Positions 1 to 64,000 of a stretch of 64,000 nt of DNA are shown here, one piece after another. Positions within the stretch are counted from its first letter, which is position 1. The number at the start of each line of letters is the position of its first letter. Both the position numbers and the translations under genes were made by a program. The notes below the pieces were generated by a model. It was not told where the DNA came from and did no database searches. It saw only the letters and a list, made by a program, of their open reading frames with translations. Source of the stretch: Ureibacillus thermophilus (lineage in GTDB: Bacteria; Bacillota; Bacilli; Bacillales_A; Planococcaceae); NCBI RefSeq assembly GCF_004331915.1, contig NZ_CP036528.1:758567-822566 (forward strand), in the 5' to 3' direction.

Positions 1-1
1 A

Positions 2-862
2 GTAAGTGCAATCTTGCCGCAAATGGTGCCTGAAGAAAAGTTAACAAAAGTGAATGGTATCAATGGAAGCATTCAAGCCTTTGTCATGTTGATATCACCG
101 ATAATTAGTGCGGCATTGCTTTCTATCATCACATTGGAAATGATGTTTTTTATTGATGTAGTGACAGCTGCTATTGCAGTTTCTACATTATTGTTCTTTT
201 TGAAAATTCCACCTCATCAAAAGGCTTCTGAGAAACAACAAACCAGCTATTTGGAAGATTTTAAAGAAGGCGTTTCTTATATTCACAATCATGTTTTCTT
301 AAAAATGCTGTTTACTTTTTTTGCGATTTTTTTCGTACTGGCAGCACCTGTGTCCTTCCTGACGCCATTGCAAGTTACCCGAGCATTTGGAGGGGATGTA
401 TGGAAGCTTTCAGCCATTGAAATGGCCTTTTCCATTGGCATGATTTTTGGAGGTGCTGTTATCGCTGTATGGGGCGGATTTAGGAATCGAATGTATACCA
501 TGGCATTATCCGGCTGTCTTTTTGCTGTATGTACATTGCTTTTAGGAATTGTGCCAGATTTCTGGGTGTATTGCGGGATTATGGCGGCAGCGGGCGTAAC
601 GATGCCTTTATTTAATACGCCGACTACAGTATTGTTGCAGGAAAAAGTGGAGGGAGATTATTTAGGAAGGGTCTTTGGCGTGTTTAATATGATTTCCACC
701 TCCATGATGCCATTGGGAATGCTCATCTTTGGCCCAATCAGCGATTTTGTGAAAATAGAGTGGCTGTTAATTGGCACAGGTATTGCTATGATTTTGCTCA
801 ATTTTATATTATTAGCAAGCAAAGTGATGGTGGAGGCAGGAAAGCCGGTGGAGAAAACATAA
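2..862 (+). CDS. MFS-type drug exporter, C-terminal part (5' end outside window)
   Basis: The reading frame is open from base 2, so the gene starts upstream of the window; 286 residues are visible. They form about eight hydrophobic membrane segments separated by short charged loops, as in the macrolide/tetracycline efflux branch of the major facilitator superfamily. A glycine-rich helix with a GCLFAVCTLLLG core and the segment PLFNTPTTVLLQEKV are typical of this branch. It would sit in the cytoplasmic membrane and export small molecules with proton exchange (family knowledge). Substrate cannot be told. A strong terminator follows at once, so it ends its transcription unit. Confidence 0.8.
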   Translation, partial: VSAILPQMVPEEKLTKVNGINGSIQAFVMLISPIISAALLSIITLEMMFFIDVVTAAIAVSTLLFFLKIPPHQKASEKQQTSYLEDFKEGVSYIHNHVFLKMLFTFFAIFFVLAAPVSFLTPLQVTRAFGGDVWKLSAIEMAFSIGMIFGGAVIAVWGGFRNRMYTMALSGCLFAVCTLLLGIVPDFWVYCGIMAAAGVTMPLFNTPTTVLLQEKVEGDYLGRVFGVFNMISTSMMPLGMLIFGPISDFVKIEWLLIGTGIAMILLNFILLASKVMVEAGKPVEKT

Positions 863-894
863 AAAAAGCGCGGCATTTTCGCCGCGCTTTTTTT
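861..894 (+). terminator. Rho-independent terminator after the MFS gene
   Basis: A 7-bp GC-rich stem (GCGCGGC/GCCGCGC) with a 6-base loop, flanked by A7 and T7. A group II intron begins two bases after the T run, which is the usual target of group IIC introns. Confidence 0.92.
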
Positions 895-896
895 AT

Positions 897-1735
897 GTGC
901 GCCCGGCATGTACATCAACGATAGGGTGTAAGTCCCGAACCCCGAAGACAGAAGTAGAGGTTAGCTCAACGCAAGGGTGTCCGTGGTGACGCGGAATGTG
1001 AAGGAAGCTGGAGGCAAACTTCCTGTCCGAGGAACACGAACCTCATATAAGGCTAGGGATGATTGAGTGAGTTTGCAAAACAAAACAAAGCTCTTTCTGT
1101 CGAAGGTCATATCGAGTAAATGAGGCGGATAGATGGTGTGAAAGTGCATGTACTTACCCGGGGAGGTCTGGCGGATAGGTGAAGTACGCTTCATAACCTA
1201 CTTAGTGATAAGTAGCTGAACCGTCAGAAGTCAGCAGAGGCATAGTATTAGTTGGTCTAGAACAACTAAGAAGGACCGAACAATGAAGAGAGAATAGCCC
1301 TTGGCATTCAGTGAGTCATGATGAACACAGAAAACGCAGTACCTCACTTGAGGAAGGAAGCGGTGAATCCCGTGGGAGACCTCTTGGTGGGTGGAGTGAC
1401 CACTGGCATAAGAAGACAAGCTAATCACGGAAGGAGAATAACGATGCGTTCGATATGCGGATGAGTGTAACATTTACGTGAAAAGTAAACGAGCAGGACT
1501 TCGCACAATGGCAAGCGTATGAATGGGGAAATACTCGGAAGAGTTATTGGCGTATTTCAAATAGTCCAATATTACACAGAACCCTTGGTAACTCCTATTG
1601 GAGAAACCAAGGGCTGAAAAGTCTTGAAGCTCGTTATGAAAACTTGCGTCAATGATCTTAATTGAACCGCCATATACGGAACCGTATGTACGGTGGTGTG
1701 AGAGGACGGGAGTTAATCGCTCCCTCCTACTCGAT
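897..1735 (+). mobile_element. Group IIC intron remnant (copy A), internally deleted
   Basis: The 5' end GTGCGCCCGGCATG and the downstream domain I text (AACGCAAGGGTGTCCGTGG and GAGGAACACGAAC) match group IIC introns of the Oceanobacillus iheyensis type, recalled from knowledge of that structure. Domain V is recognisable at about 1669-1705 and the element ends CTACTCGAT at 1735. The reverse transcriptase gene is mostly deleted: right after its ATG (about 1442) the sequence jumps to the YADD region and then to the C-terminus. Domain V has an A in place of G in the first arm relative to copy B, which weakens one pair. Insertion directly behind a terminator fits class C targeting. Not able to encode a working maturase. 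Confidence 0.9.
1444..1636 (+). pseudogene. Remnant of group II intron reverse transcriptase/maturase
   Basis: Two out-of-frame pieces of the intron protein are readable. The first reads RYADECNIYVKSKRAGLR, the polymerase active-site region, with YADD changed to YADE. The second reads GNTRKSYWRISNSPILHRT followed by LGNSYWRNQGLKSL and ends at a TGA at 1634-1636; this is the C-terminal X/En-like end typical of these maturases. Everything between the start codon and the active site is missing and at least one frameshift separates the two pieces. Confidence 0.85.
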
Positions 1736-2919
1736 TAATATGCTAAACCATATAATGCTTTGATATGTGATAAATAGCGCACATGACTGGCTTCTTTCAT
1801 TAAAGAAGCAGGCAAGCCTTTTAGAAGGATATTGTTTTGGCCGACTGTTGCGACGCCATCTTTGCGTCCAAGGCTTGCAAGGGTACCAGAGTTCACTGGG
1901 CTGAATTCTTTTAGTTTTTGACCTCTAATTGTTGCATATAGGTTATAACCTGCGCATTCGCCCATTTGCCATGCGTTTTGAGCAGTTGGTGCATATAATG
2001 GACGGCCTCCGCCTTCAGGAAGGGCAACAGAGGCATCCCCAACAACAAATACATCCGGATGGGATTTAGAACGTAAATATTCATCAATGATGGCTTTGCC
2101 GCGGTCGCATTCAAGGCCGGATTCTTGTACGATTGGCAGAGCTGCAACGCCGCCTGTCCATACAAACGTATTAGCTGTAATTGTTGATCCGTCTTTTAAT
2201 GAAATCACATTGCCTTCAACGCCTGTTACAGGTAGGCCAGTCAAGAATTCAACACCACGAGCTTCTAAAGATTTTGTTGCACGTTCAATTAATTCATCAG
2301 GCAATACTGGTAAAATTTTCGGACCAGCTTCAATTAATTTGATTTTTAATTCTTTAGGGTCTACAGCATATTTCGCGCAAATATTTGGTGCGTTATCCAC
2401 GATTTCGCCGACAAGTTCCACACCTGTTAAACCGCCGCCGCCGATAACGATTGTTGCATCCGCTTCGTCTTTTGTTTTTGCATAAGAGGCAATTTTGCTT
2501 TCAATATGATTGTAAATTCTTTTTGCGTCATCCACAGATTTCAATACCATTGAATTTTCTTCCAAGCCTGGAATGCCGAAGAAACCAGTTTGGCTGCCAA
2601 GGGCCACAACTAAGTAATCATAAGAGATGACTGAGCCGTTTGCTAAAAATACTTCTTTATTTTTCACGTTGAATGATTTTACTTCTTGGATTACTGTTTC
2701 AATATCTTTCCCTTTAAATAATTTTTTTAATGGGAAGGAGATTGCTTTTTCAGAAATTGTTCCACCGGCAAGGCGATGCAATTCTGTGATTAATTGGTGG
2801 TCGGGATATTTATTTACAACTGTAATTTTGGCTTCATCTTTATTTGCATATTTCCGCAATGTTAAGGCAGTTAAGACACCACCATAGCCAGCACCTAAGA
2901 TGACGATGTGTTTTGACAT
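1735..2919 (-). CDS. ndh: Type II NADH dehydrogenase (NDH-2)
   Basis: Single-subunit, non-proton-pumping NADH:menaquinone oxidoreductase of the respiratory chain, bound to the inner face of the membrane. 394 residues, the normal length. FAD-binding GAGYGG lies at residues 8-13, a second Rossmann motif IGGGGLTGVE at about 158-167 binds NADH, and VVGDAS near 295 is the second FAD contact. The C-terminal basic/hydrophobic helix (LSHIKALYGLAY) would anchor it to the membrane. It follows a YjlC-like gene by 43 bp, the same order as the B. subtilis yjlC-ndh operon, which is controlled by the redox sensor Rex. The stop codon touches the 3' end of intron copy A, so its own terminator, if it had one, is displaced. 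Confidence 0.94.
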   Translation of the reverse strand: MSKHIVILGAGYGGVLTALTLRKYANKDEAKITVVNKYPDHQLITELHRLAGGTISEKAISFPLKKLFKGKDIETVIQEVKSFNVKNKEVFLANGSVISYDYLVVALGSQTGFFGIPGLEENSMVLKSVDDAKRIYNHIESKIASYAKTKDEADATIVIGGGGLTGVELVGEIVDNAPNICAKYAVDPKELKIKLIEAGPKILPVLPDELIERATKSLEARGVEFLTGLPVTGVEGNVISLKDGSTITANTFVWTGGVAALPIVQESGLECDRGKAIIDEYLRSKSHPDVFVVGDASVALPEGGGRPLYAPTAQNAWQMGECAGYNLYATIRGQKLKEFSPVNSGTLASLGRKDGVATVGQNNILLKGLPASLMKEASHVRYLSHIKALYGLAY

Positions 2920-2962
2920 AGTATTCCTCCGTCCTTACATTATTAAATAACAAACCATTCAA

Positions 2963-3385
2963 TTATTGATTTTTGCGTTCAGCTGATACTTCTAAAAAGG
3001 CGTTTGCAAAGCGTAAAAGTTTTTGTACTTCAGGATTTTTTAACAATTTCAATACGCCGAATAAACCGATTGCTTCCGTAGATTCTTCAGCGCGATCTTT
3101 CGCTTCAATAGCAGTTTGCGCCAAGCCTTTTACAGTGCTAATTACAGGTTCGGAAACTTCTTTAATTGCGTTCACTGTATCGCTTTTTAATACCTCATCT
3201 GTTGCTACCTGCTGTGCTAAATCGTATGCTTTTGTAAGAAGTCCAACAACTTCAGCAAGTTTTGGGAGTTGTTCAACTAAATATGTCAAGGACTCTTGCA
3301 CTTCAGGTTTTAATAATTGATCCAGCAAATCTTGCTGCTCTTTGCTAACAGAGGACTGAACTTGATTCACTAATTCTTCTGACAT
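2963..3385 (-). CDS. yjlC: YjlC-like DUF1641 protein
   Basis: 140 residues, rich in Leu, Ala, Lys and Glu and probably all helical, with the DUF1641 signature segment GLFGVLKLLKNPEVQKLL near residues 108-125. Function unknown. It is the first gene of a two-gene operon with ndh, as in B. subtilis, which suggests a link to NADH dehydrogenase use. I chose the ATG at 3385 because AAGGAG lies 7 bases in front of it; the ATG two codons upstream overlaps that site. A Rex-like box lies 60 bp upstream. Confidence 0.85.
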   Translation of the reverse strand: MSEELVNQVQSSVSKEQQDLLDQLLKPEVQESLTYLVEQLPKLAEVVGLLTKAYDLAQQVATDEVLKSDTVNAIKEVSEPVISTVKGLAQTAIEAKDRAEESTEAIGLFGVLKLLKNPEVQKLLRFANAFLEVSAERKNQ

Positions 3386-3445
3386 ACCCATTCTCCTTTA
3401 CTTATCTTTGTTCCCACAACATGGGAAGAAAAAAACTCAACAACT

Positions 3446-3463
3446 ATGTGAAACATTTAACAA
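3446..3463 (-). promoter_or_regulatory. Probable Rex operator of yjlC-ndh
   Basis: On the minus strand it reads TTGTTAAATGTTTCACAT, which differs from the known Rex consensus TTGTGAAN4TTCACAA at two positions. Rex senses NADH/NAD+ and represses respiratory genes including ndh in Gram-positives. The region from here to about 3785 is AT-rich and holds nothing else I can support. Confidence 0.7.
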
Positions 3464-3785
3464 AGTTAACTATAGTTTAAATATAATACAAATATCCTTT
3501 AAATCAAAGTACTGTTTTTATTGTCAAACATATGATTATAAATCCATCAAATTGAAAGCGTTTTCCATTTTTTATCATTTATTTATTAAATGGGGAAATT
3601 ACCGCTTTTTGAATTGCTCTAAAATTTTGACAAAACTATTACGAAATTGTTGAGTTTTTTTGAATTCTTTTTCCAATAATTGAATTATACGCTTTCTCTA
3701 ATTTATTTTCTAATATTATTTTGCTTTTTGTTATTATAAATTGATAAAAAAATAATATTTTTTATTATTATGTTGTTGAAAATGG

Positions 3786-3975
3786 AAAAGGGGCTGTCCA
3801 GAAAGTCGAACACTTTCGGAAACAGCCTTACTTCTTATAGTAATATGCTCTTAAAAACTTTCCCTGCGGTGGTTACAAAACGCGCCTCCTCGTCGCAATT
3901 TATCTGCGGCAAAAACTCTAGCTACAGCCGCAAAGGGGGTGTCTCAAAATGACTTTTCAGACGCCCTCTTTTTAT
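3786..3975. repeat. Dispersed intergenic hairpin repeat, copy 1
   Basis: An element of roughly 160-190 bp with a hairpin at each end. The left hairpin is at 3790-3828 (GGCTGT...ACAGCC with an inner AAAGT/ACTTT stem). The right hairpin is at about 3935-3974 (GGGGGTGTCT/CAGACGCCCTC) and works as the terminator of bpsB on the minus strand. The middle part (GGTGGTTACAAAACGCGCC and CCTCGTCGCAAT) matches a second copy at 47585-47748. It runs into the 3' end of bpsB and supplies its last codons. Confidence 0.75.
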
Positions 3976-4498
3976 GAAATGTATATTCTCCATTGGTCGC
4001 TTCTGTTAATGCTTTTTCTTCAAGTGGAATACGTATGGACAATATGATAAAATTTAAAGCTGTGAAAAAAAGGGCTGTGATATAAGCTTGAAACATCATA
4101 GGCAGTAGAACAATTTCGCAGCATACGACAATATAATTTGGATGTTTAAAGAAAGCATAGGGACCTGTCTTTACGATTTTTGCTCCTGGGAGGACGATAA
4201 TTTTTGTATTCCAAAACATTCCTAATGAAATTAGACACCAAATTCTTAAAGCTTGGACTAATAAAAAAATGAAAAATAAATAGATGAAATATGGAGATAG
4301 GGAACGCTGAAATAACATGAATTCAGCAATAAGACTAATGAAAAAACTAACATGGAGCAAAATCATGAATGGGTAATGAAAAGCCCCCACCTCATAAGCG
4401 CCAAGTTGTTTCATATGTCTTTCGTTGCGTTTGGCAATGATTAATTCGATGATTCTTTGCATGATGACAAAAGATATAATGAAAATAAAAATTTTCAA
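3944..4498 (-). CDS. bpsB: Alkylpyrone/alkylresorcinol O-methyltransferase, ICMT family (BpsB/YpbQ)
   Basis: 184 residues with four to five membrane helices and the isoprenylcysteine-carboxyl-methyltransferase-like signature FKHPNYIVVCCEI near residue 130. In B. subtilis the homologue methylates the pyrones made by BpsA (established). I start it at TTG 4498: it is one base after the bpsA stop and has GGAGGG inside the end of bpsA. A longer frame overlapping bpsA exists but its extra residues do not look like the family. The final ten residues (KKRASEKSF region) are encoded by the hairpin repeat that follows, so the natural C-terminus appears to be replaced. Confidence 0.82.
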   Translation of the reverse strand: MKIFIFIISFVIMQRIIELIIAKRNERHMKQLGAYEVGAFHYPFMILLHVSFFISLIAEFMLFQRSLSPYFIYLFFIFLLVQALRIWCLISLGMFWNTKIIVLPGAKIVKTGPYAFFKHPNYIVVCCEIVLLPMMFQAYITALFFTALNFIILSIRIPLEEKALTEATNGEYTFHKKRASEKSF

Positions 4499-4499
4499 T

Positions 4500-5582
4500 T
4501 TACTCCCTCCATTGCAGCAATACCGATTCCCCGCTAAATCCTGGCCCAAGGGCTACCAATAAACCGTAAGAACCCCCTTTCTTGATTCTTTTCATATATT
4601 CATCCAACACATACAGTACCGTCGGCGAAGACATATTGCCGTTTTCTTGAAGAACTTTTCGGGAAAGCTTGATATGTTGGTCGCTTAGATTCAACGCTTC
4701 TTTGTAGGCTAACAACACTTTTTTGCCGCCGGGATGGGCAATAAAATGTTCCAAATCCTTTATTGATAGCCCAACTTCCTCGAAAAATGATTCAATAAAT
4801 GGGCCTAGCCATTTGGAAATAATGGTAGGGATGCTTTTTGAAAAAATGACATGAAGACCATCATTTTTGATATCCCAGCCCATGACGTCCTCAGAGTCGG
4901 GCATCCATTTAGAAGCCGTTCTTATAATAGAAGGAACCATTTTTTGATTTTCCACATTGGCTTCATCGCCGCATACAAGGGCGCAAGCAACGCCATCTGC
5001 AAATAGGGAAGCCCCCACTAAATTGCTTTTGGAAAAATCGTTCCGTTGAAAAGTCAGACTGCATAATTCAACGCACACAACGAGCACTTTTTCTTTCGGA
5101 TGGGCAAGGCAATAATCATAGGCTCTGCTAATGCCTGATGCTCCACCGACGCATCCAAGCCCCCAGATGGGCAACCGTTTGATTCGGTCGGAAAATGTAA
5201 GTTGATTCATAATTCGTGCATCAATGCTTGGTGTGGAGATGCCGGTGCTGGATACAAAGAAAATGGCATCAATTTCTTCTGTAGAAATCGGCCTTTTTAA
5301 ATACATTTCATTTTGGAGGCATTTTTGGATAGCTTTTACGCTATAATCCACAGCTAATTGAATGTATAATTGATTGCGTTCTTCAAAGGTATGCTCTTCT
5401 TTATGCCATTCAAGGGGCACACAAAAATGCCGCTTCTCAATCTCCCCATTCTCAAACACTTTTAATAGCCGATTTAATTGAGGAATATTGTTTTGAAATA
5501 TTGTTTTAGTAAATTGCTCAATTTCTTGTTGATGCAGTGTATAAGGTGGTTGATACTTGCTAACAGAAACAATTTTAGGCAT
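4500..5582 (-). CDS. bpsA: Type III polyketide synthase (chalcone synthase-like, BpsA)
   Basis: 360 residues, the family length. The catalytic triad is visible: Cys144 in GLGCVGGASG, His283 in IAHPGGKKV and Asn316 in NGNMSSPTV. These enzymes extend fatty acyl-CoA starters with malonyl-CoA and make alkylpyrones or resorcinols that enter the membrane. The partner methyltransferase gene follows after one base, so both are co-translated. Start ATG is preceded by a GGAAGAG site. Intact and confidently assigned to family; the exact product in this organism is inference from B. subtilis. Confidence 0.93.
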   Translation of the reverse strand: MPKIVSVSKYQPPYTLHQQEIEQFTKTIFQNNIPQLNRLLKVFENGEIEKRHFCVPLEWHKEEHTFEERNQLYIQLAVDYSVKAIQKCLQNEMYLKRPISTEEIDAIFFVSSTGISTPSIDARIMNQLTFSDRIKRLPIWGLGCVGGASGISRAYDYCLAHPKEKVLVVCVELCSLTFQRNDFSKSNLVGASLFADGVACALVCGDEANVENQKMVPSIIRTASKWMPDSEDVMGWDIKNDGLHVIFSKSIPTIISKWLGPFIESFFEEVGLSIKDLEHFIAHPGGKKVLLAYKEALNLSDQHIKLSRKVLQENGNMSSPTVLYVLDEYMKRIKKGGSYGLLVALGPGFSGESVLLQWRE

Positions 5583-5641
5583 TGCTGCTCTTCCTTTTTT
5601 CTATTAGCATCCCCCACAGATTTTTAAGTATGCATAAAATG

Positions 5642-6322
5642 TCACTTCCAATTTCCGCTCTGTTTATCATTTAAAGAGAAAGTTTTTTGCAATAATTCCA
5701 AATAAAGGATAAAGTATTCAATGCAATCTTTTACCAGTTCGGTGAAAGTAGAGAATTCCGGCCCCTTTTGATAATGCAAATAGTCGTTCTTTAATACTTC
5801 CAACAATTTTTTGGAGAATAAATGAATGTTAGTAGAATGGAATTTTTCTAAACATTGAATGAGACTGCTGAATAGCACGGTATCCTCTGAATCAGGATGT
5901 TCGATAATGGCTATATCTTTTACAAGCACTTCAAGGGATTTAATATAACCGAAAAAGGCAAGATCATCATGGCCATGCAAATCGGCTTGAACCGATTGAG
6001 TATATAGATTTTGAAATTTTTTTGATGTGTTTTGAATTAACGTTTCGTTGCGGAAAGTATATTCTGGAATCGTTAATATATATTGATTTTGGGCATTGCT
6101 TAATTTTTCAGAATGGTTGATGACAAAATAGTCCTTTCTGCAAGATGGGCAAACAAAAGATAATGCATGAATGTGAAAATTTTTATTTTCAAAGTGATGA
6201 GTATTTTCAAGGGTTGGGTGTATATCTAGATTGCAATGAGGACATTTATTCAAAATTATGTATTCACGGTTGTCATACAGATATTTAATTTTTGTCAGTT
6301 TTTTCTCCTTTTTTTTTATCAT
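5642..6322 (-). CDS. Hypothetical zinc-ribbon protein, DUF4145-like
   Basis: 226 residues if started at ATG 6322, which has AAAGGAGA eight bases upstream; longer versions lack a ribosome site. The N-terminal third has a basic stretch and then two Cys pairs (CPHC near 27 and CPSC near 60) that should bind zinc. The C-terminal two thirds are helical, with a segment (FFGYIKSLEVLVKDI) that resembles DUF4145 proteins, often found near restriction or stress genes. No function can be assigned. It stands alone between bpsA and the MerR gene, with a shared terminator upstream. Confidence 0.65.
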   Translation of the reverse strand: MIKKKEKKLTKIKYLYDNREYIILNKCPHCNLDIHPTLENTHHFENKNFHIHALSFVCPSCRKDYFVINHSEKLSNAQNQYILTIPEYTFRNETLIQNTSKKFQNLYTQSVQADLHGHDDLAFFGYIKSLEVLVKDIAIIEHPDSEDTVLFSSLIQCLEKFHSTNIHLFSKKLLEVLKNDYLHYQKGPEFSTFTELVKDCIEYFILYLELLQKTFSLNDKQSGNWK

Positions 6323-6412
6323 TCGACAAATCTCCTTTATGCGATTAATAGGCATAAATTTCTTTAGATATAATTTCCATTTTAATAAGAAATTATTCAA
6401 AATTTGTATAAA

Positions 6413-6449
6413 GTGGAAAAGCCACCCGAATTGTTCGAGCGGCTTTTCG
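6413..6449. terminator. Bidirectional terminator
   Basis: AAAAGCC/GGCTTTT outer stem and CGAA/TTCG inner stem. It ends the minus-strand MerR gene. Confidence 0.7.
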
Positions 6450-6454
6450 AATGT

Positions 6455-7216
6455 TTAATTATTGTTTAAATAATGGACGACGGCATCTCTTAAAAATTCT
6501 GCTGCCCCTTCGCCTTTTTTGTCGTAATATGCTCTAAAGCGTTCATCTGCTACATACATTTCCACAAGTCCTTGATGAGCCTCTTTTGAATAAGAAGACC
6601 AAGTGTAAGTGAGCCATTGTTTATGTTTTGCGGCCAGTTCCCGGGCAAGAGGGGAAGCAGGGTCACCCGTTCTCTTAGCCTTATCCAACAGATTAAGAAT
6701 TTCTTCTGCCAGTTGTTTGAATGCCTCAAAATCTTCTTTTGACATATTGCGGAATTTATTATTGGACCCGTTGACTGCATCGTCGCCGTACTTTTGACGG
6801 ATTTCTCCGCCGTATTTTTGTTCATTTTCTTCTATTAACCGCTCTTTGAAAGCTTCAAATTTTTCTTCATTATTCATTGTCATCTCTCCTTTTTCATGGG
6901 CGATTGTTTTTTTCACAGAATCAATCAATTTGTCCAGTCGGAATCTCTTTTTCATCAGCTGTGCCAAATGGCTTTCCAAAGCTTTGATTGAATCAAAGTT
7001 TGGGTCATTCATAATGGAAAGAATTGTTTCAATGCTGACGCCCAATTCCCGGAAGAATAAAATTTGTTGCAACCGGTCGACTTCTTCTTGGCCATAAATC
7101 CGGTAGCCGGAGCTGTTGATTCTTTTTGGTTTCAATAAATTGATTTCATCGTAGTATCGCAACGTTCTTGTGCTGATTCCTGCTAATTTCGCTAATTGGC
7201 TGATTGTGTATTCCAT
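6455..7216 (-). CDS. MerR-family multidrug-sensing regulator with TipAS domain (Mta/TipA-like)
   Basis: 253 residues. An N-terminal MerR winged helix (residues 1-70, with SQLAKLAGISTRTLRYYDEI) is followed by a long coiled coil and a C-terminal TipAS ligand-binding domain (about 135-250). Proteins of this build bind hydrophobic or thiopeptide drugs and activate promoters with over-long spacers (known of the family). Start at ATG 7216, with GGAGGG upstream; a longer reading would put the ribosome site inside the gene. Its own promoter has the 19-bp spacer expected for MerR control, so it is probably autoregulated. No efflux gene lies next to it. Confidence 0.88.
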   Translation of the reverse strand: MEYTISQLAKLAGISTRTLRYYDEINLLKPKRINSSGYRIYGQEEVDRLQQILFFRELGVSIETILSIMNDPNFDSIKALESHLAQLMKKRFRLDKLIDSVKKTIAHEKGEMTMNNEEKFEAFKERLIEENEQKYGGEIRQKYGDDAVNGSNNKFRNMSKEDFEAFKQLAEEILNLLDKAKRTGDPASPLARELAAKHKQWLTYTWSSYSKEAHQGLVEMYVADERFRAYYDKKGEGAAEFLRDAVVHYLNNN

Positions 7217-7238
7217 TGAAAGCCCTCCTGATAATCTC

Positions 7239-7269
7239 ATCATAAAGGTTAACGTAACGTGAAGGTCAA
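7239..7269 (-). promoter_or_regulatory. MerR-type promoter with 19-bp spacer
   Basis: Minus strand: -35 TTGACC at 7269-7264, -10 TATGAT at 7244-7239, spacer of exactly 19 bp. The spacer carries an imperfect dyad, ACCTTCACGT T ACGTTAACCT, the place where MerR proteins bind. Confidence 0.75.
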
Positions 7270-7361
7270 TAGAAAAATCAAAATAATGAAGAAAAAGTGG
7301 CTACAAAATTCAGCATGGATTATATTTAAATTTGAAGTGAAGGAATGAAAGGTTGTCGAAA

Positions 7362-7997
7362 ATGGAAAATAAAGATTTAAAAATTGTGAAGCAGCCAAAA
7401 TATCAAAAGATTGCCGCCGATATCGCCTCCAAAATTGTAGAAGGCAAATATACCATTGGTGAAAAAATTTACGCCAGATCTTCCCTTGCAAGCCAGTACG
7501 GGGTTTCAGCGGAGACGGCAAGAAGAGCAATCGCTGTTCTTCAGGATTTGGAGATTGTGGAAGCGACAAAGGGCAGCGGTGTTGTCATCAAGTCTTACGA
7601 AAAAGCGGCAAATTTTATTAAACAATTTTTGGATGTCGAATCCATTCATCAAATTCAGTTGGAGATGTTTGAAAGCATTGATCGGCAAAAAGAAGAGCTG
7701 GAAAAGTTGAAAGAGATTACCGAAAGATTGGTCAGCCGTACGGAACGATTTCGTTCAATCAATCCTTTTGTTCCTTTCCATATTGAAATAAAAGGGGATT
7801 CTCCGTACTTGTCCAAGACCATTGGGGAAATCAATTTTTGGCACCACACAATGGCAACCATTGTCGGTATTCGAAGAGGAGAAGAATTGATCATTTCACC
7901 GGGACCCTATGCAACCATTGAAATGGATGATGTAATCTACTTTATTGGTAATGACGAATCCTTGGAAAGGGTTCAAAAATTTCTATTTCCTAATTAA
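7362..7997 (+). CDS. BusR-type GntR/RCK_C osmoregulator (probable c-di-AMP sensor)
   Basis: 211 residues. A GntR winged helix lies at about 10-70 (SSLASQYGVSAETARRAI), a coiled coil at 85-125, and an RCK_C/TrkA-C domain at about 130-211. This is the build of BusR from Lactococcus and Streptococcus, which binds c-di-AMP through RCK_C and then represses the betaine transporter busAB (established). Here the next operon downstream is the betaine transporter opuA, so the same role is very likely. Start ATG 7362 is preceded by AAAGG; a TTG three codons upstream is an alternative. It has its own terminator and so is separately transcribed. Confidence 0.85.
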   Translation: MENKDLKIVKQPKYQKIAADIASKIVEGKYTIGEKIYARSSLASQYGVSAETARRAIAVLQDLEIVEATKGSGVVIKSYEKAANFIKQFLDVESIHQIQLEMFESIDRQKEELEKLKEITERLVSRTERFRSINPFVPFHIEIKGDSPYLSKTIGEINFWHHTMATIVGIRRGEELIISPGPYATIEMDDVIYFIGNDESLERVQKFLFPN

Positions 7998-8002
7998 TCA
8001 GG

Positions 8003-8042
8003 GCTTACAAAAGCAAATTTGAGCTTTTGTGAGCCTTTTCTA
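8003..8042 (+). terminator. Terminator after the BusR-type gene
   Basis: Stem GGCTTACAAAAGC / GCTTTTGTGAGCC with one mismatch, followed by TTTTCTATT. Confidence 0.85.
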
Positions 8043-8073
8043 TTAATTTTTAGCAGATTTTGAGAGTGGTAAT

Positions 8074-8117
8074 TTGACTAAAGTAACAACTTATTGTTAT
8101 TATAGAGTTGTTACTTT
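8074..8117 (+). promoter_or_regulatory. opuA promoter with BusR-like operator
   Basis: -35 TTGACT at 8074-8079 and a -10-like TTATTA at 8097-8102, 17 bp apart. A perfect 12-bp inverted repeat, AAAGTAACAACT (8080-8091) and AGTTGTTACTTT (8106-8117), brackets the -10. A repressor bound to both arms would block RNA polymerase. Confidence 0.75.
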
Positions 8118-8150
8118 TTCCCGTAGCTGGTTTGCTGAGAGGTGATGAAC

Positions 8151-9353
8151 ATGGAAAAAATTAAAGTGGAACATGTGACGAAAATATTTGGGAAACATGT
8201 GAATGCTGCCTTAAAACTTGTAAAACAAAAAAAGCGCAAGACGGAAATATTGAACGAAACCGGTGCGACAATCGGGGTATACGATGCAAATTTCACGGTG
8301 AATGAAGGTGAAATTTTTGTCATTATGGGACTATCCGGAAGCGGTAAGTCGACATTGATCCGTATGTTAAACCGGTTGATTGAACCTACAAGTGGAAACA
8401 TCTACATCGATGGTCAAAATATATCGAAGTTGAATAAAAGGGAATTAAGAAACATCCGGAGAGACAAAATGAGCATGGTATTCCAGAACTTTGGTTTATT
8501 TCCTCATCGAACGATTTTGCAAAATACGGAATATGGCCTCGAAGTGAAGGGAGTACCAAAAGAGGAAAGACGATTGAAAGCAGAAAAGGCTTTAGACAAT
8601 GCCGGTTTATTGGCTTATAAGGACCAGTATCCAAGTCAATTGTCAGGCGGTATGCAACAGAGAGTCGGTCTTGCAAGAGCCCTTGCAAATGATCCAGACA
8701 TATTATTGATGGATGAAGCTTTTTCTGCTCTCGATCCACTCATTCGGAAAGAAATGCAGGATGAATTGTTAGAACTGCAACAAAAAATGAAAAAGACGAT
8801 TGTCTTTATTACCCACGACTTAAATGAAGCTCTTAGAATAGGGGATCGCATTGCATTGATGAAGGATGGACAAATCATCCAAATTGGAACAGGAGAAGAA
8901 ATATTGACAAATCCGGCAAACGATTATGTTCGAAGCTTCACGGAAGATGTGGATCGTTCAAAAGTGTTGACGGTGGAAAACGCCATGATACGGCCTGTGT
9001 CCATCAATATTGAAGCGGACGGTCCAAAAGTCGCTTTACAGCTGATGAGGGAGGAAAAAGTGAGCGTCATTTTGGCTGTTGATAAGCAAAGAAATTTCAA
9101 AGGTTATATTACAGCCAGTGATGCTCACGAAGCTTCAAAACGGGGTGAAAAGCATCTTCATGGAATATTGAGGCAAGATATGTTGACCGTTTCACCAGAT
9201 ACGTTGATCCAAGATGTATTAAGCCCGATTTCCGATTCGTCGACACCGATTGCTGTTGTAAAGGACGAGAAACTTATGGGCGTATTGATAAGAGGAGTCG
9301 TTATTGAAGCGTTATCTGCATCGAACAGAAGTGGAGGTGTTGACGATGAATAA
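8151..9353 (+). CDS. opuAA: Glycine betaine ABC transporter ATPase (OpuAA)
   Basis: 400 residues. Walker [10 protein letters not shown] near residue 62, signature LSGGMQQR near 165 and Walker [14 protein letters not shown] near 183, followed by tandem CBS domains (about 280-390) that gate OpuA transporters by ionic strength or nucleotides. Energises uptake of glycine betaine under osmotic stress. ATG 8151 is chosen because AGAGGTG stands 7 bases ahead; two in-frame starts upstream overlap that site. The end overlaps opuAB by 8 bp (ATGAATAA), so the genes are translationally coupled. Confidence 0.94.
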
Positions 9354-10197
9354 AATGTTGGATTCGATTCCTTCACTCCCGATTGCCGATTGGATTGAAA
9401 CGTTGATGGATTGGCTGACGGAAAATTTTGCATCCATGTTCAGTTTCATTCAAAAAACGGGCAAGAATTCAATGGAATCCTTTACTGATTTATTGTTATA
9501 TATTCCACCCATTGTATTTATCTTGATTGTTGCAATCATCGCATTTTTTGCGACGAAAAAAAAATTTGGTTTAGCTGTATTTTCGGTTGTAGGGTTGTTG
9601 TTTATTTATAATCAGGGACTTTGGAAAGAATTGATGAACACCGTCACTTTGGTGGTATTTTCAAGTATTTTCGCCATCCTGATAGGCATTCCCATTGGTA
9701 TTTTAATGTCAAAAAGCAGAGTGGCGGAAAACATCATTAAGCCAATTTTGGATTTCATGCAAACCATGCCGGGGTTTGTATATTTAATCCCGGCTGTCGC
9801 CTTTTTCGGCATTGGTGTTGTTCCAGGGGTATTTGCATCGGTTATATTCGCATTGCCGCCTACCGTAAGATTTACGAATTTAGGAATTCGCCAAGTACCG
9901 AAAGAACTGGAAGAAGCGGCGGATTCCTATGGAAGTACGGGATGGCAGAAGCTATTTAAATTAGAGCTTCCATTAGCAAAATCGACCATTATGGCAGGAA
10001 TCAATCAAACGGTGCTCTTATCATTATCAATGGTTGTGATTGCATCAATGATTGGCGCACCTGGATTGGGACGCGATGTGCTGTCCGCATTGCAAAGGGC
10101 ACAAGTTGGAAACGGATTTGTTGCGGGAATTAGTCTGGTGATTTTTGCTATTATCATTGACCGTTTAACGCAAAGCTTGAATAAAAAGAAATATTAA
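9346..10197 (+). CDS. opuAB: Glycine betaine ABC transporter permease (OpuAB)
   Basis: 283 residues, about seven membrane helices, with the EAA loop [19 protein letters not shown] (near 190-208) that docks to the ATPase. Start ATG 9346 has GGAGGTG upstream and lies inside the end of opuAA. Central gene of a complete three-gene OpuA system. Confidence 0.94.
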
Positions 10198-10215
10198 CTA
10201 GGGAGGAAGATTTTC

Positions 10216-11094
10216 ATGAAAATAAGGAAGTTTATGATATTTGTTTTCGCAATAGGCTTAAGTGCCCTATTGGCCGCATGTGGGGGAAATGAGGAAGAAG
10301 GGACTGCCAAGAAGGGAGAGAAAGCAATCAATTTAGCCTATGTTGAGTGGGATTCGGAAATCGCATCCACCCATGTCATCGGGAAAGTATTGGAGGATTT
10401 AGGTTATGAAGTTACACTGACACCATTAGACAACGCCATTATGTGGGAAGCGGTTGCCAATGGAGAAGCCGATGCATCAGTAGCAGCTTGGCTTCCGGTA
10501 ACCCATGGTGCTCAATACGAAGAATATAAAGAAGATATTGTCGACTTGGGTGAAAATTTGGAGGGTGCCAAAATCGGATTGGTGGTTCCAGCATATATGG
10601 AAGATGTCAATTCGATTGAAGATTTATCAAATCATGCGAATATGCAAATCACAGGAATCGAATCGGGTGCCGGTGTGATGCAGGCAACGGAAAGAGCCAT
10701 TCAAGAATATGCTAATTTAAAGGACTGGGAATTGGTTCCATCTTCATCAGGAGCGATGGCGGTCGCTTTGGGAGAAGCGATTAAAAAGAATGAAGAGATT
10801 GTTGTGACTGGATGGACGCCTCACTGGAAATTTGCAAAATACGAATTGAAATATTTAGATGATCCAAAAGGAGTATTTGGAGGTGAGGAATCTATTCATA
10901 CCTTTGTGAGAAAAGGGTTAGAGGAAGAAATGCCGGAAGTCTATCAAGTATTGGATAATTTCCACTGGACAACCGAAGACATGGAGGAGGTCATGCTTGA
11001 TATATTTGATGGCATGAGTCCGAAAGAAGCGGCTGAAAAATGGGTGAAAGAAAACGCAGATAAAGTGGCTGAATGGACTGCAGAAAAGGAATAA
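10216..11094 (+). CDS. opuAC: Glycine betaine-binding lipoprotein (OpuAC)
   Basis: 292 residues. The signal peptide ends in a lipobox LSALLAAC, so the mature protein is anchored to the outer face of the membrane by Cys22. Aromatic residues that would form the betaine cage are seen in YVEWDSE, AWLPVTHG and TGWTPHWKF. Preceded by GGGAGGAAG 18 bp after opuAB, followed by a strong terminator. Confidence 0.94.
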   Translation: MKIRKFMIFVFAIGLSALLAACGGNEEEGTAKKGEKAINLAYVEWDSEIASTHVIGKVLEDLGYEVTLTPLDNAIMWEAVANGEADASVAAWLPVTHGAQYEEYKEDIVDLGENLEGAKIGLVVPAYMEDVNSIEDLSNHANMQITGIESGAGVMQATERAIQEYANLKDWELVPSSSGAMAVALGEAIKKNEEIVVTGWTPHWKFAKYELKYLDDPKGVFGGEESIHTFVRKGLEEEMPEVYQVLDNFHWTTEDMEEVMLDIFDGMSPKEAAEKWVKENADKVAEWTAEKE

Positions 11095-11107
11095 AGGTAA
11101 GAATTCC

Positions 11108-11157
11108 AAAAAGGAAGGCTACCTGGAAAGTGAACCTTTCCAGGCAGCCTGTTTTCA
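11108..11157 (+). terminator. Terminator of the opuA operon
   Basis: AGGCTACCTGGAAAG / CTTTCCAGGCAGCCT stem, followed by GTTTTCATTTT. It overlaps the last codons of the convergent gene. Confidence 0.88.
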
Positions 11158-11598
11158 TTTTCCGTTTTCATCATATCCAACTACGGTCCAAACGCCTGAT
11201 TCATCTTTCCGAATGAGCCGTTTTAAATAAACGGTATGAATGTTTGTATCTGAATCATTTACTTCTACAATTGCCAATTCATTATCGCTATGAAGAAATT
11301 TTAAATTCTCCAGTTCGATTGGATCATTTCCTTCAATGCCGCTTGGCGAAAGCTGCAGGCTGACGAACACTTGCGTTGTTGCAACAGGATCGAGCCTCCA
11401 AGGGGAATGGCCTTGATCGACGCTTTTTTGAGTGTTTTTTTCCACTTCTAAATTATATTGAACTTCCACTTGAGGTGAAATTTCCTTAGCTGAAACCGGA
11501 AACATGATGTTTTCATATATTCCAACACTTTCCAATTCAAAGGTCAGCTCCGTTGATTCTAGGTAGGCCGGAATTGCATTGTAATCCATGATTTCCAC
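11155..11598 (-). CDS. Hypothetical protein
   Basis: 147 residues from a GTG start at 11598 that has GGAGG about nine bases upstream; a TTG twelve codons further up lacks a site. No signal peptide or membrane segment is seen. The sequence is acidic with likely beta structure, and its end (RKDESGVWTVVGYDENG) resembles the last strand of small beta-barrel domains of secreted Bacillales proteins. It may be a fragment of a larger secreted protein. Not recognised. Confidence 0.55.
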   Translation of the reverse strand: MEIMDYNAIPAYLESTELTFELESVGIYENIMFPVSAKEISPQVEVQYNLEVEKNTQKSVDQGHSPWRLDPVATTQVFVSLQLSPSGIEGNDPIELENLKFLHSDNELAIVEVNDSDTNIHTVYLKRLIRKDESGVWTVVGYDENGK

Positions 11599-11720
11599 AG
11601 TGAAAACCTCCGTCCTTATCTTGGATGATTTCAAATTTCAGAGAAAATTGAAACATTGAAAAAACATTTTTACATTGATTCTTAATGTTAGTTTTATTAT
11701 TTACAAATTTAGAAAAAAAA

Positions 11721-12532
11721 TTAATTAAATTTGTCAAGTATTGTATGAATTTCTTTGTTCAGTTTTTCAATGTTTGCATATTCAACTGATGAATGAGTTA
11801 GCTGATATTTTTCCTTCAATCGGAGAATGCTCGGAAATTTCGCCGCGTTTGACGGCTGAAATGAGTTGGTTAAGAACTGAAGAAATTTTTTCTTCATGAT
11901 GGGCAATCAAAACAATATCACTGCCGGCTTTGAGTGAGAATATAGCGGCTTTTTCCAGTGAGTATTGGTTCGTAATTGCTTTCATTGTCAGATCGTCCGT
12001 GATGACAACCCCATTATAGCCGAGTTTTTTTCTCAATAGATTGGTGATAACCGTTTTTGACATGGATGCAGGATAATGCTGATCGATTTGAGGCAGTAAA
12101 ATATGGACAATCATTACCGCATCTGTGCCATTTTCAATATCTTGCAAATGAATAGCGGATAATCGTTCATCATAGGATCGAATATCAAAAACTAGTGGTC
12201 CATCAAATCCAAGAGACAAATGATGGGCAGGATAGTCGGCATATTCTCCAACAGGCGATTTTTCGATTTTTTCAGGAGAACCCAACATTTTTTCAGCCTC
12301 TTCTCGTGTCGTATTTCCTGCAATGACCGGGATATGAAATACTTTCCCTTCTTCAGCATTTTTCATTATTTGCCGAATGAGTTCTTCCGCCGTCAGTTCC
12401 TCGTTTTGTGATGGCGGGTTTTTAGGAAAATCTCCATCATTTGAGGGTTTATGACTTCGATTTAAAAGTCAATATAATGCCTAAAGCAGCAGTCATTATG
12501 AGAATTAGAATTGCAATAATCAATTTCTTCAT
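11721..12532 (-). pseudogene. Chimeric pseudogene: secreted DUF4309 protein fused to the end of a GH3 (NagZ-type) glycosidase
   Basis: Starting at ATG 12532, preceded by AAAGGAG, the frame encodes a signal-anchor (MKKLIIAILILIMTAALGII) and then shifts by one base near 12465. The next frame has a DUF4309-like part (GNTTREEAEKMLGSPEKI, then GPLVFDIRSYDERLS). At about residue 85 of that frame it turns into a beta-N-acetylhexosaminidase segment (VMIVHILLPQIDQHYPASM, GVVITDDLTMKAI). A second frameshift near 11838 precedes the last 45 residues (ILRLKEKYQLTH). Thus two unrelated genes were joined by deletion and later broken twice. No working product is expected. Confidence 0.75.
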
Positions 12533-12744
12533 TTACAATTTTCTCCTTTTATCTTTTTGTTAAAATAGTTGTATGGACAAAAGAAAAGTAACAATAGACA
12601 TGGAAAGAGTATAAAGAGATTCAATCGACAATATTTCCAAGGAAATATCAATTATTTTCGACAAGTATTAAATGTTTCAGGCATAACATATCTAATATAT
12701 GGGGTATTTGGTAGAATAATGATTAAAATAAAGAAGGGAGGAAT

Positions 12745-13484
12745 ATGGCAATTTTGTTTCTTACTATTTTCATCGTGATAGGAATCTTATTCGCCTTTCG
12801 TGTTTATACATATGAAAATAGCGAATTTAGGAAAATCACTGGGTATTCTTTATTTACTGTTTTGACAAATCTACACATAAAAAATACATATTTATTAGTG
12901 CAATCATTAAAATATTTACAAGGAGAATATAAATTATTATTAAACTTAGCCTTTCCAACAATGGATGGAAAAAGAATACTGGATGCAATGGTCATCCATG
13001 AATCGGGCATTTATGTCTTCAATATTCAACATAAAAACGGTTGGATTTATGGCCGGGAACAGGATGACCAATGGGTACAGGCGACTGATAAAAAAATAAA
13101 CTGCTGCCATTTACTAATCCGATTATTAAGACGAAAAAATTAATCTTTGATTTAAAAGATAAAATTGCCAATGAGAAAAGTGATTTGTTCCATTTTTTAA
13201 TTCTTTTTTCAGACAATTGTTCCTTTAAGAAAATCGTTGTAAAATCAAACAATGTCTCAGTCATAAAGGCAAATGAAATGAAGTGTTTTTGGAAAGCCGG
13301 AACGGAACAAAAGATTTCTACAGTAGAAATCAATTCGATCTATAATACTTTCAAACAATCAATATGCCGAGGACCCAACCGCTTTATTTCAGAAAAATAT
13401 GAATCATGCTACAAACCAATAGAATCAACACCTTTGAAAGGAAATGGCAATGGAGAAACGCTCAAAACGGCAAAACAGCATTAA
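12745..13484 (+). pseudogene. NERD-domain protein, frameshifted
   Basis: Starts at ATG 12745 behind AAGGGAGG. It has one N-terminal membrane helix (ILFLTIFIVIGILFAF) and then a NERD nuclease-related domain (RILDAMVIHESGIYVFNIQH, GWIYGREQDDQWVQ). Around 13095-13110, next to an A7 run, the frame shifts; the continuing frame reads LPFTNPIIKTKKLIFDLKD and runs to 13484. Intact relatives are about 230-250 residues, as the two parts together would be. Either a real lesion or a homopolymer sequencing error. Confidence 0.75.
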
Positions 13485-13488
13485 TTAT

Positions 13489-14291
13489 ATGAAAGAAAAT
13501 AATAGGCTTTTTTGTTGTCCGATTTGCAAGGGGGGAATGGACGTACTGGCTGAAGGGGAGGTTGTTTGCGGCAATCGCCATAGCTTTACCATTGCAAAAC
13601 AAGGATATGTTAATTTTTTGACGAGGGCGGTTCGTTCCATGTATACGAAAAATTTGTTTGAATCGAGAAAAATGGTGATCGATGCCGGTTTGTACAATAC
13701 TTTGCATAATGAAATAGCCAAAATAATTGGGAATTCTGCCACAGCGATTTTAGATACTGGCTGTGGCGAAGGTTCTCATTTAGTGAATGTCTGCGAGCTA
13801 TTAAATGATGAAGTAGTTGGAGTAGGAATGGACATTGCAAAAGAAGGAATTCTTACGGCAGCGAAGTATTATGAAAAGAAAATTTGGTGTGTTGGGGATT
13901 TAGCCTGCAGCCCATTTAGAGAACAGTCCTTTGATTACATCTTAAATATTTTGTCACCAGCTAATTATGGTGAGTTTAATCGTTTGTTAAAAAATGGAGG
14001 AAAAGTAATAAAAGTCGTTCCCCAATCAGGATATTTGCAGGAATTGCGTAACAAGTTTTTGCTCATTCCGAGAAAGAGGATTATTCTAATGAACAGACCG
14101 TCAAAAGATTTTATGAGCAATTTCTGGATGCAAAAAGACATCGGATTACGTACAAAATGCCAATTGAGAAAGAACTTGTTCCAAAATTGATGGAAATGAC
14201 GCCATTGGGATGGCATGCGGAAACAGGAGCGATTGATTTAAATGAAGTGACCATCGATTTGGAATTGTTGGTGGGGAGCTGTAAACGGTAA
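13489..14291 (+). pseudogene. 23S rRNA (guanine-N1) methyltransferase RlmA-like, frameshifted near the C-terminus
   Basis: The N-terminal zinc-binding part (FCCPICKGGM, VCGNRHSF), the SAM motif LDTGCGEGSH and the NILSPANYGEF motif identify the RlmA family, which methylates G745/G748 of 23S rRNA. After residue about 190, near 14055-14075, the frame slips: the correct frame then reads EKEDYSNEQTVKRFYEQFLD and continues to EMTPLGWHAETGAIDLNE, ending at 14291. The in-frame version stops early at 14190 with a nonsense tail. The start is uncertain (ATG 13489, or 13444 overlapping the previous gene). Confidence 0.8.
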
Positions 14292-14361
14292 TTCCATTGA
14301 AAGAAGAAGACGTTTTTTTTAAAATAGATTAATAAAAATAGATTAAGGGTAGGAATCTGCT

Positions 14362-14964
14362 GTGTTATATGATATTGGAGCAAAAGTAGTCGGACTGTTT
14401 TTATCATTAAACGGCTCAAGGGCAAAGGAATATGGCAAAGAAAATTTGCCAAAGGATGAAGGGTATGTTTTAGCCTGCACCCACAATGGGTATGTGGATA
14501 TTTTAAATTTAGGTCTTTCCATTTATCCTAGACAAATACACTTTATGGCAAAAAAACAATTGTTTGATATAAAAGGTCTAGGGTGGCTGATTACGAAGTT
14601 GAATGCTTTTCCTGTTGACCGTGAAAATCCTGGACCAAGTGTGATAAAAATTCCGCTTCAATTATTAAAAAAGGGCGAAATTGTTGGGATTTTTCCAAGC
14701 GGTACGAGAACAACGAATAATTCGGAGCTAAAGCAAGGCGCTATCACCATTGCGCAACTGGCAAAAGTCAAAGTTGTTCCGGCCGCTTATATTGGTCCAA
14801 AAAATTTGAAGGAAGTGTTTCAGCGGAAAAAAGCGTATTTGATTTTTGGCGAACCTTTTACAGTCCCTGCAGGAAAAGAAGCAAGGGAAGAATATACAGC
14901 TTTTTTAGAAAAAGAGTTTAAAAGGTTAACAGATGAATTAAAGCAAAAAATGGAGAAGAAGTAG
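14362..14964 (+). CDS. plsC: 1-acyl-sn-glycerol-3-phosphate acyltransferase (PlsC)
   Basis: 200 residues. Makes phosphatidic acid from lysophosphatidic acid in membrane phospholipid synthesis. The catalytic HX4D is His41-Asp46 (HNGYVD). The glycerol-phosphate-binding motif is FPSGTR (111-116), with Ser in place of the usual Glu, as in the B. subtilis YhdO/PlsC branch. The segment NAFPVDRENPGPS is also typical of that branch. Start is GTG 14362 with AAGGGTAGG upstream. A hairpin follows. Confidence 0.9.
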   Translation: MLYDIGAKVVGLFLSLNGSRAKEYGKENLPKDEGYVLACTHNGYVDILNLGLSIYPRQIHFMAKKQLFDIKGLGWLITKLNAFPVDRENPGPSVIKIPLQLLKKGEIVGIFPSGTRTTNNSELKQGAITIAQLAKVKVVPAAYIGPKNLKEVFQRKKAYLIFGEPFTVPAGKEAREEYTAFLEKEFKRLTDELKQKMEKK

Positions 14965-14995
14965 CACTTTCCGTCATCGGAAGGTGCTTTTTCAA
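14963..14995 (+). terminator. Terminator after plsC
   Basis: AGCACTTTCC / GGAAGGTGCT stem with a six-base loop, followed by TTTTTC. Confidence 0.8.
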
Positions 14996-15010
14996 AAGGG
15001 AGGATTTGCA

Positions 15011-15490
15011 ATGAAACGCGTATTATTTGTCTGTTTAGGGAATATTTGCCGCTCGCCAATGGCTGAAGCGGTATTTAGAGATATGCTGAAAAAAAGAGGA
15101 TTGGAAGACAAAATTGAAGTGGATTCAGCTGGTACAAGCTCCTGGCATGTCGGTGAACCGCCGCATTATGGGACTGTTAATAAATTGAAAGAATATAATA
15201 TTTCCACTGAGGGGATCATTGCACGGCAATTAATAAAGGAAGATTTTGATAAATTCGATTATATTGTTGGAATGGATGAAAGCAATGTCAAAAACATCCG
15301 CAATCTATTGCAGCAGCCGGACCATCCAAAAATCTTCCGCTTTTTGGATTTAACAGAATATAAAAAGGATGTTCCGGATCCGTATTATACAAAAGACTTC
15401 CAAGAAACTTATGATTTAGTGAAGGCTGGATGCGAGGCGTTGTTAAACAAAATTTTAGAAGATATGGAAGAAGAGGGGCAAATATTATAA
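15011..15490 (+). CDS. Low-molecular-weight protein tyrosine phosphatase (YfkJ-like)
   Basis: 159 residues. The P-loop CLGNICRS gives Cys8 and Arg14; the general acid is Asp123 in DVPDPYY. This matches class II cysteine phosphatases such as B. subtilis YfkJ. It removes phosphate from tyrosine residues in the cytoplasm; targets unknown. Start ATG 15011 has GGGAGG nine bases upstream; a longer frame from 14984 runs through the plsC terminator and is not used. Confidence 0.92.
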   Translation: MKRVLFVCLGNICRSPMAEAVFRDMLKKRGLEDKIEVDSAGTSSWHVGEPPHYGTVNKLKEYNISTEGIIARQLIKEDFDKFDYIVGMDESNVKNIRNLLQQPDHPKIFRFLDLTEYKKDVPDPYYTKDFQETYDLVKAGCEALLNKILEDMEEEGQIL

Positions 15491-15619
15491 GGGTATCTCT
15501 AAAGAAAATCAAGAGGCGATTATTTTCATTCAACAAATCATGTTGTATAATGTTACAGTCATATAAATTTGAATGAAATTTTAACTGATATTTTAAACTT
15601 AGGAAAGAGAGTGAATCCA

Positions 15620-16342
15620 ATGGGTCGTAAATGGAACAATATTAAAGATAAAAAGGCGGAAAAAGATAAAAATACCAGTCGAATTTATGCGAAATTTGGT
15701 AAAGAAATCTATGTAGCGGCGAAAAAAGGAGATCCGGACCCAGAGTTAAACCAAGCGTTGAAAGCCGTATTAGAAAGAGCGAAAACTTATAATGTTCCTA
15801 AACATATTATTGACCGCGCTATTGAAAAAGCAAAAGGTGCGGGCGGAGAAGATTACGATGAAATGCGCTACGAAGGATTTGGCGTTGGCGGTACAATGGT
15901 CATTGTAGATGCGTTAACAAATAATGTAAATCGTACGGTTTCAGAAGTTCGTGCTGCTTTCGGGAAAAATGGCGGAAACATGGGTGTAGCGGGCTCCGTT
16001 TCTTATATGTTCGACCCTACTGCCGTATTTGGAATTGAAGGAAAGTCAGCGGATGAATTGTTGGAAATCTTATTAGAAGCAGATATTGATGCACGGGATG
16101 TATTTGAGGAAGATGGAATGACTATCGTTTACGCAGAACCAAATCAATTCCATGCAGCGCAAGAAGCGTTCAAATCTGCAGGAATTGAAGAATTTGCAAT
16201 AGCTGAACTGACAATGATTCCTCAAACAGAAGTGAAATTAACTGGCGAAGATAAAGCAAAGTTTGAAAAAATGATTGACGCATTAGAAGATTTAGAAGAC
16301 GTGCAACGGGTATATCACAATGCAGATTTAGGCGATGAATAA
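15620..16342 (+). CDS. YebC/TACO1-family protein (YeeI-like)
   Basis: 240 residues, full length, opening with [20 protein letters not shown], and including [17 protein letters not shown] and [11 protein letters not shown], all typical of the DUF28 family. The family was annotated as a transcription regulator; recent work on YebC2/TACO1 links it to relief of ribosomes stalled at proline stretches. Both are known claims about relatives, not shown here. ATG 15620 follows AGGAAAGAGAG. Monocistronic with its own terminator. Confidence 0.92.
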
Positions 16343-16372
16343 TTAACAGGGATTGCTAAGAAGACCTTTAAT

Positions 16373-16418
16373 AAAAGAGCGAATGGAGAAAACGCAATGT
16401 TTTCCTGTTCGCTCTTTT
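16373..16418 (+). terminator. Terminator hairpin after yebC
   Basis: AAAAGAGCGAA...TTCGCTCTTTT with an inner AAAAC/GTTTT stem. The core AGAGCGAATGGAGAAAAC recurs in a hairpin at 48375-48410. Confidence 0.8.
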
Positions 16419-16506
16419 CATTTCTCAAGCGTTTCATGGAAGAGGAAATCTTTTGGAACTTTTTTGTCATTTAAATCGTAAGTAAATAGAAAAATGGTGA
16501 TGCGGT

Positions 16507-17082
16507 ATGAGAAAATGGATTATAACAATCATAGCAGCAATCATGGCAATCGGTGTGGCATTTATTGTTTGGTCCAATTACATGATTAATCAAGGAGCAA
16601 ATCCTATTGCGGACGGTTCGAATGAATATGCAATTCTACTTGGCGCAAAAGTAGAGAAAAATGGAGAACCAAGTTTGACTTTGCTGTATCGTTTACAAGA
16701 AGCGGAAAGGTATTTAAAAGAAAATCCTCATGTCACCATCGTTGTTTCCGGGGGACGGGGAGGAAGTGAACCAATTAGCGAAGCAGAAGCCATGTACAAC
16801 TATTTAGTAGAGGCAGGGATAGAAGAAGATCGGATTATTCAAGAGGACAAGGCAACATCTACTTATGAAAATCTTCTTTATTCCATAAAATTATTGCCTG
16901 ATGATACAAAGAGTGTGACGATCATTACCAGCGATTTTCATTGTGCAAGGGCAAAGATGCTTGCCAAAAAACTAGATTTAGAAGCGGATTTTGTGGAAGC
17001 GAAAACGCCAAAAATAGTAGAACAAAAGCTGCGTTTTCGTGAAAGATTGGCATTGGTTAAATCTGTAGTTTTTGACAATTAA
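16507..17082 (+). CDS. DUF218 (YdcF/SanA/ElyC-like) membrane-anchored protein
   Basis: 191 residues. One N-terminal membrane helix (WIITIIAAIMAIGVAFIVW), then the DUF218 domain: AILLGAKVE, VVSGGRGGSEPISEAEAM and ITSDFHCARA. Family members act at the cell envelope and have been linked to vancomycin sensitivity and lipid-carrier metabolism; the reaction is not settled. Start ATG 16507 is preceded by a weak GGTGATGCGG site. Stands alone. Confidence 0.88.
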   Translation: MRKWIITIIAAIMAIGVAFIVWSNYMINQGANPIADGSNEYAILLGAKVEKNGEPSLTLLYRLQEAERYLKENPHVTIVVSGGRGGSEPISEAEAMYNYLVEAGIEEDRIIQEDKATSTYENLLYSIKLLPDDTKSVTIITSDFHCARAKMLAKKLDLEADFVEAKTPKIVEQKLRFRERLALVKSVVFDN

Positions 17083-17188
17083 TATTTGTTGTTTATATAC
17101 AAATTTTGTATGATGGTTTTAAAAAGCGATACGGAGGGTGTATAGGAATTGTGAATAAGTGGTAGACTTGAGTTGGGAGTGAGAATGG

Positions 17189-18268
17189 ATGACAAAGAAA
17201 CTATGGTTTCAAGTGGGAATTGGTTTATTAATTGGACTATTAATCATCAAATATGTCATAGAGATTCATTGGATTTTTAAGCCGGTTGTGATCATTATTA
17301 AAACAATTTTTATCCCGGTCTTAATAAGCGGAGTTCTTTTTTACATATCTGAACCTCTTCAACGTTGGCTGGAAAAAAAGGGGCTGCCGAGATGGGGAAG
17401 CATTTCTACGATTGTGCTTGTATTAGCCGGGGTAGTTACTGGACTGTTGTTCATTATCGGAAATCCGATTACAGAGCAGGTAAACCGATTAGTGCAAAAC
17501 GCTCCAAGCATTGGGGATAAAATTATGGATGCAACGGATTTTGTTTTAGAAAACAAAGATAATTTGCCGCCGCAAGTTGAGAATTTCATAGATTCAGTGA
17601 CCAATTCCATTCAGGATATTGTTGTTGTCGGAAGCAAAAGCATTGTCAACTTTGTAAGCGGTACGGTTTCAACAATCTTCACTTTAATTTTAGTACCGTT
17701 CTTTTATATTTTTATGTTAAAGGACCATGAGAAATTTGCTCCGAATATTTATAAAGTCTTTACAGGCGAACGCCGTACATGGGTGAAAAAGACGCTGGAA
17801 GAAATCAATGAAGTGTTGAAAAACTACGTGCAAGGCCAAGTGCTTGTGAGCTTAATACTTGCTACGATGATGTTGATAGGGTATTTAATTATTAGACTTG
17901 ATTATGCACTGTTACTGGCTATCGTTTCTTTCTTTATGAATATGATTCCTTTTATCGGACCATGGATTTCTCTTGCTCCAGCCATCCTTGTTGCCATCAT
18001 ACAAGATCCAATTTTAGTGGTTTGGGTGTGTGTAATTACTTTAGTGGCCCAGCAGTTGGAAAGCAATTTGATAACGCCAAATATCATGGGAAAATCTTTG
18101 GATATTCATCCCTTAACGGTCATTACCGTGGTATTGGCGGCGGGGAATATCGGCGGATTTGTTGCAATCATGATTGGTATTCCTACTTATGCAGTGTTAA
18201 AAGTTATTGTGAAAAATATTTATGAAGAGAGAAAGAAAATTAAGGAAACAGCGACGAAAACGCTATAA
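17189..18268 (+). CDS. AI-2E family transporter (PerM/YueF-like)
   Basis: 359 residues with about eight membrane helices and a central soluble region (roughly 100-150). The conserved segments LVPFFYIFMLKDHEKF, FFMNMIPFIGPWIS and QQLESNLITPNIMGKSLDIHP are characteristic. Members export autoinducer-2 or work as Na+/H+ antiporters; which applies here cannot be told. Start ATG 17189 behind GGGAGTGAG. Confidence 0.9.
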   Translation: MTKKLWFQVGIGLLIGLLIIKYVIEIHWIFKPVVIIIKTIFIPVLISGVLFYISEPLQRWLEKKGLPRWGSISTIVLVLAGVVTGLLFIIGNPITEQVNRLVQNAPSIGDKIMDATDFVLENKDNLPPQVENFIDSVTNSIQDIVVVGSKSIVNFVSGTVSTIFTLILVPFFYIFMLKDHEKFAPNIYKVFTGERRTWVKKTLEEINEVLKNYVQGQVLVSLILATMMLIGYLIIRLDYALLLAIVSFFMNMIPFIGPWISLAPAILVAIIQDPILVVWVCVITLVAQQLESNLITPNIMGKSLDIHPLTVITVVLAAGNIGGFVAIMIGIPTYAVLKVIVKNIYEERKKIKETATKTL

Positions 18269-18333
18269 AAAATTTTCCTCTATTGTATACTGGGAGGGGA
18301 ATTTGAACGATAAAATAGAAAAAGGGGATTTCT

Positions 18334-18492
18334 ATGAGCGGAAAAAAAGCGGCATTAATTCTTATTGGGATTATTATTTTAGTAAGTATATTGGTTATTA
18401 TTGTGTTATCGATATTTTTTGCCGTTTATGAGCCATCTATCAACCAAACAATTCAGACATTCGATTGGATTTCATCTGAGAAAATAATATAA
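18334..18492 (+). CDS. Small membrane protein, unknown
   Basis: 52 residues: a short basic start (MSGKKA), one long hydrophobic helix (residues 7-31) and a polar tail. AAAGGGGA stands 6-8 bases before the ATG. It lies 65 bp after the AI-2E gene and is followed by a terminator, so it looks like a real short gene at the end of that unit. Not recognised. Confidence 0.6.
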   Translation: MSGKKAALILIGIIILVSILVIIVLSIFFAVYEPSINQTIQTFDWISSEKII

Positions 18493-18520
18493 ACACGAGC
18501 AATGGTACTCGTGTTTTTTT
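18491..18520 (+). terminator. Terminator, interrupted in its T tract by an ISL3 element
   Basis: AAACACGAG / CTCGTGTTT stem with T7. The IS begins right after the T run, and the 8 bp GTTTTTTT is present on both sides of the IS. Confidence 0.88.
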
Positions 18521-19648
18521 GGCTCTATAATATTTGGTGTTGGTGGATACAACCAGCACCAATTTTTTTTGAACAAAAAATGAGACAGTGACAAAACTCT
18601 GGTAAAATGTAATCGACCAAAACCACATTTACAAGGAGTGATGTCACATGTCTTACCATCATTCTATACGAAACCTACTCAATATAAAAGACAAAAATAT
18701 CACATTTGATGAAAATTTTTGTTCTATCGAAACGATTAAAAAAGCTATTATCAACCAAATGTTCACTACCTTCCAAAGCATTTGTGTTTTGATGAATTTA
18801 AATCAGTGAAATCTGCAGCTGGAGCGATGTCCTTTATTTTCTGCGACTCTGAAACGGGGGAGATGGTGGATATCGTGGAGGACCGAAGATTACCTATCCT
18901 CAAAGAGTATTTCTTACGGGATTCCAAGAAGGCGAGAGATGCGGTAAAAACGATTGTCATCGATATGTACAGCCCTTATATTTCCAAGAAGTTTTCCCTA
19001 AAGCGGAAATCATACTCGACAAATTCCATATCCTCCAACTATTTAGCAGAACTTTAAACAAAACGCGCATCAACGTCATGAATCGGGATAAAAAGAATTA
19101 CAATAAATTGAAAAAATACTGGAAGCTCCTTCTGAAAGATCAAACAAAACTTGATTATAAGAACTATACATATCATCGTTGCTTTAAAAAGCATATGTGT
19201 GAGGTGGAGATTCTCCACTATCTCATTGATTTAGATTCTGAATTAAAAGCGTCCTATGAGTTATATCAATACGTGCAACATTGCATCAAAACCAAAGACT
19301 TTGAGCTCTTGAAGAAAACCTTGGCAAATAAACAGAACAGCGTTTCCAGCTATATGAAAACCGCCATCAAGACAATCAACAAATACATCCATTACGTCGA
19401 GAATACGCTAAAGTACGATTATAATAACGGCATTTTAGAGGGGATTAATAACAAAATCAAGGTGATGAAACGCATTTCTTTCGGTTATCGATCCTTCTAT
19501 CACTTTAGAAACCGAATATTCATTACCCAAAACTTAGCGAAAATAAAAACAGCTTAGGGGAACCTCGAATTTCCCCTAAGCCATCTGATTACATATTATC
19601 AAATAATGTCACTGAAATTTATTCACCAACACCATTTGACAAAGAACC
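18521..19648 (+). mobile_element. ISL3-family insertion sequence, defective
   Basis: About 1.13 kb. Left end GGCTCTATAATATTTGGTGT and right end (complement) GGTTCTTTGTCAAATGGTGT form imperfect terminal repeats of about 32 bp sharing GGTGTTGGTG. An 8-bp duplication GTTTTTTT flanks it (18513-18520 and 19649-19656). The element is shorter than normal ISL3 (about 1.4 kb) because the zinc-finger/helix-turn-helix part of the transposase has been lost. Confidence 0.88.
18648..19557 (+). pseudogene. ISL3 transposase, deleted and frameshifted
   Basis: ATG 18648 (behind AAGGAG) opens with SIRNLLNIKDKNITFDENF, the ISL3 start, but then jumps over the zinc-ribbon and DNA-binding region. The catalytic part resumes out of frame with LCFDEFKSVKSAAGAMSF, shifts again near 18985 (the expected VFPKAEIILDKFHILQLF is in another frame), and ends in NGILEGINNKIKVMKRISFG, the conserved Glu region. 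At least one deletion and two frameshifts make it inactive. Confidence 0.88.
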
Positions 19649-19655
19649 GTTTTTT

Positions 19656-20672
19656 TTAGAAGAATAAATTTAATATATAGTAAATGCAGCCAGCAATCAC
19701 TGCTGAAATTGGCATTGTGATAATCCAAGTCAATACAATTTTGCGGGCAACTCCCCAATTTACTCCCTTTGCACGTTGGGCAGAACCAACGCCCATAATG
19801 GATGAAGAAATTACATGGGTAGTCGATACAGGCAAGTGTATCAATGTTGCACCAAAGATGACCGTTGCAGATGCCAAGTCTGCAGCAGCACCGTTGACTG
19901 GACGAATTTTCATAATCTTTGTCCCAACGGTTTTAATGATTTTGTAACCTCCGACGGAAGTACCTAATCCCATCGCAAGGGCGCAGGCAATTCGCACCCA
20001 ATCTTGTACAGTATTATCATGTTGCATACCTGCTGCAATTAAAGCCATTGTAATAATCCCCATGGCTTTTTGGGCATCGTTTGTACCGTGCGTAAATGCC
20101 TGTAATGAGGCAGTGAAAATTTGCATTGTACGGAAACCTTTATTGGTGCGATAAAGATTCAAATTCTTAAACATCAGTTTAAACAAAGTCATAAATAAAA
20201 AGCCGACAGCAAAAGCGATGAAAGGCGAAAAGATTAAAGCTTTTAAAATTCCAAGAAATCCGGAGTAGTTTAGAATATCAAATCCTGCTGCAGCAATGGC
20301 GGCTCCTGCAATGGAACCGATTAACGTATGGGATGAGCTTGATGGAATCCCAAAATACCAAGTAATTAAATTCCATAATATTGCAGAAAGCAATGCTGCT
20401 AAAATTACGACTGAACCGGTTGTATCATCCGGTGTTTGATTCAACGAAAATGGGTCTACGATGTCGCTGGCAATGGCTTTAGCCACACCTACGAATGAAA
20501 TCGCACCAAGGAAGTTCATAATAGCAGCAAGCATTACAGCTGTGCGCGGTGGTAGTGCACGAGTTGAAACAGACGTAGCAATGGAGTTTGCTGTATCATG
20601 AAATCCGTTAATAAAGTCGAATGCTAATGCACAAATCACGATTAATATTGTTATGATAAAAATGGTATCCAT
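19656..20672 (-). CDS. pit: Inorganic phosphate transporter, PiT family
   Basis: 338 residues with about ten membrane helices. The duplicated PiT signatures are visible: DFINGFHDTANSIAT near residue 20 and THGTNDAQKAMG near 205. Imports phosphate with protons or metal-phosphate. It follows the PhoU-like ykaA gene by 22 bp, as in B. subtilis ykaA-pit. The stop lies against the ISL3 right end, so the IS now separates it from the former convergent terminator. Confidence 0.92.
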   Translation of the reverse strand: MDTIFIITILIVICALAFDFINGFHDTANSIATSVSTRALPPRTAVMLAAIMNFLGAISFVGVAKAIASDIVDPFSLNQTPDDTTGSVVILAALLSAILWNLITWYFGIPSSSSHTLIGSIAGAAIAAAGFDILNYSGFLGILKALIFSPFIAFAVGFLFMTLFKLMFKNLNLYRTNKGFRTMQIFTASLQAFTHGTNDAQKAMGIITMALIAAGMQHDNTVQDWVRIACALAMGLGTSVGGYKIIKTVGTKIMKIRPVNGAAADLASATVIFGATLIHLPVSTTHVISSSIMGVGSAQRAKGVNWGVARKIVLTWIITMPISAVIAGCIYYILNLFF

Positions 20673-20694
20673 ATCCTATTTCTCCACTCCGTTT

Positions 20695-21315
20695 TTACGC
20701 ATTACGCATGATGATTGTTTCTAGGGTGTTTGCTACGTCTTGACAATAATCTGCAATGTCTTCTAATTGATTGTAAATATCTTTGTATTTAATTAAACGG
20801 ATTGGATCTTTTTCATTTAAAAATAATTGTTTGATGGAAGAACGGGATATTTCATCACACTCACGTTCATAGTCCTTAATTAAAATAATATGGTTTCTCA
20901 TGGAAGGTAAATCTTTCTTATTTAATAAGTCGATTGCGGCTACAATTTCATCTGCACTTCTTGTTATGTATTTTAGAAATGCGCGCATGTTGTCATCCAA
21001 TTCAGGAATTGAGAACATTTCCAAGTGTGCAAAACATTGTTCTATACCATCTAATACATCGTCCATCTTGATTGCTAATGCTAATATATCTTCCCTTTCG
21101 ATAGGCGTCATGAATGATTTGTTTAACATCACAATCAGTTCATGAATCAAATTGTCCCCATCTGTTTCAAACTGTTTTACTTTGATACTTAATTCCTTTA
21201 AATCAGCCATAGAGTCAACATTAAAGTCATTGGCAAAATGAACTGCATCTCGCATGTTTTCTGCAATCTTGTGTAATGACGAAAAAAATGGATCTGATTT
21301 TCTTGGATTAAACAT
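20695..21315 (-). CDS. ykaA: DUF47/PhoU-like protein (YkaA)
   Basis: 206 residues, all helical, with repeated acidic metal-binding patterns (KQFETDGDNLIHEL, KDYERECDEISR) of the PhoU-like DUF47 family. Thought to regulate the Pit transporter encoded just downstream (inference from operon structure, widely conserved). Start ATG 21315 with GGGGGC upstream. Confidence 0.9.
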   Translation of the reverse strand: MFNPRKSDPFFSSLHKIAENMRDAVHFANDFNVDSMADLKELSIKVKQFETDGDNLIHELIVMLNKSFMTPIEREDILALAIKMDDVLDGIEQCFAHLEMFSIPELDDNMRAFLKYITRSADEIVAAIDLLNKKDLPSMRNHIILIKDYERECDEISRSSIKQLFLNEKDPIRLIKYKDIYNQLEDIADYCQDVANTLETIIMRNA

Positions 21316-21507
21316 GAATGTAATGCCCCCTGATATGAGTTAGTTTATTCAAACATTTTTATGATAGCAAAAAATAATTCAAAACCATAGAATAGAGGTG
21401 CCGAAAATTACAAAATTTACATTCCTGTAATATTAGTTGTAACAATTTTTTCAGACAAAAAAGCCACTATTAAATTGGAATAGCCACATCAATATTATGG
21501 ATTTCCT

Positions 21508-22671
21508 TTATGATAAGTATTCTTTCAGTTCCTTTTCTAAAAAAGGTTTTGCTGATAAGAATTCAACAAAGGCTCTGTAACGTTCCAATTCTTTTTTGTT
21601 CGCTTTTCTTCCCGTTTTATAGGCGCGGATTAAGATATTTTTTGGCGTATGTTCCAAATCAATAAATTCCATTAATTGCACTTCATAGCCGACTAATTTT
21701 AATAATTCAGCGCGAATGGAATCTGTTGCAAGGGCAGCGAAACGTTCTTTAATTAACCCATGCTGCGTCATAATTTCTAATTGAGGGGCATTTAATTGAC
21801 GATTCAATTCATGCTGGCAGCACGGCACGCTTAAAATGACTTTTGCTCCCCATTTCACTGCGCGGGCCAAAGCCATATCCGTTGCCACGTCACAGGCATG
21901 CAATGTAACGACCATATCCACAGAAGTTTCATCATGATAGTCATTAATGTCTCCTACAAGAAATTCCAAATGATCATAATGCAAATCTTCCGCAATCTTG
22001 TTGCATTCCTCAATGACTTCTTTTTTCAAGTCTAAGCCTGTCACTTTAATATCCAAGCCCTTTTCAATTTTTAGATAGTGGTATAGAGCAAAGGTTAAAT
22101 ACGATTTTCCTGAACCAAAATCGAGTATCCGGATTTGCCGATCTTTCGGCAAGTAATCCAACGAATCATCAATAAATTCAAGAAAACGGTTAATTTGACG
22201 GAATTTATCGTACTTCTGTTTTTTAACTTTTCCTTCAGGCGTTTGCACACCTAGACGCACTAAGAAAGGGTAAGGAGTAGATTCTTCCAATAAATAATTT
22301 TTTTTGCGGTTATGGGCTAAAGAGACTTCTTTTATGGATTCCATTTTTTCTTCTTTCCAGAAGACTTTATTTTTTTTGGATAATTGGATTTGAATGGTGG
22401 AGTCTGTAAATTGCCCGTGGAATTGTCTGAATTTTTGGAATAAAACTTCTAGGAAAGCATGAAAATTTTCTAACAAAACATTTTCGTGTTTTAAAATTCT
22501 TTCATACTGATATTCCAATTGAATGTGGTATTGACCTTTTATTTCCACCGGTTTTAATTTAACTCTTTTCAGTGTGTCGGATTTTTTTCTAGGTTGGCTA
22601 ATTGTAGCTGAAACTAATTTTTTTTGTTGGATTCGTTCAAACAATTGTTGCTTCATTTCTACAAATTCCAT
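21508..22671 (-). CDS. SAM-dependent methyltransferase (METTL25/GSTCD-like fold)
   Basis: 387 residues. The N-terminal ~170 residues have no clear motif. The methyltransferase core follows: ILDFGSGKSYLTFALYHYL (SAM motif I, about 185), TGLDLK, and VVTLHACDVATD with VPCCQHELN, a Cys-Cys pattern shared with the METTL25/GSTCD group. The substrate is probably RNA but this is not established. ATG 22671; single gene. Confidence 0.85.
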   Translation of the reverse strand: MEFVEMKQQLFERIQQKKLVSATISQPRKKSDTLKRVKLKPVEIKGQYHIQLEYQYERILKHENVLLENFHAFLEVLFQKFRQFHGQFTDSTIQIQLSKKNKVFWKEEKMESIKEVSLAHNRKKNYLLEESTPYPFLVRLGVQTPEGKVKKQKYDKFRQINRFLEFIDDSLDYLPKDRQIRILDFGSGKSYLTFALYHYLKIEKGLDIKVTGLDLKKEVIEECNKIAEDLHYDHLEFLVGDINDYHDETSVDMVVTLHACDVATDMALARAVKWGAKVILSVPCCQHELNRQLNAPQLEIMTQHGLIKERFAALATDSIRAELLKLVGYEVQLMEFIDLEHTPKNILIRAYKTGRKANKKELERYRAFVEFLSAKPFLEKELKEYLS

Positions 22672-22930
22672 TTGTTATCAACCTTCTTTTGAATAAGATA
22701 ATCGACATTAGTTTAACATATAATTAATTAAATAGCTGAAAAAGGAGGATTTTATCAAATCATGATATATTGTTTCCGAAATTTTATTAGAAAATCGAAT
22801 TTTTTGAAATAATATTATATTCAATAAAATAATCCTATGGTAAAGTAATAATAGAATACAAAAAATCTTCTAAGATTTGATTGATTTCTGCTGTCCTATG
22901 CCTAAATAAACGGAAAAGGAGGAGAATGAT

Positions 22931-23103
22931 ATGCAAGATTATCAATTTCAGATGTTAGCGATTGTATTGTATATGGTTGCCATGTTATTCATTGGTTGGT
23001 ACGCATTTAAGAGAACGAGCAACTTAAAAGAATACATGCTAGGCGGCCGTGGATTAGGTCCAATCCAATGTCATCAACTTAACGTTACATTTAATGGAAA
23101 ATA
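22931..23103 (+). pseudogene. Truncated start of a sodium/proline symporter gene (putP/opuE-like)
   Basis: Behind a perfect AAAAGGAGGAG site, the ATG encodes the first helix of a PutP-type Na+/solute symporter (IVLYMVAMLFIGWYAFKRTS, then LKEYMLGGRGLGP). After about 44 residues, near 23062, the similarity stops and a stop codon follows at 23101. The remaining ~450 residues are missing; instead there is AT-rich sequence and an intron fragment. The promoter and ribosome site are still in place. Confidence 0.8.
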
Positions 23104-23162
23104 ATATTTAATTTAACTTTTATAAAATTAGGTAATAAGCCTCTTGTAATTTTAAAAAGTCC

Positions 23163-23259
23163 AAAACTTGCGTCAATGATCTTAATTGAACCGCCGTATA
23201 CGGAACCGTACGTACGGTGGTGTGAGAGGACGGGAGTTAATCGCTCCCTCCTACTCGAT
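23163..23259 (+). mobile_element. Group IIC intron 3'-end fragment (copy B)
   Basis: Matches the last 97 bases of copy A almost exactly: the end of the maturase (ACTTGCGTCAATGA), domain V (CCGCCGTATACGGAACCGTA) and domain VI ending CTACTCGAT. Domain V here keeps the canonical pairs. No 5' part is attached; it sits 60 bp past the putP remnant. Confidence 0.88.
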
Positions 23260-23316
23260 TTAGTAAAGAATTCTAGCCGAGGAACAAACTTCCCGTGGAT
23301 CAGCCAAATAAATGAG

Positions 23317-24201
23317 CTAATCTTTCGTCAACGACTCGATCTCCCTTAGAGAAAGCCCTGTGATTTTGGCAACATACTCGATTTCCATTCCGTCAGCGAG
23401 CATTTTTTTCGCAATGTTTATTTGCAGCTGTTTAACCCCTTTTTCATATGCTGCCTTTTCCCGCTGTTTAGCTTCATGCAGTTCTTTTTCTTCATCTAAA
23501 GTTTGCTGAAGCCGTTTTTCATAAGCAGTCCATTCCTTCTTTTGCTGGCTCAATTCATGCCATTTGTGAAAGGCGAGTCGTATTTCTTCATCCCGCAAAG
23601 ATAATAAATTCATTTCCTTATAAAGGTCTTCATAGAAAATGCCGAATCGTTGGTCCACGATGCCAAGCAAAAGCAGCCATCTCGCCTTTGCATCATTCCA
23701 CAGATTCACTTTCTTTGCTTCAAAAGCCTTTATTAAAGTTGGATATTCAATAAAGTGCAACTCAAACACATCCAAAAGGGGAGCTTCTGCCTGTCGTTCC
23801 TTTAGTAAGTAGGTTGTATGAAAGCTTTCTGTTTGATTGAGCAATTCATAGTTTAAGAGGTTTATAAAAAAGACGGGGCAGATGTCTTTATAGTTTTGGT
23901 TTGAATAAGCTTTGGCAGCGTAGTAGAGGGAATGTTTCACAATATCAAAGCTATTGCGAACATTGATGAATATGTGCAATTTTTTCCCGGTGTTTGTCAT
24001 GCATAAAAAGGAAAGAGGGGCAAGGTCCTCATCTTTATTAGCGGGACTTTGAAGAATTCGATGGATTTTATCCTTTGGAGGGCGTTCCAACAAGGCATTT
24101 AAAAAAGGAATAATAAGCTCATTGCCAAAAACTTTTTGAAAGCTAAAATCAATTTTTAAATCCATTAATTTTTGAAGTTTATAGGTGTTCAGGGAAATCA
24201 C
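23317..24201 (-). CDS. Rpn/PD-(D/E)XK family protein lacking catalytic residues
   Basis: 294 residues. KLMDLKIDFSFQKVFG at the start and the C-terminal coiled region with IAKKMLADGMEIEYVAKITGL are typical of Rpn (recombination-promoting nuclease, 'YhgA-like transposase') proteins. The usual active-site pattern, D in LDILAVTNTG and E-x-Q in INIEIQ, is changed here to LSFLCMTNTG and LHIFIN, so Asp, Glu and Gln are all replaced. It may bind DNA without cutting it, or be decaying. The start is uncertain: GTG 24201 has only a poor site; ATG 24165 has none. Confidence 0.78.
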   Translation of the reverse strand: MISLNTYKLQKLMDLKIDFSFQKVFGNELIIPFLNALLERPPKDKIHRILQSPANKDEDLAPLSFLCMTNTGKKLHIFINVRNSFDIVKHSLYYAAKAYSNQNYKDICPVFFINLLNYELLNQTESFHTTYLLKERQAEAPLLDVFELHFIEYPTLIKAFEAKKVNLWNDAKARWLLLLGIVDQRFGIFYEDLYKEMNLLSLRDEEIRLAFHKWHELSQQKKEWTAYEKRLQQTLDEEKELHEAKQREKAAYEKGVKQLQINIAKKMLADGMEIEYVAKITGLSLREIESLTKD

Positions 24202-24394
24202 CTCTTTCCAACGGTATAGCCCTACAATTTGCAGGAGTTGGGTCTTGTCGTAATCAAAGAACAGCTTTTCATAAATTGTATTGGAAGTTTTCTTGAATAC
24301 TTCAACTTATGAGCAATTAGTGGAAGAAATACAGATGCTTATAGAAGAACGCGTCTCAGCGGAATGAAAAGTTAGCGCGGAGGAGATGACATTA

Positions 24395-24531
24395 AGTGCG
24401 GATAGGAACAGGTTTGGGTAACGTTTGGTGCAGAAAGGAACAGGTTTAGTGCGGATAAGACAACCTTTAGTGCGGATAGGAACAGGTTTAGCGTGGATAA
24501 GACAACGTTTAGTGCGGATGAATAGGAAATT
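24395..24531. repeat. Degenerate 21-bp-period direct repeats (array 1)
   Basis: The core AGTGCGGAT(A) starts at 24427, 24448, 24469, 24490 and 24511, each exactly 21 bp apart, with variants (GGTGCAGAA, AGCGTGGAT). A further copy sits at 24395, 32 bp before. Between cores the text alternates AGGAACAGGTTT and AAGACAACCTTT. The stretch 24202-24650 holds no gene I can support. Confidence 0.8.
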
Positions 24532-24658
24532 GTGCATATAATGTTAAGACTTGTTTAAAAAACTTTAATTTTTTATATATGCAAAAGTTACTTTTCTAAC
24601 TAGACATCAATGGGTAAAAATGCTAATTTTATAAATAATTTTTTAAGGGGTGTATGTG

Positions 24659-26173
24659 ATGATAGTGAAACAAGATATTCGCAAATTGCATCATTTTATT
24701 AACGGAACATTTGTACCTGGCACCAGCGGCCGTTTTTCAAATGTGTATAATCCATGCACGGGAGAAGTGATTGCCCACGTACCACTGGCAACTCGGGAAG
24801 AAGTTCGCCAAGCCATTGAAACGGCAAAAAGTGCATTGCCACAATGGACGGCGTTATCGGGAGGAAAACGGAGTGAAATTGTGCAAAGATTCCGTCAACT
24901 AATTAAAGAACATGAAGAAAAATTAATTGAAACCATTTGTGAAGAAAGCGGGAAGACGAAGGAAGACGCAAGAGGAGAAATACAGCGCGGCTTGGAATCG
25001 GTAGACCTTGCCATCAACGCACCGCACATGGTCAAAGGGGAGTATTCGGTAAACGTAGGGGGCGATATCAACATGTTCTCCCGAAAAGAGCCGCTTGGGG
25101 TTGTGGCAGCAATTTCTCCTTTTAACTTCCCAGTAATGGTGCCGTTAGCGCAAACAAGCATGGCAGTGGCAGTGGGAAATGCAATTATTTTAAAACCATC
25201 AGAAAAAGTGCCACAATCAGCCCTTTATCTTTCAAAGCTATGGAAAGAAGCAGGATTGCCAGATGGGATATGGACGGTTATTAATGGAGATCAAGAAGCA
25301 GTCAGAGAAATCCTTGAAAATGAAACAGTAAAAGCTATTCATTTTGTAGGCTCCACTCCAGTAGCTGAATATATCTATCAAACGGGTACAAAATATAATA
25401 AACGTGTTGCGGCTCTTGGCGGCGGAAAAAACTTTATGATTGTGATGCCGGATGCAGATTTAGAAAAAGCGGCAAATGCCTTTATTGGCGCAGCTTATGG
25501 TGCAGCTTCACAGCGTTGTATGGCGCTATCAGGAGTGATTCCTGTCGGCAAAGAAACAGCAGACCAATTTGTGGCCATTTTAAAAGAAAAAATTGCGAAG
25601 ATAAAAGTTGGCCCATATACTGACGAAGAAGTAGATTTTGGTCCGGTCATTTCAAAAGAATCCAAGGAAATAATTCTTGGCTATATTGATCGAAGTTTAA
25701 AAGAAGGGGCAAAATTGGTGACAGATGGACGCCATCCGGAGATTGCGAAAAACTCCAATGGCTTTTATCTAGGTCCAACTTTATTAGATGAAGTGACACA
25801 AGAGATGGGAATTTTTAAAGATGAGGTATTTGGTCCTGTGCGCATCGTTGTGAGGGCGGATTCTTTACAAGAAGCAATGAATCTTATTAATTCTCATGAG
25901 CTTGGTAATGGGGTAACCATCTTTACAAATAATGGGGCAGCAGCCCGTAAATTTCAAGATGAGATTGAAGTAGGAATGGTGGGTGTCAATGTACCAATTC
26001 CTATTCCAGTAGGCTACCATAACTTTGCTGGCTGGAAGCGATCAAATTTTGGCACAGGCGTCATGTTCGGTCCGGAGCAGGCGAACTTCTTCACAAAAAG
26101 AAAAACAATTTCAGAAAAATGGATGGATATGGAAGAAACGTCGCAAACAACATTTTCTTTCCCAAGTAAATAA
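24659..26173 (+). CDS. mmsA: CoA-acylating methylmalonate-semialdehyde dehydrogenase (MmsA/IolA type)
   Basis: 504 residues from ATG 24659, which has AAGGGG eight bases upstream. Aldehyde dehydrogenase fold: SPFNFPV (catalytic Asn), SAM-independent NAD site LGGGKNFMIV, and the nucleophile in AASQRCMALS. The SQRCMA context is typical of MMSDH, which converts methylmalonate or malonate semialdehyde with CoA and NAD+ to propionyl- or acetyl-CoA (valine and inositol breakdown). No other valine or inositol genes are adjacent, so the pathway here is unclear. A terminator follows. Confidence 0.9.
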   Translation: MIVKQDIRKLHHFINGTFVPGTSGRFSNVYNPCTGEVIAHVPLATREEVRQAIETAKSALPQWTALSGGKRSEIVQRFRQLIKEHEEKLIETICEESGKTKEDARGEIQRGLESVDLAINAPHMVKGEYSVNVGGDINMFSRKEPLGVVAAISPFNFPVMVPLAQTSMAVAVGNAIILKPSEKVPQSALYLSKLWKEAGLPDGIWTVINGDQEAVREILENETVKAIHFVGSTPVAEYIYQTGTKYNKRVAALGGGKNFMIVMPDADLEKAANAFIGAAYGAASQRCMALSGVIPVGKETADQFVAILKEKIAKIKVGPYTDEEVDFGPVISKESKEIILGYIDRSLKEGAKLVTDGRHPEIAKNSNGFYLGPTLLDEVTQEMGIFKDEVFGPVRIVVRADSLQEAMNLINSHELGNGVTIFTNNGAAARKFQDEIEVGMVGVNVPIPIPVGYHNFAGWKRSNFGTGVMFGPEQANFFTKRKTISEKWMDMEETSQTTFSFPSK

Positions 26174-26175
26174 GA

Positions 26176-26226
26176 TGGTGATTAAGGCTGGCGGGAAGGA
26201 ATATCCTTTCTGTCAGCCTTTTATTG
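26176..26226 (+). terminator. Terminator after mmsA
   Basis: AAGGCTG and GGAAGGA pair with TCCTTTC and CAGCCTT, followed by TTATT. Confidence 0.8.
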
Positions 26227-26310
26227 AAGATTTAGAGCATATATGGGAAAATCTAAAGGTAATGTTCAAATGTTACATTAAAATAATCTTTAACACTAAG
26301 GGGATGTACA

Positions 26311-26928
26311 ATGAAAATAAGAGAATTTACGTTGACCACCGTCTTTTTAGCGATTATTTTATTATTTGCACTTACACCAATTGGATTCATCCATTTAGGT
26401 GTTATTAAAGCAACGATAATCCATGTCCCGATTATTATTGCGTCCATTCTATTAGGGCCGAAAATTGGAGCATTTCTAGGACTCGCATTTGGCATTTCGA
26501 GCGTTGTTACGAATACGATGGCGCCAACTCTATTATCTTTTGCCTTTTCACCGGCCATTCCGGTATTAGGGACAAGCCACGGAAGCATGTGGGCGTTGTT
26601 TGTCGCTATTGTTCCAAGGGTGATGGTGGGGGTTCTTCCACATTATCTTTATCAGTGGCTTCAAAAAGTGCTGCGAAAAGAAAAAATGTCTTTGTTTTTA
26701 ACAGGTTTGTTCACCACTGTTTTCCATACGTTTTTCGTCATGGGATCAATCGCGCTCATTTTCTATGATGCCTATTCGAAGGCTGTAGGTGCAGATAATA
26801 TGAGCGGCGTTATCCTTGCAATTTTGGCGGTGTTTTTCTCAAACGGCATTGCCGAAGCGATTCTGGCTGCTTTTGCTGCATCGCTCGTTGTGCCGCCGCT
26901 ATGGAAAGTGGCAAAAAAATATAAATGA
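26311..26928 (+). CDS. ECF transporter substrate-binding (S) component
   Basis: 205 residues, six hydrophobic helices, with the small-residue-rich membrane motifs of ECF S subunits (IIIASILLGPKIGAFLGLAF). These bind a vitamin or metal and share an energising EcfAAT module coded elsewhere. The pantothenate or another vitamin transporter is possible, but the substrate cannot be read from sequence and no riboswitch is visible upstream. ATG 26311 behind AAGGGGATG. Confidence 0.82.
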   Translation: MKIREFTLTTVFLAIILLFALTPIGFIHLGVIKATIIHVPIIIASILLGPKIGAFLGLAFGISSVVTNTMAPTLLSFAFSPAIPVLGTSHGSMWALFVAIVPRVMVGVLPHYLYQWLQKVLRKEKMSLFLTGLFTTVFHTFFVMGSIALIFYDAYSKAVGADNMSGVILAILAVFFSNGIAEAILAAFAASLVVPPLWKVAKKYK

Positions 26929-26931
26929 AAT

Positions 26932-26963
26932 GGGAAAGGGATTTATGTTCCTTTCCTTTTTAT
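26932..26963 (+). terminator. Terminator after ECF S gene
   Basis: GGAAAGG / CCTTTCC with T5. Confidence 0.75.
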
Positions 26964-27084
26964 TTGATACACATAAAAACCTTTCCTTTTCCAATGATTT
27001 TCCCAATCCGGCTTTCCTCGACTTTTTCTTCTAACAGTACCTCATAAAATTTGCCGTCCCAAATGACAAAGGGTAGGACCAATT
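26955..27084 (-). pseudogene. Possible C-terminal gene fragment
   Basis: On the minus strand about 40 codons read LVLPFVIWDGKFYEV then EEKVEESRIGKIIGKGK and stop. This looks like the start of a small secreted-protein domain with no beginning or end. Weak. The rest of the gap 26964-27693 is AT-rich; apart from a hairpin at 27321-27352 and the promoter area of the chromate genes I see nothing in it. Confidence 0.3.
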
Positions 27085-27320
27085 AAGAGCGTGGACAGAA
27101 GAAGCAATGAAAAAGATTATTAAACATTAAATAGTAATTTTTTTCATATACTTATCTCTCCATTTTGTTTATAAAAATTACTAAAGATTTCAGAAAAGAA
27201 ATTACAAACAAGCTTACTAATATAAATTTTTTTGATGAATTGCGTTAATTCCTTTCAAAGTGACATCAAATCTATTAAAATATGTAAGTGCGTGTGGTTA
27301 TGAATGAAGGAATAGATGGA

Positions 27321-27352
27321 AGAGGTCAGTCGACAACGTTCGGCTGGCCTCT
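27321..27352. other. Orphan 12-bp-stem hairpin
   Basis: AGAGGTCAGTCG and CGGCTGGCCTCT pair over 12 positions (two G-U pairs) with an 8-base loop. No gene ends next to it on either strand. It could be a terminator of an unannotated short RNA. Confidence 0.45.
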
Positions 27353-27693
27353 TCTTATTGTAGAAAAAAGAATGAATATTGAATTATTTCCCGAGAAATG
27401 TCTATTTGAATTGTCGAAGATTTGAGGTTTATGCATATACCTTTTAAAATAATTTTGTATAAACGGAAGAATTAGGAAAAATATACTTTTTTTCCTTTAC
27501 ATTTTTAATTTACAGAATAAAATGAAAATTGTGTAGTTCTAAGTTGTGAAATTGCAACGTTTAAAAAACACATTTACAAAATGCATTAACTTCGTCTAAA
27601 TATGATAAAATCTATAGGATTAATAGATTTTGGTATCGATGTATAGTAGAACAAAATTACCATAATTCGCTTTAGACAAAAGGGGGAACAAAC

Positions 27694-28245
27694 ATGGCAA
27701 GGCAGAAAGAGATTTTTATTGCTTTTTTTCGTTCCGGCATTTTAGGATTTGGGGGCGGCCCATCTTCTATTCCTCTCGTAAAAAAAGAAGTGGTGGATAT
27801 ATATAAGATGATGACTGACGAAGAATTTGCAGATGTGTTAGCCATCGGAAATACCTTGCCAGGTCCCATCATAACGAAAATGGCCGGATATATTGGCTAC
27901 CGTGTAGGGGGATGGATTGGATTAATCAATGCGTTATTTGCCACTATTCTTCCAACGGTCATATTAATGATTCTTTTCCTTACGACCCTTAATCAATTCA
28001 AAGGGTTTGATTTTGTGAAAGGCATGACTAATGGAGTAGTTCCTGTTGTAGCTGTCATGCTTGGGGTGCTTACTTGGGATTTCTTGAAAAAATCAAAGAA
28101 CGCTCTTGGTTGGAAAATAGGCAGTATTCTTTTGTTTGCTTCTATTATAGGAATTTTGATCCTTCAACTGCATCCGGGCATAATCATTGGGTCATTGCTC
28201 GCTGTTGCATTGCTTCTTCCAGTGAAGAAGGAGGGCAATGAATGA
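27694..28245 (+). CDS. Chromate transporter, N-terminal-type half (ChrA short chain)
   Basis: 183 residues, about five helices. FRSGILGFGGGPSSIP and the NTLPGPIITKMAGYIGYRVGG segment are the CHR signature. Two short chains of opposite orientation form one chromate/sulfate antiporter in Bacilli (B. subtilis ywrB-ywrA). Behind AAAGGGGGA. The end overlaps the next gene by 4 bp (ATGA), so the two chains are made together. Confidence 0.92.
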   Translation: MARQKEIFIAFFRSGILGFGGGPSSIPLVKKEVVDIYKMMTDEEFADVLAIGNTLPGPIITKMAGYIGYRVGGWIGLINALFATILPTVILMILFLTTLNQFKGFDFVKGMTNGVVPVVAVMLGVLTWDFLKKSKNALGWKIGSILLFASIIGILILQLHPGIIIGSLLAVALLLPVKKEGNE

Positions 28246-28769
28246 TTTACATACAAATTTTTTTAGCCTTTTTCTATCCAGGAATTTTAGGTTACGGTGG
28301 AGGGCCGGCTTCCATCCCATTAATTGAACATGAAGTGGTAGATAAATATGGATGGATGACGACGACTGAGTTCAGTGAAGTGTTGGCTTTAGGAAATGCC
28401 TTGCCTGGACCCATTGCGACAAAAATGGCCGGTTATATCGGCTATGAAGTGGGAGGCATTTTCGGAGCGATTGTGGCCTTGTTGGCAACAGTGGGTCCCT
28501 CTCTATTGGCAATGCTCATTTTACTCAATATTTTGTATCGTTTTCGCCAATCTCCTCGGGTGGAGAGATTGTCTAGTTTCGTATTGCCAGCGATTGCAGT
28601 ATTGCTTGCAGAAATGACCTTTGACTTTGTGAAAACTTCTTATGACATGATAGGATTCATTGCTTCAATCTTGCTCATTATAGGAGCATATGTAGCTCTT
28701 GAAAAATTAAAAATTCATCCTGCTTATGTAGTGATGATAGGTCTTATAATCGGCGGCCTTTTTTTATAA
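28242..28769 (+). CDS. Chromate transporter, second half
   Basis: 175 residues with the same duplicated signature as its partner (FYPGILGYGGGPASIP, NALPGPIATKMAGYIGYEVGG). Clearly a paralogue of the preceding chain; together they would form the heterodimer. GAAGGAGGG precedes the start inside the previous gene. Confidence 0.92.
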   Translation: MIYIQIFLAFFYPGILGYGGGPASIPLIEHEVVDKYGWMTTTEFSEVLALGNALPGPIATKMAGYIGYEVGGIFGAIVALLATVGPSLLAMLILLNILYRFRQSPRVERLSSFVLPAIAVLLAEMTFDFVKTSYDMIGFIASILLIIGAYVALEKLKIHPAYVVMIGLIIGGLFL

Positions 28770-29036
28770 AAATATGGAAAATGATGATGAGATTAGAAGC
28801 ATCCAAATTAGAAAACTTCTATCTTTATCTTTTTTACAGATGAAAATAGTATCATAATTAATAATATGTTGATAAGTTATGTTTGTTTTGAGTAGTAAAA
28901 AAGTTTATAAAAAAATCACCGTAACATTTAAAATAAGTTAAAGGTTGTATATAATAAATATAATAGTTTGGAAAAATATTGGATACTATCGAAGCGAACG
29001 TGTATTTTATAGAATGTGGTGAGATTGGTGAGATAC

Positions 29037-30506
29037 ATGAATCATTTACGATTTAAATTTCTGGTAGGCATGGTCGTTTTATTTATATTAACTTCCGCAC
29101 TAATAGCAATCATTAACTATATACATCTAAAGGAGCAAACAAAAGAGGAAAATGCGTTAATCTTAAATCGCATTGAACAAACGATAATAGATTCTATCGA
29201 AACCTATGAAAAAGCCATTCAACTCCTAGATACCAACACCGCTACGACCATGCAGAAAAATACGGAAAAAATAATAGCTTTATATAAGGAAAATCCAAAT
29301 TTTGATGAATGGGATTTCCAAAAACTATTTCATGAGCTGGGTATGCATATTTATATCATCAACGAAGAAAACGTGATTACCCATAGCAGTTACCAAAAGG
29401 ATATCGGACTTGATTTTCGACAATGTTGTCAGAAACTCGCGTCTATATTAGATGAACGAAGAAAGTCTGGAGAGTTTTACCATGATGCGATGGATATTGA
29501 ACAGCAAACGGGGGATGTAAAAAAATTTAGCTACATGGCAACCCCTGATAAAAAATACATTATCGAATTAAGCTACAACTTAAATGATAATAAAGTTTTC
29601 AATGCCTTTAACTTCTTTCATACCATTGAAGAATTAAAAAGTTTATACCCCTATATTCACGATATAAATGTTTTAAATTTCGGCGGATTAGCTTTAGGAA
29701 CGCCGATTTCAGAAAGACGTTTAACGGATAAAGAACGAGAAGCCTTTGAGAAAACCCTTAAATCCAAAAAAACAGAAGAAATAACAGGGGATTGGAAAGG
29801 CAAACAAGCTACTTTCCGCTACATCTATTACGATTCAATTTTTAATGAAGATCAAACGCAAAATAAAATTGTTGAAATCATCTATGATAAAAAACTTTGG
29901 AGCGCCAATTTGGACGAGTATCGAAAAATGTTTGTCATTCAAATTCTCATCATAATAAGCTTTATTTTAGTGCTTTCGTTTGCTGTTGCACGACCTATGT
30001 ATTTGGCTTATCATGACCGGCTAACAGGCCTTGCTAATCGTTCCGCTTATGAGGATTTATTATCATCAGTGAAAGCGAAAAATGGCATGAAAACAGCCTT
30101 TCTGATGATTGATTTGGATTATTTTAAAGAAGTCAATGATGAACTGGGACATCAAGAAGGGGATATAGTGCTGAAACAAGTGGCTGAAATTATCCGCTCG
30201 GCAATCCCGAAAAATGCATTAGCCTACCGTTATGGAGGAGACGAATTTGTAGTTATTCTAAATTCAATAACGATTGAAGAAACAGAAAAAGTGGCTTGCA
30301 ACATTATTGCCAAAATAAATGATTTTGTTGAACAAAATGAAGATGTGAAAAACCTAGGAGTATCTGCAAGTATCGGCATTTCATTCTGTCCGGATAATGG
30401 AAATAATAAAAATTTGCTCTACGAAAAAGCGGATGTTGCATTGTATGAGGCAAAGAAAAAAGGGAAAGGCCAATATGCCATCTTCCAAAATAATCAATCA
30501 TCATAA
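29037..30506 (+). CDS. Membrane diguanylate cyclase with extracellular sensor
   Basis: About 489 residues. A membrane helix at 8-30, an extracellular region of about 270 residues that is helical at first (possibly a Cache-like sensor), a second helix near 305-325, then a GGDEF domain. The active-site loop YRYGGDEFVVIL is intact. There is no RxxD five residues before it (the residues are PKNA), so product feedback at the I-site is absent. Should make c-di-GMP in answer to an outside signal. ATG 29037 has GGTGAG upstream; a GTG seven codons before is an alternative. Confidence 0.88.
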   Translation: MNHLRFKFLVGMVVLFILTSALIAIINYIHLKEQTKEENALILNRIEQTIIDSIETYEKAIQLLDTNTATTMQKNTEKIIALYKENPNFDEWDFQKLFHELGMHIYIINEENVITHSSYQKDIGLDFRQCCQKLASILDERRKSGEFYHDAMDIEQQTGDVKKFSYMATPDKKYIIELSYNLNDNKVFNAFNFFHTIEELKSLYPYIHDINVLNFGGLALGTPISERRLTDKEREAFEKTLKSKKTEEITGDWKGKQATFRYIYYDSIFNEDQTQNKIVEIIYDKKLWSANLDEYRKMFVIQILIIISFILVLSFAVARPMYLAYHDRLTGLANRSAYEDLLSSVKAKNGMKTAFLMIDLDYFKEVNDELGHQEGDIVLKQVAEIIRSAIPKNALAYRYGGDEFVVILNSITIEETEKVACNIIAKINDFVEQNEDVKNLGVSASIGISFCPDNGNNKNLLYEKADVALYEAKKKGKGQYAIFQNNQSS

Positions 30507-30606
30507 AGCTTGGCGTCTAAATTTGTTGGGCGTCTTTTTTTTATCTACAACATAATTTGAAGTGTATAATTAAATAGATTATTAATTAGAAAGAGGAGCA
30601 ACGATC

Positions 30607-31173
30607 ATGGATTTACGCCATCAAATCGAGCAGTATATTCCTTATAATGCCCAGGAAGAAAAGGACAAAGAACTAATTCTCCGCTATATGGATACATTCG
30701 ACAATTTATTAACCCGCGATAATGAATTTGCACACTTCACAGCTTCTTCCTGGGTAGTGAATAAAGACCGCACAAAAGTATTGATGGTTTACCATAATAT
30801 TTATCAATCTTGGTCTTGGGTTGGAGGACATGCGGATGGAGATGCCGACTTATTAAGAGTAGCCATCAAAGAAGCAAAAGAGGAGACAGGCTTAAAGCAA
30901 GTGACGCCCGTTTTAGACGATATATTTTCCATTGAAATCTTAGGAGTGGCCGCTCATGAAAAAAGAGGAAAACACGTGGCGACCCATGTGCATTTAAATG
31001 CAACTTTTTTGCTGGAAGCGGATGAAGGAGAAATATTGCACATTAAGCCTGATGAAAATAGCGATGTAAAGTGGTTTTTGCTAGATGAAGCAGTGGAAGC
31101 AAGCACGGAGAGGGATTTGCAAGTGGTATATCGCAAATTGAACGAAAAATTGCGTTTATTGCAGAAGAAATAG
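30607..31173 (+). CDS. Nudix hydrolase
   Basis: 188 residues. The Nudix box reads GGHADGDADLLRVAIKEAKE then ETGL; the first Glu of the strict box is Asp and REXXEE is KEAKEE, which is tolerated. N-terminal 50 residues are helical. Hydrolyses a nucleoside diphosphate linked to X; substrate unknown. AGAGGAG eight bases before ATG 30607. Confidence 0.85.
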   Translation: MDLRHQIEQYIPYNAQEEKDKELILRYMDTFDNLLTRDNEFAHFTASSWVVNKDRTKVLMVYHNIYQSWSWVGGHADGDADLLRVAIKEAKEETGLKQVTPVLDDIFSIEILGVAAHEKRGKHVATHVHLNATFLLEADEGEILHIKPDENSDVKWFLLDEAVEASTERDLQVVYRKLNEKLRLLQKK

Positions 31174-31208
31174 TTCGTTTTATAGAAAATGTTATGCTAT
31201 AAAAAATA

Positions 31209-31243
31209 AAAAGAACCGCACAATGAAATGCAGTTCTTTTTTA
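31209..31243 (-). terminator. Terminator of tRNA-Ala (works in both directions)
   Basis: AAAAGAAC(C/T)GC arms around ATTTCATTGT with U runs on both sides, directly after the tRNA 3' end. Confidence 0.85.
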
Positions 31244-31316
31244 TGGAGCATACCGGGCTCGAACCGGTGACCTCTACACTGCCAGCGTAGCGCTCTCCCA
31301 GCTGAGCTAATGCCCC
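31244..31316 (-). tRNA. tRNA-Ala (GGC anticodon)
   Basis: 73 nt. The acceptor GGGGCAT pairs with ATGCTCC (one G-U), D arm GCTCAGCTGGGAGAGC, anticodon loop CTGGCAG with anticodon GGC in a CTACG/TGTAG stem, T arm CCGGTTCGAGCCCGG, discriminator A. The 3' CCA is not encoded. Confidence 0.96.
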
Positions 31317-31327
31317 ATCTACATAGT

Positions 31328-31355
31328 ATTATAAGGATTTTTTTGAATTTTTCAA
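31328..31355 (-). promoter_or_regulatory. SigA-type promoter of tRNA-Ala
   Basis: Minus strand TTGAAA (31355-31350), 16-bp spacer, TATAAT (31333-31328), about 11 bp before the tRNA. Confidence 0.75.
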
Positions 31356-31576
31356 TAGGATCTAAATGCTAAAATCAATTATTTCTGTATAATGATAATT
31401 TTTTTCTATTATATTCATAAAAATCTTTTATTAGACGAATGTACCATTCCTCCTTACAATTAAAATTAAGGGATTTGTTCATAAAATGTTCAAAATCCAG
31501 AAAAAAATGATTTTTCTGTTTACGAATTTATAAAGGAAATACTAAAAAATTACTATATATACGAGGTGACTTGTTG

Positions 31577-33097
31577 ATGGAAAAAGACTTAAGCCAATTT
31601 ATAAGAAACAAAGCATTTTTAGACAAAATCGTTTCTGCTGAGGAAGCAGCATCTTGGATCAAAGATGGCATGAACCTTGGTATGAGCGGATTTACTTTAT
31701 TTGGTGAACCCAAAGTGTTCCCGAAAGCACTTTCAGAGCGCGGCAAAAAAGAAAAATTCAAAGTGAATGTGTATACAGGTGCTTCTTTAGGTCCAGCTGC
31801 TGACCAAGCAATGGCTGAGGCTGATATTGTGAACTTGCGTGTTCCATATCAAGCAAACCCTGTAATGCGTAAGAAAATCAATTCCGGCGAAATGTATTAT
31901 ATTGACCAGCATTTATCTCATACAGCGGAAGAAGTAAGAAAAGGCACTTTAGGAAAAATCGACTATGCAATTATTGAAGCAGCAGCGATTACAGAAGATG
32001 GGCTTATTATTCCAACAGGTTCTGTAGGTAACTCGCCAATTTTCGTTGAAAAAGCTGAAAACGTTATCATTGAAGTAAACATTTCTGCTCCTAGAGCATA
32101 TGAAGGTTTACATGACATTTTTATCCAGAAAGAACAAGGTGAACGCAAAGACATTCCACTTTACAAAGTTGATGACCGAATCGGCGAAATTGGAATTCGC
32201 GTAAATCCAGAAAAAGTAAGAGGCGTTATTATTTCTGAAGAGCCGGACATTCCTTCGCCTCTATTGGAACCAAATGAAGAAACACAAGCAATTGCAGACC
32301 ACTTGATTGACTTCTTAAATAAAGAAGTGGAAGAAGGAAGATTGCCAATTTCATTAGCTCCACTACAATCAGGTGTAGGTTCTGTAGCTAACGCAGTTCT
32401 TAAAAATATGAAAGACGCACAATTTAGAGATGTAGTTGTGCACTCTGAGGTATTGCAAGATGGTATCTTCGACTTAATCGATGCAGGTATCGTGAAATTC
32501 GCTTCAGGTACTGCGTTCTCATTATCTAAAAAACGTGTTGATTCCTTAGCAGAAGACTTAGAAAAATATAAAGGTAAAATTATGTTCAGACCACAAGAAA
32601 TTTCGAACAATCCAGAAGTAATCCGTCGATTAGGTGTTATCTCATTCAACACTGCTTTGGAAGTGGACATTTATGGTAACGTAAACTCTACTCATGTGAG
32701 CGGTACACATATTATGAACGGTATCGGCGGTTCTGGAGACTTTGCGCGTAATGCAAGAATTACAATTTTCGTAACGCCTTCTTTAGCAAAAGGCGGAGCA
32801 ATTTCAGCAATTGTTCCATTCGTTTCTCATGTTGACCATACAGAACATGATGTAGACGTAATTATCACTGAACAAGGTTATGCAGATCTTCGCGGACTTC
32901 CTCCAGTGAAGAGAGCAGAAAAAATCATTGAAATTGCTCACCCAACATACAGACCTCAATTGCGTGCATACTTTGAAGAAGCGAAAGAAAAAGTGGGTGG
33001 TCAAACACCTCATATCTTAGAAAAAGCCTTCTCCTTCCATCAACATTACAAAGAAAAAGGTACAATGTTGTTTGAACAACCAGAAGAAGTAAAATAA
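31577..33097 (+). CDS. Acetyl-CoA hydrolase / succinate:acetate CoA-transferase family (Cat1-like)
   Basis: 506 residues. Class I CoA-transferase with the catalytic Glu in NTALEVDIYGNVNSTH and the CoA loop GIGGSGDFARNA. GAVGNSP-like segment GSVGNSPIFVEKA lies near 155. These enzymes exchange CoA between succinyl-CoA and acetate or hydrolyse acetyl-CoA. ATG 31577 has GAGGTG nine bases upstream; two TTG codons before it are less likely. Codon use is biased toward common codons, suggesting strong expression. Followed by a terminator. Confidence 0.9.
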   Translation: MEKDLSQFIRNKAFLDKIVSAEEAASWIKDGMNLGMSGFTLFGEPKVFPKALSERGKKEKFKVNVYTGASLGPAADQAMAEADIVNLRVPYQANPVMRKKINSGEMYYIDQHLSHTAEEVRKGTLGKIDYAIIEAAAITEDGLIIPTGSVGNSPIFVEKAENVIIEVNISAPRAYEGLHDIFIQKEQGERKDIPLYKVDDRIGEIGIRVNPEKVRGVIISEEPDIPSPLLEPNEETQAIADHLIDFLNKEVEEGRLPISLAPLQSGVGSVANAVLKNMKDAQFRDVVVHSEVLQDGIFDLIDAGIVKFASGTAFSLSKKRVDSLAEDLEKYKGKIMFRPQEISNNPEVIRRLGVISFNTALEVDIYGNVNSTHVSGTHIMNGIGGSGDFARNARITIFVTPSLAKGGAISAIVPFVSHVDHTEHDVDVIITEQGYADLRGLPPVKRAEKIIEIAHPTYRPQLRAYFEEAKEKVGGQTPHILEKAFSFHQHYKEKGTMLFEQPEEVK

Positions 33098-33107
33098 TGT
33101 AATAAAT

Positions 33108-33144
33108 TGGGGTTACGTGTCGCAACACGTAACCCCTCTTTTTA
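33108..33144 (+). terminator. Terminator after the CoA-transferase gene
   Basis: GGGGTTACGTGT / ACACGTAACCCC stem, then TCTTTTTAT. The following 300 bases to 33447 are very AT-rich and hold only the promoter area of the HD-GYP gene. Confidence 0.93.
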
Positions 33145-33447
33145 TATTTTTATTAAAGTTTTGTGCTGAATTTGAAGTGAATGATTCAAATTTTTAGTTT
33201 TTAACGATTACATACTGGTTGGAAAGTTTAAAGCATATGTTTTAATATTGAAACTCAAAATTGTTATAATTATAATATGTTACTAATCATACCAAAAAAC
33301 TTGAATATGAAATTTATAAATTTCACTATTCAGCCATAAAAATATGAACAAAGAGCAAACGATATGTAAATGTTGGAAGTCCTTATTGACGATGATATAT
33401 TTTTTTTATTAATGTTTTAGTGAATATGAATATTGAGGCGAAATTTT

Positions 33448-34038
33448 ATGAACCAAGAATTATACTTTTCCTTTTGCAAACTGATGGATGAGTTAGGTAG
33501 AAAAGACCATATTACATTTAATCACTCTAGCAGAGTAGCAAAAATCGCCATGTTTTTTGCTAAAGAATTAGGTTTGTCAAAAAAAGAAAGACAAATGTTA
33601 GAAGTCGGAGCATTGCTTCATGATATTGGAAAAATTAAAATTGATGGGGCTATTTTGAAAAAAAGCGGAAAATTAACAAAAGAAGAATTTGATGAGGTTA
33701 AAAAACATCCTTTATATGGATTTGAGATTCTAGAAAATTGGGGTATATCCAAAGTAATCTCCCAGCTTGCTTTATATCATCATGAACGTTGGGATGGAAA
33801 TGGTTATCCATACGGTTTAGCAGGGGAAGAAATTCCTTTCCTTTCAAGGCTATTAAGTTTAGCTGATACTTTAGAAGCTATGACAGGAATACGCCCATAT
33901 CGCAAACCTTTCACCTGGAAGGAAGCGTATATCGAAATTGATAATAACGCTGGAACCCAATTCGACCCGCAATTAGTGAAAGAGTTTTTAAAGTGTATGG
34001 AAAAGAAAGAGTTGTTGTCGATTATACCGAGCCTCTAA
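33448..34038 (+). CDS. HD-GYP domain phosphodiesterase
   Basis: 196 residues, a bare HD-GYP domain. LLHDIGKIKID holds the metal-binding HD, KKHPLYG the next His, and HHERWDGNGYP the diagnostic GYP loop. HD-GYP proteins break c-di-GMP to pGpG/GMP. No sensor domain is attached. ATG 33448 with GAGGCG upstream. It lies between the two GGDEF proteins of this window. Confidence 0.9.
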   Translation: MNQELYFSFCKLMDELGRKDHITFNHSSRVAKIAMFFAKELGLSKKERQMLEVGALLHDIGKIKIDGAILKKSGKLTKEEFDEVKKHPLYGFEILENWGISKVISQLALYHHERWDGNGYPYGLAGEEIPFLSRLLSLADTLEAMTGIRPYRKPFTWKEAYIEIDNNAGTQFDPQLVKEFLKCMEKKELLSIIPSL

Positions 34039-34101
34039 ATTAATAAAAACGGAATTCCCGTTTCACTAAAACCTGCTATTTCAATAAGATAAATATAAAA
34101 C

Positions 34102-34182
34102 AACCACTTTTGCTTTGGAACTTTGTGAAGTGATGAGTATTCCACAATGAGGTGTACAAAGTGCAAAAGTGGTTTTAATTTT
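34102..34182 (+). terminator. Long-stem hairpin, probable terminator of the HD-GYP gene
   Basis: AACCACTTTTGC (34102) and GCAAAAGTGGTT (34162) form a perfect 12-bp outer stem; ACTTTGT/ACAAAGT extends it inside. TTAATTTTTT follows. Confidence 0.7.
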
Positions 34183-34239
34183 TTGGAGGAGAATGAAAAG
34201 ATTTTGGATCTATGGATTATAAATTCGGTTAGTATTGAA

Positions 34240-34287
34240 AAATATATCGGCGAATGATATATTTATATCAACAGACGATATATCGGA
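34240..34287 (+). promoter_or_regulatory. Probable PadR operator
   Basis: AAATATATC (34240) and GATATATTT (34256) are perfect inverted 9-mers with a 7-base gap; a further GATATATCG lies at 34278. PadR proteins bind such ATAT palindromes in their own promoters. Confidence 0.65.
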
Positions 34288-34306
34288 AGGCGATAGGTGG
34301 TAATAA

Positions 34307-34624
34307 ATGAATGAAAAAACGCCGTTGACTGAAGGAGTTTATTATATTTTGCTCGCATTGTACGAACCAAGGCATGGATATGGAATTATGCAATATGTAT
34401 CTGAATTGAGCAAGGGGAGAGTGGAACTGGGTCCTGGCACAGTTTACGGAGCTATTAAGTCGCTTTTGAAACGAAAATGGATAGTTCCTATTGATGAGGA
34501 AGGAAGGAAAAAGGAGTACGTAATAACAGATGAAGGAAAACGAGTTGTGGAGGCGGAAATCAAGCGGCTGGAAGAATTGTATCATAATGGGCAACTGATC
34601 ACCAAAGGGGGAAAATCAGTATGA
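34307..34624 (+). CDS. PadR-family transcription regulator
   Basis: 105 residues, a short PadR protein: winged helix with YYILLALYEPRHGYGIMQYV and the wing GTVYGAIKSLLKRKWI, then a dimer helix. It overlaps the next gene by 4 bp. PadR and DUF2812 genes are a common pair, and the regulator probably represses both through the ATAT palindromes upstream. Confidence 0.9.
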   Translation: MNEKTPLTEGVYYILLALYEPRHGYGIMQYVSELSKGRVELGPGTVYGAIKSLLKRKWIVPIDEEGRKKEYVITDEGKRVVEAEIKRLEELYHNGQLITKGGKSV

Positions 34625-35151
34625 GAAAAGTAAAATATCGCATATTTCTGGACTATGACAAAGAAGAAAAATGGGTGAATGACATGGCGAAGGAAGGATG
34701 GCATCTAGAGAAGTTTTCAGTGGGTCGTTTTGTATTTGTGAAAGGGGAGCCTGGTGCATTCATATACCGTAATGAGTATTTGGGAAACTTATCGGAAGAG
34801 GAAAAAGTAGAATATTTCGCGCTACTCCAAGACAGCGGTGCTACAATTGTACATGAATCCTTTAACTGGATATATGTAAAAAAACCTGTGAATGAAGGTC
34901 CGTTTGAACTGTACACAGATGCAAGCTCAAAGATTGACTATTATAATCGTCTCTTAAATAGTTTACTCATTGTGTTGATCGTGAACATTGCGGGTGCAAC
35001 CATTAATTTTTCGATAATGGGCTTGTCAAACAAGGGAGTTTTTAATTTAGGTGCAGGAATTTTGCATCTATTGGTGGCAGCACTGATATGCATCCCGATG
35101 GTGAAAATAGATAAGAATAAAAAGAAATTAAAAGAACAGTTATTTGAGTGA
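34621..35151 (+). CDS. DUF2812 membrane protein
   Basis: 176 residues. The N-terminal part carries the DUF2812 pattern (DYDKEEKWVNDMAKEGWHLE, then YRNEYLGNLS), and two membrane helices follow near 118-140 and 145-165. Function unknown; paired with PadR here and in many Bacillota, where the pair may answer to membrane-active compounds (inference). Shorter than some relatives, which have longer C-terminal membrane parts. Confidence 0.88.
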   Translation: MRKVKYRIFLDYDKEEKWVNDMAKEGWHLEKFSVGRFVFVKGEPGAFIYRNEYLGNLSEEEKVEYFALLQDSGATIVHESFNWIYVKKPVNEGPFELYTDASSKIDYYNRLLNSLLIVLIVNIAGATINFSIMGLSNKGVFNLGAGILHLLVAALICIPMVKIDKNKKKLKEQLFE

Positions 35152-35162
35152 TTGCTTGTGCG

Positions 35163-35196
35163 TGCCTCTTCCACAGTAGGAAGGGTTCTTTTTTTA
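35163..35196 (+). terminator. Terminator after PadR-DUF2812
   Basis: CCTCTTCC / GGAAGGG stem with a 6-base loop, then TTCTTTTTTT. Confidence 0.75.
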
Positions 35197-35397
35197 TGCT
35201 GAGAGGATAGGCTGAAGCAGATAAAATACTTTCTTTGCTTTAATCGATATAAAATAGGAAAAATCTTTTTCGATTAAGAGTGACTTATTCATGTAGCTTG
35301 TGTGAAAAGCGTGATTGGATGTTTGAGAAGTTTCAGTGGAAATTAAGATAATAAAGATAGTGAAACAAGGTAACCACGTCAGAACAGGAGCAAGAAA

Positions 35398-35844
35398 ATG
35401 GAGTACTATAAATTTTTAAGACAATACGTTGGAACAAAACCTTTAATTTTGCCGGGCTCGGTGGTCATCATCGGCAATGGCAAGGGAGAAGTGCTGTTGC
35501 AAAAACGCCCGGAAGGCAGATGGGGGCTACCAGGAGGCTTGATGGAGCTCGGGGAAAGCTTTGAAGAAGTAGCGGAACGGGAAGTGCGGGAAGAAATTGG
35601 CCTCGAGATCCGAAATTTGCAACTCCTGCAAGTCTTTTCAGGAAAAGAATTTTACACTAAAACCCCAAACGGCGACGAATTTTACAGCGTCACTGCTGTC
35701 TTTTACACCGAGGAATATGAAGGAACCCTTCAATTCCAACCATCCGAAACCCTCGAAGTCCGCTTTTTCCCTATGGATCATCTGCCGGAGAATATGGTGG
35801 GGAGTCATGGGAGGTTTGTGGGAGTGTTGAAATGTTTAAAGTAA
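35398..35844 (+). CDS. Nudix hydrolase (MutT-like)
   Basis: 148 residues. A canonical Nudix box: GGLMELGESFEEVAEREVRE then EIGL. The N-terminal PGSVVIIGNGKGEVLLQKRP is typical of the ADP-ribose pyrophosphatase/NUDIX branch of Bacilli. GC content looks higher than that of the neighbouring restriction genes. CAGGAGC precedes the ATG. Confidence 0.9.
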   Translation: MEYYKFLRQYVGTKPLILPGSVVIIGNGKGEVLLQKRPEGRWGLPGGLMELGESFEEVAEREVREEIGLEIRNLQLLQVFSGKEFYTKTPNGDEFYSVTAVFYTEEYEGTLQFQPSETLEVRFFPMDHLPENMVGSHGRFVGVLKCLK

Positions 35845-35875
35845 TGTGTGTTATGAAATAAAATTGAATATTTGT

Positions 35876-35909
35876 TAAAGGAACGTCAAAATAGGCGTTC
35901 TTTTTTGTT
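35876..35909 (+). terminator. Terminator after Nudix gene
   Basis: GAACG / CGTTC stem with a 10-base loop and T6. Confidence 0.75.
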
Positions 35910-36040
35910 ATGCAGTATTTCTATCAAGGCTACTTAAAATAATTTAGAAAATAATAGAAAGTCAAAAAGGTAGGATTATCGTCAATTTCAATTGACCTTT
36001 ACTCACTCTAGCATCCAATAGTATAATTTATTGATATTGG

Positions 36041-36068
36041 GTTAGTATTTCGGTATTTAGATACTAAC
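36041..36068 (+). promoter_or_regulatory. Inverted repeat before the restriction-modification genes
   Basis: GTTAGTAT (36041) and ATACTAAC (36061) are perfect 8-bp arms. It lies between a TATAAT box (36022-36027) and the ribosome site of the methylase. It may be an operator or an RNA hairpin that limits methylase expression. Confidence 0.5.
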
Positions 36069-36086
36069 TTTGAGGAGCTGAAATTG

Positions 36087-36986
36087 ATGGACAATGTACA
36101 ACCCTTTTTAAAATGGGCTGGTGGAAAACGACAATTACTACCTGAAATCAGAAAATACTACCCAGAAAAATATAATACCTATTATGAGCCTTTTGTTGGT
36201 GCTGGTGCTGTATTGTTTGATTTGAAACCGACAAATGCAGTTATTAATGATACGAATGAAGAATTGATAAATGTATATAAAGTAATTAAGGATAGAGAAA
36301 AGCTAGAATTATTAATAAATGACTTGAATGCACATAAAAATGATCCTGATTACTACTATTACATTAGGAATTTAGATAGAGAAGAAGCTTATAAGAATCT
36401 TCAAGATTATAAAAAAGCAAGCCGGTTTATTTATTTGAATAAAACTTGTTTTAATGGATTATATCGAGTGAACAGTAAAGGACAATTCAATGTTCCTTTT
36501 GGAAAATATAAAAATCCAGACTATGTAAATGAAGCTGTTTTGAGATCTGTTCATGATTTTTTAAATAACAATACCATAGAAATTTTAAATCAAGATTTTG
36601 AAGCGGCTGTAGAAAACGCATCATATGGTGACTTTGTTTACTTTGATCCACCATATCATCCGATTTCTAAAACTTCTTCGTTTACCTCTTATACTGATAA
36701 CGGTTTTAGTGAAAGTGACCAAAAAAGATTAAGAGATACTTTTAATAGACTTTATGATAAAGGTTGTTATGTTTTACTAAGTAATTCTAATACAGAATTT
36801 ATTCATGATATTTACTCTGAAATTAAAGGAATTCAAATAATAAAAGTTGGTGCAAATAGAAGTATAAATTCAAAAGCAGATAAAAGAGGGAAAATAGAGG
36901 AGGTTCTGATTATAGGAGATGGGAGAAAAAAAGACAAAGAACGACAAAGCTTGGGAGGAGTTATTCCAAAAATACAATATACTTAA
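36087..36986 (+). CDS. Type II DNA adenine methylase 1 (Dam/DpnII-like, D12 class)
   Basis: 299 residues. PFLKWAGGKRQLL is the SAM motif (FxGxG-type N-terminal signature of the D12 class) and VYFDPPYHPISKTSSFTSYT holds the catalytic DPPY. This is N6-adenine methylation of the Dam/M.DpnII kind. Sequence specificity is not provable; GATC is typical of the nearest group. GAGGAG precedes ATG 36087. The last 68 bp overlap the restriction enzyme gene in another frame, a tight coupling that ensures methylase comes first. Confidence 0.9.
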   Translation: MDNVQPFLKWAGGKRQLLPEIRKYYPEKYNTYYEPFVGAGAVLFDLKPTNAVINDTNEELINVYKVIKDREKLELLINDLNAHKNDPDYYYYIRNLDREEAYKNLQDYKKASRFIYLNKTCFNGLYRVNSKGQFNVPFGKYKNPDYVNEAVLRSVHDFLNNNTIEILNQDFEAAVENASYGDFVYFDPPYHPISKTSSFTSYTDNGFSESDQKRLRDTFNRLYDKGCYVLLSNSNTEFIHDIYSEIKGIQIIKVGANRSINSKADKRGKIEEVLIIGDGRKKDKERQSLGGVIPKIQYT

Positions 36987-38205
36987 TGAAATAGAGAAAA
37001 ATGGATTTTATGAGATCCTTGCAGATCAAATCCGTGAATATAGAGAACCGCGATTGATGTGTAAATTTGATCATAAAAATAATTTACCTGATATATTTGA
37101 GAAAAATAATTTAAACATCCTTCCTTTATCTACGAAATCCTATATCATTGGGGATTTTAAATTATTTGAAGATATAAAATATGATGAAAAACAGAAACCG
37201 CAGCAAATGAGTATCCCTGCATATATCGAAAGTGTTAAACCAACAGATTTATATAGTGAAGCTTCTGCATTGCATTGTGCATATATAACGGGAATGATCG
37301 ATGATTTTATAAATGAGGAATCTATATTTGCGGTCAGTGGAAGAATGGGATCAGGAGATTTTCATTATAATGTTTTAAGCAGTGTAGGTACTTCTAAACA
37401 AATTAATGTGAGTGGAGCTCAAATTGAAATTGATGGCGGTTATGAAAGTCACTCAAACTTTGTTTTAATTGAAGCCAAAAAGCAGAAAGTTAAAAATTTT
37501 AATATCCGTCAATTATATTATCCATATCGGGTATGGAAAGGAAGAATCAATAAAACGATTAAACCGGTTTTCTTTACGATTTCTAATGATGTATTTTATT
37601 TTTTTGAATTTAAATTTGAAGATGATAATATATTCAATTCTATTTCTTTAGTTAAACAGAAAAGCTACACCGTGAATTATGAAAAAATCACACAACAAGA
37701 TGTAGATTATGTAGTAAATAGAGCAACAACATTTGTTTCAGAACCTAAAGTACCATTCCCACAAGCAGATGATTTTACAAAGGTTATCGATTTACTTTCT
37801 TATCTTTATGAACGGGATATGACTAAAGATGATATTGCAGAACAACTAGACTTTGATAAAAGACAATCTGATTACTATTACAATAGTTGCCTTTATTTGG
37901 GATTAGCTAATAAGTATACGAATGAAGAAGGAACATTTGCTACATTAAACGATAAAGGAAGAGAAATAGTGCGTCTTCCTTTTAGACAAAAGCGATTAGC
38001 TCTTGCAGAATTAATTTTGCAACATGAGATATTTAAAGAAATATATGATAAGACTGTCACAGAAGGAGAAGTAAGTACAGACTACATTGTCAGTCGAATG
38101 AAACATCATAAATTATATAATATTAATTCGGAATCAACATTTAAGAGACGCGCTTCAACAATACGAGGTTGGGTTAAGTGGATAATGGAGTTGCCAAATG
38201 ATTAG
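36919..38205 (+). CDS. Putative type II restriction endonuclease
   Basis: 428 residues. The start (KNDKAWEELFQKYNIL) resembles other Dam-associated restriction enzymes. A PD-(D/E)XK-like core is seen at IEIDGGYES...FVLIEAKKQ (around 170-195), with Asp and Glu-x-Lys as likely metal ligands. The last third looks like a winged-helix region (SDYYYNSCLYLGLANKY). It would cut unmodified DNA at the site methylated by its partners. Located between two adenine methylases. The family (a DUF6997-type) is recalled with moderate confidence; the recognition site is unknown. The frame is intact. Confidence 0.78.
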   Translation: MGEKKTKNDKAWEELFQKYNILNEIEKNGFYEILADQIREYREPRLMCKFDHKNNLPDIFEKNNLNILPLSTKSYIIGDFKLFEDIKYDEKQKPQQMSIPAYIESVKPTDLYSEASALHCAYITGMIDDFINEESIFAVSGRMGSGDFHYNVLSSVGTSKQINVSGAQIEIDGGYESHSNFVLIEAKKQKVKNFNIRQLYYPYRVWKGRINKTIKPVFFTISNDVFYFFEFKFEDDNIFNSISLVKQKSYTVNYEKITQQDVDYVVNRATTFVSEPKVPFPQADDFTKVIDLLSYLYERDMTKDDIAEQLDFDKRQSDYYYNSCLYLGLANKYTNEEGTFATLNDKGREIVRLPFRQKRLALAELILQHEIFKEIYDKTVTEGEVSTDYIVSRMKHHKLYNINSESTFKRRASTIRGWVKWIMELPND

Positions 38206-38226
38206 TTTTTCCATTTATATTTTGTG

Positions 38227-38258
38227 GGGCTAGTTAAAATAACTAGTTCTTTTTTTAT
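38227..38258 (+). terminator. Terminator after the restriction gene
   Basis: CTAGTTA / TAACTAG stem, 3-base loop, followed by TTCTTTTTTT. Confidence 0.75.
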
Positions 38259-38911
38259 TTATATATAGAACGTATGTTCTTTTTATATTATAATTGAAAA
38301 AAATGTAGGGGGTGGCAGATTTGTTAATGACGGTTCCTTCAAAAAATGGAAATATTTTAATTAGAGAACAAAGTGCTATTTACATAAGCAATATAATTGA
38401 ACATAAAAAGGTAGAAGGAGGACCTTTCGTTAAATGGGCAGGTGGAAAATCAAAGCTAGTAGAAATTATTTTGAATATTGTAGCAAGACATATTAATTTA
38501 GATGAAATTGAACATTATATTGAGCCTTTTGTGGGTGGAGGAGCTATGTTTTTTTATTTGGCATCCCGTTATCAATTTAAGTCGTATACTATCATAGACA
38601 TTAATTTGGATCTTATAAATGCTTATAGAGCAATTAAAGAAAATCCAATTTTGTTAGTAAAAGAAATGGATAAAATCCAAAATAAATATAATGATTTCTC
38701 ATGTTTTAATGATAAAGAGATGTTTTATTATGAAATTCGAGATAAATATAATAACTATGCTAATAAAGAAAATTTATTTGAATTTATAGACTTTAACCGG
38801 GCGGCTCAATTTATTTTTTTAAATAAGTCCGGTTTTAATGGATTATATAGAGTAAATAAATCTGGTGATTATAATGTTCCATTTGGCAAAAAAGAAAAAA
38901 TAAAAATTTAC

Positions 38912-40454
38912 TGTATTTTGCAATAGAAAAGTGCAGAGAAATGCAATTAAAAATGCAGAGGTTTGCCACCCATTTAATTCCTTTTCGACAATGCGTGGGA
39001 CAGTCTATAGTGAGAAACTAATAAACTAGCTAGAGCTTCTAATCGTTTTCGTCGAATAATTAAATTATCTACCAACAAAAATTCTTTAATTCTTCCCGGT
39101 AAATACTTATGATAGCGCGAATATTCTACAACCCTTGGTTTATGAATCCATGTTTTAATTATTGAAAGCCATGGTAATGCTTTTCGCTTTTTCATATATG
39201 GCCGATAGTCATCCAATAATATCTCCCCATTAGGTGAAACAATCTTTAATTGATCCCATGTTAATATCATTTGTAATTGACTATAGTTGCCACCCTTAGG
39301 GACATGAACCAACGTCTGATCCACTTTCACTTCATTATATTTGTTTACTTTAACAAGATGCTCTTTAAATACAGGATAGGGCTTTTCCGGTAATGCTAGA
39401 AGATAATCCCGTTCTTCCTGCCATAAGTCCTCAATACGTACGTTTTTGGCATAATGAATTCTATTTCTGTCCGCCTCTAATTTATGAAATAATTGATTAG
39501 TTAAACCCTCATAGCTGTCCATTATTGGAGCTGAAGTAAAAAAGTTATAGCGTATATATCCAACTTTATTCTCAACATTTCCTTTTTCATGGCCACTTCT
39601 TGGATTGCATACCTGCACATCAAAGCCATAATAATGCTGAAATTGAACAAATTCATCAGTTAATTGTGCTTCTTCATTTTTTGTCCTTTTTTTCTTCACA
39701 GCGGGGGTCAAATTATCGATTCTTATCCTTTTAGGTACTCCCCCAACCTGTTTAAAAAGAATATTGAGACCATGTAAGAAGCATTCTTGATTTTCAGCTG
39801 GTAACGGTACTGCAAATCCAGCATTACTATGAGGAAACGTCATAACTAAAGCATGAATATCCACAATTTCTCCATCTTGTACAGCTTCCATTACTCCAAA
39901 GTCTACTTGAGCTTCACCCGGAGGATGTTCTAATCTTTCATACCCTTTATCCTTTTCTTCTTGGTGAGTATTCATCCATTCAGAGATAAAGTAACAAACA
40001 GTACGATAAGAACCTTGGAAACCCATTTCCTTTAGTTCTTCAAATATTTGTTTCTTTGTTCTTCTTAATTTTTTCCTTAACTTTAAATCCTCAAAAAGCC
40101 AATCTGAAACAATTACTCCCCACTTTTCCTCATACATCATCCCTTTCTTTTTAAATGATTTCTGTTTAGGGAGTTGATCTTCATCCGCATACTTCTTAGC
40201 TGTTCGCCAATTAATTCCCATTGTTCTTTGTATTTCTGAAATAGATAAACCTTTGTTATTTCTTAAATGTTTGATACAATTAATATCAGACATTGCTAGC
40301 ATCCTTTCTTACCTCCACTACCAATTGCTTGACACAATTACTGTAGTGGGACTTGGGGTGACTGGCAAGTCTTTTTTTGTTTATGCACAGAAATTTAGTG
40401 CAGGACTCTGCATTTTTCCTTTGCAAAGCTCTGCACTTTTATTTTGCCATACAC
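38912..40454 (-). mobile_element. IS21-like element with istA only
   Basis: 1.54 kb. The ends share imperfect inverted repeats of about 48 bp (TGTATTTTGC/TGTATGGCAA, AAAGTGCAGAG, AAAAATGCAGAG). The 8-bp target duplication AAATTTAC is at 38904-38911 and 40455-40462. IS21 elements normally carry istA and istB (2-2.5 kb); here only istA is left and 62 bp separate its stop from the end. Confidence 0.9.
38974..40293 (-). CDS. istA: IS21 transposase IstA
   Basis: 439 residues. N-terminal helix-turn-helix (SISEIQRTMGINWRTAKKY), then the DDE core: Asp in GEAQVDFG, Asp in KRIRIDNL and Glu in KGNVENKVGYIR. The C-terminus is somewhat shorter than usual. The helper ATPase IstB, needed for target choice and full transposition, is absent from the element. 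ATG 40293 has AGAAAGGATG upstream. Intact frame. Confidence 0.9.
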   Translation of the reverse strand: MSDINCIKHLRNNKGLSISEIQRTMGINWRTAKKYADEDQLPKQKSFKKKGMMYEEKWGVIVSDWLFEDLKLRKKLRRTKKQIFEELKEMGFQGSYRTVCYFISEWMNTHQEEKDKGYERLEHPPGEAQVDFGVMEAVQDGEIVDIHALVMTFPHSNAGFAVPLPAENQECFLHGLNILFKQVGGVPKRIRIDNLTPAVKKKRTKNEEAQLTDEFVQFQHYYGFDVQVCNPRSGHEKGNVENKVGYIRYNFFTSAPIMDSYEGLTNQLFHKLEADRNRIHYAKNVRIEDLWQEERDYLLALPEKPYPVFKEHLVKVNKYNEVKVDQTLVHVPKGGNYSQLQMILTWDQLKIVSPNGEILLDDYRPYMKKRKALPWLSIIKTWIHKPRVVEYSRYHKYLPGRIKEFLLVDNLIIRRKRLEALASLLVSHYRLSHALSKRN

Positions 40455-40871
40455 AAATTTACGACGATAAAAATCTTTTAAAAGTTTACGAAGTGTTACA
40501 GAAAACAACTATTGTCCATGGGGATTATAGACAAATTGCAGATTATTTAAAAAGGAATACATTTGTATATTTTGATCCGCCATATAGACCGATATCGAAT
40601 ACCTCTTCCTTTACTGCTTATAATCATAATGGTTTTAATGATGAAGACCAAATAGCTTTGGCTCAATTTTGCATGCAACTATACATTCAAGGAATTCGTT
40701 TTGCATTAAGTAACTCCGACCCGCATAATACAGATCCATCTGACGATTTTTTTGACGATTTATATAAAGGATTTAATATTTATCGCATAAGTGCACCAAG
40801 ACAAATTGCTGCCGAATCTAAAAGTAGGAATAGAGTGACAGAGCTCTTAATTGTGGGATAAATCTATCTAA

Positions 40872-40926
40872 ATAAAAATGTTGGGTATACTTTTTGTTAA
40901 GAGAATATTCAACGTTTTTTTATATA
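40872..40926 (+). terminator. Terminator after the second methylase
   Basis: AATGTTGGGTAT pairs loosely with ATATTCAACGTT, followed by T7. Confidence 0.6.
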
Positions 40927-40986
40927 CCTCAGATAAATCTCTTATAATTAATAGATATCAAAAAGAGAAATTTGTTTTGCAATAAT

Positions 40987-41068
40987 CATAGGGCACATTC
41001 ACCTTGTTTTTGTTTGTTTAGTCACTTACCATTATAACGAAATTTGTGAAGGTGCCTATTTTTTATAA
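40987..41068 (+). other. Long imperfect hairpin in the gap after the methylase
   Basis: ATAGGGCACATTCAC (about 40988) can pair with GTGAAGGTGCCTAT (about 41047) with two bulges, and TTTTTT follows. It is separate from the terminator at 40926. Possibly the terminator of a short RNA. Confidence 0.45.
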
Positions 41069-41460
41069 ACTATAATTCTTTGAAAATCAAGGGTTAGGAA
41101 TTTGAATTAACATAATAATATATATTAAAAAAATAACAAAAATATATTTAAGAATATTTTAAATATTAAAATAATAACAATTGAATAAAGGTGATGATGA
41201 TTTTATTCATCCCAAAAGGCGGTTGTAAAACCACGAAATCAAATTAGCTACTTTCACATGATTTCAGCTAATCCATCTATTTTTCAGCAATGGTCAGTTG
41301 CAAGAGGTGGCTCAGACAATCTATAAGTCCTAAAATTTTATTATGCAATTAGTCATAACAAATTTACAAATTTATGAAATTAAATTAAAATATGATAATT
41401 CTACACCGATAAATAATGAAAAGATTTCCGTTTTTAACGTGCAAGAAACGTAAATAGTTA

Positions 41461-41661
41461 AGTATACTTTTAGGTAGAAACAATGCCGAAACCCGGAACT
41501 GCGATTTTTTCATTAATGGAAATAGTGTTTCTTTATATCATGGGGAACATTTATGGATATTTCAATCATATAAAAAAAAAGAGTATTATCTTTTTAGCCG
41601 ATTGGCAGGATTTCATCAGGCTACCCTAGGTAATATCTTTTTCCTGAAAAGACCTCAATAA
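41461..41661 (+). pseudogene. Possible gene fragment without a start codon
   Basis: About 66 codons are open and read like protein (NSVSLYHGEHLWIFQSYKKK, LFSRLAGFHQATLG), but there is no usable start or ribosome site and no family is recognised. The rest of the gap 41069-41726 is AT-rich; a short open frame with a good AAAGGTGATG site at about 41192 has only 17 codons. I see nothing else in it. Confidence 0.3.
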
Positions 41662-41726
41662 CCCTCTCATCGTTCAAAGCAGCTTTCGAAAGTCGATTTC
41701 TTTTATCCATTGAAGGGGAGAAGTGA

Positions 41727-42944
41727 ATGGAGTATAAACAATCTATAGATCCCGATGTATTGGAATTGGTATGGAATAATTCAACCGTTGCCTTGTTTAC
41801 TGTTGATTATGAGGGGAAAATCTTAGTGGCGAATCCTGCCTTTACAAAGCTGCTTGGATGGAAACCGGAAGATTTTCAAACCCACGCTCATTTTCAAGAT
41901 CAAAAGGAATATGCCCAATTAATAAGCACCTTAAAGAGCGGAAAAAATGTCCCGTTTTACATTACAAAACGAAAATGTAAAGATGGCAGAGTATTGGATA
42001 TCTTGGCTTCCTATGGGATTGTAAATGATGGCGAAATACTGGCGGTGGGTGTATACAAAGACTTTATGGAGCAGATGGAAATTCAGCGGAAATTGGTGTT
42101 AAGCCAAGAATGTTACCGCAATTTATTGGATCATTTTCCTTATGCCATTTTTTTATTGGAGGACGATGCAATTATCTATACCAACCAGGCTGGCCTCCAT
42201 CTTGTCGGTGCAAGCATTCAAGATGAGGTAATCGGATTGTCCATCGAGGAATTGCTGCCCCTGGAAGAATACCTCTCTTTAAAAGAAGGAAGTCAAACAA
42301 CTGCTCTTTTAAAAAGGATGGATGGAGAATTCCTGTGGGTAGAAATGACGAAGAGGAAAGTTTTGTTTGAACAGGAATATGTAAGCCAACTTGTCATGAG
42401 GGATATTACCGAACAGAAAAATTATGAGGAACAATTAAAATATTTTGCCTATCACGATCCATTAACAGGTGTGTTCAATCGACTGTATTTTACGAATGAA
42501 ATCAAAAAAAAAATCGAAGAAGCTAGCCGGAATAATTTTATGTTTGGCATCATGTTTATTGATTTGGATGATTTTAAAAAGGTGAACGATTCTTTTGGGC
42601 ATGATGCAGGCGACCAATTATTAGTCAAATTTGCGAATCGTATAAAAAAGAATATACGGGAAGGAGATATTCTTTGCCGTATAGGCGGGGATGAGTTTCT
42701 AGTTTTGATAAAAAATATTCGAGGAAAGCAAACGCTAGAGAAAATTGCACAGAGGCTGCAAAATACATTTCAAGTGCCGTATCAGGTAGGGAATCATTCT
42801 ATCGTTGTGACATCCAGCATTGGCATCGCCATATTCCCTCAAGATGGCATAGATGAAAAAACATTGATTAAACGTTCCGATCAAGCTTTGTATCAAGCCA
42901 AGAAACTAAGAAATGGATTTCAGTTTTATCAGGAATCGCAATAA
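41727..42944 (+). CDS. PAS-PAS-GGDEF diguanylate cyclase
   Basis: 405 residues, no membrane segment. PAS 1 lies at about 8-110 (VDYEGKILVANPAFTKLLGW), PAS 2 at 125-230 (DAIIYTNQAGLHLVGAS) and GGDEF at 238-400. The active loop is CRIGGDEFLVLI, and REGD sits five residues before it, which is a proper inhibitory I-site (RxxD). Cytoplasmic cyclase whose PAS domains may sense redox, light or a ligand. GAAGGGGAG precedes the ATG. Confidence 0.93.
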   Translation: MEYKQSIDPDVLELVWNNSTVALFTVDYEGKILVANPAFTKLLGWKPEDFQTHAHFQDQKEYAQLISTLKSGKNVPFYITKRKCKDGRVLDILASYGIVNDGEILAVGVYKDFMEQMEIQRKLVLSQECYRNLLDHFPYAIFLLEDDAIIYTNQAGLHLVGASIQDEVIGLSIEELLPLEEYLSLKEGSQTTALLKRMDGEFLWVEMTKRKVLFEQEYVSQLVMRDITEQKNYEEQLKYFAYHDPLTGVFNRLYFTNEIKKKIEEASRNNFMFGIMFIDLDDFKKVNDSFGHDAGDQLLVKFANRIKKNIREGDILCRIGGDEFLVLIKNIRGKQTLEKIAQRLQNTFQVPYQVGNHSIVVTSSIGIAIFPQDGIDEKTLIKRSDQALYQAKKLRNGFQFYQESQ

Positions 42945-43087
42945 GCGGAAGAGCATATTTCATTTTTGATAAAGGGAAATTCAGTCTTTTGAATACGGCC
43001 TTTTAGGCATATTTATCAGCATAGGATTCCATTCATCCCTCAAATCGTATATGATAAAGAAAACTTTGAAAGAAGCGGGGAAATCGT

Positions 43088-43363
43088 ATGCACATTAAAA
43101 TGGATGAAGAAGTAAAAAAGAGGATACGTTCAAAGGGCAATCAGTTAACCGTTCAATTGCTGGAAGTGCAAGGCTGCTGCGCTCCAACGGTTCAAGAACT
43201 TGTCGTATCATCATTTAAGCCGAAAAAAATGCAGCAATACCAGGAATTCATTGTAGAGGATATATCCGTCTATGTGCAAAAACCCCTTCTCATGAATGAA
43301 AAATTAACCCTTCAAATGAAGGGATTTGGCCTATTCAAGACAATATCAGCCAAAGTGGAGTAA
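43088..43363 (+). CDS. CC/Se-motif (HesB-like) small protein
   Basis: 91 residues. VQGCCAPTVQEL holds the Cys-Cys pair that in relatives is Cys-Sec, and ISVYVQKPLLMNEKLTLQ fits the HesB/IscA-like fold seen in the 'CC/Se motif family'. Function unknown; perhaps metal or sulfur handling. GAAGCGGGGA is upstream of ATG 43088. Single gene with a terminator. Confidence 0.72.
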   Translation: MHIKMDEEVKKRIRSKGNQLTVQLLEVQGCCAPTVQELVVSSFKPKKMQQYQEFIVEDISVYVQKPLLMNEKLTLQMKGFGLFKTISAKVE

Positions 43364-43372
43364 AACGCCAGG

Positions 43373-43403
43373 GAAACATTCAAAAAGTTTCCCTTATTTC
43401 TTT
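43373..43403 (+). terminator. Terminator after the CC/Se gene
   Basis: GGGAAAC / GTTTCCC stem, loop ATTCAAAAA, then TTATTTCTTTTT. Confidence 0.8.
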
Positions 43404-43551
43404 TTGAAATTGCTTGAATGAATGGAATCTACTTCTTCGCCATTTAAACAAGTGGTGTAAATTTTGTTGTTTCCTTTCTTAGAAATTTTACTTGGCTTGA
43501 GCCTTCCGCAAATTTCGACCTTCCGCATTTCAGGCATTTTTTTGTTTCCAT
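43394..43551 (-). pseudogene. Small zinc-ribbon gene, probably frameshifted
   Basis: ATG 43551, preceded by CGAGGAA, starts METKKCLKCGRSKFAEGSSQ with a CxxC zinc knuckle and stops after 35 residues. One base shift near 43487 opens a second part (KISKKGNNKIYTTCLNGEEV) running to 43394, which reads as the natural second half. So either a 35-residue protein or a broken ~52-residue one. Confidence 0.4.
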
Positions 43552-43671
43552 TTCCTCGACCGCCTTATTTTAAGTACGAAAAAACAGCCTGATGGTTTCA
43601 AATCATTTAGTAAAATCATGTATAAAAGAAGAAAATTGACGAACCCTAAAATAAAAAAATAGGGTGATTGG

Positions 43672-44256
43672 ATGAAAAAACAGTGGGCAATTAAAATAAT
43701 GTTCTTAAGCTTCTTCCTTTTTGTTACAGCTTGTGGAGATACAGCGGAACAAATGGATCAAAATGATGAGCAAAAAGAAATTGCAACAGAAGAAGAAACA
43801 GAAACGAAAGCTGCTGACGCCATCAAAGATGATACTGGCTCTGTACCGCTCCACTTAAAAATTGCAGAGAATCCAGCGTTCCCAGTGGGCAGCAAAGTGA
43901 AAATTTTTGCAAATCATATGGAAGGCATGAAAGGTGCGGAAGGTGTAGTAGTTGCGGTTTATGATACAACGGCCTATTCCATCTCCTATCGACCAACAAC
44001 GGGTGGGGAGGAAGTGAAAAATTACAAATGGGTGATTCATGAGGAATTGGAAGGTGCAAGTGGAGCGCCGATGGAACCGGGAAGAGAATTGGTCATCAAG
44101 GCAAATCATGTGGAAGGAATGGAAGGTGCAAAGGCAACCGTTGAGTCGGCAGATGAAGGTCCAGTGTATATTATAGATTTCACAACAACTACCGGAGAAA
44201 AAGTGGAAAATTATAAATGGCTTGTGGAAGAAGAGCTGGCTTCTGTTGAAGAGTAA
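43672..44256 (+). CDS. YdhK-like lipoprotein (two DUF1541 repeats)
   Basis: 194 residues. The signal peptide ends in FLFVTAC, a lipobox with Cys21. An acidic linker follows, then two copies of a ~60-residue unit: GSKVKIFANHMEGMKGA...YSISYRPTTGGEEVKNYKWV and ELVIKANHVEGMEGA...YIIDFTTTTGEKVENYKW. The repeats are DUF1541; their His and Met residues hint at metal (perhaps copper) binding, which is inference. ATG 43672 behind AGGGTGAT. Confidence 0.88.
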   Translation: MKKQWAIKIMFLSFFLFVTACGDTAEQMDQNDEQKEIATEEETETKAADAIKDDTGSVPLHLKIAENPAFPVGSKVKIFANHMEGMKGAEGVVVAVYDTTAYSISYRPTTGGEEVKNYKWVIHEELEGASGAPMEPGRELVIKANHVEGMEGAKATVESADEGPVYIIDFTTTTGEKVENYKWLVEEELASVEE

Positions 44257-44274
44257 ATCCGATTCCAAGCAGCA

Positions 44275-44317
44275 AAAAGGGGCGTCTGAAAATGACTTTT
44301 CAGACGCCCCCTTTCAT
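44275..44317. terminator. Bidirectional terminator
   Basis: GGGGCGTCTGAAAA / TTTTCAGACGCCCC, a perfect 14-bp stem with a 4-base loop, serving the lipoprotein and alaT. The same arm sequence is the right hairpin of the dispersed repeat at 3935-3974. Confidence 0.93.
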
Positions 44318-44326
44318 TGGAATTCA

Positions 44327-45493
44327 TTATAATGAATCAATAAATCGTTTAATGCGGATCATTGCTTCTTTTAGTTCTTCCATTGAAGTGGCATAGGAGC
44401 AGCGGATATGTCCTTCGCCGCTTTCGCCGAAGACATCGCCAGGCACGACAGCCACGCTTTGTTCTTTCAATAACCGCTCTGCAAATTCTTGGGAGCTTAA
44501 GCCTGTTGATTCAATGGAAGGAAAGGCGTAGAAGGCACCGCCCGGCATATGGCAAGTGAGCCCCATTTCATTAAAGGAATTCACAATAAAATTGCGGCGG
44601 AGCTTGTAGCTTTTCACCATTTTTTCCACATCTTCCTGACCGTTTCTTAACGCTTCAATTCCCGCATATTGCGAATTAGTGGATGCGCACATCAATGCAT
44701 ATTGATGTACTTTCAACATCTGTTTTGAAATTTCTTCTGGTGCGCAGACAAAGCCAAGTCGCCATCCCGTCATGGCAAATGCTTTCGAGAATCCATTGAT
44801 TAGAATCGTTCTTTCACGCATACCTGGGAGGGAGGCCATGCTAGTGAATGTTTCATCATATGTAAGTTCTGCATAAATTTCATCAGAAATGACAAGTAAA
44901 TCATATTTCTTCACAACATCAGCAAGGGCTTCCAATTCCTGTTTATTGAGAAGTGTGCCAGTAGGATTGTTAGGGAAGCAAATTAACAATGCTTTCGTTT
45001 TGTCCGTAATGGTTGTTTCAATTTGGCTTGGCAGGATTTTAAAATCATTTTCTTTTAATGCCTGCACTGGAACAGGTACTCCGCCAGCAAGGGTTACCAT
45101 TGGACTGTAAGAAACGAAGCAAGGTTCTACAACAATCACTTCATCTCCCGGATCTAAAATCGTTCTCATCGCTGTATCGATGGCTGAACTTGCGCCAACT
45201 GTTACGATGACTTCAGAAGGGGAATATTCAACATGAAAACGATTTTTCACATAGTTCGCAATTTCTTCACGCAATTCTAAAAGCCCTGCATTGGGTGTAT
45301 AGGAAGTATAGCCATCTTCAATCGATTGAATGGCTGCTTCTCGGACGTGCCAAGGAGTAACGAAATCAGGTTCACCGACGCCGAGGGAAATGACGCCTTC
45401 CATCCCTGCTGCTAAATCAAAAAAACGGCGAATCCCTGAGGGTTTTAAATCTCTTACGGTTTTTGATACATAGGATTTTCTTGTAGCCTTCAT
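44327..45493 (-). CDS. alaT: Alanine-type aminotransferase (AlaT/YugH), PLP class I
   Basis: 388 residues. The PLP lysine is in NGFSKAFAMTGWRLGF, with CFPNNPTGT and SDEIYAEL as further cofactor contacts. It follows the Lrp-type gene alaR after one base, as in B. subtilis alaR-alaT, where AlaT makes alanine from pyruvate and glutamate (established there). ATG 45493 is used; an upstream start overlapping alaR is less likely. Confidence 0.9.
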   Translation of the reverse strand: MKATRKSYVSKTVRDLKPSGIRRFFDLAAGMEGVISLGVGEPDFVTPWHVREAAIQSIEDGYTSYTPNAGLLELREEIANYVKNRFHVEYSPSEVIVTVGASSAIDTAMRTILDPGDEVIVVEPCFVSYSPMVTLAGGVPVPVQALKENDFKILPSQIETTITDKTKALLICFPNNPTGTLLNKQELEALADVVKKYDLLVISDEIYAELTYDETFTSMASLPGMRERTILINGFSKAFAMTGWRLGFVCAPEEISKQMLKVHQYALMCASTNSQYAGIEALRNGQEDVEKMVKSYKLRRNFIVNSFNEMGLTCHMPGGAFYAFPSIESTGLSSQEFAERLLKEQSVAVVPGDVFGESGEGHIRCSYATSMEELKEAMIRIKRFIDSL

Positions 45494-45494
45494 G

Positions 45495-45992
45495 TTATGA
45501 CACCACAATTCTCTTATCTTTTTTCTCTTGTTCTAAAATGATTCCATCATGTTTGTATTTTTTCAAAATGAAATGTGTTGTTGTTGATACAACAGATTCC
45601 AAAGTGGATAATTTTTGGGATACGAAGTTGGCCACTTCATTTAATGTTTTTCCTTCCACAATGACAGATAAATCATAAGTGCCGGACATTAGATATACAG
45701 ATTGCACTTCATCGTAGCGATAAATTTTTTCTGCAATTTCATCGAATCCAACGCCTTGTTTAGGGGTTACTTTCACATCGATCATCGCTCGTACGCCTTG
45801 ATGATGGTCTACTTTCGTCCAATCAATCATTGTCAAATATTTTACAATGACTTGATCGTTTTCAAGTTTTTTTAGAATGGATTCTGTTTCTTCTACACTT
45901 AAACCCACCATTTTGGCAAGGTCTGCTGTTTCGATTCGTGCGTCCTTCTCCAATACAGCAAGAATTTCTAATTCCTTTTCATTTAATTCCAT
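45495..45992 (-). CDS. alaR: Lrp/AsnC-family regulator (AlaR/YugG)
   Basis: 165 residues. Winged helix at the N-terminus (LEILAVLEKDARIETADLAKMV) and an AsnC/RAM ligand domain (GVRAMIDVKVTPKQGVGFDE, SVYLMSGTYDLSVIVEGK). Would sense alanine or another amino acid and control its own operon with alaT. TTGGAGGTTT precedes ATG 45992. Confidence 0.9.
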   Translation of the reverse strand: MELNEKELEILAVLEKDARIETADLAKMVGLSVEETESILKKLENDQVIVKYLTMIDWTKVDHHQGVRAMIDVKVTPKQGVGFDEIAEKIYRYDEVQSVYLMSGTYDLSVIVEGKTLNEVANFVSQKLSTLESVVSTTTHFILKKYKHDGIILEQEKKDKRIVVS

Positions 45993-46026
45993 GGAAAAAC
46001 CTCCAACTATAGCAGAGTTTAATTAG

Positions 46027-46054
46027 ATTGTAGCACTATGAATTTAGAGTTCAA
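46027..46054 (-). promoter_or_regulatory. Promoter of alaR-alaT
   Basis: Minus strand TTGAAC (46054-46049), 16-bp spacer, TACAAT (46032-46027). In the remaining gap to 46494 there is only a possible relic: from 46133 a frame with a signal-like stretch (CLLIMLILAVCNTTILA) that has a stop right after MKKLH. Confidence 0.65.
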
Positions 46055-46494
46055 GATAAAACTAGAGGAACAAATAATTTTTTATAAAAATTTAGAAATA
46101 TTTGCATAAAGTAATAAAAAGGTCTGTCAGTGATGAAAAAACTTCATTGATGTTTACTTATTATGTTGATTTTAGCTGTGTGCAATACAACTATATTAGC
46201 TAGGAAAAATTTCAAAGATAGTAGAGGAATGATGTGGAGATTTCTAATATTGTTTAGTCCTTGGAAGATGGGAGCGAAGAAGGGGAGGAAGTGAAAGAAG
46301 CATGTATTTCAGCTAACAAAAACAAAGAATGCAGGGGTGGAGATCTGGTTCCCTTTGATGTGGGAGGAGAATGACGAGGGTGGGCTCTTATTTTCTTCAT
46401 TTATTAAAAATTTGATATTTTCTATTTTTAAGTAAAAAAATAATAGAAGTGTATTAGGAACGTTTTAAAAACGATCGAAAGGGAGTGAAAATGA

Positions 46495-46854
46495 ATGGAG
46501 ATGGCAGGATCAATCATAGGAATTGCCTCTGCCGTTGCAACTCTTGTATTTTGGGGAATTTTCTCCTTCGATAATCCTTACCAGGCGCCAAATTCAGAAG
46601 TGGTTGGCAACTTATTTGTTGCTGCTGTTATTCCTGCCGCCTTTGTGGTCATCGGTCAATTTTTGAAGCCCAAATGGTTTGTATTTGTCGCTTTCTTATC
46701 ATCTCTTCCCATCGGAGTTTACTTTTTGCTGTCTTCTGGAATAATTCGCTGCTTTAGCCTTGTATCAGTAGGATATTTCATCAGTTTTTTATTCATAATC
46801 ATTAATGAAAACAGAGAGAAAAGTTTTCATCCTATTAAATCCAACATTAAATAA
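46495..46854 (+). CDS. Small four-helix membrane protein, unknown
   Basis: 119 residues with hydrophobic stretches near 5-22, 40-58, 62-80 and 82-100 and a basic tail. GGGAG stands nine bases before ATG 46495. Not recognised. Its last 28 bp overlap the convergent LysE-type gene. Confidence 0.65.
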   Translation: MEMAGSIIGIASAVATLVFWGIFSFDNPYQAPNSEVVGNLFVAAVIPAAFVVIGQFLKPKWFVFVAFLSSLPIGVYFLLSSGIIRCFSLVSVGYFISFLFIIINENREKSFHPIKSNIK

Positions 46855-47440
46855 ACCGCAGTTCCCCAAATGAAAATGGCTGAGCATTTGTTGAAAAGCA
46901 TTAAAAGACTTCCTGATTGATCTAATTTTTTAAAAAACGCACCAGCAAGGGTTAAACCGAAAAACCAAATCCAAGAAACTAAAATACAGGCAAAGGTAAA
47001 TAAAAATTGTTCCGTTCCGACATATTTAAGTGCGCTTGTACCGATGACTCCCACCGTATCTAAATAGCATGGGGATTTAAGATGGAAACGGATAGAGCAA
47101 AAAGAATTTGCTTTTTTGCCGGCAAAGAAGTGTGGGTGTCATTGGTTTGGGGTTGGCTTTTCCAAATAGAGTATCCCATGTACAGTAAAAACATCACGCC
47201 CGCCGTTAGAAGTCCTGTCCGCAGCCATTCAAATTGCCATACGATGACGGAAAGCCCGAAAACGGCAAGTAAAATGAGCATTGTATCGCATATGGCAGCG
47301 GTGACGGCAGCGGGGAGAGCCCGAAACAGATTGGGCTGCATGGCGCCTTGAGAGAAAACAAAGACATTTTGGACACCCAACGGCAAGATTAGTCCAAAGG
47401 CTAAAAGAAATCCGTGTATAAGTGGCAGCATGGAAAGCAT
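46827..47440 (-). pseudogene. LysE/ArgO-family amino-acid exporter, one-base frameshift
   Basis: The start at 47440 gives LPLIHGFLLAFGLILPLGVQNVFVF, the LysE signature, and runs to NPHAI followed by a TAG at about 47060. In the next frame the protein continues LDTVGVIGTSALKYVGTEQF to 46827. One missing T in GCTATTTAGATACG (TTT instead of TTTT) explains it. With the base restored the protein would be about 204 residues, six helices, normal length. It may be a sequencing error, a true mutation or a phase-variable T run. Confidence 0.85.
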
Positions 47441-47584
47441 CTCCTATTTCAATCTATCATACTGTATTGCAGCGAAAAGAAAACAGCCAATTCAATGGAT
47501 TTTTTTTGGATTCGCTGCCACTCCTAATTAAATGCAGATGGGAAACGGAGAATTTATTAATGAGGGAGCTGTCGCCTTCGTTGC

Positions 47585-47748
47585 TTCCCAAAGAATGAAA
47601 GGAAATGTCCAGAACGTGAAAACTTTCCAGACATCCCCATTTCTAATAGTAAAATTCTTTGGAAAATCTTTGCTCCTTCGGTGGTCACATTAAACGCGCC
47701 TCCTCGTTGCAATAGGGGCGTCTTAAAATGTCTTTTCAACCCCCCTTT
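47585..47748. repeat. Dispersed intergenic hairpin repeat, copy 2
   Basis: Same order of parts as the copy at 3786-3975: an AATGTCCAGAA / TTTCCAGACATC hairpin, a middle with CGGTGGTCACATTAAACGCG then CCTCCTCGTTGCAAT, and an end hairpin GGGGCGTCTT / AACCCCCC. Again it ends next to the 3' end of a minus-strand gene. Confidence 0.75.
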
Positions 47749-47749
47749 A

Positions 47750-47893
47750 TTACGTATTGCGAGGCTTTCTTACTTCAGCAGGCGGATTGTTGTGAATGGC
47801 TTGATTGAACTCTTTAGAATATTCTTCTCGTTGGATGGTTTTATTCTTCTCTTGTTTCTTTTTCTTGAAGCTTGTTTTGTTTTTCTTTGCCAT
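47750..47893 (-). CDS. Small basic protein, unknown
   Basis: 47 residues, very rich in Lys (KKNKTSFKKKKQEKNKT) with an ordered second half (EEYSKEFNQAIHNNPPAEV). A near-perfect GGAGGTGA lies six bases before ATG 47893, which makes a real gene likely. Not recognised; resembles small Lys-rich proteins found in sporulating Bacillales, but that is only an impression. Confidence 0.65.
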   Translation of the reverse strand: MAKKNKTSFKKKKQEKNKTIQREEYSKEFNQAIHNNPPAEVRKPRNT

Positions 47894-48021
47894 ATAGGTC
47901 ACCTCCAAAAGTGTTGAATTTAATGTGCGTCAATTTGAACAATCTATTCCAGCAGCATATAAAAATTTTTAACATAGAGGTGCAACAAAAGGCGGTTTTT
48001 TTCGCTCATTTTTTTAAGTTC

Positions 48022-48321
48022 ATGCCAATTGAAGGAAGAATGGAGATTTGTCGGGGAAACATAAATTGGCGGGTTGTTTATGAAATGGAGAAGCGAGAGC
48101 AAGCATCGAAACTCACTATCGAATATATCAGGGTAAAGCTCATACCAAAAGAAATCGGATATCGCGTTAACGAATCTACTGAAATAGGTACATTGGATGA
48201 ACACGGGGTGCTCACAGTGAAAGATGATGGTTGCGAAGGCTGCCATAAACTAAATGAAATTCCTGCAGCCATCGAGTGGGGAAGGCAAATTAATCTCTTT
48301 ACATTGCATTTGGAGGAATAA
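48022..48321 (+). CDS. Hypothetical protein
   Basis: About 99 residues from ATG 48022 (93 if ATG 48040 is used); neither has a strong ribosome site. The text is protein-like with a Cys pair (DDGCEGCHKLNEIPAAIEWG) and no membrane segment. An even longer frame from 47872 covers the antisense of the small Lys-rich gene and is not accepted. Not recognised. Confidence 0.5.
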   Translation: MPIEGRMEICRGNINWRVVYEMEKREQASKLTIEYIRVKLIPKEIGYRVNESTEIGTLDEHGVLTVKDDGCEGCHKLNEIPAAIEWGRQINLFTLHLEE

Positions 48322-48329
48322 AAAAAGAG

Positions 48330-48413
48330 GGCTTGTCTAAAAAGTCCATAAAAACAGAGCGAATGGAGAAAACAATGAGTTTTTCCATTCGCTCTGTTTC
48401 CTTATTTTTGAAA
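48330..48413 (+). terminator. Strong hairpin after the hypothetical gene
   Basis: AACAGAGCGAATGGAGAAAA pairs with TTTTTCCATTCGCTCTGTTT (about 48352-48400) in a ~20-bp stem. GGGCTTGTCTAAAAAGTCC before it resembles the dispersed repeat. Confidence 0.7.
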
Positions 48414-48427
48414 TTGGTTTGGGAATT

Positions 48428-48513
48428 CAATTCGTGCGGATGCCACTTCAATTCGTGCGGATGCCACTTCAATTCGTGCGGATGCTACCTCAATTCGTGC
48501 GGATACCACCTCA
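48428..48513. repeat. 21-bp tandem repeats (array 2)
   Basis: Four units with TTCGTGCGGATGCCACTTC-type text; TTCGTGCGG starts at 48431, 48452, 48473 and 48494, exactly 21 bp apart. Two weaker copies of the core (GGTGCGAATA, TTGTGCGGATA) follow at about 48537 and 48554. The core GTGCGGAT is the same as in the array at 24395-24531. Confidence 0.88.
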
Positions 48514-48599
48514 TTTATACCTTATCTTCTTCAACTGGTGCGAATAAATACCATTTGTGCGGATACACTCTATGCATTGTGTATTAGTCGTAAAACAAA

Positions 48600-48641
48600 A
48601 AAATAGCAGCACAAACCTTAATCTAGGTTTGCACTGCTAGC
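48600..48641 (-). terminator. Terminator of the yhgE-type gene
   Basis: Minus strand AGCAGTGCAAACCT / AGGTTTGTGCTGCT, loop AGATTA, then ATTTTTTT. Confidence 0.88.
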
Positions 48642-48648
48642 AGTTTAA

Positions 48649-50892
48649 TTAATCTTGTTTCATCATAGCAGCCATTTCTACATCTTTTGAACGCTTTAAT
48701 GAAACTGATAAAAATGCAATCGTTAGTACGATAAAGGCAATCATATAGCCAATAAGAATGAAATTATTGTGCCATAAGAAGGAGATGTCTCCACTTGAAA
48801 TAGTTGCTTTAAATGCTTGGATTGTGTAAGTCATTGGCAAGAAGGCATTAATTGGCTGCAATGCATATGGCAGCAATTCCATTGGGAACGTACCAGCACT
48901 TGTTGTTAATTGTAAAATCAAGATGATAATCGCAATGAAGCGTCCACTGTCTCCTAACAATGTCACAAGCATTTGAATCAATGACATAAAGACAAAGCTT
49001 ACGATGATGGATGTTAGGATAAACAATGGAAGGTTTTCCACTTCAAGATTTAATACAAGTAACAAAATTAAGTCAACAAGCAATGCTTGAATCAAACCAA
49101 CGATTGCTACAATGCCAAATTTGCTTGCAAACCATGTGACTGCATTTTTAGGACGAATTACTGGTCGTTTGAATTCAAACACAATGGAAAGCATTAGTGC
49201 TCCGACGAATAGTCCCAGTGACATAAAGTAAGGAGTGAAACCAGTTCCGTAGTTTGGTACTTCGTTGACTGCATCTTTATCAACAACAACTGGTTCCCCC
49301 ATCATGTCATAAGTGTCTTCATTTGCCTTCACAGATCCTGCTTCTTCAGCACCTTCTGCAAGTTTGTCAGCAAGTTCGGTTGAACCATCCAATAATTTTT
49401 CTGTACCGGATGTTAATTGGACGGCGCCGTCAGAAAGTTTGCCAGCACCTTCTTGTAATTGGCCAGCACCAGATCGTAATTGTTGCATGCCTGCACTTAA
49501 CTGGTTCGCACCGTTGTTTAAGTCAATAGAACCGTTATAAAGTTTGCTTACTCCGCTTTGTAATGTTTGTTGACCAGCATTGATTTGGTCAAGACCTGCA
49601 ATCATTTGATTAAAGGCTGGTGCAGTTTGAGTTTTTAATTGTTCTTCAATGCCATTTGCTGAAGCAAGCAACTGGCTTGTTAAAGAATTTTCAAACTGCG
49701 TCAAACCTTGATTAAGTCCTTGGCTGACTCCTGCAGTAATTTGAGGCTCTAATTGAGCTTGTAATTGAGTTTTATATTGCTGTTCAACTTGTTCTTTTGT
49801 TGGTGAATTGCTTGCAAGTTGTGCCATAAAGTCAGCTGCTTGTTCTTCTGTCATAAAGCCATTTGCCACAAGGGCTGATTGAATTTGAGTAAGGGTTTGT
49901 GTTTGAGTCGCAACGGTTTGTTCAGCTAATTGACTGGATAAACCATTTACAATTCCAGCTGTAAGTTGTGAAGACATTTCGCTAGATAATTGAGTTTCTA
50001 ATTGGTTAATGCCAGCGCTGATGTTTTGGACACTGCCTTTTAGTTTTTCAGAAATTCCCGAAGCAACTTGTGCTGGGAGTTGGTCTTTCATTTGTTTCAA
50101 ACCATTTTCCACTTGAGATGTGCCATTTACAAGTGCTGGAAGATTATCATTCAACTGTTTTAGGCCTTCTTTTAATTGGCTTGAACCAGAGGCGATTGAT
50201 TCAGAACCGTTAGCGGCAGAATTCATGCCTTCATTGAATTCAATCATTTTAGAGGCCAATGTAGCAAGGTTTTCACTTAATGTCTTGGAACCGTCATTTA
50301 GTTTCGCAATTCCTTCTTTTAATTGACCTGAACCATCGCTTGCTTGATTTAATCCATCCGCAAGTTCCGTGATGGAATCAAACATGGTTTCAGCATATGT
50401 TTCAATGATATTTTTTGAGATTTCTGCTTTTACTTCTTTCATTGCAGTTTCCCCAATTTGGGAAGAAAGAAAGTTGGTGCTTTCATTTGGAACATATTTG
50501 AGTTCTAATTTTTTTGGCTCATCATCGAGAATCGTTGTCGCATTTTCAGAGAAGTTTTCTGGAATTTCTATGAGCAAATAATAATCTCGATTTTCTAATC
50601 CTTTATAACCTTCTTCTTTTGAAACGACATGGAACGCAAATTTCTCACTATCTTCGAGTTTCTTGGCAAGTTCATCCCCTATATGTAAGGTTTTGCCTTC
50701 AAATTCAGCACCCTTATCGTTATTGACGATGGCAACAGGCAATTCATCTAAATTCGCATAAGGATCCCAGAATGCCCAGATGAACATTCCGGCATACATT
50801 AAAGGAACAAGCGCAACTGCGATAATCGAAATGAGAATTTTTCGATTGGAAAGTAGAAATTTTAATTCCTCCAAAAAAGACGAATTTTTCAC
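48649..50892 (-). CDS. YhgE/Pip family ABC-2-type membrane protein
   Basis: 747 residues. One N-terminal membrane helix (ILISIIAVALVPLMYAGMFIW), a large extracellular part of some 450 residues with Gln/Ser/Gly-rich heptad-like repeats (LNDGSKTLSENLATL, SQLKEGLKQLNDN, GKLSDGAVQLTSG), and five to six C-terminal helices of the ABC-2 type. The family includes the phage-infection protein Pip of Lactococcus and EsaA-like proteins of type VII secretion. The role here may be export or envelope stress; not certain. GTG start behind GGGGGT. Downstream of a TetR gene that shares its operator. Confidence 0.88.
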   Translation of the reverse strand: MKNSSFLEELKFLLSNRKILISIIAVALVPLMYAGMFIWAFWDPYANLDELPVAIVNNDKGAEFEGKTLHIGDELAKKLEDSEKFAFHVVSKEEGYKGLENRDYYLLIEIPENFSENATTILDDEPKKLELKYVPNESTNFLSSQIGETAMKEVKAEISKNIIETYAETMFDSITELADGLNQASDGSGQLKEGIAKLNDGSKTLSENLATLASKMIEFNEGMNSAANGSESIASGSSQLKEGLKQLNDNLPALVNGTSQVENGLKQMKDQLPAQVASGISEKLKGSVQNISAGINQLETQLSSEMSSQLTAGIVNGLSSQLAEQTVATQTQTLTQIQSALVANGFMTEEQAADFMAQLASNSPTKEQVEQQYKTQLQAQLEPQITAGVSQGLNQGLTQFENSLTSQLLASANGIEEQLKTQTAPAFNQMIAGLDQINAGQQTLQSGVSKLYNGSIDLNNGANQLSAGMQQLRSGAGQLQEGAGKLSDGAVQLTSGTEKLLDGSTELADKLAEGAEEAGSVKANEDTYDMMGEPVVVDKDAVNEVPNYGTGFTPYFMSLGLFVGALMLSIVFEFKRPVIRPKNAVTWFASKFGIVAIVGLIQALLVDLILLLVLNLEVENLPLFILTSIIVSFVFMSLIQMLVTLLGDSGRFIAIIILILQLTTSAGTFPMELLPYALQPINAFLPMTYTIQAFKATISSGDISFLWHNNFILIGYMIAFIVLTIAFLSVSLKRSKDVEMAAMMKQD

Positions 50893-50914
50893 ATTGTTAC
50901 CCCCTAAGAAGTGA

Positions 50915-50937
50915 TGACTATTTTGTTCATTTGGTCA
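50915..50937 (-). promoter_or_regulatory. TetR-type operator before yhgE
   Basis: A 23-bp dyad TGACTAT-N9-TTGGTCA. The same design (TGACCAA-N9-TTGGTCA) is found before the tetR gene at 51591-51613. Confidence 0.7.
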
Positions 50938-50989
50938 TCTTCGAGTAAATGAATAAGGACATCCTATTGTATGTCCCATGAAATAAAAA

Positions 50990-51571
50990 TTATGTTGATA
51001 AACCTTCAAAGAAGTACAGTCTAAATAGATTAGACAATTCTTCTTTACCGAGAGGAGGGTGTTGCTGTTCCCAATCAAAAATCAAAGCGACATATGTTTT
51101 TAGCATGATAAACGCGGTGATTTCAGGATTACATTCTTTAATTTCACCACGGTCAATGGCTTCTTGGATAATCCCTTTCATATAATCCACGATGGCTTGT
51201 TCAACTCGTTGAATCACATCCACCACCGCTTTTGTTCCAATCTCTTTTTCTTCCTGGAAAAGCTTGATGGTGAGTTGATGCGATTTTCGAAACTCTAAGA
51301 GCCTTAAAAGTACTCGATGAATATTTTCATCAAAGCGTTTTGTCGGATCAACAACTCGTTCTGCTTCATCCTTCATATGACGGATGAGAGAAGATACGAT
51401 TTCATCTAAAATTTCTTCTTTGCTGTTGAAAAATGTATAGATGGTTCCTTTACCTACATTGGCAAGTTTCGCAATTTGATCCATTGTCGTTGCTTTATAG
51501 CCAAACAAAGAAAAGGATTTTTGAGCAGCTTCAAGTATTAGTTGCTTTCGATCGACTGCCAAGCCATTCAC
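50990..51571 (-). CDS. TetR-family regulator
   Basis: 193 residues. The helix-turn-helix is TTMDQIAKLANVGKGTIYTFF (residues about 25-45); the remainder is the helical ligand/dimer domain (FadR/YhgD-like). It lies just upstream of yhgE in the same direction, as in other Bacilli (yhgD-yhgE). Matching 23-bp dyads in front of both genes point to repression of yhgE and of itself. TAGGAGGTGAATGG precedes the start. Confidence 0.9.
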   Translation of the reverse strand: MNGLAVDRKQLILEAAQKSFSLFGYKATTMDQIAKLANVGKGTIYTFFNSKEEILDEIVSSLIRHMKDEAERVVDPTKRFDENIHRVLLRLLEFRKSHQLTIKLFQEEKEIGTKAVVDVIQRVEQAIVDYMKGIIQEAIDRGEIKECNPEITAFIMLKTYVALIFDWEQQHPPLGKEELSNLFRLYFFEGLST

Positions 51572-51590
51572 CTCCTATTTGCCCGAGATT

Positions 51591-51613
51591 GACCAAATGA
51601 CAAAATTGGTCAT
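51591..51613 (-). promoter_or_regulatory. TetR-type operator before tetR
   Basis: TGACCAA at 51591-51597 and TTGGTCA at 51607-51613, perfect 7-bp arms with a 9-base centre. It lies about 20 bp before the tetR start. Confidence 0.75.
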
Positions 51614-51719
51614 TTGTTTCACGTACAGTAATATATCACTGTTTATCTTTTTTTGCAAGAGAAATAAAGTTTTTTATCATTTCTATAGTAAAAAAAGAGG
51701 AATAAAGGGAATGTTCATT

Positions 51720-51995
51720 TCATGAAAAAAATAAATTACGCCATCTCATCACACGGGAAAATAATCTTGCATCTTTCGCCATTTTTCCGTAGTACGGATG
51801 TTGATAAGGAGCTAAACATTGCTGGAATAAATCATCGCAATACCAGGAAGGTCCATATATGGAATAGCAAATATCATGCTGCATGCAACAGAAATCGACA
51901 GGATTTGTTGGGGCACCTGGACCTGAACAGCCTGGTCCACAATAGCGATAACCAGGGTAGCAGATGCCGAAAATGGATTTTCGCGGTCGGAACAT
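51720..51995 (-). CDS. Small phospholipase A2-like protein
   Basis: 91 residues. The calcium-loop-like YCGPGCSGPG (18-27) is followed by DFCCMQHDICYS with the His40-Asp41 pair that forms the PLA2 active site. Eight cysteines suggest disulfides. It resembles the short PLA2 domains known from parvovirus capsid proteins and from small proteins of Bacillales and fungi. There is no signal peptide, so the place of action is unclear. AAAGGAG stands seven bases before the start. Confidence 0.78.
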   Translation of the reverse strand: MFRPRKSIFGICYPGYRYCGPGCSGPGAPTNPVDFCCMQHDICYSIYGPSWYCDDLFQQCLAPYQHPYYGKMAKDARLFSRVMRWRNLFFS

Positions 51996-52190
51996 CTCGA
52001 AGCTCCTTTCTGTTTTGTGTAGTTACTTTATTATATGAGAAAAATATAAGAAGCAACGGGCGCTCTATTTTTTGGGGAAAAGAGAAAGGATTGATTTCTT
52101 AATGGAGAAAGTGAACAATGGATTATTTTGCAAAAAAAGGTGGATGGGGCAAAGGATTTCGGTTTTTTAAAGAGGAGAATCACTGTTTCT

Positions 52191-52286
52191 TTATCGAAAA
52201 ATTTCAAGTTTGTGCAATTCTTGTTGTATAGGTTTTAATGCTTCCTGAAGCGTTTGTTGCAACAATTCTTTCAGTTCATTATACAT
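52191..52286 (-). CDS. Very small ORF, unknown
   Basis: 31 residues, one amphipathic helix rich in Leu, Gln, Glu and Lys (LKELLQQTLQEALKPIQQEL). GGGGGGC lies six to seven bases before the ATG, a good ribosome site. It could be a regulatory peptide or the end piece of a lost gene. Confidence 0.4.
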   Translation of the reverse strand: MYNELKELLQQTLQEALKPIQQELHKLEIFR

Positions 52287-52390
52287 GAGATGCCCCCCGT
52301 GCTATTTTGTTTGAACAAAATTTCTATCTATATTTTATATTGGAACCTATCTTTATCACAATAATAGAACTAAAATTATTAAAGGGGAAT

Positions 52391-52426
52391 CCTTCCTTTT
52401 GTCGAATTATGTATGAAAAAGGAAGG
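52391..52426 (+). promoter_or_regulatory. Hairpin covering a ribosome-binding site
   Basis: CCTTCCTTTT (52391) and AAAAGGAAGG (52417) are perfect 10-bp arms. The right arm contains the GGAAGG that serves the GTG start at 52436, so folding would hide the ribosome site. Confidence 0.55.
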
Positions 52427-52435
52427 TGTTTTCCA

Positions 52436-52960
52436 GTGGGAAGAAAAACGAAAATTAAAAAAATCAAAAAAGAAGAAAAGGTAGCCCTTGCTGAATTGGA
52501 ACTTCTTTATGAAGAATTCAACGAAATTAAAGAAGCCATAAAACATTTGAAAAAGCATGATAAACATTTCGATTGCTTTCAATCCTTGCCGGAAAAGAAG
52601 CAAGAAGAATTGTACTCACGAAGAAAAGACAGGAAGTTTGCATCAATCATTGTTGAATTGTACGCAATCGTTGAGGAATTTTATCAAAAGGTTTATTTCA
52701 TTGTATATGATGAGGAGAGGTATAAGAAACAAACTGAACAGGATGCTATCACGGATATTTGCGAACAATTAGAACATAAAATTTCATTGCACAATAATAC
52801 GGAATCTTTAACGCATCTAAGAAATTTCATGATTCAGAAAGAGTTTTCATTTAAATCCGCCAGAACAGCATATGAAGAAGAGTTGGAGGCATTTCGTAAG
52901 AACAAGGATGCCATCAAATACTTATTTGAGCAGGCAAGGGAAGCTATTAAAATAAAATAA
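52436..52960 (+). CDS. Hypothetical helical, highly charged protein
   Basis: 174 residues from GTG 52436. Starts with a very basic stretch (VGRKTKIKKIKKEEK) and is then all helix with many Lys and Glu, probably coiled coil. A reading from 52307 adds residues encoded by the hairpin region and has no ribosome site. Not recognised. Translation may be limited by the hairpin over its ribosome site. Confidence 0.65.
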   Translation: MGRKTKIKKIKKEEKVALAELELLYEEFNEIKEAIKHLKKHDKHFDCFQSLPEKKQEELYSRRKDRKFASIIVELYAIVEEFYQKVYFIVYDEERYKKQTEQDAITDICEQLEHKISLHNNTESLTHLRNFMIQKEFSFKSARTAYEEELEAFRKNKDAIKYLFEQAREAIKIK

Positions 52961-53047
52961 GCAACGTGAAAATGCATCTTTCTGTCAAAGTAAGAAAAAG
53001 CTTGCTATAATAATTCTTACGAAAAAAGTAAGAAAGGGTGCGAAAGT

Positions 53048-53479
53048 ATGAACGCTTACGAGGAGTATATGAAAGCCATCGTGCAGCCAATGCGTCAAGA
53101 ATTGGTGGATGCTGGTTTTACTGAATTAACAACAGCGGATGAAGTGCATGAATTTATGGCAACAACAAAAGGGGTTTCTCTTGTGGTGATAAACTCTGTA
53201 TGCGGTTGTGCGGCAGGCAGCGCACGACCAGCTGTACGAGAAGCGCTTAAAGAAATAAAACCTGACCATTTAGTAACGGTCTTTGCTGGACAAGACCGGG
53301 AAGCGACTGCTGCGATGCGTTCTTATTTTGAAGAGGTTCCGCCAAGTTCCCCATCTATTGCGATTTTGCGTGATGGTCAGTTGGAATACTTCATCCCAAG
53401 GGAACAAATTGAAGGGTATGAAGTGGAGCAAATCCGAGATCATATTGTAGGCGTGTTGAAACAAGCATGCAACGCATAA
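53048..53479 (+). CDS. Bacilliredoxin (BrxA/BrxB, YphP/YqiW family)
   Basis: 143 residues with the CGC active site in NSVCGCAAGSARP. It removes bacillithiol from proteins oxidised under thiol stress (established in B. subtilis). AGAAAGGGTG precedes the ATG, and TATAAT near 53006 is the likely -10. The last 13 bp overlap the next gene, so the two are co-expressed. Confidence 0.93.
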   Translation: MNAYEEYMKAIVQPMRQELVDAGFTELTTADEVHEFMATTKGVSLVVINSVCGCAAGSARPAVREALKEIKPDHLVTVFAGQDREATAAMRSYFEEVPPSSPSIAILRDGQLEYFIPREQIEGYEVEQIRDHIVGVLKQACNA

Positions 53480-54249
53480 TTGTTACGACAGCAGGAAGAC
53501 CTGATGAAGAATCTTACCAATTGGCTAAACAGGTAAGCGAAGATTTAGGAGTGCCATTTATACCGCGGAAAAAACGTTCTATTAGCAAAATAAGTTTGCT
53601 TTATGAAGCGAATGTGTTAGTTGCTGGGAAAAATAGGTTGGAGTATTATGGGAAAGGCTCTCATATGCCTTTCTTCTTTCATCCCGATACAGCAGCTTTT
53701 CGTCTGAAACGGCTGAAAAGAGGGGAATCTGAGCCTTTCTTGGAAGCTTGTGCACTGCAAAGCAGCGATTCGTTTTTAGACTGTACGTTGGGAGTAGGTT
53801 CAGATGCAATCATCGCTTCTTATGCTGTTGGGGAAAAGGGGAAAGTGATTGGCCTCGAAGTAGATCCTGTTATTGCCTATATCGTTCGCCGTGGTTTAAA
53901 AGAATATGAAACAGCGGAAATTTCGTTGAAACGGTCGATGGAACGGATACAAGTGGTTCCTTGTGAGGCAGTTGAGTTTTTGAAAATGCAGGCCGATGAA
54001 TCCTTTGAAGTGGTCTATCTGGATCCGATGTTTGAACAGACCATTGAGGAATCGAATAACTTTGAATCTTTGCGAGAAGTGGGGAGCCATCATCCATTAA
54101 CAGAAGAATGGGTGAATGAGGCATATCGAGTGGCCAAGAAGAGAGTTGTTTTAAAAGCCCATTTTCGTTCAACTCATTTTGAAGATTTTGGTTTTGAGCG
54201 TAAGGTACGCCTCACTTCGAAATTTCATTTTGGGGTATTGGAAAAATAG
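53467..54249 (+). CDS. RsmJ-like class I SAM methyltransferase (YpiP-like)
   Basis: 260 residues. SAM motif I DCTLGVGSDAIIASYAVG, the acidic motif GLEVDPVIAYIVRRGL and VVYLDPMFEQ, which corresponds to the DPMFP motif of RsmJ-type 16S rRNA guanine methyltransferases. The N-terminal 80 residues (ESYQLAKQVSEDLGVPFIPR) are the family's own domain. Overlaps the bacilliredoxin gene by 13 bp. Terminator follows. Confidence 0.85.
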   Translation: MQRIIVTTAGRPDEESYQLAKQVSEDLGVPFIPRKKRSISKISLLYEANVLVAGKNRLEYYGKGSHMPFFFHPDTAAFRLKRLKRGESEPFLEACALQSSDSFLDCTLGVGSDAIIASYAVGEKGKVIGLEVDPVIAYIVRRGLKEYETAEISLKRSMERIQVVPCEAVEFLKMQADESFEVVYLDPMFEQTIEESNNFESLREVGSHHPLTEEWVNEAYRVAKKRVVLKAHFRSTHFEDFGFERKVRLTSKFHFGVLEK

Positions 54250-54256
54250 GTGGTTA

Positions 54257-54289
54257 AAAGAGCGAATTCGTTTATTTCGCTCTTTTTTA
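54257..54289 (+). terminator. Terminator, target of intron copy C
   Basis: AAAGAGCGAA / TTCGCTCTTT stem with T6. The intron 5' end GTGCGCCCGG begins two bases past the T run, exactly as in copy A. Confidence 0.9.
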
Positions 54290-54290
54290 T

Positions 54291-54919
54291 GTGCGCCCGG
54301 CATGTACATGAACGATAGGGTGTAAGTCCCGAACCCCGAAGACAGAAGTAGAGGTTAGCTCAACGCAAGGGTGTCCGTGGTGACGCGGAATCTGAAGGAA
54401 GCGATCGGCAAACTTCCGGTCTGAGGAACACGAACTTCATATAAGGCTAGGTATCATTGGATGAGTTTGCTAAACAAAACAAAGTCCTTTCTGCCAAAGG
54501 TGGTACAGAGTAAATGAAGCAGATAGATGGAAGGAAAGATTACATTCTTACCCGGGGAGGTCTGGCGGATAGGTGAAGTACGCTTCATAACCTACTTAGT
54601 GATAAGTAGCTGAACCGTCAGAAGTCAGCAGAGGTCATCGTATTAGTTGGTTTAGAACTACTAAGAAGGACCGAACAATTAAGAGAGAATAGCCCTTTGC
54701 ATTCAGTGAGTCATGATGAACACAGAAAACGTAGTACCTCACTTGAGGAAGGAAGCGGTGAATCCCGTGGGAGACCTCTTGGAGGGTGGAGTGACCACTG
54801 GCATAAAGAGAACAGCTAATCACGGAAGGAGAATAACGATGCTTTTGAATCAAATCCTGTCACGGGAGAACATGCTTCAAGCACTAAAACGTGTAGAACA
54901 GAATAAAGGAAGCCACGGA
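54291..54919 (+). mobile_element. Group IIC intron 5' part (copy C) with maturase start
   Basis: Starts GTGCGCCCGGCATG and is nearly identical to copy A through all 5' domains. Unlike copy A it retains the beginning of the maturase at ATG 54839 (NQILSRENMLQALKRVEQNK then GSHG). Homology stops near 54919, so more than 95% of the maturase and domains V-VI are missing. Confidence 0.9.
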
Positions 54920-54972
54920 CAATTTCATTCTATAAAAAAGGACGATTTTTTTGTACCCTAAAAACAGAAAAA

Positions 54973-55018
54973 AGGGCTGAGCCGAAGGTCGATTCAATCG
55001 ACTTTTCGGACAGCCCCT
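54973..55018. repeat. Hairpin of the dispersed-repeat type
   Basis: GGGCTGAGCCGAAGGTCGAT pairs with ATCGACTTTTCGGACAGCCC. The arms resemble the left hairpin of the repeats at 3786 and 47585, and GGTTGTCTCAGGGGGC at 55034 resembles their right end. Between here and 55137 I see no gene. Confidence 0.65.
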
Positions 55019-55137
55019 AATCTATTTGAAAGGGTTGTCTCAGGGGGCACTCCTTTAATTCATTTGATTCAAAAGAGCCATTTCCTTTCCTTGAGAAACA
55101 ATCCTTTCTGTTATCCCTTTGTTTTCTTGAAAAATAA

Positions 55138-55290
55138 TTACATATCCGCTTCCATTTCAAATCTAGCGTATACAAACTCATAAGTCTCTTCTAACATCCG
55201 ATCAGAAATGTTTGCAAATTGTATAGGCTCTAGTCCAAAATATGTCACTAAAAATTGAACAATATTTTTGCGCTCCGTATTGCTTAACAT
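55138..55290 (-). CDS. BH0509-family small protein
   Basis: 50 residues (ERKNIVQFLVTYFGLEPIQF, DRMLEETYEFVYARF), all helical, like the BH0509 family of Bacillales whose function is unknown. ATG 55290 is chosen because GGAGGGG lies seven bases upstream; an ATG two codons earlier touches that site. Confidence 0.7.
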   Translation of the reverse strand: MLSNTERKNIVQFLVTYFGLEPIQFANISDRMLEETYEFVYARFEMEADM

Positions 55291-55467
55291 ATCCATCCCC
55301 TCCTGTGTGATATATAACAATTATATTCTATAACAAACTGATATACAACAGATAAATGTCTAATTTTTCTTAAAAAATGTGAACGGTTTATTTTTTTATT
55401 TGTGAAGAATAATGAAAGAGAAAAACTAGGGGAAAGTGCCTGCTTTAAAAATATGGAGTGAGAAATT

Positions 55468-55896
55468 ATGAATTTTTTTAGGGGCGATGCCCATAAAATC
55501 TATATCCACCTTAAGAAAAATAGGAATGCAATCAGACAATCCAAATATTTAAAGGAGCTGCATGAAGTTCGGGAGTTTTACGAGTCGTTGGAAAGCGATG
55601 TGCTGCAATTGATCTATTATCGTTTAGTAAAAGAGCAGAATGGGTCTGGTATGATACCGATTTTTGTTTCATCCATTCCCTTTTTGTTCTTAATCTTTTC
55701 CCAACAGCTTCAAAAAATTTTGCTGCAAGAAGGCTCAAGAAATTGGCTGATTTTTGTTGTTTTTTACATTGTAGGAATTACGGCGGCACTTATTTTTCAT
55801 TTTCGGGAGAGGGCATGGGCATCCTCCCATGTGGAAATGATTAAAGATATTTTGGAGGAAAGAAAAACTTGTAGTTCAAAAAAACTACAGCATTAA
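55468..55896 (+). CDS. Hypothetical protein with two membrane helices
   Basis: 142 residues: a charged helical N-terminal half (residues 1-60), membrane helices at about 63-80 and 92-112, and a basic tail. GGAGTGAG precedes the ATG. Not recognised. Confidence 0.65.
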   Translation: MNFFRGDAHKIYIHLKKNRNAIRQSKYLKELHEVREFYESLESDVLQLIYYRLVKEQNGSGMIPIFVSSIPFLFLIFSQQLQKILLQEGSRNWLIFVVFYIVGITAALIFHFRERAWASSHVEMIKDILEERKTCSSKKLQH

Positions 55897-55960
55897 GTCA
55901 GTTATTAACTTTTACAATATGGACAACACTGTATGTATAAAATGAAAAGGAGGACAAGCT

Positions 55961-56518
55961 ATGGCAGAAACACCATTAAATATCGGTATCATTTTAGGAA
56001 GTACGCGGGAAGGGCGAGTTAGTCCCCAAGTGGCAAAATGGATTAAAGATATTGCAGATCATCAAAAGAATGCAAAATTTGAACTTGTAGATATTGCTGA
56101 CTACGACTTGCCGTTTTTAGGAACAACTGAACCGACAGACCAGCGAATCCAAAAATGGAATGAAACATTAGCCGCCTTAGATGGATTTATTTTCATTGTA
56201 GCGGAGTATAATCATAGCATCACAGGCGCTTTGAAGAATGCTCTTGACTTGGCGCGGGAAGTTTGGAATAACAAAGCAGCAGGCATTGTGAGCTACGGTT
56301 CTGTGGGAGGAGCTCGGGCTGCAGAACATTTGCGAGGCATTTTAGGGGAATTGGCGGTAGCGGATGTAAGAACACATCCAGCATTCTCGCTTTTCACAGA
56401 TTTTGAAGACATGACGAAGTTTAAACCAGCTGATCACCAAAAAGCAATAGTGGATGAAATGCTTGATCAACTACTTAAATGGACGGAAGCTTTGAAAACG
56501 ATACGAAACAATTATTAA
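55961..56518 (+). CDS. NADPH-dependent FMN reductase (quinone/azo/chromate reductase type)
   Basis: 185 residues of flavodoxin-like fold. GSTREGRVSP binds the FMN phosphate and EYNHSITGALKNALDLA is the flavin-binding signature; SYGSVGGARAAEHLR is also typical. Members reduce quinones, azo dyes or chromate. AAAAGGAGGAC precedes the ATG; a terminator follows. Confidence 0.9.
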   Translation: MAETPLNIGIILGSTREGRVSPQVAKWIKDIADHQKNAKFELVDIADYDLPFLGTTEPTDQRIQKWNETLAALDGFIFIVAEYNHSITGALKNALDLAREVWNNKAAGIVSYGSVGGARAAEHLRGILGELAVADVRTHPAFSLFTDFEDMTKFKPADHQKAIVDEMLDQLLKWTEALKTIRNNY

Positions 56519-56526
56519 TACTATTA

Positions 56527-56566
56527 AAATCTGCTCTTGAATAAACAAAGGAGCAGATTTTTTTTT
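56527..56566 (+). terminator. Terminator after the FMN reductase gene
   Basis: AAATCTGCTC / GAGCAGATTT with T9. Confidence 0.9.
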
Positions 56567-56680
56567 GATTAAGGAAAAGAGAGTTGGTGGATATTATAAT
56601 ATAAAATATAGTTGACTTATAGGAATTATTAGAATAAAATAACTGTGAAATCATGATGTAGTTGATTGGACAAACCAAAG

Positions 56681-56729
56681 GCTACAAAATTCTCGGCTCT
56701 TCTAGTGGGAATTTTGTGGTCTTTTTTTA
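56681..56729 (+). terminator. Leader terminator/attenuator before thrC
   Basis: CTACAAAATTC (56682) and GAATTTTGTGG (56709) form an 11-bp stem followed by T7, only 24 bp before the thrC start. Nothing needs a terminator there, so an attenuator is likely. I see no T-box core or known riboswitch in front of it. Confidence 0.6.
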
Positions 56730-56752
56730 TTTCAACTTGAAAGGAGACCATT

Positions 56753-57982
56753 ATGACACAATTCAGTTTTATTTCCCATTTGGAGTGCCCAAAGTGCAAT
56801 GAACGGTACGAAGAAAATAAAATTCAACAATTATGTAAATGCGGATCCCCATTGCTCGTTCGTTATGACTTGGAAAAAGCAAAGAAAAGTTTCTCGAAAG
56901 AAGAACTTTCAAAACGACCAAAAAATCTTTGGCGTTACCATGAAGTACTTCCGGTGAAAAATAAAGAGCATATTGTTTCATTAGGTGAAGGGGGAACGCC
57001 GCTTCAACCTTTTACGATATTAGGGGAAAAATACGGTTTGGAAAATTTACACATAAAGGATGAAGGAATCATACCGACTGGTTCTTTTAAAACTAGAGGC
57101 GCAAGTGTAGGAGTATCTAAAGCGAAGGAACTTGGCGTTACTAGACTGGCAATGCCAACGAATGGGAATGCAGGTGCTGCTTGGGCGTTATATGCGTCAA
57201 AAGCAAACATTCAAGCAACGATTGTAATGCCAATTGATGCTCCACTCATCACAAGAAAAGAAGTGTATATTGCTGGCGGCGATTTGCATCTGATCAATGG
57301 ATTAATAAGCGATGCTGGGAAAGTAGTTGCTCATTTAGTTCGGGAAGAAGGAATTTACGATGCTTCTACATTAAAAGAGCCGTATCGAATTGAAGGAAAG
57401 AAAACGATGGGCTACGAAATTGTTGAGCAGCTTGGCTGGAAAGTACCGGACGTTATTTTATATCCAACAGGTGGCGGCGTTGGAATCATTGGAATTTATA
57501 AAGCTTTACTTGAAATGCAGGAGTTGGGCTGGATTGAAAAGGGAAAACTTCCTCGTCTAGTTGCGGTGCAAGCGGAAGGATGTGCTCCAATCGTAGAAGC
57601 TTGGAAGAAGGGTGAGAAGGAATCCGTATTTTTCGAAAACTCCGCAACATGTGCATTCGGAATAAATGTACCGAAAGCCCTTGGAGACTTTTTAGTGCTT
57701 GAAGCGGTTTACGCTACGGATGGTTGTGCGATTGCCGTTTCTGAAAATGAAATATTGGAAGCGCAAAAGCAAGTGGCTTCATTTGAAGGAAATTTTATTT
57801 GTCCAGAAGGGGCTTCCACTTTTGCGGCAGCCAAAAAGTTGCGTGAACAAGGTTGGATTCAAGAAGAGGAGCTTGTTGTATGTCTGAATACAGGACTCGG
57901 AGTGAAATATCCAGAGACTGTAGAAATTCAAGGAGTGCCTATTTTACAACCAGGGGAAACAATCAGTGCAAAATCTATATAA
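56753..57982 (+). CDS. thrC: Threonine synthase (ThrC-like, PLP fold type II)
   Basis: 409 residues. An N-terminal zinc ribbon (Cys12, 15, 28, 30) precedes the PLP domain; the PLP lysine is in PTGSFKTRGASVG and the phosphate loop in YPTGGGVGI. Annotated role: O-phosphohomoserine to threonine. It is not next to hom or thrB, but leads an apparent operon with a polar amino-acid ABC transporter (22-bp gap), so it may act on an imported compound; some relatives are threonine dehydratase- or lyase-like. GAAAGGAGA precedes the ATG. Confidence 0.85.
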   Translation: MTQFSFISHLECPKCNERYEENKIQQLCKCGSPLLVRYDLEKAKKSFSKEELSKRPKNLWRYHEVLPVKNKEHIVSLGEGGTPLQPFTILGEKYGLENLHIKDEGIIPTGSFKTRGASVGVSKAKELGVTRLAMPTNGNAGAAWALYASKANIQATIVMPIDAPLITRKEVYIAGGDLHLINGLISDAGKVVAHLVREEGIYDASTLKEPYRIEGKKTMGYEIVEQLGWKVPDVILYPTGGGVGIIGIYKALLEMQELGWIEKGKLPRLVAVQAEGCAPIVEAWKKGEKESVFFENSATCAFGINVPKALGDFLVLEAVYATDGCAIAVSENEILEAQKQVASFEGNFICPEGASTFAAAKKLREQGWIQEEELVVCLNTGLGVKYPETVEIQGVPILQPGETISAKSI

Positions 57983-58003
57983 GACTTGCGGGAGAGAATA
58001 CCG

Positions 58004-58663
58004 ATGGACTGGCATTACATTATTGAAGTATTACCCTTTTACAAAACTGCGTTATGGCTAACGATAAAACTTGCGGCAATCGGAATCTTTTTTGCCACCA
58101 TGGTAGGCTTCATTTGTAGCACGATCCAGTATTTTAAAGTCAAGATACTGAGCAAAATCGTGCAAGTATATTTGGAGATTGCTAGAAACACGCCATTGTT
58201 AATCCAACTCTTTTTCTTATATTTTGGACTGCCAAAAGTAGGTGTCATGTTAAGCGGGGAAATGTGCGCCATTATCGGCTTAACCTTTTTGGGAGGCAGC
58301 TATATGGCCGAAACGTTCAGAGCAGGTATGGAAGCTGTCTCAAAGTCGCAAGTGGAAAGCGGTAAAGCGTTGGGATTAAGCAGTTTTCAACTTGTGCGCT
58401 ATGTTATTTTTCCTCAAGCTTTCTCTTACAGTGTGCCGGCCTATGGAGCAAACTGCATTTTCTTAATTAAAGAAACGTCCGTATTTAGCGGCATTGCCAT
58501 TTTGGAACTGACGAATACAACAAAAAACTTGATGGGGATTTACTATAAAACGAATGAAGCGTTATTCATGCTTGTCGTTGGCTATTTGATGATATTGCTC
58601 CCGTTTTCATTGTTTTTAATGTGGCTAGAAAGGAGAGTTCGTTATGCTGAATTCGGGCGTTAA
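58004..58663 (+). CDS. Polar amino-acid ABC transporter permease 1
   Basis: 219 residues, HisM/GlnP family: about five helices, ARNTPLLIQLFFLYFGLP, and the EAA-type loop SQVESGKALGLSSFQLVRYV. ATG 58004 has GGGAGAG seven bases upstream; a TTG start six codons before is less likely. Overlaps permease 2 by 20 bp. Confidence 0.92.
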   Translation: MDWHYIIEVLPFYKTALWLTIKLAAIGIFFATMVGFICSTIQYFKVKILSKIVQVYLEIARNTPLLIQLFFLYFGLPKVGVMLSGEMCAIIGLTFLGGSYMAETFRAGMEAVSKSQVESGKALGLSSFQLVRYVIFPQAFSYSVPAYGANCIFLIKETSVFSGIAILELTNTTKNLMGIYYKTNEALFMLVVGYLMILLPFSLFLMWLERRVRYAEFGR

Positions 58664-59321
58664 TGTTTTATTTGAAGGAATTAATTTCCTTCGTTTGCTC
58701 GAAGGACTCTTCCATACGTTAAGAATTGCCTTGATTGCCATTGTGATTTCGATTGTAATGGGCATCATCATCGGCATGATTCGCACGACGAAAAACAAGG
58801 TTGTGCAATTTCCTTTCAAACTGTATTTAGAGTTATTTCGCATCATTCCGATATTGGTATGGCTGTTCGTAATTTATTACATTATTCCGGTGAATTTCAA
58901 TGTGGAACTAAGTGCAGATGTGGTGGCGCTGATTGTGTTCAGCTTATGGGGAACGGCGGAATTGAGCGATATTGTGCGGGGGGCCATTATCTCTCTGCCG
59001 AAGCATCAGGTGGAATCAAGCCTTGCCCTTGGGCTGAGCAAGTTTCAAATGTATCGTTATGTTTTGTTGCCACAAGCGGCAAAACGTTCCATTCCACCGA
59101 TGATTAATTTAATTACTCGCATGATTAAAACAACGGCCCTGCTCACAATGATTGGGGTTGTGGAAGTGATAAAAGTTGGTCAGCAAATTATTCAGTTTTA
59201 CAACTCAGAATATCCAACCGTTGCGTTCTGGATATACGGAATCATCTTTTTCTTTTATTTTTGTATTTGTTTTCCGTTGTCTTGGATTTCTCGGAAGCTG
59301 GAACAAAAATGGGCAACTTAA
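58644..59321 (+). CDS. Polar amino-acid ABC transporter permease 2
   Basis: 225 residues, same family as permease 1 (ELFRIIPILVWLFVIYYIIP, EAA loop KHQVESSLALGLSKFQMYRY). The two permeases should form a heterodimer. AAAGGAG lies before ATG 58644 within the end of permease 1. Confidence 0.92.
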   Translation: MLNSGVNVLFEGINFLRLLEGLFHTLRIALIAIVISIVMGIIIGMIRTTKNKVVQFPFKLYLELFRIIPILVWLFVIYYIIPVNFNVELSADVVALIVFSLWGTAELSDIVRGAIISLPKHQVESSLALGLSKFQMYRYVLLPQAAKRSIPPMINLITRMIKTTALLTMIGVVEVIKVGQQIIQFYNSEYPTVAFWIYGIIFFFYFCICFPLSWISRKLEQKWAT

Positions 59322-59335
59322 GGGGGGAGTAGAAT

Positions 59336-60067
59336 ATGGCGCCGATATTGGAAATTAAAGGTCTTGTCAAAAAATTTGGAGATCGGGTCGTACTGAATGG
59401 AATCGATTTACAAGTAGAACAAGGAAAAGTCATTGCGATTTTAGGGCCATCCGGCTGTGGTAAAAGCACATTTTTGCGATGCATCAATGGACTGGAGGAA
59501 GTGCAGGATGGACAAATTATTTTCGAAGGTGAAGATTTAACGAAAACATCAAAATGGCGAGAAGTCCGACAAAAAATCGGCATGGTGTTCCAAAGTTATG
59601 ATCTTTTTCCCAACATGACCGTAATGGAGAATATTCTACTTTCACCCGTTAAAGTTCAAAAAAGAAAACGGGAAGAAGTGGAATTGCAAGCTAAGGAACT
59701 ATTGGAGAGAGTAGGCCTTGCTGATCGAGCAAACGCTTATCCGAGGGAACTATCAGGGGGCCAAAAACAACGAATTGCCATTGTTCGTGCCCTTTGTACC
59801 AATCCGAAAATTATGCTGTTTGATGAAGTGACCGCCTCTTTGGATCCAGAAATGGTTCGGGAAGTGTTGGAAGTAATTGCCCAGTTGGCTAAACAGGGAA
59901 TGACGATGCTGATCGTGACCCATGAAATGAACTTTGCCGAATTAGTGGCAGACGAAGTCATTTTTATGGATAAAGGAAAGATTCATGAAAGAGCCCCTGC
60001 AAAAGAGTTCTTTGCAAATCCACAAACAGAAAGAGCTAAACAGTTTATCAATATATTAAATTTTTAG
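59336..60067 (+). CDS. Polar amino-acid ABC transporter ATPase
   Basis: 243 residues, GlnQ/HisP type. Walker A GPSGCGKST, Q-loop VFQSYDLFP, signature LSGGQKQR and Walker B IMLFDEVTASLDPEM. Behind GGGGGGAG, 14 bp after permease 2. Confidence 0.94.
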   Translation: MAPILEIKGLVKKFGDRVVLNGIDLQVEQGKVIAILGPSGCGKSTFLRCINGLEEVQDGQIIFEGEDLTKTSKWREVRQKIGMVFQSYDLFPNMTVMENILLSPVKVQKRKREEVELQAKELLERVGLADRANAYPRELSGGQKQRIAIVRALCTNPKIMLFDEVTASLDPEMVREVLEVIAQLAKQGMTMLIVTHEMNFAELVADEVIFMDKGKIHERAPAKEFFANPQTERAKQFINILNF

Positions 60068-60079
60068 GAGGATGTAATC

Positions 60080-60958
60080 ATGAGGAAATTGTATTTATTC
60101 TTATTCATTTCAATACTTACGATAGTATTGGCAGCATGCAATAACAACGAATCGACAGAGAAAGAAACGGCAAACGATGAAAGCAAATCAGTCATTGATG
60201 CGATTAAAGAACGTGGGGTTTTGCGAGTTGCGGTATTTAGCGATAAACCGCCATTTGGGTATGTGAATGAAAAAGGTGAAAATCAAGGATACGATATCGT
60301 TTTAGCGAAACGAATTGCGAAAGATTTACTTGGTGATGAGTCAAAAATTGAATATGTGATTACTGAACCACAAGCTCGGGTAGATTTATTGAAATCCGAT
60401 AAAGTAGACATCGTATTAGCAAACTTTACAGTTACAAAAGAAAGAGCGGAACAAGTAGATTTTGTACTTCCATATATGAAAGTGGCAATCGGTGTTGTAT
60501 CACCGAAAAGTGCACCAATTTCATCCGTAGAAGAATTGAAAGGAAAAAAATTGATTGTACCTAAAGGAACAACGGCTGAAACATTCTTTATGAAGAATCA
60601 TCCAGATGTTGAATTAGTAAAATATGATCAAATCAACGAAGCATTCGAAGCGTTAAAAGATGGACGTGGTGATGCTCTAGCACAAGATAATGCTTTACTA
60701 TTCAGTTGGGCAAATGAAAATCCAGACTTTACAGTGGCATTGACTACACTAGGTGAGCTAGATTATATTGCCCCAGCTGTGAAAAAAGGAAATACAGAAT
60801 TATTAGATTGGTTGAATGCTGAAATGGAAAAATTATATGAAGAGAACTTTTTTACAAATGCATATGAGGAAACATTAAAACCGGCTTTCGGTGACACAAT
60901 TCGTGCTGAAGAAGTAGTGGTTGAAACGAAGCCTAATAACTTCTTGAATTTTAACTAA
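60080..60958 (+). CDS. Polar amino-acid-binding lipoprotein
   Basis: 292 residues. Lipobox LTIVLAAC (Cys19) and the type 3 binding-protein pattern: GVLRVAVFSDKPPFGYVNEK, GYDIVLAKRIAKDL, DIVLANFTVTKERAEQVDF. Ligand unknown; the thrC neighbour suggests a threonine-related amino acid (inference). GGAGGATG before the start, strong terminator after. Confidence 0.93.
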   Translation: MRKLYLFLFISILTIVLAACNNNESTEKETANDESKSVIDAIKERGVLRVAVFSDKPPFGYVNEKGENQGYDIVLAKRIAKDLLGDESKIEYVITEPQARVDLLKSDKVDIVLANFTVTKERAEQVDFVLPYMKVAIGVVSPKSAPISSVEELKGKKLIVPKGTTAETFFMKNHPDVELVKYDQINEAFEALKDGRGDALAQDNALLFSWANENPDFTVALTTLGELDYIAPAVKKGNTELLDWLNAEMEKLYEENFFTNAYEETLKPAFGDTIRAEEVVVETKPNNFLNFN

Positions 60959-60966
60959 AATCAACG

Positions 60967-61005
60967 ATGCTAAACTTGCTGGAAACTTCTATCCAGCAAG
61001 TTTTT
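60967..61005 (+). terminator. Terminator of the thrC-ABC operon
   Basis: AAACTTGCTGG / CCAGCAAGTTT stem, 10-base loop, T5. Confidence 0.93.
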
Positions 61006-61131
61006 ATGTTAATATCTTAAAAAAGTTTTTATTTCAATTTAACGGAATAAAGTAAGATAGTTGATAAAGATATCGGAAGTTTTATATGATAGCAATAAAT
61101 AAAAATGGACAAAAGATTAGGATGGTGAATC

Positions 61132-62028
61132 ATGAAATTAGATGATTGGTTGAACAAAGGGGTTCCGGACATCGCCAATTCATTACTAGATGTTCACAAA
61201 AGTTACTTTCCAATTGAACAATCTCTTGGCTTTGAAGGACAAGAGAAGATCATTAAAATTTTGAAGAATTTACGCAGCGTGTTGTATCCTTGCTTTTGCG
61301 ACACATATAAAGATGAACTTCGAATTGAGACAAACATTGGAAATCTATTAAGATTAACTGCGCTCGATTTAAAAAATATCATTGCCAAAGTGCTGGCAAA
61401 TAGCGGGGAAAGTAAACCAGAAGCGAAAGCGGAAGAAATCGTCGTTGATTTGCTCAATAAATTGCCTGAAATTCGCGAAATCTTGCAAACAGATATTCAG
61501 GCTGCTTATAACGGGGACCCTGCAGCTTTATCTTTGGAAGAAATTTTACTCAGCTATCCTTCCATCACAGCGATTACTATACATCGGATAGCTCATGAAC
61601 TGTATGAAGCTGGCGTTCCAATTATCCCACGAATTATGTCAGAACATGCCCACAGCTTAACAGGCATTGATATTCATCCGGGAGCAAAAATAGGAGAGTC
61701 CTTCTTCATTGACCATGGAACGGGCGTTGTTATTGGCGAAACAAGCACTATAGGCAAAAATGTGAAAATTTATCAAGGTGTAACGATTGGGGCAAAGAGC
61801 TTCCCGTTAGATGAAAACGGAAATCCAATTAAAGGCATTAAACGCCATCCGGATATTGAAGATAATGTAGTCATTTATGCAGGAGCAACGATTCTTGGTG
61901 GAGATACGAAGATTGGACATGATTCCGTCATCGGAGGAAACATTTGGCTTACTCAATCTGTTCCACCGTACTCAAGAATTTATAATTCCCAACCGCTTCC
62001 AAATATTAAGCAATCGAAAAAAGAATAA
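61132..62028 (+). CDS. epsC: Serine O-acetyltransferase, EpsC type
   Basis: 298 residues. An N-terminal helical SAT domain (DIQAAYNGDPAALSLEEIL) and a left-handed beta-helix of hexapeptide repeats (GVVIGETSTIGKNVKIYQGV). The catalytic His is in FIDHGTGVVIGE. First step of cysteine synthesis from serine and acetyl-CoA. This long EpsC form is typical of Bacilli that lack it next to gltX-cysS and of many Bacteroidota. Single gene with terminator. Confidence 0.9.
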   Translation: MKLDDWLNKGVPDIANSLLDVHKSYFPIEQSLGFEGQEKIIKILKNLRSVLYPCFCDTYKDELRIETNIGNLLRLTALDLKNIIAKVLANSGESKPEAKAEEIVVDLLNKLPEIREILQTDIQAAYNGDPAALSLEEILLSYPSITAITIHRIAHELYEAGVPIIPRIMSEHAHSLTGIDIHPGAKIGESFFIDHGTGVVIGETSTIGKNVKIYQGVTIGAKSFPLDENGNPIKGIKRHPDIEDNVVIYAGATILGGDTKIGHDSVIGGNIWLTQSVPPYSRIYNSQPLPNIKQSKKE

Positions 62029-62033
62029 AAATC

Positions 62034-62068
62034 TTGTCCCTTAAGCATAAGAGTGCTTAGGGGGTTTA
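62034..62068 (+). terminator. Terminator after epsC
   Basis: CCCTTAAGCA / TGCTTAGGGGG stem, followed by TTTATTATTT. Confidence 0.8.
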
Positions 62069-62088
62069 TTATTTAAGGAGGAATGAAC

Positions 62089-62430
62089 ATGCCGTTGAAA
62101 AAAATCACGCCTGAACAATTAATGCAAAAAATGCAGCAAAAGGAGCAGGTTGTGATATTAGATGTCCGGGATAAAGAGAAATATAACAATTTTCATATTG
62201 AAGGGGACAACATCCAATCATTGAATATTCATAAAAGCAAAATTTTCGAGATGGACAAAGAAATTTCTGCTTTGCCAAAGAGGACTGAAATCATCGTTAC
62301 TTGCACAACCGGCAATTCAACAACTAAATGTGCAACAATTCTGTCCGAGCTGAATTATGATGTTGCAGTTTTAGAAGGGGGACTCACTGCTTGGAAGGAA
62401 TTGAATATCGGAAAGAAAAATAATCTTTGA
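62089..62430 (+). CDS. Rhodanese-like sulfurtransferase domain protein
   Basis: 113 residues, one rhodanese domain. VVILDVRDKEKYNNFHIEGD is the CH2A-type motif and VTCTTGNSTTK holds the active Cys. Moves sulfur in the cytoplasm. ATG 62089 is used because AAGGAGG is eight bases upstream; an ATG two codons before touches it. Next to epsC, so a tie to sulfur metabolism is possible. Confidence 0.88.
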   Translation: MPLKKITPEQLMQKMQQKEQVVILDVRDKEKYNNFHIEGDNIQSLNIHKSKIFEMDKEISALPKRTEIIVTCTTGNSTTKCATILSELNYDVAVLEGGLTAWKELNIGKKNNL

Positions 62431-62436
62431 ACGCAA

Positions 62437-62660
62437 AACTAGGGAACTGAGAGAATGGATAATCGCCAAAATCGTGAAGATAATCGCCGAAGTGGAGAGG
62501 ATAATCGCCACTTCAAAGAAAATAATCGCCAAACGCAAAAAACTAGGTAATAGAGAATGCGGATAATCGCCAAAATCGTGAAGATAATCGCCGAAGTGGA
62601 GAGGATAATCGCCACTTCAAAGAAAATAATCGCCAAGCGCAAAAAACTAGGTAATAGAAT
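62437..62660. repeat. Two copies of a 104-bp unit built from 21-bp sub-repeats (array 3)
   Basis: GGATAATCGCCAAAATCGTG occurs at 62457 and 62561, 104 bp apart, and the whole unit is nearly identical, ending AAAAACTAGGTAATAGA. Inside each unit ATAATCGCC occurs four times at 21-bp steps (from about 62459 and 62563). Short open frames through it on both strands are repeat artefacts. Confidence 0.88.
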
Positions 62661-62702
62661 ACAAAGACTCAATCTCTCAACGTTAACCATGGAATTTGGC
62701 AA

Positions 62703-63215
62703 GTGTATGTATGCATTTTTAATTGCCATTTCATACATTTTCTACTTGCCAAAAACAACAATCAAGAGACTAAGAGTAATACGATTAAGCAAAAAAATTT
62801 ATCCGATGAAGAACGCAACAGGTTAATGGCAGCAGTTGGGGGAAAGATTTTTCATTATGAATACAAAGCGGAAAAGGAAAAATTATTGCGGGTATGGGTG
62901 GAACGTTATGAATACGGAAATTTAGTTGAACAGGCTGGAGACATCGGGGGAATCATTGAAAATGAAGAGGAGAAATTCTCGTTTATTTTCTAGAAAATCT
63001 TGAGTGGGAACACTATTATTTGCGTAGTGCAATTATCAATGAAACAGGTCATTCTATGTCGAGTAGCCCATATTTCCAAACCGGGTGAAACTTTAGAAGT
63101 GGGATCTTGGAGTTCGATTGTCAGTGATGAGGTTCCTCTGACAGAGGATGTAGTATTAGGGTATATGGGACTTTTTGAAGCACATGACGGGAGCTCGATA
63201 AGTGTCAAGTACTAG
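62703..63215 (+). pseudogene. Decayed gene of unknown family
   Basis: Three consecutive frames join into one protein-like text: LSDEERNRLMAAVGGKIFHY with LLRVWVERYEYGNLVEQAG, then after a shift near 62975 LENLEWEHYYLRSAIINETG, then after a shift near 63070 ETLEVGSWSSIVSDEVPLTE and DVVLGYMGLFEAHDGSS, ending at 63215. No start codon with a ribosome site is left. Unrecognised; intact length would be about 170 residues. The following bases to 63330 contain only a short open frame (IPVLYLIRASLTDDTDLDVE) without a site. Confidence 0.6.
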
Positions 63216-63333
63216 TCAATCACCTCCTCAAGAATTGGTTGAGGAGAATACACATATTCCTGTACTTTACCTCATTCGAGCTTCATTAACGGATGATACC
63301 GACTTGGACGTCGAGTAGGAAGGTGGAATGATG

Positions 63334-63630
63334 ATGAAGCGTTCGGAAAAAACATTAAGAGTTTGTGAGAAGGGTCATCGATATTATAAAAGCAGTGATT
63401 GCAACACTTGTCCAACTTGTGAAGCAGAACGAAAACCAACAGAGGGTTTCTTAGCTGGATTTTCCGCCCCGGCAAGAAGAGCACTTGAAAGCCAGGGGAT
63501 TACAACTGTTGAAGAACTTTCGAAATATACGGAGAAAGAAATCATGTCCCTTCATGGCATTGGTAAAACTGCGCTTCAGAAAATGAAAGAGGCTTTAGAT
63601 GAAGCGGGATTAAGTTTTAGTAAGGAATAA
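63334..63630 (+). CDS. Zinc-ribbon + RNA polymerase alpha-CTD-like protein
   Basis: 98 residues. A zinc ribbon (CEKGHRYYKSSDCNTCPTC, residues 10-28) is joined to a helix-hairpin-helix domain like the C-terminal domain of RNA polymerase alpha (FSAPARRALESQGITTVEEL, LHGIGKTALQKMKEAL). Such stand-alone proteins may bind DNA or polymerase; the role is unknown. Three ATG codons in a row start it; ATG 63334 has the best distance to GGAAGGTGG. Confidence 0.85.
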   Translation: MKRSEKTLRVCEKGHRYYKSSDCNTCPTCEAERKPTEGFLAGFSAPARRALESQGITTVEELSKYTEKEIMSLHGIGKTALQKMKEALDEAGLSFSKE

Positions 63631-63636
63631 TTTTAA

Positions 63637-63780
63637 TCTTGAAATTTTTTCCATTTGCCGTCATAAATAAATGAACACTCTCTAATATCGGGCTTTATTT
63701 TAAAATTTTTTCTCATCGTCGACTTCACAAACAATTGCATTCGATGAAATTTCCGCATGGTCGTTACTTTTCATTATTAT
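63637..63780 (-). pseudogene. Possible small gene remnant
   Basis: On the minus strand a 27-codon frame reads RKNFKIKPDIRECSFIYDGK and ends at 63637; the frame before it (SNDHAEISSNAIVCEVDDE) joins it after a one-base shift. Together they look like one short protein with a lesion. Weak. Confidence 0.3.
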
Positions 63781-63825
63781 TGCTGCTTCAATTGCCTTCT
63801 AAAAATTCAGAAAGGGGAGTAAAAA

Positions 63826-64000
63826 ATGGATATCAATCAATTAAAAAAAGCAATTTCAAATCTCAGCGAGCAGGAAGTCAAAAGTTTATTACATTTGATT
63901 ATGATCCGTTCTGAACATATTGATGAAGACTTCCCAGAATTTATGCAATCCTTGAAAAACGCCCTTATTAAAAGAGAAAAAACACCGAACATGAAAAATC
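63826..64000 (+). CDS. Hypothetical protein, cut by the window end
   Basis: 58 residues visible (DINQLKKAISNLSEQEVKSL, then LLHLIMIRSEHIDEDFPEFM). Helical, charged. AAAGGGGAG lies eight bases before ATG 63826, so it is a real start. Not recognised. Confidence 0.6.
   Translation, partial: MDINQLKKAISNLSEQEVKSLLHLIMIRSEHIDEDFPEFMQSLKNALIKREKTPNMKN

Follow-up and report, generated by a model that had tools for sequence, protein, structure and literature searches.

The locus examined here lies in a 64-kb window, the whole stretch of Ureibacillus DNA analyzed, and consists of a regulatory gene, busR (positions 7362 to 7994), followed by the three genes of a glycine-betaine importer, all on the positive strand. 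The busR product is a 211-residue protein in which Pfam, phmmer and an AF2 model identify a GntR winged helix, a coiled coil and an RCK_C domain; its Pfam matches to GntR (PF00392, 4.9e-12) and TrkA_C/RCK_C (PF02080, 2.2e-14) are both above cut-off. Downstream, opuAA (8151 to 9353) encodes a glycine-betaine ABC transporter ATPase with ABC_tran and CBS (PF00571) domains that scores 485 bits against TIGR01186, the proV subfamily model (cut-off 326.6), opuAB (9346 to 10197) encodes a permease (BPD_transp_1, PF00528), and opuAC (10216 to 11094) encodes, as a separate gene, a lipoprotein glycine-betaine-binding protein (PF04069, 1.6e-72). With its proV-family ATPase carrying CBS, its permease and its OpuAC binding protein encoded in a single operon, this importer is of the OpuA type. 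A preliminary description of this DNA had placed a GntR and RCK_C protein immediately ahead of opuA in the DNA of a Bacillales host, and both points hold; the boundaries it gave, 7362 to 8117, are correct, with the functional unit running on to 11094 through the three opu genes.

Divergent from busR is a gene encoding a MerR/TipAS antibiotic-recognition regulator (6455 to 7243, negative strand), and the two genes have a 118-bp intergenic region in common. Also on the negative strand, translations read by eye at 3944 to 5582 indicate a type III polyketide synthase resembling chalcone synthase and, after it, a small gene for a methyltransferase-like integral-membrane protein. Elsewhere in the window, the segment from 36084 to 40861 contains a D12-class DNA adenine methylase gene with an adjacent possible restriction gene (DUF6996/6997/7226) and a second D12 methylase gene split into halves (38312 to 38926 and 40253 to 40861) around an rve-domain, IS21-like transposase gene (38974 to 40302). 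Two group II intron D1-D4 RNA matches are located on the positive strand at 980 to 1276 and 54374 to 54671 (Rfam RF02001 and RF01998), along with a third, weak match at 23189 to 23259.

The best relative of known structure is Streptococcus mutans BusR (7wjg; phmmer, 1.6e-48), and Streptococcus agalactiae BusR (SgaBusR, 7b5t) matches at 1e-43, both over nearly the full length, as the earlier assignment to the BusR type would lead one to expect. Residues 11 to 206 align with both proteins, with no indels in the coiled coil, so that the length of the ruler (residues 81 to 150) is kept relative to SgaBusR. The AF2 model contains a helix at residues 95 to 133 in this linker, and BusR chains rank first in structure comparison with the model. 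The lone chain was modelled with a mean pLDDT of 83 and a pTM of 0.41; because this pTM is low for one chain of an expected tetramer, the ruler geometry is drawn from the alignment rather than from a modelled complex. DNA-contact residues R38, R53, G70 and G72 are kept, while K36 is replaced by Y and K54 by R. The domain architecture (winged helix, coiled coil and RCK_C), the coiled-coil length and the c-di-AMP pocket are shared with the S. agalactiae and S. mutans proteins (7b5t, 7b5y, 7oz3, 7wjg; PMC8517857, PMC5919688). The BusR encoded in the window is 96% identical to that of U. terrenus and 90% identical to that of U. thermosphaericus. An OpuAR/GbsR identity, with its MarR-type fold, was ruled out by the GntR and RCK_C composition of the protein. 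Judged by these matches, the product of 7362 to 7994 is a BusR orthologue.

The c-di-AMP pocket, loss of which would have counted against the preliminary description, is largely intact. With the SgaBusR pocket list as reference and residue numbering anchored on Y13, W159 and H160, 10 of 12 positions are identical (I153, G154, N157, W159, H160, A164, T165, I166, G180 and P181) and the two changes, V158 to F and F182 to Y, are conservative, the latter having been reported as common. The model RCK_C domain superposes on c-di-AMP-bound 7b5u with an rmsd of 1.0 Å and a TM-score of 0.88 to 0.91, and the source genome carries one diadenylate cyclase (DAC domain) gene.

The busR gene ends in a terminator-like hairpin (8000 to 8037, positive strand) with a 15-pair stem and a T-rich tail, which was also recovered as an inverted repeat; with this hairpin closing busR, opuA has its own promoter. 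A scan of the positive strand places a -35-like TTGACT at 8074 to 8079 and an extended -10, TGTTATTAT (TGT-TATTAT), at 8095 to 8103 with its hexamer at 8098 to 8103, giving 10 of 12 matches and an 18-bp spacer between TTGACT and TATTAT. Around the -10 lies the perfect 12-bp inverted repeat with a 14-base gap that had been noticed earlier, and it is confirmed at 8080 to 8117. The left arm, AAAGTAACAACT (8080 to 8091, positive strand), abuts TTGACT and is a predicted BusR half-site whose AAGTRACAAC core is kept in relatives; the right arm (8106 to 8117), which reads AGTTGTTACTTT on the positive strand, is a predicted half-site on the negative strand at GTAAC-N22-GTTAC spacing from the left one. 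The arms are complementary at 12/12 positions across the 14-nt gap, and the dyad covers the opuA promoter, lying between and over the -35/-10 pair, as the site of S. agalactiae and S. mutans BusR does. A second copy was found at up to 3 mismatches neither in the 64-kb window nor in 100 shuffles.

The spacing of this dyad, which was absent from the preliminary description, connects it to the known regulator. All four experimentally determined BusR sites have the form GAC-N22-GTC with 22-bp spacing, and the coiled coil of the SgaBusR tetramer acts as a molecular ruler such that insertion of 5 bp or removal of 10 bp abolishes binding (PMC8517857). The Ureibacillus triplets are spaced identically, as AAC-N22-GTT. 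The triplet GAC, however, has been described as essential in SgaBusR, and both arms of the Ureibacillus dyad carry AAC, with an inner AAC as well; the system would therefore be a variant of BusR control and not an identical member.

The predicted operator precedes opuA at every one of the 69 related busR-opuA loci examined, at 0 (36 loci), 1 (22), 2 (5) or 3 (6) mismatches to AAGTAACAACY-N14-RGTTGTTACTT, and this recurrence places the dyad far beyond chance. GTRAC and GTYAC are paired at a gap of 22 in 56 of 72 related intergenic regions, the next commonest gap being 8 (nine regions). TTGAC immediately precedes the left arm in 62 of the 69 relatives, so that predicted operator and promoter are interwoven, as they are at the S. 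agalactiae site lying over -35 and -10. Across 261 genomes of the order, busR is present in 88 (8 of 19 genera), including Ureibacillus, Lysinibacillus, Solibacillus, Metasolibacillus, Kurthia and Rummeliibacillus, and all 88 have a site at up to 3 mismatches, whereas none of the 173 genomes lacking busR has one at up to 1 mismatch. Matches in 18 of these 173 are all at 2 to 3 mismatches and are attributed to chance: 0 of the 12 that were fetched adjoin an OpuAC or OpuA gene, and a reversed-pattern control likewise gives scattered single matches. The dyad is lacking upstream of OpuA genes in members without busR. Regulator and predicted site thus appear as partners across genomes of the order. 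The source genome has no site at up to 3 mismatches other than that of opuA, so the dyad motif lends no support to busR autoregulation.

Taken together, we regard it as highly probable that this locus is the BusR-opuA osmolyte switch of Ureibacillus. BusR would have a transcription unit to itself. When turgor and K+ are sufficient and intracellular c-di-AMP is high, one c-di-AMP would bind between two RCK_C domains and free the autoinhibited winged helices, and the coiled-coil ruler of the tetramer would set two of these on half-sites AAAGTAAC and GTTACTTT, which are separated by 22 bp. Their positions, within the -35/-10 spacer and around +1, would deny RNA polymerase the use of the promoter, and opuAA-opuAB-opuAC, and with it glycine-betaine uptake, would be off. 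Upon hyperosmotic shock, c-di-AMP would fall, BusR would release and opuA would be expressed. We infer c-di-AMP binding, the direction of its effect and the tetramer from work on S. agalactiae and Lactococcus lactis (PMC8517857, PMC5919688, PMC10243994).

Two other readings of regulator and dyad were weighed against this switch. The GntR-RCK_C protein could bind the dyad but answer mainly to ionic strength or K+, or have lost its nucleotide response; binding by L. lactis BusR, according to a review, depends on ionic strength as well, and pocket positions vary within Caryophanaceae, where positions 154 and 164 are variable and 11 of 16 sampled BusRs have Q at the phosphate-contacting position 160. 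The Ureibacillus protein has H at 160 and a pocket identical apart from V158F and F182Y, and the DAC gene together with the superposition of its RCK_C model on the c-di-AMP-bound form makes such a response improbable. That the dyad is instead an AT-rich hairpin, serving as a second busR terminator or an RNA element, is suggested by the perfect complementarity of its arms and the five T that follow, but is scarcely credible given that a terminator-like hairpin for busR is already present at 8000 to 8037, that the arms lie inside a promoter and are kept across genera while the loop is not, that the dyad recurs upstream of unlinked OpuAC genes and its presence follows that of busR, that arms in lactic acid bacteria (LAB) have another sequence at the same 22-bp gap, and that Rfam has no match at the dyad.

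Of particular interest is the half-site code. Caryophanaceae half-sites read AAGTRACAAC, all 144 of them with the inner AAC; at seven LAB loci the half-sites are AAGTGACCAY, 13 of 14 having an inner C, and at 20 clostridial loci they are AAGTAACAAY. G occupies the first triplet position in 20 of 144 Caryophanaceae half-sites versus 14 of 14 in LAB. Three winged-helix columns, 36, 69 and 78, separate Caryophanaceae and clostridia from LAB and streptococci without exception, although the clostridial BusR rows were found partly by a pattern containing Y36. Residue 36 is Y in the former and K or H in the latter, and residue 69 is K (once P) versus H or Q, Ureibacillus having Y36 and K69. A K36A substitution in SgaBusR showed that position 36 matters for DNA binding (PMC8517857), and position 69, next to G70, belongs to the wing loop. 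BusR of Caryophanaceae probably reads AAGTRACAAC, not the AAGTGACCAY of streptococci and LAB, through residues 36 and 69; since the switch in code is a single evolutionary change, the residue-base link is proposed as a hypothesis. Two sister clades with the same ruler and different half-site letters would make the BusR DNA code testable by a few residue swaps.

A wider set of predicted sites is present in sister genera. Further, mostly perfect, unlinked sites occur in Lysinibacillus, Solibacillus, Metasolibacillus and the L. odysseyi group, and all 30 of the non-redundant, fetched sites at up to 1 mismatch lie 26 to 115 bp upstream of stand-alone OpuAC-type lipoprotein genes. Five more sites at 2 mismatches likewise precede OpuAC-type genes, and two at 2 to 3 mismatches precede a ProV-type ATPase. 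These orphan binding proteins either have the domain order of Ureibacillus OpuAC, one of them being 61% identical to it, or, in about half of cases, are circularly permuted, with Pfam and BLAST matching both halves in swapped order. The location of the sites leads us to predict that BusR coordinates OpuA with binding proteins in trans, and BusR of the sister genera very probably controls stand-alone betaine-binding lipoproteins in this manner. The search for the arm upstream of other osmolyte genes, proposed in the preliminary description, returned nothing but opuA in the source genome and, besides opuA, OpuAC-type genes in sister genera; as the single OpuAC above cut-off in the source genome is that of the operon, the wider regulon is no feature of this genome.

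In a BusR tree with other GntR-RCK_C proteins of Bacilli as outgroup, Ureibacillus BusR falls in the ingroup with LAB and streptococcal BusR (100/98), in agreement with the relationship first proposed. Within it, Caryophanaceae (99/91) and clostridial BusR (97/91) are sisters (98/94), with LAB and streptococci (98/94) apart. In an OpuA ATPase tree, the busR-linked OpuAs of Caryophanaceae and the sampled LAB form one clade (100/98), and those of busR-less relatives fall away from it. The conflict hinted at by the two topologies is not significant, as a BusR clade of LAB and Caryophanaceae is not rejected (p-AU 0.07). Outside the BusR clade, other Bacilli encode GntR-RCK_C proteins of 31 to 37% identity, most of them without a neighboring OpuA-like ATPase and a few adjoining an OpuC-type ATPase. 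A second, distant GntR-RCK_C regulator (group g10, 30 to 35% identical), for example near Lysinibacillus alkalisoli, adjoins SIR2-like deacetylase and cytochrome bd genes in translations read by eye.

Clostridial BusR-like regulators, of which we take C. difficile BusR to be one, share the AAGTAACAAC half-site code, 22-bp spacing, Y36 and R54 with Ureibacillus, but neighbor a ProV/OpuC-type ATPase and a fused permease-binding protein in place of OpuA. One such ProV-type ATPase has a double CBS, and the permease-OpuAC fusion is seen where the locus was read to its end. Caryophanaceae may accordingly have taken a clostridial-type BusR from an OpuC/ProV-type transporter and joined it to their own opuA, a history that the sister relationship of the two BusRs and their common code would favor. 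We consider this independent wiring unlikely, as the BusR-linked OpuA ATPases of Caryophanaceae and LAB are one clade, the BusR data are compatible with a clade of these two groups, and the clostridial rows were fetched by similarity, so that sampling is biased. A single ancient busR-opuA unit is the most economical reading, clostridia having put a close relative to use at an OpuC-type operon. The suggestion that the wiring is a separate use of the same sensor is, on the evidence of the single OpuA clade and of wiring as in LAB, mostly unsupported in its strong form, and stands insofar as the half-site code and the sister-genus regulon differ.

In L. lactis and other LAB, busR is also directly upstream of an OpuA-type operon (PMC6108528, PMC10243994), whereas in S. 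agalactiae it is unlinked to busAB and has two operator sites. LAB differ from Ureibacillus in having the binding protein fused to the permease, where Ureibacillus has a separate OpuAC lipoprotein, and in their GTGACCAY half-sites. Within Bacillales, a repressor gene also directly precedes opuA in Bacillus infantis, however the protein, OpuAR, is of the unrelated GbsR/MarR type and is induced by choline and glycine betaine, not c-di-AMP (PMC6207618). The literature searched contained nothing relevant on BusR in Lysinibacillus or on c-di-AMP in Planococcaceae or Lysinibacillus sphaericus; the wiring is known, and neither the Caryophanaceae host family nor the half-site code nor the orphan binding-protein regulon turned up there.

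On balance, it seems fairly likely that BusR of Caryophanaceae, and of clostridia, has kept the 22-bp ruler and switched its half-site alphabet (AAGTRACAAC, Y36/K69), and that in several genera it controls both opuA and unlinked stand-alone glycine-betaine-binding lipoproteins, of which some are circularly permuted. In this way c-di-AMP would set transporter number and, in addition, how plentifully binding proteins are supplied in trans and which ones. The additional sites next to orphan binding-protein genes would then constitute a predicted regulon for which the literature searched offered no counterpart. An intact and conserved system through a large spore-former family indicates that promoter-level control of betaine uptake by c-di-AMP extends to Bacillales, where it would stand beside the substrate-sensing OpuAR type.
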